Made by a program: the position numbers and the translations under genes
Source of the DNA: Spirosomataceae bacterium
GTDB lineage: Bacteria; Bacteroidota; Bacteroidia; Cytophagales; Spirosomataceae
NCBI GenBank assembly: GCA_025455785.1
Contig: JALOLV010000010.1
Span: forward strand, 1-33,882
Direction: 5' to 3'
DNA: 33,882 nt
In this document: positions 1 to 33,882 of the stretch, one piece after another
How positions within the stretch are numbered: the stretch's first letter is position 1
Layout of the letters: each line of letters begins with the position of its first letter
Notes under the pieces: generated by a model
The model's database searches: none
Seen by the model: only the letters and a program-made list of their open reading frames with translations
What the model was told of the DNA's origin: nothing

Positions 1-1
1 C

Positions 2-166
2 CAAGAGGTAAACATTTTTGATTTTAATGATGATATTTACGGAGAAAAAATAATGGTCGAAATCATAGATTTTATCCGTAAAGAGCAGAAATTCAATGGT
101 TTAGATGAATTGAAAAATCAAATTAATCTTGATAAATTAGCAACATTAAATATTCTAAATTTATAA
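2..166 (+). CDS. ribF: C-terminal fragment, likely riboflavin kinase/FAD synthetase (RibF), truncated by window edge
   Basis: Open frame from the window edge: EVNIFDFNDDIYGEKIMVEIIDFIRKEQKFNGLDELKNQINLD..., ending TAA at 164-166. The 'NIFDFNDDIYG...V.F..FIR.E.KF..L.EL..QI..D' pattern is typical of RibF C-termini. Confidence 0.8.
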   Translation, partial: QEVNIFDFNDDIYGEKIMVEIIDFIRKEQKFNGLDELKNQINLDKLATLNILNL

Positions 167-171
167 ATTTT

Positions 172-411
172 ATGTATCTATTTTCATTTTTAGCCACATT
201 TACTGTAATGTATTTTTTCATATTAATCTCACTAATCGGGTTAATTGCATGGATTACAACACTTGTTAGAATAATCAAAAGTGATTTTAAAAACTCAAAT
301 GACAAAGTCATGTGGGTCGTAATCGTTTGTGTTTTGGGATTAATCGGAGCAATTCTTTATTTAATATTTGGAGAAAAAAATAGAATAAAATCAATCAGTA
401 ATAATGTTTGA
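172..411 (+). CDS. Small membrane protein with PLDc_N-like (phospholipase D nuclease N-terminal) domain
   Basis: Two hydrophobic helices and a typical 'W.....V.. G.I.Y...G' pattern (LIGAILYLIFGEKNR). Confidence 0.6.
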   Translation: MYLFSFLATFTVMYFFILISLIGLIAWITTLVRIIKSDFKNSNDKVMWVVIVCVLGLIGAILYLIFGEKNRIKSISNNV

Positions 412-643
412 AGTTTTCGTAGAAATAATCGGTTGGATAAGTTCAGTGTTGATTGTAGGGGCTTATTTTTTTAATATTCAAGGCAAATTATCATCAGAAG
501 ATAACCGCTATATTTGGGCAAATATCACTGGCGGAGTCGGCTTTATCATCAATACGATTTATCACCACGCCTACCCTTCTGCGGTGGTAAACGTGGTATG
601 GGTCATTATTGCTGTTGGTGCTATAATTCGTAAGAAAAACTAA
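404..643 (+). CDS. Small membrane protein, CBU_0592-like family
   Basis: 79 aa, three hydrophobic helices: IGWISSVLIVGAYFFNIQGKL...NITGGVGFIINTIYHHAYPSAVVNVVWVIIAV. Overlaps the previous ORF by 8 bp. Confidence 0.55.
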   Translation: MFEVFVEIIGWISSVLIVGAYFFNIQGKLSSEDNRYIWANITGGVGFIINTIYHHAYPSAVVNVVWVIIAVGAIIRKKN

Positions 644-1713
644 GTATTTTTCACATAACTACCCAACCACTTAATCGAATTTTTGTGCTTTTTGAAAACT
701 TTTTGGACTTTATCGTCTAAATAGTAGCCCTCTAATTCGATAAAAAACCAGAAGTTAAAATCTTCGCTTCCTTTATAGGGTCGGCTTTCAATTTTAGTAA
801 GGTTGATACCCGCTTTTTTGAAATCTTGTAGAAAATTTGCCAAAATACCCGGCTTATCAGTATCGGGCAATCGAGCAATTATTGTAGTTTTGTCGTTTTG
901 ACTTGGTTGATTCACAAAGTCTTTTGCCAAAATAAAAAAACGAGTACGGTTTTGGCTATTATCCTCAATGTTATGATAAAGAATCGGCAAACTGAATAAT
1001 TTAGCTGCAATTTCGCTACAAATAGCCGCCGCTTCGGGGTCTTCGGATGCTAATTTTGCTGCTTTAGAAGTCGATTCAACCTGAATCTCTTCTGGATGAG
1101 TTTGTTCAAAATATTTGTTCAAAAAACCACGACATTGACGAAAAGCTATATCTTTTGAGTAAATTCTCTTTATTTTTGATGGATTTTCAGATTCGGTTGC
1201 CAAGGCAAAATGCACCGGAATTTTCAACTCGGCAGCGATGTTTACGTTCATTTCATTGAGCAAATCAACGGTCTCATAAACTATTCCTTCTTGGTTATTC
1301 TCAATCGGAATAACTCCAAATTTAGCACGACCCGTATCGACAGCTTCAAAGACCGATTTGATTGTCGGCAATGTCATGTACTCGCTCATCGCACCAAAAC
1401 GGCTCTCAGCGGCTTGGTGTGTAAAACTGCCCTCTGGTCCAAGGTAAGCAATTTTTTCGGGTAATTCGATATTTCGAGCAGCGGCAAAAATCTCTAAGAA
1501 GATTGCCTCAATGGCTTGTTTATTCAACAATCCATTGTTTTGTGCGTTCATTCTATCTAAAATCTGCTTTTCACGCTCTGGTCGATAAATTAGAGTTTTA
1601 GTAGTCCGCTTAATCTCCCCTACTTTATGTACCCAGCCCATCCGTTCATTGAGCAGGGTTAGCAATTGGTCATCAATTTTATCAATTTCTTTTCTAACGT
1701 CTTCTAATGTCAC
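640..1713 (-). CDS. pheA: Bifunctional chorismate mutase / prephenate dehydratase (P-protein)
   Basis: N-terminal chorismate mutase (RKEIDKIDDQLLTLLNERM), prephenate dehydratase (AYLGPEGSFTHQAA, GVIPIENNQEGIV), C-terminal ACT domain (KPGILANFLQDFKKAGINLTKIESRP). Confidence 0.95.
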   Translation of the reverse strand: MTLEDVRKEIDKIDDQLLTLLNERMGWVHKVGEIKRTTKTLIYRPEREKQILDRMNAQNNGLLNKQAIEAIFLEIFAAARNIELPEKIAYLGPEGSFTHQAAESRFGAMSEYMTLPTIKSVFEAVDTGRAKFGVIPIENNQEGIVYETVDLLNEMNVNIAAELKIPVHFALATESENPSKIKRIYSKDIAFRQCRGFLNKYFEQTHPEEIQVESTSKAAKLASEDPEAAAICSEIAAKLFSLPILYHNIEDNSQNRTRFFILAKDFVNQPSQNDKTTIIARLPDTDKPGILANFLQDFKKAGINLTKIESRPYKGSEDFNFWFFIELEGYYLDDKVQKVFKKHKNSIKWLGSYVKNT

Positions 1714-1748
1714 TTTTCTTTGGTTTTGGTTAAATTAGAGAATAGGTA

Positions 1749-3626
1749 TTATGCTACTTCATCGAGTTCTTCAATGACGTCTTTTTCAATTCTTAGGTTA
1801 TCAATAATGAATCTTTGGCGTTCGGGTGTATTTTTACCCATGTAATAATTCAAAACTCTTGGAATCGAAGATTCTTTTTCGAGAATTACGGGTTCAAGGC
1901 GGATGTCTTCTCCAATAAAACCTTCAAATTCATCGGGCGAGATTTCACCAAGACCTTTGAAACGAGTAATTTCGGGTTTGGGACTCAACTTTTCGATGGC
2001 TTTGAGTTTTTCTTCTTCTGAATAGCAATAAATTGTTTCTTTTTTATTGCGAACCCTAAACAAAGGTGTTTCGAGGATAAATAAATGGCCTCCACGAACC
2101 AAATCAGGGAAAAACTGCAAGAAGAATGTTAATAGCAATAGCCTAATGTGCATTCCATCTACATCTGCATCGGTTGCAATTATGATTTTCTTATATCGCA
2201 GTCCATCAATCCCGTTTTCAATATCAAGAGCGTGTTGAAGCAAATTAAATTCTTCGTTCTCATAAACAATCTTTTTTGTAAGCCCAAAACAATTGAGGGG
2301 TTTTCCTCTCAAGCTAAATACGGCTTGAAGTTCAGGATTTCGAGCTTTTGTGATTGAACCACTCGCAGAGTCGCCTTCGGTTATAAAAATCACTGTTTCG
2401 CTACGTTTCTCCTCTTTTTCATCTGTTAGGTGAAACTTACAATCACGCAATTTTTTATTATGAAGATTGGCTTTTTTTGCTCGCTCATTGGCCAATTTTT
2501 TTATTCCAGCCAGTTCTTTACGCTCCCGTTCGGATTGCTCAATACGTTTTTTCAAGGCTTCTTTAACTGCAGGATTCATGTGAAGGAAATTATCAAGTTT
2601 TTCCTTCATGAAATCATTGATAAACGTTCGAACAGTTGTGGAACCTTCTTCTGGCGACATCGTTTGTGAGCCTAACTTTGTCTTGGTTTGAGATTCAAAT
2701 ACTGGTTCTTGAACCCTAACAGAAATTGCCCCGATGATTGATTGGCGTACATCTTCGGGAGCATAGTCTTTGCCAAAATGCTCACGAACTGTACGTACAA
2801 CCGCTTCTTTAAATGCGGTTAGGTGGGTTCCGCCTTGGGTTGTATTTTGACCGTTAACAAACGAATAATATTCTTCTCCGTATTGGTTACTGTGCGAAAG
2901 AGCCACTTCAATATCCTCTCCTTTAAGATGAATAATGGGATAACGAAGTGTTTCTTCATCGGTTTTTCTTCTCAATAAGTCTAAGAGACCATTTTGAGAT
3001 ATATATTTTTGTTTATTGAAATTGATTGCCAAGCCAGCATTGAGGTAGCAATAGTTCCAAATCATTGCCTCAACATACTGCGGAATATAGTGATAATGCT
3101 TAAAGACAGTACTATCAGGCTCAAATATAACATGTGTACCGTTTTTTTCGTTAGTGTCAATTTGCTCCGACTCGGCAATCAATTCACCTTTGTTAAATTC
3201 AGCCCATTTGGTTTTACCTTCACGGTAGGCCTGTACTTTAAAATAATCAGAGAGTGCATTGACTGCTTTAGTACCGACCCCATTCAAACCTACTGATTTT
3301 TGAAAAGCCTTACTATCGTATTTGGCACCAGTATTGATTTTTGAGACTACATCAACTACTTTACCCAAAGGAATCCCTCGACCATAGTCTCGCACTTCTA
3401 CTCTACCTGCATCCATCTTTATATCAATGGCTTTGCCGTAGCCCATTGCATACTCGTCGATACAGTTATCCATCACTTCTTTAAGCAAAACATAAATGCC
3501 GTCATCAGCCGAAGAACCATCGCCTAATTTACCGATATACATACCCGGACGTAAGCGGATATGTTCTTTCCAGTCGAGCGAGCGGATACTATCTTCGTTA
3601 TAAGTTGCTTCTTTATTCTCAGCCAT
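1749..3626 (-). CDS. parE: DNA topoisomerase IV subunit B / type IIA topoisomerase ATPase subunit
   Basis: GHKL ATPase ([40 protein letters not shown]) and TOPRIM ([24 protein letters not shown]). 625 aa without a GyrB-like insertion. Confidence 0.9.
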
Positions 3627-3658
3627 TTTTATTGGTTAATTTGCACGATTTTCAATTA

Positions 3659-3666
3659 CAAATATA
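3659..3666 (-). promoter_or_regulatory. Bacteroidota -7-like motif TATATTTG upstream of parE
   Basis: Minus strand reads ...aaattaTATATTTGtaattg..., matching TAnnTTTG, about 33 nt upstream of the parE start. Confidence 0.45.
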
Positions 3667-3723
3667 ATTTTCTTTGGTTGGAGAAGCAAATAAGTGGATA
3701 ACTTTATGGTTGTATAACTGAAA

Positions 3724-3757
3724 AAGGCTAAAACACCCTAAAAGGTATTTTAGCCTT
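3724..3757 (-). terminator. Rho-independent terminator-like hairpin after clpP
   Basis: Arms aaggctaaaacacc/ggtattttagcctt (14 bp, loop ctaaaa). The single non-Watson-Crick position is a G-U wobble in the minus-strand RNA, followed there by a short U run. Confidence 0.7.
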
Positions 3758-3776
3758 CAAAATCAAAAAAATTGCT

Positions 3777-4451
3777 TTATTTCTGGCGGTACAAAACCTC
3801 ATCAATCAAACCGTAGGCTTTAGCTTCTTCGGCTTTCATCCAATAATCACGGTCAGAATCAGTCTCGATTTGGTCAAATGATTTTCCAGTGTGATGAGCC
3901 AAGATTTCGTACAACTCTTTACGAAGTTCGATGATTTGTTTTACTGTAATCTCCATATCGCGAGATTGCCCTTGAGCACCACCACTTGGTTGGTGAATCA
4001 TGATTCGAGCGTGGGGTAGTGCCGTACGTTTCTCAGCCGCTCCACCGGCAAGCAAAACAGCTCCCATAGAAGCCGCCAAGGAAGTACAAATAGTTGCAAC
4101 ATCTGGGCGAACATACTGCATGGTATCATAAATACCCAAACCAGCATACACCGAGCCACCCGGGCTATTGATATACATCAAAATATCTTTTTTGGCATCA
4201 ACTGACTCCAAAAAGAGTAACTGGGCAACAACCACATTTGCTACGTAATCATCTACGGCAGTTCCAAAAAAGATGATACGGTCGGCCATCAATCTTGAGA
4301 AAACGTCGATAACTGTTGCACGCATTTGGCGTTCCTCTACAACATTTGGTGTAAGATTGTTTACATTAAACTTCATGTAATCATCAACGCCTAAACCACT
4401 CATGCCCATGTGGTGGACTGCATACTTGCGAAATTCTTCTCCAAAATTCAT
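3777..4451 (-). CDS. clpP: ATP-dependent Clp protease proteolytic subunit
   Basis: YINSPGGSVYAGLGIYDTMQYV, TSLAASMGAVLLAGG (nucleophile Ser), HARIMIHQPSGG (His), DSDRDYWM (Asp). Confidence 0.96.
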   Translation of the reverse strand: MNFGEEFRKYAVHHMGMSGLGVDDYMKFNVNNLTPNVVEERQMRATVIDVFSRLMADRIIFFGTAVDDYVANVVVAQLLFLESVDAKKDILMYINSPGGSVYAGLGIYDTMQYVRPDVATICTSLAASMGAVLLAGGAAEKRTALPHARIMIHQPSGGAQGQSRDMEITVKQIIELRKELYEILAHHTGKSFDQIETDSDRDYWMKAEEAKAYGLIDEVLYRQK

Positions 4452-4688
4452 TTTTTTGTATTAATGTTTTAAAATTCTTTAAAGTAAACCCTTGATACCC
4501 TTTGTCAAAAGTACAAACGCAAAGGAGGTCTCGATAGTTTTCAACTTTTTACCAATGTTTTGTACTGTGGTCTAATTTTGCCGCTGACCTCAAAAAGAAA
4601 CTACAAATCTAAAACATTTGTTGTTTGCAAATATGTAAATTCTTTCTTAAAACTTATGCTCGGATTTACCGATAAATTATCAGAAAAT

Positions 4689-5087
4689 ATGATACAGCCC
4701 GAAAACATAGCCGAAAAAATCAGATTGACCAGAATTCAGAAGGGTCTATCGCAAGAAAACATGGCTGAAATGCTCAATTTATCAACAACTGCTTATGGTG
4801 ATATTGAAAGAAATAAAACCGAGCTGACGATTCCGAGATTATTAAGAATTGCACAGGTCTTGGATATTGATTATAAAGATTTACTCGGAATCGAATCAAA
4901 AAATGATGCTTATTTAATTCTCGAAAACGAAAAACTTAAAATAGAAAACGAAAAGTTACGTTTAGAAATTAGCCATTTAAAGGACAAATTCGAGAAAGCA
5001 TTACTCTATGAGGTTTTGCGAGGTATGAGACAGCAACAAGAACAATCCGAAAGACCTAAAATTGGTTTTCAATTAACGCATAATTAG
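4689..5087 (+). CDS. XRE-family helix-turn-helix regulator with C-terminal coiled coil
   Basis: EKIRLTRIQKGLSQENMAEMLNLSTTAYGDIERNKTELTIPRLLRIAQVL (HTH_3), then a leucine/glutamate heptad stretch LILENEKLKIENEKLRLEISHLKDKF. Starts at 4689 or 4656 (ATG); the 4560 start in the ORF track is not an ATG. Confidence 0.85.
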   Translation: MIQPENIAEKIRLTRIQKGLSQENMAEMLNLSTTAYGDIERNKTELTIPRLLRIAQVLDIDYKDLLGIESKNDAYLILENEKLKIENEKLRLEISHLKDKFEKALLYEVLRGMRQQQEQSERPKIGFQLTHN

Positions 5088-5097
5088 CATTCAAAAA

Positions 5098-5745
5098 ATG
5101 AAATTTTACCAAGTTTTATTCACTGTATTATTATCAAGTAAGGTTTTTGCTCAAAATTATTATCAACAAACTTGGAAAGATTTTGGAAAATCGACGGCTG
5201 CAAATGAAAAGATTAATCCGCAATCGCCCAATTTTGGGTTACTGAATGCCGCAATATTTCATGCCACCAACGAAGCACGTGAGCAAAACAGACTACCTAT
5301 ATTTAAATACCATGAGATTCTCGAAAAGTCATCTGATAATCATGCTCAATACTTGTTAAAAATTGGGCAATTATCTCATACAGGTCAGAATAATTCATCT
5401 CCTCACGAAAGAATCATGAAATTAACTAATGAGTTTATGGGTTATGCAGAAAACATAGCCGATTTTCCTTTGCTTGATTCACCTTCATCTTTTTGTTTAG
5501 AACGTAAAACTAACGGTGAATATCGATACTTCGATTGTAAATCTCGTCAGGAATACCAAACATATTCTTATTGGAAATATGCCCGTACGGTTGTAAATGG
5601 ATGGATGAATTCACCCGGACACCGTATGAATATCCTTGATTCAAAACTCCAATATTTAGGTTGTGCTGTGAGGTTATCGCCAAATCCATTTCAGCAAAAA
5701 CGCCCTCCCTACGGAATTTTGGTTCAAAATTTCGGGGGAAAATGA
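5098..5745 (+). CDS. Secreted CAP/SCP-domain (SCP/PR1-like) protein
   Basis: Signal peptide MKFYQVLFTVLLSSKVFAQ; CAP motifs (LPIFKYHEILEKSSDNHAQYLLKIGQLSHTG, GYAENIAD, VVNGWMNSPGHRMNILD). Starts 10 bp after the XRE gene. Confidence 0.9.
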   Translation: MKFYQVLFTVLLSSKVFAQNYYQQTWKDFGKSTAANEKINPQSPNFGLLNAAIFHATNEAREQNRLPIFKYHEILEKSSDNHAQYLLKIGQLSHTGQNNSSPHERIMKLTNEFMGYAENIADFPLLDSPSSFCLERKTNGEYRYFDCKSRQEYQTYSYWKYARTVVNGWMNSPGHRMNILDSKLQYLGCAVRLSPNPFQQKRPPYGILVQNFGGK

Positions 5746-5750
5746 AAAAA

Positions 5751-5782
5751 GGATTTATGATTTTTTACAATATCATAAATCC
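5751..5782. terminator. Bidirectional terminator-like hairpin between convergent genes
   Basis: Perfect 11-bp inverted repeat ggatttatgat/atcataaatcc, 10-nt loop, between the CAP gene (+) and DUF2807 gene (-). Confidence 0.6.
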
Positions 5783-5799
5783 ATATTCTGAAAATAAAA

Positions 5800-6513
5800 T
5801 CAATCTTTTTCTACTGTACTTCCTCCCGAGAGATTAGTCTCAACTTTAGGAGTACCACGGTATCTAATCGAACTTGCACCGCTTGCTTTGACTTTAAGTC
5901 TGTTGGCTACATTCACTTTGGCACGGCTCGCCCCCGAAATATCTAAAATTGCATCTGTGGTTTTTGTATTGAAGGCATTTAGAATAGATGCTCCCGATAA
6001 TTCAACATCCATTGATTCAGCATCACTGAATAACTCAAGCTCCGAAGCACCCGATAAGTCAATATCAAAATTTCTAATTTTTGAATCAATTTCAGCTCTT
6101 GATGCCCCCGAAAGGTCAATTTCTAAATCTCTAACAACAAATCCAGCAACTTTTGAAACTGATGCCCCAGAGAAGTCAATAGACTTTAATGTCGGCATTT
6201 CGATATTGATTTGCATTCTGTATCGACGGATACGAAGGGCATTGTTGTATCTGATTTTGAGTTCGCCATTCGAGGTCGATATAACCAAATCATCAATATC
6301 ACGCTGCTCGCCAATTGCTTCTAATTTAAAATCTGCCCCTTGTTTTACATTAATTTCAAAGGCATTCCCCAAGTCGAGTTCGTCAAAACTCTTGACTTCA
6401 AAAGTTTTTTTAACATCACCTTTTGGCGAATACCCATCAATATTATCAATAAACACACAAGATGATACCGACAAAGCAGTAAATCCAATTGCAAAAAAAT
6501 GAATAGTTTTCAT
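5800..6513 (-). CDS. Head-GIN/DUF2807 domain protein, putative lipoprotein or secreted
   Basis: Signal/lipobox-like N-terminus (ALSVSSCVF); FDELDLGNAFEINVKQG; at least six SGAS repeats, as expected for a DUF2807 beta-solenoid. Confidence 0.85.
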   Translation of the reverse strand: MKTIHFFAIGFTALSVSSCVFIDNIDGYSPKGDVKKTFEVKSFDELDLGNAFEINVKQGADFKLEAIGEQRDIDDLVISTSNGELKIRYNNALRIRRYRMQINIEMPTLKSIDFSGASVSKVAGFVVRDLEIDLSGASRAEIDSKIRNFDIDLSGASELELFSDAESMDVELSGASILNAFNTKTTDAILDISGASRAKVNVANRLKVKASGASSIRYRGTPKVETNLSGGSTVEKD

Positions 6514-6734
6514 AAATTATTGGTCCCAGCTCTCTTGGGTATTTAACAAGTTTTATACTTTGATTGAGAGCAAAATCAAAGTGCTTTTTCATGATTTATT
6601 TTAGCTATGACAATCTTATTACTACTTACCCCTATTCTGAAAAAAAATATTCTACTTCGTAGGGGTAAATGCTCTCAGAAATGTCTTTGTAAAAACAAAA
6701 AAGAAAATAATCAGAAGCTCAAACCTAAATTTTA

Positions 6735-6742
6735 TATTTTTG
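6735..6742 (+). promoter_or_regulatory. Bacteroidota -7-like motif TATTTTTG upstream of the ECF sigma gene
   Basis: TAnnTTTG match 23 nt upstream of the GTG at 6765. Confidence 0.35.
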
Positions 6743-6764
6743 TGCCGATTAAATCCAAATTTCT

Positions 6765-7340
6765 GTGGAAGTACTCGAACAAGACATGATTGGTGCAATT
6801 CGGCAAGGAAATGAGGGTGTTTACGAACAAATTTTTCGTAAATACTACCAAAGCCTATGTAATTATGCCAACTCGATGATTCGAGACATGGATGATTCAG
6901 AGGAGATTGTTCAAAATGTTTTTATGACGATTTGGGAGAAAAAAGATGATTTAGAAATTACAATCTCATTAAAATCATATTTGTATCGTGCGGTGCATAA
7001 TCATTGCTTAAACCGAATAAAACATTTTAAAGTTAGAGAAGAATATCAGCAATATGCAACCGATTATTACGATTCGTCGTATCATTCGGTAAGTGAAACG
7101 GTCTATAAGAATGAACTCGAACAAAAAATCAGCGAGGCAATTCAGAAATTACCCGAACAGTGTCGTTTGATTTTTAAAATGAGTCGTTTTGAAGAATTAA
7201 GATACCAAGAAATTGCCGACCAATTAAATTTATCGGTCAAAACAGTCGAAAATCAGATTGGAAAAGCATTAAAGTTTTTAAGAACCGAATTAGTGGATTA
7301 TTTACCAATTATTTTGATACTATTGTTCGAAAAATTATAA
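6765..7340 (+). CDS. ECF RNA polymerase sigma-70 factor (FecI-like)
   Basis: Region 2 (YYQSLCNYANSMIRDMDDSEEIVQNVFMTIWEKK) and region 4 (LPEQCRLIFKMSRFEELRYQEIADQLNLSVKTVENQIGKAL). GTG start at 6765 or ATG at 6786. Confidence 0.9.
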   Translation: MEVLEQDMIGAIRQGNEGVYEQIFRKYYQSLCNYANSMIRDMDDSEEIVQNVFMTIWEKKDDLEITISLKSYLYRAVHNHCLNRIKHFKVREEYQQYATDYYDSSYHSVSETVYKNELEQKISEAIQKLPEQCRLIFKMSRFEELRYQEIADQLNLSVKTVENQIGKALKFLRTELVDYLPIILILLFEKL

Positions 7341-7443
7341 ATTGACCGGTTTTATCAAAACCCCAATGCCTTTCCCACACAGGGGAGAATTTAGGCAACC
7401 GATGCTCGGTGGGGTTAAGCAGACAAAATATGGTTTTTTGAAC
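7337..7443 (+). repeat. Dispersed intergenic repeat, copy 1
   Basis: Ends match the reverse complement of 26638-26781: left ATAAATTnnCCGGTTTTATCAAAACCCCAAT, right GGGAG-ATT-AGGC-ACCGA-GCTCGGTGGGG-TAAGC-GACAAAA-AT-GTTTTT-GAA. The outer edges are approximate. Confidence 0.8.
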
Positions 7444-7470
7444 ACTATTTAACCGCTAAAAGGGTCAGAA

Positions 7471-8472
7471 ATGGAAAACCCAAACCAACATATCACCGAA
7501 GACCTTCTTGGTAAATTTTTGGCTCGAGAAACCGATGCCCAAGAATCGGCTATGGTTCATGATTGGTTAGCTCAAAACAAACAAAATCAAAAACAACTCG
7601 CAGATTTGGCTTTTATTTGGGAACAAACGCAGAATCTCAAACAAGAAACACGAGTAGATATTGATTTGGCTTGGAGCAAGGTAAAAACCAAGATTCAGAA
7701 GCCGAATGAAGCTAAGATTATTCCGCTTTTAGCTAAACGAGTTTGGTCGCCAGCACGTATCGCTGCCAGTATCACAGTTTTTGTTAGTGCTGTATTGATG
7801 ATTTTATTTTTCGTAAAAAAGGAGGTAGAATTATTGACAATCCAAACAGGTAAAAATACCCTTCAACAAATATTGCCCGATGGTTCGTCAGTTTTTTTGA
7901 ATAAAAACACAAAATTAACTTATCCATCTGATTTTGAAGGAGATACAAGAGAAATTACTCTTTTGGGCGAAGCATTTTTTGATATTCAAAGAGATGAATC
8001 AAAGCCATTTATTATCCATGCAAGCGGAACAGATGTGAAAGTTTTAGGGACCTCATTCAATATCAAGGCATACGACAAAAACGTTAGGGTAAATGTTGAA
8101 AGTGGTAAAGTGCAATTTATAGCTAAAAAACATAAAACTATCCTTGAAAAAGGCGAAGAGGCGGCGTTTGAGGCCGAAAAGGATACAATTCTAAAGCAAC
8201 CCATCTACAATAAAAATGCAATTGCCTATAAAACTAAAACTTACGTTTTTGAAGATACAAGTCTCGAAAACGTCATAAAAATATTGAGCGACGGCTACGA
8301 AGCCGAAATAAAAATTAGAAGTTCGGCGATAAAAACTTGTCGATTGACCACTACTTTTGAAAATGAGTCATTGCCAAATGCTCTCAATGTAATTGCCGAA
8401 ACACTTAATTTGCAAGTTTCTAAAGAAGGCAACAAATATACCCTCGACGGACAGGGATGTAATCAAAACTAA
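7471..8472 (+). CDS. FecR-family anti-sigma factor
   Basis: FecR signature (GKNTLQQILPDGSSVFLNKNTKLTYPSDFEGDTREITLLGEAFFDIQRDESKPFIIHASGTDVKVLGTSFNIKAY), one TM helix, C-terminal DUF4974-like region. Follows the sigma factor gene. Confidence 0.92.
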   Translation: MENPNQHITEDLLGKFLARETDAQESAMVHDWLAQNKQNQKQLADLAFIWEQTQNLKQETRVDIDLAWSKVKTKIQKPNEAKIIPLLAKRVWSPARIAASITVFVSAVLMILFFVKKEVELLTIQTGKNTLQQILPDGSSVFLNKNTKLTYPSDFEGDTREITLLGEAFFDIQRDESKPFIIHASGTDVKVLGTSFNIKAYDKNVRVNVESGKVQFIAKKHKTILEKGEEAAFEAEKDTILKQPIYNKNAIAYKTKTYVFEDTSLENVIKILSDGYEAEIKIRSSAIKTCRLTTTFENESLPNALNVIAETLNLQVSKEGNKYTLDGQGCNQN

Positions 8473-8496
8473 GTTGTCAATCTTCTATATTTTGAC

Positions 8497-8505
8497 TAAT
8501 TTTGC
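8497..8505 (+). promoter_or_regulatory. Bacteroidota -7-like motif TAATTTTGC upstream of ychF, with TTG at 8474
   Basis: TAnnTTTG match with an upstream TTGTCAA at a plausible spacing. Confidence 0.45.
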
Positions 8506-8583
8506 ACCCTAATTACCAATTTGTGCTTCAAATTGAGTAAATCAGCATAAATTTCACTTCAAAAAGATATAAATCATAAAAAT

Positions 8584-9687
8584 ATGCCTCTAAGAGCAGG
8601 AATTGTAGGATTGCCCAATGTTGGTAAATCAACTCTTTTTAATGCTGTTTCAAACAGTGCCAAAGCCCAAGCAAGTAATTATCGTTTTTGCACAATCGAC
8701 CCGAATGTGGGTTTGGTTGATGTGCCAGATACTCGTCTGGATAAATTGGCAGAGTTAGTAAAACCCAATAAAATTGTACCGACTCAAATCGAAATCGTTG
8801 ATATTGCGGGTCTTGTTAAAGGTGCAAGCCGTGGTGAAGGACTTGGAAATAAATTTTTGGGGAACATCCGCGAAGTTGATGCAATTATTCACGTGATTCG
8901 TTGTTTTGAAGACGAAAACATCTTGCGTGAAGAAGGAGCAATCAATCCAATAGCAGATAAAGAAATCATTGATACGGAGCTTCAATTGAAGGATTTGGAA
9001 AGTATCGAAAAGAAAATGCAACGAATCGAAAAGCAGGCAAGAATTGGGAATGATGCCAAAGCTAAAGCCGAATTTGAGGTTCTGAATCGTTGTAAAGAGT
9101 GGATTCTACAAGGAAAAAACATCCGTGATTTGGGTCTAATAAAAGAAGAGTTACCAGCCATTGCCGATTTGTTTTTATTGACAATCAAACCAGTGCTTTA
9201 TGTCGCCAACGTTGATGAGGCTTCGATGCTTACTGGCAACAAATACTCAGAAATGCTTCAAAAAACAGCCGATACCGAAAAAGCACAGATGATTGTCTTG
9301 AATAATTCTATTGAAGCACAAATTACAGAAATGGAAGACCCAGACGACAAAGCAATGTTTTTGGAAGAATACGGATTAACCGAACCCGGTCTAAATCGTT
9401 TGATTCGCTCGGCATATAAATTATTGACACTTAGAACCTATTTTACGGCTGGAGTACAAGAAGTTAGGGCGTGGACAATAGAAAACGGCTGGAAAGCACC
9501 ACAAGCCGCAGGGGTTATCCACACCGACTTTGAGAAAGGATTCATCAAGGCCGAAGTTATTTCTTATGATGATTATGTAAAATATGGTTCGGAAGCTGCC
9601 GCCCGTGAGGCAGGTCGATTGAGAATCGAAGGAAAAGAATACGTTGTTGCAGATGGAGACGTCATGCACTTTAGATTTAATGTATAA
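8584..9687 (+). CDS. ychF: Redox-regulated ATPase/GTPase YchF
   Basis: AGIVGLPNVGKSTLFNAVSNS, NYRFCTIDPNVG, IVDIAGLVKGASRGEGLGNKFLGNIREVDAIIHVIRCF, C-terminal TGS-like region. Confidence 0.97.
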   Translation: MPLRAGIVGLPNVGKSTLFNAVSNSAKAQASNYRFCTIDPNVGLVDVPDTRLDKLAELVKPNKIVPTQIEIVDIAGLVKGASRGEGLGNKFLGNIREVDAIIHVIRCFEDENILREEGAINPIADKEIIDTELQLKDLESIEKKMQRIEKQARIGNDAKAKAEFEVLNRCKEWILQGKNIRDLGLIKEELPAIADLFLLTIKPVLYVANVDEASMLTGNKYSEMLQKTADTEKAQMIVLNNSIEAQITEMEDPDDKAMFLEEYGLTEPGLNRLIRSAYKLLTLRTYFTAGVQEVRAWTIENGWKAPQAAGVIHTDFEKGFIKAEVISYDDYVKYGSEAAAREAGRLRIEGKEYVVADGDVMHFRFNV

Positions 9688-9699
9688 CTCTAATTATTT

Positions 9700-9736
9700 A
9701 ACAACGCTGTCAGGTTTAAACCCTGACAGCGTTGTT
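9700..9736. terminator. Perfect 15-bp hairpin between convergent ychF and DUF3109 genes
   Basis: aacaacgctgtcagg (9700-9714), loop tttaaac, cctgacagcgttgtt (9722-9736), followed by TTTTTA. Confidence 0.85.
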
Positions 9737-9740
9737 TTTA

Positions 9741-10304
9741 TTACTTGGTAGAAATCTCCTTTTCAAGTTCTTGATACCAATCTTCACCGAATGCTCTTAT
9801 GAGTGGTTCTTTTAAAAATTTATAAACAGGAACAGACAATTGCTCACCTAATTCACAAGCAGGGCTGCAGATACTCCAACGGTCGTAGTTTAAGGCGTGG
9901 TATTGGTCATACTTCGTAATACGGATAGGATATAAATGACATGAAATCGGTTTCTTGAAATTAGTTTTACCATCCAAATACGCTTGTTCAATTCCACACT
10001 TAAGGATTCCCCTATCATCATAAATTGCGTAAGCACATTCTTTATTGTCAATGGTTGTTGTTGAGTAATCACCCTCTTCGTCTAAGATATATTTACCTTG
10101 TTTTTCAATTGCTTCTATACCTTCTTTTGATAAATAGGGTTTAACTGCATCATAAATATCATCCAAAATTGGTAATTCTGCCTCTTCGAGCGGAGCACCT
10201 AAGTCTCCCTCTACACAACAGGCACCTTTGCATTTCTCTAAATTGCAAACAAAAAACTTTTCTGCAATGTCATCACTAATTACCGTATCTTCGATTAAAA
10301 TCAT
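9741..10304 (-). CDS. DUF3109 family cysteine-rich protein
   Basis: [25 protein letters not shown]...[33 protein letters not shown], a conserved Cys arrangement. Confidence 0.85.
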
Positions 10305-12442
10305 TTTTTAACTATCAATTTTTGTCCAAATCTAACATTATTATCGTTCATTCCGTTCCAATCTTGGATTTGCTTAGTACTCACACCGTATTTTCTCGAA
10401 ATACTGTATAGTGTCTCTCCTTTGGCAACCAAATGATAAACTGTTTCACCTACTTTTGCTTTAGCTTCTTCTTTTGGTTGAACGGTTTTAGTTGCCGTCG
10501 CTTTCGATGCTGTTGCAACGTTAGGATTAACCAATGTCAAAACTTGTCCAACTTTTACTTTGTCTTCAAGGGTCATGTTATTCCAAGTGGCTAAATCACG
10601 AACATAAATCCCAGTTTTACGGGCAATAGCAAAAAGAGTTTCGCCTTGTTGAACTTCGTAGCTTGAGCCATAAGAAGCTGGTTTGGCGGTTGTGGTTGTA
10701 CTTTCTTTAGGTTTCTCTACAACAGGTTTCGGTTTTACAGCCTCAGTTGTATTTTCAACTGGTTTGGGTTGAGTAGATTTTGGTGTGTTTGTCGGTTTAT
10801 TATTCTTCGGTTTTTCTTCGTAAGCAATAATTGTATCCGAATTTTCAATCTCAACAATCGGAGGCTTTTGTTCTTTAGTTTTTGTAACAACTGGCTCCTC
10901 TATCTTAATAACCTCTTCTTTTCTCTCTTTTTCTCTTTCTTGGGGTTCGAGTCTTATGTATGTGTCATCTTCATCCTCAGTTGTTGATTTCTTTGGGGTA
11001 TTTCCACGTTTTTTATCCTTAGTTTCTTCTTCCCAAACAACCGGTTTTTCACTATTTTTGACAGTTGTTTCCTCTTCTACTTTTTTATCTTTACGTTTAT
11101 CTTTTGCAGGAACTACTTTGTCAGTAGCCGGAGCATCGTTCTCTTGAACATACTCGACAGGTTGATTTTTCGGACGCTTCGACTGCAAATACACCACTCT
11201 GCCCGACTGCAAGCGTTTGACTGACTCCATACGGTTAAATTTCAAAAGTTGTCTTAGCCTAACACCATAAATCTGTGAAATATCCCAAAGCGATTCGTTT
11301 TCAGAAACATTATGAAACTTAACTTTTGCTTTACGGTTTTTTGATTGCAAATAATAAACTTTGCCTTCCTCCACCAAATCCTTATCCGACATATCATTGA
11401 ATTTCAAGAAATCAGTAGGTTTCACTTTACCCTTTTTGGCAATCTGACCTACATCATCCCCGGCACTCGCCATAATACCCTTTTTTCCATTAATAACATA
11501 CAAAATAGGTTCTCCATCAGCAACACTTTCAGGTGAAATCCTTTGTAGAACCGGAAAACCAGCTTCGTTTCTTATTCCACTACTGCCTTTTCGATTGATT
11601 TTTGCAATCATATCATCGTATTGGTCAGATGGTACTAAAATTGCGACCGAATACTCCTTATCATTCGGAATTTTACTACCCAAAACCCAAGAGTTGTATC
11701 TTTTAAGCTCGTTTACATCCCAACTTATTTCAGAACCAACCTCCGCTAAAGTCTTTCCTTTGGCATTTTTATATTCAACCATTGTGTATGGAGAGTCTTT
11801 TAGTCGATTCAAACGGTGTTCGTAAGCAACACGGTGGGCAATTGCCTTAATTAAATACCTATCCGCATCGCCATTTAGAGATATTTCGCTGGCAAAAGTC
11901 CAGTTTGAAGGAATTGATTTACTGACTCCAGTTGCCCCTAAATGATATGAAAAAAGTGTAGAAATCCAGTTTTTATAAATTAGATTGTTTCTCTTGAGGT
12001 ACAAAGCCGCAGCACGAGTTGAGGCATAAATATTTTTGCGTTCATCAACCGAATTATCAATTCTTAATCCTAATTCCTGTGCCGTAGCATCTTTGATTTG
12101 CCAAAATCCGACTGCATTAGACGTAGATGAGGCATCAGGAGTAAGTCCACTTTCAAGAACAGGTAAGTATTTGAAATCTTCTGGGATTTCTTCATCCTCG
12201 AGAATCTTCTCGATTATCGGGAAATACCATTGCATTCTTGCCAATTTATCGAACAAAAACTTATTCTCGGGTAGTAAAAGAGCTTGAATTTCGGTTTGAA
12301 CAAGCTTTTGTGCGGCTTGGTCTAATTTTACAGTTACACCAGCAAATTCGGTTTTACGTGGAGCCTCAGGAATACTTGCTTGTTGAGCCGAAGTCTCCGA
12401 AACTGTGAATAAACAGAGCAAAAGGAAAGCAATTTTTTTCAT
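10301..12442 (-). CDS. MltD-like lytic transglycosylase with C-terminal LysM domains
   Basis: SLT domain ([46 protein letters not shown]), LysM repeats ([49 protein letters not shown]), signal peptide. ATGA overlap with DUF3109. Confidence 0.92.
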
Positions 12443-12512
12443 TTTGGGTATTGGTTCAAATTTTGAGTGATTCGCAAATGCGAAAACTCGTACCGTTGTT
12501 TAAAGGCTGAAT

Positions 12513-13151
12513 TTATTTTTTTTGAGCAATCATCAATCCATCACGAATGTAAAGTAAGATATTTTCAACACGAGGGTCTTCATGGATTCTATCATTAAAC
12601 GCTCTTAAATTAAGTGTGTCTTTGTCCTTTTTAGTCTCATCTGCTACTTTCCCACTCCACAAAACATTATCCGAGATTATAAACCCACCTTTTCTTACTT
12701 TTTCAATTACTACTTCGTAATAATTCAAATAATTCAATTTATCGGCATCAATAAAAACCAAATCGAATGTTTCGTCAAGGTTTGGTATTATTTCTAAGGC
12801 ATTTCCGATGATAAATTCTATTTTAGAATTAAAATCAGAATCTTTAAAAAAACCTCTTACCATGGTTTCGAGTTCTTCATTGACATCTATCGTTATCAAT
12901 TTCCCATCCTCTGACAAGCCCTCGGCCAAACATAACGCAGAGTAACCCGTGTAAGTACCAATTTCGAGAATCCGTTTTGGGCGAATCATCAAAGAAAACA
13001 TCGCCAATAAACGACCTTGATAATGCCCAGAGAGCATTCTTGGCTGCAAAACTTTTGCATGTGTTTCACGATTAACTTTCTTCAACAAATCGCCCTCTTC
13101 GCTTGTGTGAACTTCACAATAATTATCAATTTCCTTATCAATAAAATCCAT
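12513..13151 (-). CDS. SAM-dependent O-methyltransferase (class I)
   Basis: KRILEIGTYTGYSALCLAEGL, FDLVFIDADKLNYLNYYE, GGFIISDNVLWSGKV. Confidence 0.93.
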   Translation of the reverse strand: MDFIDKEIDNYCEVHTSEEGDLLKKVNRETHAKVLQPRMLSGHYQGRLLAMFSLMIRPKRILEIGTYTGYSALCLAEGLSEDGKLITIDVNEELETMVRGFFKDSDFNSKIEFIIGNALEIIPNLDETFDLVFIDADKLNYLNYYEVVIEKVRKGGFIISDNVLWSGKVADETKKDKDTLNLRAFNDRIHEDPRVENILLYIRDGLMIAQKK

Positions 13152-13286
13152 TCTATATTACCAAGTATCTAAACAACAAGCTATCTATTAACTCTTTAGC
13201 AAAATTATATAGTATTCTTGATAAATTCCAAATTTTTCCAATATTTTTATATTTTCAATAATTTTTGAAAAATGCAATTAAAAAAA

Positions 13287-13311
13287 ATCGCCAACTTAAT
13301 CTGTTGACGAT
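13287..13311 (-). terminator. Terminator-like hairpin overlapping the 3' end of the NUDIX gene
   Basis: Arms atcgccaac/gttgacgat (9 bp with one G-U wobble only in the minus-strand RNA), followed on the minus strand by an eight-T run. Confidence 0.7.
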
Positions 13312-13982
13312 GGATTATTCAAGCAATCAAACACGTAGCGAATCGAACTGTAAGAATTTAGCAACGATTTCCGAACCTCTTTCTCGTCCATCCATTTTAA
13401 ATCATCAATGTCTTCGTCAAGTTGCGGTTTCATTTTTGAATCATCGGTGCAGTCCATTTTATACCATTTGGTTCGCTTCAAGATATTCCGACCGCCTTGG
13501 GTATAAGTATGCCACGTAGTACAAACTTTTTCGCCTAATCTTACCGAAATATTACATTCTTCTTCAACCTCACGAACGGCTGTCAATTTTGATTTTTCAC
13601 CAAAATCACGCTTACCTTTTGGTAAATCCCACTTACCCAGACGGTGAATCATCAAGATTTTCCCATCTGCATTAAATACAATCCCACCCGCAGCCTTAAC
13701 AATTTTATAAAGACTTTTCACTTTTTCTTCGGCCAAATCTCTATCCTCAACAACCAATGTAATTGACTGAAAATCTTTAAATTTATCCTCAAATAAACCT
13801 TTGAATAATCTTTCGAGACTCGAATTATCCACATTCAAAATCACAATATGACCAATAAAAACTCTTTCATTGAATTTATCAAGACGGGCATCAATGAGAG
13901 TATCATAATCACTGCCATGCAGATTTTTAAACTTCTTTTGCCCGATTATTGTAACTGGCTTATCGTTGATAAAGATTACCAT
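13296..13982 (-). CDS. NUDIX hydrolase
   Basis: GGIVFNADGKILMIHRLGKWDLPKGKRDFGEKSKLTAVREVEEECNI, a Nudix box. Likely start MVIFINDKPV at 13982. Confidence 0.9.
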   Translation of the reverse strand: MVIFINDKPVTIIGQKKFKNLHGSDYDTLIDARLDKFNERVFIGHIVILNVDNSSLERLFKGLFEDKFKDFQSITLVVEDRDLAEEKVKSLYKIVKAAGGIVFNADGKILMIHRLGKWDLPKGKRDFGEKSKLTAVREVEEECNISVRLGEKVCTTWHTYTQGGRNILKRTKWYKMDCTDDSKMKPQLDEDIDDLKWMDEKEVRKSLLNSYSSIRYVFDCLNNPSSTD

Positions 13983-14041
13983 GAATTTTTGTAAAGTAAA
14001 AATAGCCTGCAAAAATAAGTGAAATAAATGAAATCAAAAAT

Positions 14042-14071
14042 AAACCTCACGGATTGCTCTCCATGAGGTTT
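14042..14071 (-). terminator. Terminator-like hairpin downstream of the M48 gene
   Basis: aaacctca/tgaggttt arms; the minus strand continues with a T-rich stretch (atttttgattt). Confidence 0.55.
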
Positions 14072-14185
14072 GAAAGAATATTATGATTAAGGTAGTGCTT
14101 TGCTTTCGGTCAATGGAAAAAATTTCAGAAAACAAATAGTCCATCAATTAATGCTTCTAATCAATAGTCAATACTATTTGACAAA

Positions 14186-15010
14186 CTACTTATTGTAGGC
14201 TTGGTAATAAGCCATAGCTTTTGGCATTAAAGCATTAAGATTTGAGATACGAGTTTCGTCAGAAGGGTGAGTAGATAACCATTGTGGTGGTTTTTGGCCT
14301 CCTTGTCCAGCTTTTGCCATTCTTTGCCAAAACTCGACTGAATTTTGTGGATTATAACCAGCCATAGCCATAAAAATCAAGCCTAACTTATCGGCCTCCG
14401 ACTCTTGTTTACGACTATTGGGTAAAACGTAAGCACCCGTTGTTATTGCTCCAACAACTTGCCCGATGATTTGTCCATTTTGTTCGTTCTTAGTTGCAAT
14501 CATACCACCAACCGCTGCTGCCGTTGTGATTCCTTGGGCTACATAAGCCTGACTCATTCGTTCTGCACCATGCGATGCGATTGCGTGAGCAATTTCATGC
14601 CCCATAACAACAGCTACGCCTTCTTCGTTTTGGCAAATAGGTAAAATCCCTGTGTAGAAAACCACCTTACCACCCGGCATACACCAAGCATTGAGGTCTT
14701 TGCTCTGTACTAATTCAAACTGCCACTGATAACCGTCAATAACTTGGCTGTAATTATTCTGAATCAGATAGTTTTCAACCGCCGTTTTGATTCGGTTTCC
14801 TACTCTACGAATCATCTCGGCGTCTTTACCATTAGAAACTACTTTGTTTGAATCCAAAAACTCTTTATAGCTCGTAAAACTCATACCCATAATTTGGGCA
14901 TTAGAAATAAGACTTAATTGTTTACGACCAGTTATTGGAACTCTTGTGCAGGCAATCACCAAAGCAATCAGTGCCACAGCAAGTGTACTCGATTTCAAAA
15001 AGGTTTTCAT
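14186..15010 (-). CDS. M48-family metalloprotease, putative lipoprotein
   Basis: HEIAHAIASHGAERMS (HExxH), SEADKLGLIFMAMAGY, THPSDETRISNL; lipobox-like LVIACT. Confidence 0.92.
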   Translation of the reverse strand: MKTFLKSSTLAVALIALVIACTRVPITGRKQLSLISNAQIMGMSFTSYKEFLDSNKVVSNGKDAEMIRRVGNRIKTAVENYLIQNNYSQVIDGYQWQFELVQSKDLNAWCMPGGKVVFYTGILPICQNEEGVAVVMGHEIAHAIASHGAERMSQAYVAQGITTAAAVGGMIATKNEQNGQIIGQVVGAITTGAYVLPNSRKQESEADKLGLIFMAMAGYNPQNSVEFWQRMAKAGQGGQKPPQWLSTHPSDETRISNLNALMPKAMAYYQAYNK

Positions 15011-15129
15011 ACTTGTAAATAAAAGGTTGTTTTAGTCAATTAGACGAAATAATGATGCGAATATTACAAAAACATTAGACAAATTTTAATGTTGTCCAAA
15101 ATTATCATGTTTTTTTAATAAAGATGGGC

Positions 15130-15138
15130 TAAATTTGC
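15130..15138 (+). promoter_or_regulatory. Bacteroidota -7-like motif TAAATTTGC upstream of the FAH-family gene
   Basis: TAnnTTTG match 54-62 nt upstream of the 15192 start. Confidence 0.45.
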
Positions 15139-15191
15139 AAAATTCACATCCCAACTTAATATTTAAAACCAACTCATAAAAATTCTCAAGT

Positions 15192-15803
15192 ATGAAAATC
15201 ATCTGTATTGGTAGAAATTACGCCGAACATATCAAAGAACTTAACAATGAGCGTCCTGATGAGCCAGTTATCTTCACAAAACCCGATACAGCGATTCTGA
15301 AAGATGGTGAAGCATTTTATTACCCTGATTTTTCGAGTGATATCCACCACGAAGTTGAAATAATAGTCAAAATCAACAAAATGGGTAAAAACATCGAAGA
15401 GAAATTTGCCCACAAATACTACGAAGAGATTGGTATCGGAATAGATTTTACGGCTCGCGATATTCAATCTAAACTCAAATCTAAAGGTTTGCCATGGGAT
15501 TTAGCCAAAGGATTCAATGGCTCTGCCCCCATTTCTGAATTTGTCCCGAAAACAAAATTCGCTGATTTAAAAAATCTCAATTTTAATCTTTTGGTAAATG
15601 GTGATGTAAAACAAGCCGGAAATACCTCGATGATGCTTTACCCGATTGATACAATCATTGCGTTTGTTTCTAAATATTTTACTCTTAAAGTAGGCGATAT
15701 AATTTTTACTGGAACCCCAGCAGGGGTTGGTGCAGTAAAAGTGGGTGATAAATTGGAAGCCGCAATCGAAGGCGAAAAAATGTTGGAATTTGAGGTAAAG
15801 TAA
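15192..15803 (+). CDS. Fumarylacetoacetate hydrolase family protein
   Basis: KIICIGRNYAEHIKEL, IHHEVEIIVKINK, GIDFTARDIQSKLKSKGLPWDLAKGFNGSAPIS, DIIFTGTPAGVGAVKVGD. Confidence 0.95.
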   Translation: MKIICIGRNYAEHIKELNNERPDEPVIFTKPDTAILKDGEAFYYPDFSSDIHHEVEIIVKINKMGKNIEEKFAHKYYEEIGIGIDFTARDIQSKLKSKGLPWDLAKGFNGSAPISEFVPKTKFADLKNLNFNLLVNGDVKQAGNTSMMLYPIDTIIAFVSKYFTLKVGDIIFTGTPAGVGAVKVGDKLEAAIEGEKMLEFEVK

Positions 15804-15825
15804 TTTTCAATATAATCTAAAGACA

Positions 15826-17880
15826 ATGCTTTTAAATAAAATATTATCAACGTTGTTGTTGGTCGTATATCTTGTTTCTGACTCCTCACAAAATAAATCT
15901 TACGGGCAGCAAAGGAAAATCCTAAACGAACCAGTCCCTCAAGGTTATTTTATGTTTCCGATTATGCCGGGGCAATCGAATGGTCTTGCGGGTGGATTTG
16001 GAGATTTAAGAACCAACCACTTTCACGCTGGTCTTGATATTCGAACTGGCGGAGTTGAAGGCTACAACGTTTATGCTTGTGCTGACGGTTATGTTTCTCG
16101 CATTGGTATTCAGACTGGTGGTTATGGAAATGCCCTTTATATCACACATCCCAATGGGTACACTACGCTTTATGGTCATTTATTGCGTTACAATGATGTG
16201 ATTACTGAATACATCCGAAAAAAACAATATTCGCAGCAAACTTGGGCGATGGATATTACGCTCCAACCAAATGAGTTGATTGTTAGAAAAGGTGATATTA
16301 TCGCCTTATCGGGAAATACAGGTGCCTCGGGTGGCCCTCATCTTCATTTCGAGATACGTGATGCTGCCGAAAACGCAGTAAACCCACTCTTATTTGGGTT
16401 TAATGAGATACAAGATACTCAAGCTCCGAGCATCGATAGAGTATATTTAAAAACATTGGAATCAGATTCAAGAATAAATGGCAAATTTGGCAAGTTTTCG
16501 TATAGTCCTATTCGTCGGGGTGGAGAATTGACACTATCGAATCCCGTTAATGTTACAGGTAGCATCGGTATTGAGGTTTTAGCATTCGATAGAAGTAATA
16601 ATAGTCCATTTCGGCAAGGTCTGAAAGAGATTGAGGTCAGGATGGATGGCGTAACTACTTATAAATTGGATTTGAACAAAATGCCCTTTGATATTTCAAA
16701 AGACATCAATGTTCATATCGATTATGCCGAAGCCGAAACGTTTGGGCAAAAAATCCAAAAATGCTACGTGGCCGATGGAAATCGTCTTTCGATTTACGAA
16801 ACCGATAGCAATCGAGGTAAATTGGTCATTAGAGATAACCAACCACATCGGATTGATATAATCGCCAACGACATCAAAGGTAATACAACTCTGATGAATT
16901 TCATTCTACAAGGAAACAACAATCCAAATACCAATTTAGCAATTCCCAAAAGCAAGGGTGTTACCTCAATTAATACCTCAATCTCTGATAACATATTAAT
17001 CATCAAGGCCAAAAACATAAATGAAGAAAATCCAAATGCAATAATTCAGTACAAAGGTGTACCACAAACTGTTCCACTTGCTTATTGTGAAGGTGGCGAA
17101 TGCCTATTTATTCATGATTTACAAAAGGGTTTGGCAGATTTCGTTCAGGTAGGTGAAGCAACCCAATATCTTAGAATTAAAAAAGCCGTACTACCTGACG
17201 GGGATACTTTTTATGAGGAAAGAAATCTTAGCATTGATTTCTCAAATGCTTTGTATCAACCTCTGTATTTAACAACTAATCAGAACGGAACTAACCTTTC
17301 AATTAATTCTGAGAAAATCCCATTAAAAGGGTTTATTGATATTACTTGGAATCCTAACGTTGCCGTCAAATCTCCTAAAACTTCGATGTATTATGTTAAT
17401 GATGGAAGAAAATTTTTGGGTGGAACATGGACGAATGAAGGCATTAAATTTAAAACCAAAGAGTTAGGTGATTTTCAGATAATTACTGATTACGAAGCCC
17501 CAAGTATTAGACCGGTAACCATCAACGAAAATGAAATCAGATTTGGAATCAGTGATAATTTATCAGGAATCAAGCATTTTAGATGTGAGGTTAATGGCCA
17601 GTGGGTATTGATGAATTATGAATACAAAGCTGGAAGGATTTGGTCAGAAAAATTGAGAGAAAGTGATATTTTTACGGGCGATATAAAATTGGTTGTAACC
17701 GATAACGTTGGTAATGAAGCTGTTTATGAAGGGAATATCGAAGAAATGAAAGCGGCTCTCGAAGCCCAAAAAGTTAAGAAATCCAAAAAAAGAGGAAGTA
17801 AATATGTCAAGTCTAAATCTAAAAAAGGGGGACGTAGCACCGCCACTAAAAGCAAAAAATCAAAACGGAAAAGACGTTAG
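15826..17880 (+). CDS. M23-family metallopeptidase (LytM-like) with basic C-terminal tail
   Basis: FGDLRTNHFHAGLDIRTG, GYGNALYITHPNGYTTLYGHL, SGNTGASGGPHLHFEIRD. Confidence 0.93.
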   Translation: MLLNKILSTLLLVVYLVSDSSQNKSYGQQRKILNEPVPQGYFMFPIMPGQSNGLAGGFGDLRTNHFHAGLDIRTGGVEGYNVYACADGYVSRIGIQTGGYGNALYITHPNGYTTLYGHLLRYNDVITEYIRKKQYSQQTWAMDITLQPNELIVRKGDIIALSGNTGASGGPHLHFEIRDAAENAVNPLLFGFNEIQDTQAPSIDRVYLKTLESDSRINGKFGKFSYSPIRRGGELTLSNPVNVTGSIGIEVLAFDRSNNSPFRQGLKEIEVRMDGVTTYKLDLNKMPFDISKDINVHIDYAEAETFGQKIQKCYVADGNRLSIYETDSNRGKLVIRDNQPHRIDIIANDIKGNTTLMNFILQGNNNPNTNLAIPKSKGVTSINTSISDNILIIKAKNINEENPNAIIQYKGVPQTVPLAYCEGGECLFIHDLQKGLADFVQVGEATQYLRIKKAVLPDGDTFYEERNLSIDFSNALYQPLYLTTNQNGTNLSINSEKIPLKGFIDITWNPNVAVKSPKTSMYYVNDGRKFLGGTWTNEGIKFKTKELGDFQIITDYEAPSIRPVTINENEIRFGISDNLSGIKHFRCEVNGQWVLMNYEYKAGRIWSEKLRESDIFTGDIKLVVTDNVGNEAVYEGNIEEMKAALEAQKVKKSKKRGSKYVKSKSKKGGRSTATKSKKSKRKRR

Positions 17881-18262
17881 TTTATCAGATTTCAAAGGTA
17901 AAAAAGTTGTGATTTATTTTTATCCCAAAGATAACACCCCAACCTGTACTGAGCAGGCCTGTAATCTAAGAGATAACTACGACGCTTTGATTACTAAAGG
18001 GTTTGTTGTTTTAGGAATCAGTACTGACTCTGAAAAATCGCACCAAAATTTTATCAAAAAATATAACTTACCCTTTGATTTATTGGCTGATACTGATACC
18101 AAAATCGTTCAAGATTATGGAGTTTGGGGGGAAAAACAGATGTTTGGCAAAAAATACATGGGTATCATCCGAACCACTTTTGTTATTGATGAAAACGGTA
18201 TTATTGAAGAAATCATAGAAAAAGTTGAGGCTAAAAACCATTCAAATCAAATTTTAAGCTAA
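17804..18262 (+). CDS. bcp: Thioredoxin-dependent peroxiredoxin, BCP type
   Basis: LKKGDVAPPLKAKNQNGKDVSLSDFKGKKVVIYFYPKDNTPTCTEQACNLRDNY. The conserved N-terminus lies inside the overlap with the M23 gene. Confidence 0.94.
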   Translation: MSSLNLKKGDVAPPLKAKNQNGKDVSLSDFKGKKVVIYFYPKDNTPTCTEQACNLRDNYDALITKGFVVLGISTDSEKSHQNFIKKYNLPFDLLADTDTKIVQDYGVWGEKQMFGKKYMGIIRTTFVIDENGIIEEIIEKVEAKNHSNQILS

Positions 18263-18326
18263 CAGAAACATTAAGTGTCAATAATACACTTATATTTGTA
18301 TTGTAATTCAATTTAAAACCATAGTA

Positions 18327-19193
18327 ATGACTACTCAAAATTTACAGGCAGTTGCTTCACAGGTACGCCGTGATATTGTTCGACAAGTTCACGGCTGTCA
18401 ATCAGGGCATCCGGGCGGCTCTTTGGGCTGTACCGATTTAATTGTTGCTCTCTACTTTCAAATTATGAAAATCAATAATCGTAAAGGAAAAGGTGGTTTT
18501 CTTTCGTTTAACATGGACGGAACAAACGAAGACCTATTTTTCTTATCGAATGGTCATATTTCTCCTGTATTTTACAGTGTTTTGGCACGTCGTGGGTATT
18601 TTGATGTGAAAGAATTGTCAACTTTTCGTAAAATTAACTCGCGTTTACAAGGACACCCAACAACGCATGAGCATCTTCCGGGCATCAGAATTGCATCAGG
18701 TTCATTAGGTCAAGGACTTTCGGTTGCTATCGGAGCAGCGTTAGCCAAGAAATTGAACAGTGATAAGAGTTTGGTTTTCTGTTTGATGGGCGATGGTGAA
18801 CAACAAGAAGGTCAAGTTTGGGAAGCAGCTCAAGCGGCACCTCACCATAAAGTTGATAATTTGATTGCTTTTGTAGATTTGAACGGACAGCAGATTGATG
18901 GGCCTACTGAGAAAGTAATGAACAACCGTGATTTGAAAGCGAAATACAAAGCATTTGGTTGGAATGTAATTGAAATCAAGAAAGGTAATGATATGGAAGA
19001 AGTCGTAAAAGGACTTCGTAAAGCCAAAAGATTAACTGGTAAGGGACAACCAATCATGGTTATGCTCACTACCGAAATGGGTGCTGGTGTTGACTTTATG
19101 ATGGGTAGCCACAAATGGCACGGTGTTGCACCAAACGATGAACAATTAGCAGCAGCATTGGCTCAATTACCAGAAACATTGGGTGATTATTGA
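18327..19193 (+). CDS. Transketolase, N-terminal subunit
   Basis: ThDP-binding half: GHPGGSLGCTDLIVALYF, GSLGQGLSVAIGAAL, CLMGDGEQQEGQVWEA. Confidence 0.95.
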   Translation: MTTQNLQAVASQVRRDIVRQVHGCQSGHPGGSLGCTDLIVALYFQIMKINNRKGKGGFLSFNMDGTNEDLFFLSNGHISPVFYSVLARRGYFDVKELSTFRKINSRLQGHPTTHEHLPGIRIASGSLGQGLSVAIGAALAKKLNSDKSLVFCLMGDGEQQEGQVWEAAQAAPHHKVDNLIAFVDLNGQQIDGPTEKVMNNRDLKAKYKAFGWNVIEIKKGNDMEEVVKGLRKAKRLTGKGQPIMVMLTTEMGAGVDFMMGSHKWHGVAPNDEQLAAALAQLPETLGDY

Positions 19194-19237
19194 TTTGCTA
19201 CCATTTGGATTTTATTAAACTTTCAAGGACAATACAA

Positions 19238-20194
19238 ATGAAAAAATATACTTTCACAGATAAAAAAGATACTCGTTCGGGTTTTGGAGCGGGTATGACC
19301 GAATTAGGTCGCACAAATCCTGATGTTGTCGTACTCTGTGCCGACCTCGTCGGTTCACTCAAAATCGATACATTTATTAAAGAAAACCCAGAGCGTTTCT
19401 TTCAGATGGGTATCGCCGAAGCTAATATGATGGGCGTTGCGGCTGGTTTGACCATCGGCGGAAAAATTCCGTTTGCTACAACGTTTGCCAACTTTGGTTC
19501 GAGTCGTGTTTATGACCAAATTCGTCAGTCTATTGCTTACTCAGATAAAAACGTTAAAGTTGCCGTTTCGCACGCAGGTTTGACTCTTGGAGAAGATGGT
19601 GCAACTCACCAGATTTTAGAAGATTTGGCCATGATGCGTTCGTTGCCAAATATGACGGTCATCAATCCTTGCGATTTTAACCAAACCAAAGCAGCGACTA
19701 TAGCCGCTGCCAATTTCGATGGCCCAGTTTACTTACGTTTCGGCCGTCCTGTAGTGCCTGTTTTCACCGACCCAGACCAAAAATTTGAGATTGGAAAAGC
19801 ATGGATGGTAAACGAAGGTAAAGATGTAACAATTATTGCAACAGGTCATTTGGTTTGGGAAGCAATCCAAGCGGGTGAAATTCTGGAAGCACAAGGTATT
19901 GATGCTGAAATAATTAATATTCACACGATTAAACCTTTGGATACAAAAGCTATCTTAAAGAGTGTGGCCAAAACAAAATGCGTTGTAACTTGTGAAGAAC
20001 ATCAAAAGAACGGTGGTTTGGGTGATGCAGTGGCTCAAACTTTAGCACAAAATCTATTAGCTCCACAAGAGTATGTTGCGGTTAATGATTCGTTCGGAGA
20101 ATCAGGCACACCAGCACAATTAATGGAGAAATATGGCTTAAATGCGGCTTCAATTGTTGAAAAAGCATTGAAAGCAATTCAACGTAAAATATAA
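19238..20194 (+). CDS. Transketolase, C-terminal subunit
   Basis: Pyr-domain and C-terminal domain: RFFQMGIAEANMMGVAAGL, SHAGLTLGEDGATHQILEDLAMMRSLPNM, CEEHQKNGGLGDAV. Start at ATG 19238. Confidence 0.95.
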   Translation: MKKYTFTDKKDTRSGFGAGMTELGRTNPDVVVLCADLVGSLKIDTFIKENPERFFQMGIAEANMMGVAAGLTIGGKIPFATTFANFGSSRVYDQIRQSIAYSDKNVKVAVSHAGLTLGEDGATHQILEDLAMMRSLPNMTVINPCDFNQTKAATIAAANFDGPVYLRFGRPVVPVFTDPDQKFEIGKAWMVNEGKDVTIIATGHLVWEAIQAGEILEAQGIDAEIINIHTIKPLDTKAILKSVAKTKCVVTCEEHQKNGGLGDAVAQTLAQNLLAPQEYVAVNDSFGESGTPAQLMEKYGLNAASIVEKALKAIQRKI

Positions 20195-20202
20195 AGTATT
20201 AA

Positions 20203-20231
20203 TGTAGGGTAGGTTATTCCCCTACCCTACA
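20203..20231. terminator. Perfect 11-bp hairpin between transketolase and sigma factor genes
   Basis: tgtagggtagg (20203-20213), loop ttattcc, cctaccctaca (20221-20231). No strong U tract. Confidence 0.5.
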
Positions 20232-20236
20232 ATTAT

Positions 20237-20803
20237 ATGGTTAATGATTCTGAATTAGTTTTAAGATTTCAAAATCCATCCCTTCGAGAAGCCGCATTCT
20301 CTGAGTTGATAAAAAAATATCAGCAAAAAATTTATTGGCATATACGTAAGATGGTTATTGACCACGATGACGCTGATGATTTGATTCAAGAAACATTTAT
20401 AAAGGTTTGGCAGAGTTTACCCAATTTCAGAGGCGATTCTCAACTTTTTACATGGATTTACCGAATCGCAACCAACGAATGCCTCAATTTCCTGCAAAAG
20501 AAAAAACGCCAGAATCACATTCCACTCGAAAACACAGATGATGAAAATAGTTTGAATTTATTAAATACGCTTGAGTCATCGATAGATAGCGATTACATAA
20601 GCGGAGATGAGATTCAGATAAAACTCCAAAAAGCCTTATTGACGCTGCCCGATAAGCAAAGATTGGTTTTCAATATGAAATATTATGACGACCTAAAGTA
20701 CGAAGAAATAGCCGAAATTACGGGTACTTCGGTTGGTGCACTAAAGGCTTCTTATCATTTGGCGGTTAAGAAAATCGAAGAAATACTGAATCAAGAGCAA
20801 TAA
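20237..20803 (+). CDS. ECF RNA polymerase sigma-70 factor
   Basis: YWHIRKMVIDHDDADDLIQETFIKVWQSLPNFRGDSQLFTWIYRIATNECLNFL; LPDKQRLVFNMKYYDDLKYEEIAEITGTSVGALKASYHLAVKKI. Confidence 0.94.
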   Translation: MVNDSELVLRFQNPSLREAAFSELIKKYQQKIYWHIRKMVIDHDDADDLIQETFIKVWQSLPNFRGDSQLFTWIYRIATNECLNFLQKKKRQNHIPLENTDDENSLNLLNTLESSIDSDYISGDEIQIKLQKALLTLPDKQRLVFNMKYYDDLKYEEIAEITGTSVGALKASYHLAVKKIEEILNQEQ

Positions 20804-20869
20804 ATCATGATTATTTATTAAACCTTTGGATAATAAATTTGTCGAATAGTCGTTTAGAATGATTTTTAA

Positions 20870-21625
20870 ATGAACAAAGAACCTATAAATATTGAGAAAT
20901 TAGCCAGACACAACGTTTTCATAGTACCAAATGATTACTTTGAAACGCTTCAAGGCATTGTAATTGCTCAATGTAAGTTAAATCCACAAGCCAAAAATAA
21001 TAAAGGATTCAAAACTCCAGAGAATTATTTTGATTCCCTCTCATCTAAGATTATTTCAAAAATTAATCAAAAGCCTAAATTTAGCCTTGATAAAATTCCG
21101 AATGTTAATGTTTTCAAAGTCTCAGATGGTTATTTCGATGACTTAGAAGAAAGAGTCTCAGAGAAAGTCCTTCTTTCAAATTTACCAAAAGGCAATATTT
21201 TTATTGCACCGAATGGCTATTTTGAAGCACTTACTCCTCGAATTGAATCAAGAGTAAGAATGAACCAAAACAACGGTATTTTTAGAATCATTATAGGTAC
21301 AAAAATTTGGGCCGCTGCTGCAAGTATAATAGTTTTGTTTGGTTTAGCTTGGTTCTTTATTCCAAACTTAATTAAAACCGACGTTGAAATAGCATTAGAA
21401 AAGGCTTCTGTTGAAGAAATCCAATCCTATCTCAATACACAAGATTTAAGTTATTTAGAATACGAAAATAGTGTAGTAGAAGAATATAAAACGGCTAAAC
21501 AAGTCAAAACCAATGCAGATTCTTTATTAATTGAAAATTTGAATTTAGAACAAAAAGACATTCTTGAACACATTGAAGACCAAAATCTTGACGAAAATGA
21601 ATTAGAATATCTTTTAGGTAGTTAA
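20870..21625 (+). CDS. Single-TM protein with four internal YF[ED]xL repeats; putative anti-sigma factor
   Basis: Long N-terminal region with repeats at Y23, Y53, Y88, Y117; one TM helix (IWAAAASIIVLFGLAWFFIPN) and a short C-terminal domain. Follows an ECF sigma gene. Confidence 0.6.
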   Translation: MNKEPINIEKLARHNVFIVPNDYFETLQGIVIAQCKLNPQAKNNKGFKTPENYFDSLSSKIISKINQKPKFSLDKIPNVNVFKVSDGYFDDLEERVSEKVLLSNLPKGNIFIAPNGYFEALTPRIESRVRMNQNNGIFRIIIGTKIWAAAASIIVLFGLAWFFIPNLIKTDVEIALEKASVEEIQSYLNTQDLSYLEYENSVVEEYKTAKQVKTNADSLLIENLNLEQKDILEHIEDQNLDENELEYLLGS

Positions 21626-21628
21626 ACT

Positions 21629-22078
21629 GTGAATATGATGAAAAAAATCACACTATTTTTAATGCTGACGATACCTTTCTTGACATTGGCTCAAAGGGGA
21701 AATAATCCGAGACAACAAAAAATTCAGGCTGCCAAGATTGGATTAATAACCGAAAAACTAAATCTTACTACTGAGCAAGCCCCACAATTTTGGGCTATTT
21801 ATAATGAATTTGACCGTAAACGAATAGAGAATCGTCGAAACATCAAAAAGGCATTTGATGAAGCCAATTCTCTTTCATCTACTGATGACAAAATTATTGC
21901 GGCTCATAAACAAATCATTAGTTACCGACGCAAAGAACTCGATTTAGAGGAGGAATACAGCGTAAAATTGATGAAGGTCATTACGCCCAGACAATATGGC
22001 GAAATATCGGTATATGACTTTATTTGGGGTTTGAAATCTGCTATAAAAAGCTATAAAATCAGGGATTTTAGCTCATAA
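21629..22078 (+). CDS. Secreted Spy/CpxP-like (LTxxQ-type) small helical protein
   Basis: Signal peptide MMKKITLFLMLTIPFLTLAQ; KIGLITEKLNLTTEQAPQFWAIYNEFDRKR..., Arg/Lys-rich helices. Confidence 0.6.
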   Translation: MNMMKKITLFLMLTIPFLTLAQRGNNPRQQKIQAAKIGLITEKLNLTTEQAPQFWAIYNEFDRKRIENRRNIKKAFDEANSLSSTDDKIIAAHKQIISYRRKELDLEEEYSVKLMKVITPRQYGEISVYDFIWGLKSAIKSYKIRDFSS

Positions 22079-22149
22079 AATCATATAAAAACGAGCATTT
22101 TAGAAATAGTTAAAACCCTATGTACCGATATTAACCATTACCATTTAAT

Positions 22150-22983
22150 TTATACATTCAAATCATCGAATGGACTTCTAAAATTCACGAAATCAATTTG
22201 TGCGATTTGGCTGTAAATTGCAGTAGTCTGCAAATATCTATGTCCGAGCATTTCTTGGAGATGATGAATATCAAGCCCTCTCTCAAGAAAATGCACAGCA
22301 AAACTGTGTCTGAGTGTATGCACCGAAGCATCCTTCTCAATTTTAGCCTTCTTTAAAGCCTGTTGGAATACCAATTGTACACTCCTTGCACTGTAGGGTT
22401 TTCCGTTTTCACCTCCAAATAGTAAACCAGTAGGGTTGTGCTTAGCTATATAATTCTTTAGCATCGGAACCACACGCTTGGCAAGCATCACGTTGCGTCC
22501 TTTTTCTTTCGATGTAGCCGCGATTCTGATAAGGTTATTTTCAAAATCAACATCGGCGGTTTTCATATCTAATACCTCACTCAAACGCAAACCAGCCGAA
22601 TAAATTATTCCCAAAAGAGCTTTGTGTTTGACATTGTCTAAAGAATTTAAGATTTTCTCAATCTCAGACTCCGAGAGAATCAATGGCAAATTATTTTCTT
22701 TGATTTCACCAGTAGCTTTGATATTCAATTTTTTATTGAATACAATCTCATAAAAAAGTTTGATTGCCTTACCTGCTTGTTTAACGGCATCGGCAGAGTC
22801 CCCTTTTTTTTCGCCAAGTTCAATTAAATAATCTGAAATTACTTCTTCGGTGATTTTGTTTTGGGGTACGTCTCTGAAGTGATTGTAAAATACGAAAACA
22901 GCATTGCGATAGGCTGCAATAGTCATCGAATTATACTTTCCTTTTTTAAGGTATTCAGTAAATCTTTCAATAAGGTGGGTCAC
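22150..22983 (-). CDS. Tyrosine recombinase (XerC/D / phage integrase family)
   Basis: Catalytic set: YSAGLRLSEVLDM (Arg), SKEKGRN (Lys region), HTLRHSFAVHFLE (HxxR), LGHRY (His), TTAIYSQI (Tyr). Confidence 0.93.
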   Translation of the reverse strand: MTHLIERFTEYLKKGKYNSMTIAAYRNAVFVFYNHFRDVPQNKITEEVISDYLIELGEKKGDSADAVKQAGKAIKLFYEIVFNKKLNIKATGEIKENNLPLILSESEIEKILNSLDNVKHKALLGIIYSAGLRLSEVLDMKTADVDFENNLIRIAATSKEKGRNVMLAKRVVPMLKNYIAKHNPTGLLFGGENGKPYSARSVQLVFQQALKKAKIEKDASVHTLRHSFAVHFLERGLDIHHLQEMLGHRYLQTTAIYSQIAQIDFVNFRSPFDDLNV

Positions 22984-23102
22984 AGTCGGGATATTTAATT
23001 TAGGTTTGGACTAAAGTTACAGCAAAAAGTAACGCAAAATTAGTATTTTTTCTGAAAAGGTAATAATAAATGCTATTTTGCGTATAAATATCCCATAAAA
23101 CA

Positions 23103-24494
23103 ATGCTGATAGGTTTTGTAATTATTTATTTACTTTTCACAATTATTATTGGATGGTACTCATCGAGATTTGTAAAAAACTCAACTGATTTTGCCATTGC
23201 GGGCAGAAGAATGCCTACTTATGTAGTTGCTTCTGGGCTATTTGCCACTTGGTTTGGGTCTGAAACAGTGATGGGTGCATCATCAGAATTTGTAGAGAAT
23301 GGATTATTGGGTGTAATTGAAGACCCCTTCGGAGCGTCTCTGTGCTTGTTATTATTAGGTGTTTTGTTCGTAAAACCTCTCTACAAACTCAATATTTTGA
23401 CTTTTAGCGACTACTACTCGATGCGATATAACAAAACTGCCGAATGGGTTTCTGCAATATTCATGATACCCTCTTACTTTGGTTGGATTGCAGCACAATT
23501 AATTGCTCTCGCCACAGTTTTACAAGCAATCACTGGTTTAGAGATAATTTATGGAGTGCTGATTTGTGCAACTGTAGTTGTATTTTATACATACATCGGA
23601 GGTATGTGGGCTGTATCCATAACTGATACCATTCAGACCATGATGATAATTATCGGTCTTCTCGTTCTTGTAATAATTCTGATAAATCAAGTCGGAGGAT
23701 TAGATAGAATAGTAAATAATACACCTAATGGATTTTTTAGGTTTATCCCTAAAGAAAACTCGGTGGCTGATTGGTCTCATTATTTTGTTGCTTGGATAAC
23801 CATTGGTCTTGGGTCAATCCCACAACAAGATGTTTTTCAGAGGATATTATCAGCAAAAACCGATAAAACAGCCATAAATGGCACTTACTGGTCATCGATG
23901 ATGTATCTCACAATTGCAATTATCCCATTAGTTATCGCACTCTGTGGCAAAATTTTATATCCATACGAAATTGAAAACAATCCTCAACTTACAATCCCAA
24001 TGTTGGTTTTGAAACACACCAATATCGGGGTGCAGATATTATTTTTTGGTGCATTATTATCTGCCATACTTAGTACATGTAGCGGAGCAATCTTAGCACC
24101 TGCTACAGTTGTAGGAGAAAACTTACTCAAACCCTTATACGGAAACAAAATCTCTGATAAAAAATTATTGATGATTATGCGTTATTCTGTTATTTTGATA
24201 ACAATCATTTCCATAGGATTTGCCTCATGGAAAACTGAAATTTATGAATTGGTTAGTGAATCTTCGGCACTCAGTCTTGTATCACTGTTTGTACCTCTCG
24301 CCGCTGGTTTATATTGGAAAAAAGCCTCGGCACTCGGAGCAATTTTATCAATGGTTCTCGGAATGGGAGTTTGGACATTTTTTGAATTCTTCGAAACACC
24401 TTATCCAAGCACAATTTGGGGACTATTGGCAAGTATTCTTGGAATGATAATTGGTTCATATTTAAAACCTCAAATTGAAAAGCTCCAATCATGA
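23103..24494 (+). CDS. Sodium:solute symporter (SSS) family transporter
   Basis: Multi-TM protein: DFAIAGRRMPTYVVASGLFATWFGSETVMGASSEF, GSIPQQDVFQRILSAK, LLSAILSTCSGAILAPATVVGENL. Confidence 0.93.
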   Translation: MLIGFVIIYLLFTIIIGWYSSRFVKNSTDFAIAGRRMPTYVVASGLFATWFGSETVMGASSEFVENGLLGVIEDPFGASLCLLLLGVLFVKPLYKLNILTFSDYYSMRYNKTAEWVSAIFMIPSYFGWIAAQLIALATVLQAITGLEIIYGVLICATVVVFYTYIGGMWAVSITDTIQTMMIIIGLLVLVIILINQVGGLDRIVNNTPNGFFRFIPKENSVADWSHYFVAWITIGLGSIPQQDVFQRILSAKTDKTAINGTYWSSMMYLTIAIIPLVIALCGKILYPYEIENNPQLTIPMLVLKHTNIGVQILFFGALLSAILSTCSGAILAPATVVGENLLKPLYGNKISDKKLLMIMRYSVILITIISIGFASWKTEIYELVSESSALSLVSLFVPLAAGLYWKKASALGAILSMVLGMGVWTFFEFFETPYPSTIWGLLASILGMIIGSYLKPQIEKLQS

Positions 24495-24901
24495 AAAAAT
24501 ATTCATCGCCCGAAGACTTTATCGAAAAACAAGAAGAACAGTTTAAAGACTTACTTTATCAAATAAGAAAAGTCTTATTAGAAGCTCATCCCAAAATGCA
24601 AGAAAAGATTTCTTTTAATACGGTATTCTTTAAAGTCAAATTTGATATTTGTTATTTTGGAATAATGAAAAAAAATAAGGGAATAGAAATCAGTTTTTTG
24701 AGAGGATATCAATTATCAAACGAACAAGGGCTTCTGGATTCAAAAGGTAGAACAATTATCAGTGGAATTACATTTATAGACAATTCTGATTTTAAACAAA
24801 AAGAAAAAAAATTCAAAGAGATTATTCAAGAAGCATTGATTTTGGATGAAATGCACAATAAGCACGTTTTTACGGAAGTATTAAAAAAGAAAGCAAAATA
24901 A
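24491..24901 (+). CDS. DUF1801 domain protein
   Basis: LLYQIRKVLLEAHPKMQEKISFNTVFFKVKFDICYFGIMKKNKGIEISFLRG; ATGA overlap with the SSS gene. Confidence 0.75.
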   Translation: MKKYSSPEDFIEKQEEQFKDLLYQIRKVLLEAHPKMQEKISFNTVFFKVKFDICYFGIMKKNKGIEISFLRGYQLSNEQGLLDSKGRTIISGITFIDNSDFKQKEKKFKEIIQEALILDEMHNKHVFTEVLKKKAK

Positions 24902-25001
24902 TCGTTGTGTAACATTCTGAATATCAGCAGGAAGCTGTCGTTTGTGGAAAAATATTAACTTTTTTTTGGCATTACATTTGCAATTTAGGTTATCAATCTG
25001 C

Positions 25002-25010
25002 TATATTTGC
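25002..25010 (+). promoter_or_regulatory. Bacteroidota -7-like motif TATATTTGC upstream of the tRNA cluster
   Basis: TAnnTTTG ending 17 nt before the tRNA-Ser 5' end. A second similar TACATTTGC lies at 24973-24981. Confidence 0.55.
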
Positions 25011-25027
25011 AGTCCCAAAAGGGAGAT

Positions 25028-25116
<89 letters not shown>

Positions 25117-25150
25117 GAGTTATTTGAAATTTTGAATTTAATTGAGTTTT

Positions 25151-25224
25151 CGGGGTGTAGCGTAGCCCGGTATCGCGTTTGGTTTGGGACCAAAAGGTCG
25201 TCAGTTCGAATCTGGCCACCCCGA
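25151..25224 (+). tRNA. tRNA-Pro (TGG), copy 1
   Basis: Acceptor cggggtg/caccccg, anticodon loop TTTGGGA with TGG, T-loop gttcgaatc; 74 nt. Confidence 0.95.
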
Positions 25225-25269
25225 CAAAATTCATTCTACTTATTTAAATTCAATTTCAAATTTGCTCAA

Positions 25270-25343
25270 CGGGGTGTAGCGTAGCCCGGTATCGCGTTTG
25301 GTTTGGGACCAAAAGGTCGTCAGTTCGAATCTGGCCACCCCGA
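25270..25343 (+). tRNA. tRNA-Pro (TGG), copy 2
   Basis: Identical in sequence to 25151-25224. Confidence 0.95.
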
Positions 25344-25349
25344 CAGTAG

Positions 25350-25378
25350 AATCCTGTGAGCAATCACAGGATTTTTTT
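25350..25378 (+). terminator. Rho-independent terminator of the tRNA cluster
   Basis: aatcctgtga / tcacaggatt 10-bp stem, GCAA loop, T-run (atttttttat). Confidence 0.85.
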
Positions 25379-25388
25379 ATTGTATGAC

Positions 25389-26405
25389 TCATCTTTGGGT
25401 AGAGTCCCTTACAATCAACTCCGATTTAAGCATGATTAAGTTGGTTTGTCCAATATCCATTAATCCATTTAAATGGTTTATCATACATTTAGCGGCTATC
25501 TCTCCCATTTCTTTTCCGGGGTAATGAACAGTTGTTAGTTTGGGTTCGATGACTTCTGAGACTGGGTCATTGTTGAATCCTACGACTGCAATATCATCCG
25601 GGATTTTGTAACCTATTCTTTTCAATTCTCCAATGCAACTTGCTGCACAAAAATCATTTGTGATAAATATTCCATCGACATTTAGGTCTTCGGCTTTTAT
25701 TTTATTTGCAATTTGTTTACCTATATCGGGAGATAAATCTGTTTCGAATACCTGAGATTTATCAAAACTTAGATTTTTATCAATCAATGCCTCCTTAAAT
25801 CCTCTCAGTCGTTCTGCATAAACATTCCTCTGCAAGCTACCAGTAATGTGAATGATTTTTTTGCAACCAATTTCAATCAAATGTTTTGTGGCATCGTACC
25901 CACCCTTAAAATTATCAATTATGATACTAAGACAATCGTTGTGTTCGAGTACACGGTCAAAAAATATCAATGGAACACTCTTTTTGATAAATGGCTCAAA
26001 ATGAGAGAAACCTTCAGTATCATATGCTACCGAAACCAATAGACCATCTACCCTACTATTGAACATCGTTTTGATATTGCTTACTTCTTTCTTGTATGAC
26101 TCCAATGATTGACTTATCAGCAGATTATAGCCTGCTTCGTTGGCAACTTTTTCCATTCCAGCCAAAACTGTTGACATCAATGGACTATTAAGACGTGGAA
26201 CTATCACACCAATCGTATTTGTCTTTTGTTTGCGTAGATTACTGGCAAATTTATTAGAACGATACCCCATTTCTTCGGCCTTGGCTTTTATCAAGGTCTT
26301 TGTATTATTGCTTATTGCTTCGTGATTGTTTAATGCTCGACTTACCGTTGCCGGAGAAATATCTAATACTTGAGCAATATCATAAATGGTTATCTCTTTA
26401 TTCAT
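25389..26405 (-). CDS. LacI-family transcriptional regulator
   Basis: N-terminal HTH: ITIYDIAQVLDISPATVSRALNNHEAISNNTKTLIKAKAEEMGYRSNKFASNLRKQKTNTIGVIVP; periplasmic-binding-like domain. Likely start MNKEIT at 26405. Confidence 0.95.
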   Translation of the reverse strand: MNKEITIYDIAQVLDISPATVSRALNNHEAISNNTKTLIKAKAEEMGYRSNKFASNLRKQKTNTIGVIVPRLNSPLMSTVLAGMEKVANEAGYNLLISQSLESYKKEVSNIKTMFNSRVDGLLVSVAYDTEGFSHFEPFIKKSVPLIFFDRVLEHNDCLSIIIDNFKGGYDATKHLIEIGCKKIIHITGSLQRNVYAERLRGFKEALIDKNLSFDKSQVFETDLSPDIGKQIANKIKAEDLNVDGIFITNDFCAASCIGELKRIGYKIPDDIAVVGFNNDPVSEVIEPKLTTVHYPGKEMGEIAAKCMINHLNGLMDIGQTNLIMLKSELIVRDSTQR

Positions 26406-26415
26406 TGTAAAATAA

Positions 26416-26429
26416 TGCAACAGATTGCA
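26416..26429. promoter_or_regulatory. LacI-type operator palindrome TGCAACAGATTGCA (lacI-proximal)
   Basis: 5-bp half-sites TGCAA/TTGCA, 11 nt upstream of the regulator start codon. Confidence 0.65.
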
Positions 26430-26587
26430 AATTATCATGAGATTTCACAAAACAATGATTAAGTGAAACTGTTAAAATTGTAGCTAATTTAAGCATAAAA
26501 CTTACAAAAATGTATGTTAGCTAAATCTTCACAAAAAAAAATTCAAATATTTTTATATAAATTATTAGAATATCAATAAAAAAATTA

Positions 26588-26601
26588 TGCAATCGGTTGC
26601 A
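26588..26601. promoter_or_regulatory. LacI-type operator palindrome TGCAATCGGTTGCA (operon-proximal)
   Basis: Same half-sites with central CG, typical of LacI-family operators, in the divergent intergenic region. Confidence 0.7.
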
Positions 26602-26637
26602 AATTTGCGTCCAATAAACCATATTTACAACCAATAA

Positions 26638-26781
26638 TTCTAAAAACTATGTTTTGTCAGCTTAGCCCCACCGAGCGTCGGTCGCCTCAATCCTCCCACA
26701 CTATGGAGGACTTCAAAGTCCCTTTCCCAAGTGGGGAAATGGATTTAGGGATTGGGGTTTTGATAAAACCGGAAAATTTAT
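26638..26781 (-). repeat. Dispersed intergenic repeat, copy 2 (inverted relative to copy 1)
   Basis: Reverse complement shares both ends with 7337-7443 but carries about 36 extra internal nt with further hairpins. Confidence 0.8.
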
Positions 26782-27016
26782 TTTTTTAAAAAACTATTTC
26801 ATTCTAATCAAATTTACTATTTCATGAAACCAAGGTATTTGAATTTAAACTTTAGAGATGCCTTCATCAAAACAATTGATGCTACAGTCGAACTAAAAGT
26901 GTCGGTAATAGAATGATAAAAAATTGCCCGCTTTTAATACATTTTTATCAAAATTGAATACTAAAGACATTTGATATTGATTTATTTCTAAAATTTAGTG
27001 AACAAAACTCAATTTT

Positions 27017-28351
27017 ATGTTCAAAAAAGCATTTTTCAGTATTTCTATCTTTGTGAGCATTAAAACTATGGCTCAAAAACCTATTCAATTCATCACGCTT
27101 GACCCCGGTCATTTTCATGCCGCATTGGTTCAAAATAAAAACTATGATAATGTTGAATCAACTGTCAATGTGTATGCTCCCGCAGGTCAAGACCTTCAAG
27201 ACCATTTAAAAAGAATCGAGAGTTATAACACGAGGGCCAAAAATCCAACCAATTGGGTGGAAAATGTTTATCAAGGAAGCGATTATTTAGAAAAAATGCT
27301 TACTGAAAAGAAAGGAAATGTATTAGTAATTTCTGGAAATAATAAAAAGAAAACCGAATACATTTTAAAGTCAGCCCAAGCAGGTATCAATATTCTGGCC
27401 GATAAACCCATGTGTATTGATAGTAAAGGCTATCAGCAACTTATTCAAGCATTTGAAGCCGCTAAAAAAAACAATGTATTGCTTTATGATATAATGACCG
27501 AACGTTCGGAAATTACAACTATTCTTCAAAAAGAAATTTCACAAATTCCATCAATTTTCGGTACACTCCAAAAAGGTACGCCAAATAACCCTTCAATTAT
27601 CAAAGAAAGTGTTCATCATTTTTATAAATACGTTTCTGGCAGTCCGCTGAAACGTCCATCTTGGTTTATGGATGTTTCACAACAAGGAGAAGGGATTGTC
27701 GATGTTACGACTCACTTGGTAGATTTGGTACAATGGGCGGCATTCCCAAATGTTACGCTTTCAACAAAAGATGTGCAACTAACTTCGGCAAACCGTTGGC
27801 CAACAACCATGACATTAAGCCAGTTTTCCATAATTACGGGACAAAATCAATTCCCTGATTTCTTGAAAAATAACTTAATGAATGACACAACTTTAAATAT
27901 CTATGCAAACGGAGAAATTAATTATAAACTTCGTGGGATAAACGCCAAAGTCAAAGTATTGTGGAATTATAGTACTCCCGAAGGTGGAGATACCCATTAT
28001 TCGATAATGAAAGGAACAAAGGCAAATGTTGAAATCAGACAAGGTAAAGCCGAGAGGTTTACGCCTCAATTGTATATTCAAACCAATAGTGTCTCGGATT
28101 CTGAATTGCTAAAGGCATTTGAAGTGTTACAGAAAAAATATGCTGGCATTGCCCTAAAAAAGCAAGGAAGTGAATGGTTGGTTGAAATCCCTGATAGTTA
28201 TAGAACTGGCCATGAGGCACATTTTGGCGAAGTAATGGATAGATTTTTAGATTATAAGGCTAAAAACAAACTACCCGAGTGGGAAGTACCAAATATGTTG
28301 GTAAAGTATTACACAACAACCAAAGCCTTAGAATTAGCCAAGAAAAAATAA
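27017..28351 (+). CDS. Exported Gfo/Idh/MocA-like protein with degenerate glycine motif
   Basis: Signal peptide MFKKAFFSISIFVSIKTMAQ; Rossmann-like ITLDPGHFHAALV, NILADKPMCID (DKP motif). Confidence 0.85.
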   Translation: MFKKAFFSISIFVSIKTMAQKPIQFITLDPGHFHAALVQNKNYDNVESTVNVYAPAGQDLQDHLKRIESYNTRAKNPTNWVENVYQGSDYLEKMLTEKKGNVLVISGNNKKKTEYILKSAQAGINILADKPMCIDSKGYQQLIQAFEAAKKNNVLLYDIMTERSEITTILQKEISQIPSIFGTLQKGTPNNPSIIKESVHHFYKYVSGSPLKRPSWFMDVSQQGEGIVDVTTHLVDLVQWAAFPNVTLSTKDVQLTSANRWPTTMTLSQFSIITGQNQFPDFLKNNLMNDTTLNIYANGEINYKLRGINAKVKVLWNYSTPEGGDTHYSIMKGTKANVEIRQGKAERFTPQLYIQTNSVSDSELLKAFEVLQKKYAGIALKKQGSEWLVEIPDSYRTGHEAHFGEVMDRFLDYKAKNKLPEWEVPNMLVKYYTTTKALELAKKK

Positions 28352-28405
28352 TTTTTTAGGTTGAAGATTTCAATTAATTTCTCAACCAAATAGAACTGAT
28401 ACGAA

Positions 28406-29299
28406 ATGAAATTAAAACCCTTCATATTAATTCTCCAATTAATTTTTAGTCAAGAATTAATTGCTCAGAATAAGATTATTGCCCAAAAATTCAATTCCAA
28501 AATTGATGTTTTAATCAACAATAATCTGTTTACGAGTTATATTTTTTCACCAGATGAAAAATATCCGTTCTTTTTTCCGGTAAATGGCCCATCAAATGCT
28601 TCTGTAACTTCAATGCGAAATGCCAACTATCCGCATCATAGCTCTTTGTTTTTTGGGTGTGATAAAGTGAATGGAGGAAATTATTGGCAAGAAGGACTCG
28701 AAAGAGGTCAAATCGTTTCGGTACGAGCTGATATTTTGGAGTCAGGGAGCGAAAAAGTTGTGATTGAAAATGAGTGTATTTGGAGACGCCCGAATGCGGT
28801 TTCGCCCATAAAAGACATTCGCAGAATAACGATAACATCTACCTCAAAAGAACTTTACCAGATTGATTTCGATATTACACTCGAAACATTGATTGATGTA
28901 GTTATTGAGAAAACCAATCATTCATTGTTTAGTGGAAGAATGGACGCTGATTTAGCAGTAATTAACGGTGGAACAATGATAAATTCTAACGGCGAAAAAG
29001 GCGAAAAAGAGACATTCGGGAAAAGAGCCTCATGGATAGATTTTTATGGTAAACGGGGCGAAAAAACGGAGGGAATGGCTATTTTACAACATCCGTCGAA
29101 TCAGTGGTATCCTGCACCGTGGTTTACAAGAGATTATGGTTTTTTCTCACCTACTCCGATGTATTGGCCAGCCAATGACAAAGAAATAACTTTGAAAAAA
29201 GGACAGGTGATTCAATTAAGATACCGTGTATTGGTTCATTCTGGCGATACAGGCAATGCGAAAATTGCAGAACAATTTGAAAAATATAAAGTAGAATAA
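28406..29299 (+). CDS. DUF6807 / PmoA-like exported protein
   Basis: Signal peptide; FPVNGPSNASVTSMRNANYPHHSSLFFGCDKVNGGNYW ... AILQHPSNQWYPAPWFTRDYGFFSPTPMYW. Confidence 0.75.
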   Translation: MKLKPFILILQLIFSQELIAQNKIIAQKFNSKIDVLINNNLFTSYIFSPDEKYPFFFPVNGPSNASVTSMRNANYPHHSSLFFGCDKVNGGNYWQEGLERGQIVSVRADILESGSEKVVIENECIWRRPNAVSPIKDIRRITITSTSKELYQIDFDITLETLIDVVIEKTNHSLFSGRMDADLAVINGGTMINSNGEKGEKETFGKRASWIDFYGKRGEKTEGMAILQHPSNQWYPAPWFTRDYGFFSPTPMYWPANDKEITLKKGQVIQLRYRVLVHSGDTGNAKIAEQFEKYKVE

Positions 29300-29342
29300 A
29301 AATTCAAATCGACAAATAATTAAAAAGAAATTCAACCTTAAC

Positions 29343-30737
29343 TTGATATTAAACATGGAACGTAGAAAGTTTATTGGTACTACCTTAAAGGGAGTTGCCG
29401 CGGCTACCATTGGGATTCCTACAATTGTACCATCATCGGTATTTGGAAAAAACGCACCAAGTAATAAGATTAATATTGGTCAAATTGGTTGTGGACGTAT
29501 CGGCCGAGACCATGACATGGTAGGAACAATGCAACACGACCTCGCAAGAATGGTTGCCGTTTGTGATTTAGACAAAAATCGTTTACAAGATGGTAAATTA
29601 TTAGTCGAAAATTACTACAAAAAGAAAACCGGACAAGATAATTATGTAGATGTACGAATGTATGATGATTATCGTGAAATGCTATTAAACAAAGATATTG
29701 ATGCGGTTATTATCAGTACACCCGACCATTGGCATTCTCAACCCGCCATTGAAGCAGCATTGGCAGGCAAAGACATTTACCTACAAAAACCTACTTCATT
29801 GACCATTGCCGAAGGTAGAGTTTTGAGTAATGTAATCAAGAAAACTGGAAGGATTCTTCAAGTGGGTACACAACAACGTTCATCGCCTCAGTTCAGGATT
29901 GCCGCCGAGTTAGTGCGAAATGGTAGAATTGGAAAGCTGCATACTGTTAAGGTAGGTTTACCGGGCGACCCTTCGGGGCCAGCGGCTCCGGCAATGCCAG
30001 TACCGAAAGGCTTTAATTATGATATGTGGTTAGGTTCGACTCCCGAAGTTCCCTACACCGAAATCGGGGTGCATCCGCAAAAAGGTTATGACCGACCGGG
30101 CTGGTTGAGAGTTGAGCAGTTTGGTGCAGGTATGATAACTGGATGGGGACAGCACCATTTCGATTCAGCCGCTTGGGGAATGGATACTGAACTTACTGGC
30201 CCAATTTCAATACAAGCAGTGGCAGAATTTCCAAAATCGGGGCTTTGGAATGTTCACGGTGATTTCATGGTAAAAGCAGAATATGCCAACGGAGTTACGA
30301 TGTACACCAGTGGAGGATTTCCGAACGGAATCAGATATGAAGGAACAGAAGGTTGGATTTTTGTTTCGAGAGGAGATTATGTTGCTTCGGCAAGCGACCC
30401 TGTCTCAAAAGCAAAAAGTAGTAAAGCTCTCGATGCCAGTAACCCTAAAATCTTAGAGTCTGTTATCGGAGAAAATGAGATTCATCTTTATAAAAGTACA
30501 GAACATCACCTTAATTGGCTCGAATGTATCCAATCAAGAAAAGAACCAATTTCACCCGTAGAAATAGGCCATCGTGCTTGTTCAGTGTGTTTAGTTAGTC
30601 ATATTGCCATGAAGTTACCACGCAAACTTAGGTGGAATCCGACTACCGAGAAGTTTATAAATGACGATGAAGCCAACAAAATGCTTTCTCGCTCACAGCG
30701 TAAACCTTATGGAACAAACTATATTAAAATGGCGTAA
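29343..30737 (+). CDS. Gfo/Idh/MocA-family oxidoreductase with Tat-like signal
   Basis: MERRKFIGTTLKGVAAATIG; NIGQIGCGRIGRDH (GxGxxG); DIYLQKPTSLTIAEG; GWGQHHFDSAAWGM. Start may be at the downstream ATG 29355. Confidence 0.93.
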   Translation: MILNMERRKFIGTTLKGVAAATIGIPTIVPSSVFGKNAPSNKINIGQIGCGRIGRDHDMVGTMQHDLARMVAVCDLDKNRLQDGKLLVENYYKKKTGQDNYVDVRMYDDYREMLLNKDIDAVIISTPDHWHSQPAIEAALAGKDIYLQKPTSLTIAEGRVLSNVIKKTGRILQVGTQQRSSPQFRIAAELVRNGRIGKLHTVKVGLPGDPSGPAAPAMPVPKGFNYDMWLGSTPEVPYTEIGVHPQKGYDRPGWLRVEQFGAGMITGWGQHHFDSAAWGMDTELTGPISIQAVAEFPKSGLWNVHGDFMVKAEYANGVTMYTSGGFPNGIRYEGTEGWIFVSRGDYVASASDPVSKAKSSKALDASNPKILESVIGENEIHLYKSTEHHLNWLECIQSRKEPISPVEIGHRACSVCLVSHIAMKLPRKLRWNPTTEKFINDDEANKMLSRSQRKPYGTNYIKMA

Positions 30738-30739
30738 TA

Positions 30740-31903
30740 ATGAAAGAAAAAACTAACGATAGAAGGAATTTCCTAAAAAACAGTACGGCAGCGGCTGGGC
30801 TAATGGCTTTCCCTTTTTTAAATAATAATATTTTAAGAAATTATACGACCGAAATCGTAAAGCCAATTCAATTACAAACCTATGATTCTCCAAGACTAAA
30901 ATTTGCCGTTATCGGAATGAATCATGGTCATATTTATGGTCAAGTTGAGGCCGTAAAAAAAGGTGGTGGTCAGTTGGTTGCATATTATGCAAAAGAAGCA
31001 AATTTGTTAGCAGATTTTGCCAAAAGATACCCAGATGCAAAGTTGGTTAAAGATGAAAAAGAAATTCTTGAAGACAAATCAATTCAGTTGGTTTTGAGTT
31101 CGGCAATAGCATCTGAAAGAGCTCCGTTGGGTATAAGAGTTATGAAATCAGGTAAAGATTTTATGTCTGATAAACCCGGTATTACTACCCTCGAACAATT
31201 ATCAGAGGTGAGAAAAGTTCAGAAAGCTACTGGTCGAATTTATTCGATTATGTATAGCGAACGTTTTGAAAATAAGGCAACTGTGAAAGCAGGCGAATTG
31301 GTAAAAGCGGGTGCAATTGGCAATGTAATCCAGACTATTGGGCTTGGACCGCACAGAATGAATACCAAAAGTCGTCCCGAATGGTTTTTCGACAAAGACC
31401 TTTTCGGAGGAATCCTTACTGATATTGCTTCACATCAATTCGACCAATTTTTATTTTTTACTGATTCAAAAAAAGCAGATGTTGTGGCTTCGCAAATCGG
31501 AAATGTTCATCATCCACAATATCCTAAATTTGAAGACTTTGGCGATGTCATGCTTCGTGGTGATGGTGGTATGGGATATATCCGTGTTGATTGGTTTACC
31601 CCAGATGGTTTAAAAACTTGGGGTGATGGAAGGCTCACCATATTGGGAACGGATGGTTATATTGAAATCAGAAAAAATATTGATATTGCTGGTCGAGAAG
31701 GTGGAAGCCATTTGTTTTTGATTGATAATAAGGAAACCAAACACTTTGATTGTGCTGCACAGGTATTGCCTTATGGTACGCAGTTGGTCGATGACATCCT
31801 GAATAGAACCGAAACAGCCATGACCCAAGAACACTGCTTTTTGGCAATGGAATTGGCCTTAAAAGCACAAAAAAACGCCCAAAGAATAAATTTAAAGAAG
31901 TAA
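30740..31903 (+). CDS. Gfo/Idh/MocA-family oxidoreductase with Tat-like signal
   Basis: DRRNFLKNSTAAAGLMAFPF; KFAVIGMNHGHIYGQ; DFMSDKPGITTLEQL; GGILTDIASHQFDQF. Confidence 0.9.
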   Translation: MKEKTNDRRNFLKNSTAAAGLMAFPFLNNNILRNYTTEIVKPIQLQTYDSPRLKFAVIGMNHGHIYGQVEAVKKGGGQLVAYYAKEANLLADFAKRYPDAKLVKDEKEILEDKSIQLVLSSAIASERAPLGIRVMKSGKDFMSDKPGITTLEQLSEVRKVQKATGRIYSIMYSERFENKATVKAGELVKAGAIGNVIQTIGLGPHRMNTKSRPEWFFDKDLFGGILTDIASHQFDQFLFFTDSKKADVVASQIGNVHHPQYPKFEDFGDVMLRGDGGMGYIRVDWFTPDGLKTWGDGRLTILGTDGYIEIRKNIDIAGREGGSHLFLIDNKETKHFDCAAQVLPYGTQLVDDILNRTETAMTQEHCFLAMELALKAQKNAQRINLKK

Positions 31904-31904
31904 A

Positions 31905-33086
31905 ATGATACACACAATGCGTTGGTTCGGGCCAAATGACCCAGTCTCGTTGATGGACATTCGACAAGCTGGATGTACGGGCATTGTAACGGCACTGCAT
32001 CAAATTCCGGTTGGGGAGGTTTGGAATGTAGAAGCCATCAAAGAGCGAATAGATAGTATAGAAAAAGACAACGACCGATACTCTGAACTTAAATGGTTGG
32101 TCGTTGAGAGTTTACCTGTGCATGAGGACATCAAAAAAGGTTTACCCTCAAGAGAACATTTCATTGAAAACTATAAAACTTCGTTAAAAAATCTTGCGAA
32201 GTGCGGCATAAAAACGGTTTGTTACAACTTTATGCCTGTTCTTGATTGGTCAAGAACCAATCTAAACTTTGAAATGCCCGATGGCTCGAAGGCTCTACGT
32301 TTTGTTTGGGAAGACTTTGCGGTGTTTGATTTATGTATTCTAAAAAGGCCCAATGCTGAAAAAGACTATGAAGAGAATGTGATTGAAGCAGCAAAGAACA
32401 AGTTTGATAGAATGTCCGAAATTGAAATAAAAACCCTAAAAGACACCGCACTTTTGGGATTACCGGGTTCTGAAGAGGCTTTTGATTTGAATACTTTTCA
32501 AAGTTTATTAGATAACTACAATGAAATCGGAGACAGAGAATTAAGGGAGAATTTGTACTATTTCATTAAACAAGTCGCTCCTGTTGCCCAAGAGTTGGGT
32601 ATAAATTTATGTATTCATCCCGACGACCCACCCAAACCATTGTTAGGATTGCCACGTGTGGTTAGCACCGAAAATGATTTGGTTCAACTCATGAGTGCAT
32701 ACGATAATCCAGCAAACGGAATCACTTATTGTACTGGCTCTCTGGGGGTTCGTGAAGACAACAATTTGCCTCAAATTATTCGTAGATTCGGTAATAGGAT
32801 TCACTTTATTCACCTAAGAGCAACCAAAAGAGAAGAAAATCCTCGTAATTTTCATGAAGCCGACCACTTGACTGGCGATGTTGATATGTATTCGGTAGTC
32901 AAGGAGATAGTTATTGAAGAAAGAAGAAGTGGTCGAAGTATCCCGATGCGACCCGACCATGGGCACCAAATGCTCGATGATTTGAATAAAAAAACGTATC
33001 CCGGCTACTCTGCTATCGGGCGTTTACGTGGGTTAGCAGAACTAAGAGGATTAGAATTGGGGATTTTGCGGTCTATGGATGAGTGA
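31905..33086 (+). CDS. uxuA: Mannonate dehydratase
   Basis: MRWFGPNDPVSLMDIRQAGCTGIVTALHQIPVGEVW; CYNFMPVLDWSRTNL; NLCIHPDDPPKPLLGLPRVVS; HFIHLRATKRE; RPDHGHQMLDD. Confidence 0.96.
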   Translation: MIHTMRWFGPNDPVSLMDIRQAGCTGIVTALHQIPVGEVWNVEAIKERIDSIEKDNDRYSELKWLVVESLPVHEDIKKGLPSREHFIENYKTSLKNLAKCGIKTVCYNFMPVLDWSRTNLNFEMPDGSKALRFVWEDFAVFDLCILKRPNAEKDYEENVIEAAKNKFDRMSEIEIKTLKDTALLGLPGSEEAFDLNTFQSLLDNYNEIGDRELRENLYYFIKQVAPVAQELGINLCIHPDDPPKPLLGLPRVVSTENDLVQLMSAYDNPANGITYCTGSLGVREDNNLPQIIRRFGNRIHFIHLRATKREENPRNFHEADHLTGDVDMYSVVKEIVIEERRSGRSIPMRPDHGHQMLDDLNKKTYPGYSAIGRLRGLAELRGLELGILRSMDE

Positions 33087-33144
33087 TTGAATATTAATAA
33101 ATACATTTAATTTTAAGTCTTAATGTTAAAGAAAATCCCCAAAA

Positions 33145-33882
33145 ATGAATATTGAAAACGTAAATGTAAAATATCCGAATATTTTTTCATTAGAAGGCAA
33201 AATTGCTTTGATTACAGGCGGCGGAAGCGGTATTGGTTACGAAATAGCCCAATGTATGCAAATGGCTGGTGCAAAAGTCATTATTACGGGTCGTAGAGAG
33301 TTTGCTTTGCAAGAAGCAACCCAAAGTTTGGGTGATAATGTGCATTACATTGTCAATGATGTTACAGACTTGCCTAAGCTCGAAGGTTTGGTTGAGCAAG
33401 TAGAATCGACACACGGGCCGATAGATATTTTGGTAAATAATGCTGGAATCAACATGAAAAAGCCAGCCATTGATGTTACAGACGAAGAGTTTGATAGAAT
33501 CGTTCATACCAATCTTAACTCGGTTTTTGCATTGACAAGAGCTTGCGGAAAAAGAATGCTCGAACGAAAAAATGGTTCAATTATCATGATTTCGTCAATG
33601 GCGGCTTATTATGGAATCGACCGTGTTGTAGCTTACGCAGCTTCTAAATCGGGGGTTGAAGGAATGGTAAAAGTTTTAGCTTCTGAATTTTCAAGATTCA
33701 ATGTAAGAGTAAACGCCATTGCTCCCGGATTCATCGAAACCAATATGATGAAAACAGCTATGAGCAGCGACCCAGACCGTATAAATAAAGCCCTCGGACG
33801 AACACCAATGGCTAAATTTGGAAAACCACAAGACATTGGTTGGGCTGCCGTATTTTTAGCTTCAGAAGCTGCAGGATATATT
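33145..33882 (+). CDS. SDR-family oxidoreductase (partial, runs off window); possible fructuronate/mannonate reductase by context
   Basis: LEGKIALITGGGSGIGYEIA, LVNNAGIN, ISSMAAYYGIDRVVAYAASKSGVEGMVK (Ser-Tyr-Lys), NAIAPGFIETNM. ATG at 33145, open to the window end. Confidence 0.92.
   Translation, partial: MNIENVNVKYPNIFSLEGKIALITGGGSGIGYEIAQCMQMAGAKVIITGRREFALQEATQSLGDNVHYIVNDVTDLPKLEGLVEQVESTHGPIDILVNNAGINMKKPAIDVTDEEFDRIVHTNLNSVFALTRACGKRMLERKNGSIIMISSMAAYYGIDRVVAYAASKSGVEGMVKVLASEFSRFNVRVNAIAPGFIETNMMKTAMSSDPDRINKALGRTPMAKFGKPQDIGWAAVFLASEAAGYI

Follow-up and report, generated by a model that had tools for sequence, protein, structure and literature searches.

The two palindromes that lie between a lacI-type regulator gene and a divergent oxidoreductase/uxuA operon are most likely operators of the adjacent LacI-family repressor, a member of a Bacteroidota-wide clade; the distal site would repress the operon and the proximal site would tune lacI, independently of each other and under the control of a uronate-type inducer. 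We put the probability of this reading at about 0.85. It was developed from a stretch of 33,882 nucleotides from a Spirosomataceae bacterium, here called the window, and from a comparison with related loci. The 611-bp gap between lacI (minus strand) and the operon (plus strand) contains two exact TGCAAN4TTGCA palindromes, the lacI-proximal TGCAACAGATTGCA (26416..26429) and the operon-side or distal TGCAATCGGTTGCA (26588..26601), neither assigned to a strand. Both 14-mers were found exactly where an earlier note on this DNA had placed them, 172 bp apart start to start.

Locus organization and rarity of the palindromes

The regulator (25389..26405, minus strand) is a protein of 338 amino acids composed of a LacI helix-turn-helix domain (PF00356, 41.4 bits, cut-off 27) and a periplasmic-binding-protein-like sensor domain (PF13377, 93.4 bits, cut-off 26.5). 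A PDB profile search returned CcpA and PurR (3oqm, 1rzr, 1bdi) as the best solved structures over the full length, and in the phylogenetic tree the regulator clade reached an SH-aLRT support of 100. The start codon occupies 26403-26405, with 10 nt between it and the proximal site. This start, which the earlier note had chosen, is the right one, as orthologues align from that methionine; an alternative in-frame ATG at 26438, which would put the proximal operator inside the coding sequence, was rejected since orthologues begin at the 26405 methionine. Directly downstream of lacI, and beside a tRNA-Ser(GCT) gene, are two tandem, near-identical tRNA-Pro(TGG) genes (25151-25225 and 25270-25344).

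The divergent operon, entirely on the plus strand, opens with a Gfo/Idh/MocA-type oxidoreductase carrying a PF16490 C-terminal domain (27017..28351), followed by a DUF6807 protein (28406..29299, domain profile match) and two further Gfo/Idh/MocA-type oxidoreductases (29355..30737 and 30740..31903, domain profile matches). Next come the D-mannonate dehydratase UxuA (31905..33086; TIGR00695, 526.7 bits, cut-off 199.55) and a short-chain dehydrogenase (SDR; 33145..33882) truncated by the contig end, which judging from its context is probably a fructuronate/mannonate oxidoreductase. The distal operator is separated from the first operon gene by 415 bp, a distance that may be explained by the hairpin-forming interspersed repeat located between them (26650..26775, no strand assigned, fold z = -3.3). 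A shorter, internally deleted inverted copy of this repeat of approximately 115 bp is found at 7346-7425, partial copies are present on contigs C410 and C260, and a search for it gave four other partial matches.

Exact copies of TGCAAN4TTGCA are rare. The two sites are the only ones in the window and the 4.0 Mb assembly has 12 in all; at the density given by the other 10 copies, two exact copies in such a gap are expected with p ~1e-6. At two mismatches there is no enrichment in the window (26 found vs 29 expected from shuffled sequence), and loose matches are therefore meaningless here. Both sites are part of a 25-nt direct repeat of 84% identity that includes the flank ATGCAA-N4-TTGCAAATT. 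The earlier note had counted this flank as an extended context shared by both sites, which holds for the window. In relatives, however, the outer flank is A/T-rich only and not conserved letter by letter, and we rejected it as part of the site.

A weight matrix derived from the relatives' sites (maximum score 25.7) ranked the distal site first (25.4) and the proximal site second (19.0) among the candidates of the same genome that were examined; the candidate in third place (16.4) is located within a coding sequence. Matching with the refined motif TGCAAYCGRTTGCA, which is described below, gave a similar picture: one exact match, the distal site; one match with a single deviation, the proximal site, which has lost the central CpG; and all others with two mismatches. 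No regulon beyond the locus emerged among the candidates examined in this 66% complete assembly, the next-best sites being coding or weak. With only two top-ranking sites and the next one coding, the system looks like a local switch in the assembled 66% of the genome. One weak intergenic match, TGAAATCGTTTGCA (C15:2830-2843 in this genome; L077:1501-1514), precedes a GHMP (galactokinase-like) kinase gene by 214 bp and is possibly a minor target.

Conservation of the motif and of its gene neighbourhood

Close homologues of the regulator were collected from relatives by a whole-genome search (52-67% identical) and from a species-representative collection (up to 74%). After removal of one duplicate, the orthologue set comprised 64 loci across Bacteroidota with more than about 50% identity, which are related and thus not fully independent. 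With 39-48% identity, loci L154-L182 except L156 were classed as distant homologues, kept out of the orthologue set and used for contrast. The 600 bp upstream of each regulator gene were searched, with shuffles, the reversed pattern and a stretch of the same length within the lacI genes as controls. Since the pattern TGCAAN4TTGCA had been fixed beforehand from the window alone, the test is independent of the relatives.

The exact pattern was found upstream in 35 of the 64 loci (shuffles: mean 0.2, maximum 1; reversed pattern 0; inside lacI genes 0). Allowing at most one mismatch raised this to 56 of 64 (shuffles: mean 3.0, maximum 8; reversed 1; inside lacI genes 1), leaving eight loci without such a site. 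A motif not conserved upstream of orthologues had been named by the earlier note as the outcome that would speak against LacI-type operators; these counts show the opposite. Alignment of 63 sites refined the motif to TGCAAYCGRTTGCA, which is narrower than TGCAAN4TTGCA, with a central CpG in nearly all sites and A/T-rich flanks. The commonest form among orthologues is that of the distal site. A central CG is described as the hallmark of even palindromes in the LacI family (PMC4052901). The distal site at 26588 and its counterparts in relatives are even palindromes with a central CG near the regulator gene; the proximal site is without the CG.

The motif also follows the regulator between genomes. 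In a scan of 59 genomes, 13 of the 16 with a clear orthologue contained exact TGCAAYCGRTTGCA, vs 2 of the 43 without (Fisher p ~1e-8), and the reversed pattern occurred three times in all. Taken together, exact-copy rarity, regulator-motif co-occurrence and orthologue conservation reject a chance palindrome. Three distant homologues (L157, L160, L171) have CGCAAYCGRTTGCG-type sites upstream of their LacI gene, which suggests that the operator has changed along with the DNA-binding domain.

Regarding the genes near the orthologous regulators, SDR homologues were found in 39/64 loci, uxuA in 31/64, GH67 alpha-glucuronidase in 30/64, GH10 in 21/64 and SusC in 20/64, besides GH43 and GH3; a homologue of the oxidoreductase at 29355..30737 was present in 10/64. 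At least one of GH67, uxuA and GH10 accompanied the regulator in 50 of the 64 orthologue loci vs 6 of 28 distant homologues. Linkage to uxuA and SDR genes, by which UxuR-type glucuronate regulators are recognized, extends across the orthologue loci. In the same genomes, exact sites remote from the regulator are near GH10, GH43, GH3, acetylesterase, SusC/D pairs, an FGGY kinase, and RraA-like and mandelate-racemase-like genes. Because its neighbours are uxuA, SDR, GH67, GH10, GH43, GH3 and SusC/D, the regulator appears to be a repressor of glucuronate/glucuronoxylan use. LacI-type operators and divergent control of the uxuA operon, both proposed in the earlier note, are well supported by the 64-locus conservation, the regulator-motif co-occurrence and this matching gene context. 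The genome itself encodes UxaC on contig C132; a search for GH67 in the incomplete assembly (66%) found none.

We tentatively propose, with odds somewhat below even, that in several Bacteroidota orders a single LacI-family clade with a near-invariant TGCAAYCGRTTGCA joins the breakdown of glucuronate in the cytoplasm (uxuA, SDR) to that of glucuronoxylan at the cell surface and in the periplasm (SusC/D, GH10, GH43, GH3, GH67). If true, such a clade would be the one-component equivalent of the hybrid two-component systems better known for controlling xylan loci. In two genera (L094:5188-5201, L101:5331-5344) the coding sequence of altronate dehydratase (uxaA) contains exact TGCAACCGATTGCA at one and the same position, while the surrounding bases differ; either an operator within the gene or a coding constraint could account for this. 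In locus L095, exact TGCAATCGGTTGCA is found in each of two tandem SusC-type receptor genes (7025-7038 and 12247-12260), ~106-119 bp past the predicted start, which suggests that the starts are misplaced or that operators are situated within the leader region.

Proposed switch and alternative readings

From motif, conservation, co-occurrence and gene context we infer binding, and repression rather than activation. Without inducer, a repressor dimer at 26588-26601 would shut the divergent oxidoreductase/DUF6807/uxuA/SDR operon. A second dimer would sit, more weakly, at 26416-26429, cover the candidate lacI promoter and start region, and tune synthesis of the repressor itself. Release would probably be brought about by a glucuronate-breakdown intermediate or an aldouronate, and the two sites probably act independently, with no loop.

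Promoter positions are likewise predicted. Across 65 loci (the 64 relatives and the window), the Bacteroidetes promoter element TANNTTTG is located 10-28 bp past the site centre in operon direction in 8 loci, vs 1.5 for shuffled flanks, and overlaps the site in lacI direction in 8 loci, vs 2.4. No perfect TANNTTTG was found near the sites for either promoter in the window. The candidate -7 element of the lacI promoter, TAATTTG (26428..26434, minus strand), is one base short of it and overlaps the proximal operator, an arrangement that would put lacI transcription under this operator. The lack of a perfect element in the window weighs against the preferred reading, and so do the 415 bp, repeat included, between the distal operator and the operon.

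The most serious alternative is that the distal site alone is functional, the proximal one being a decayed or chance copy and lacI not autoregulated. We regard it as unlikely. The proximal site has CAGA instead of CCGA at its centre, having lost the CpG, and scores 6 bits lower. Of the relatives with paired sites, 15 have the poorer match and 2 the better one in the proximal position (sign test ~0.002), and L104, which at 74% identity is the closest relative, has one site only, with no counterpart of the proximal one. On the other hand, both proximal 5-bp half-sites are perfect, with just 12 such palindromes in the 4 Mb, and the site overlaps the promoter-like TAATTTG, whose placement matches that in some other members. 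Autoregulation as claimed in the earlier note is thus plausible in a mild form: two sites occur upstream in 25 of the 64 relatives, more than in shuffles, and mild autoregulation fits a proximal site that is weaker here and a worse match in most paired relatives. It is not secured, because L104 has no proximal site.

The earlier note had further suggested looping as a possibility. In a looped switch, a tetramer or two touching dimers would bridge the two operators and a 172-bp loop would repress both promoters jointly. The same-gap pair in the window and the frequency of paired sites in relatives are in its favour. Several observations argue against it and make it improbable: the 338-aa protein ends with its core domain where CcpA and PurR end, lacking a C-terminal tetramerization tail of the LacI type; the spacing of the 26 pairs ranges from 66 to 416 bp, and their helical phase is unconvincing (Rayleigh p ~0.26 for a turn of 10.5 bp and 0.05 for one of 10.6 bp, which did best among the four periods tried); and L104 has a single site. 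Looping via other proteins is possible; nothing here points to it.

An assignment of the sites to a different LacI-family paralogue or to a global regulator is very improbable: a paralogue on contig C207 does have its own TGCAAATGTTTGCA ~16 bp upstream, and the TGCAA half-site is therefore common within the family, but the centre of that site differs (ATGT), and TGCAAYCGRTTGCA follows the adjacent regulator's orthologue from genome to genome and adjoins its gene.

Relation to known uronate regulators

Independent operators of the adjacent repressor, our preferred reading, describe a switch of a conserved but ordinary kind. CcpA and PurR, the closest solved structures, are likewise LacI-family repressors that act as dimers, but their roles are global or purine-related, and their operators and effectors differ; E. 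coli LacI, in contrast to the present regulator, has a C-terminal tetramerization helix. Compared by description, the regulator very probably belongs to the circle of predicted LacI-family hexuronate regulators. GH109 enzymes are Gfo/Idh/MocA-like. UxuR2 of Algoriphagus marincola HL-49, a LacI-family protein with predicted control of glucuronate and galacturonate genes, resembles the present regulator in its Cytophagales origin, family and uronate genes, and its loci are described as encoding a GH109 protein (PMC5507952). They are also described as carrying a TRAP transporter (PMC5507952), whereas none is seen in the part of the present operon that the window covers. In Bacteroides, UxuR (BT1434), UxaR (BT0824) and KdgR (BT0487) are LacI-family regulators of the same pathway, predicted to control glucuronate, galacturonate and KDG catabolism, and a uxuRBA operon is mentioned (PMC3878776, PMC4052901). 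As described there, their regulons are mainly cytoplasmic, whereas members of the present clade are also found beside GH67, GH10, GH43 and SusC/D genes.

A search of a literature collection for the motif as a literal string found no paper, though related LacI-family uronate regulators have already been predicted. Of greater interest are how widely the clade is spread and how it is linked to xylan-degrading genes. The regulator-operator pair comes with a defined 14-bp consensus that can be used across Bacteroidota genomes, and uncharacterized Gfo/Idh/MocA and DUF6807 genes become tied to glucuronate or glucuronoxylan metabolism. In some Chitinophagaceae (L127:9956-12123, L133:9992-12135) the regulator gene is directly followed by another LacI-family gene whose DNA-binding domain is similar, and such a tandem pair may split functions.
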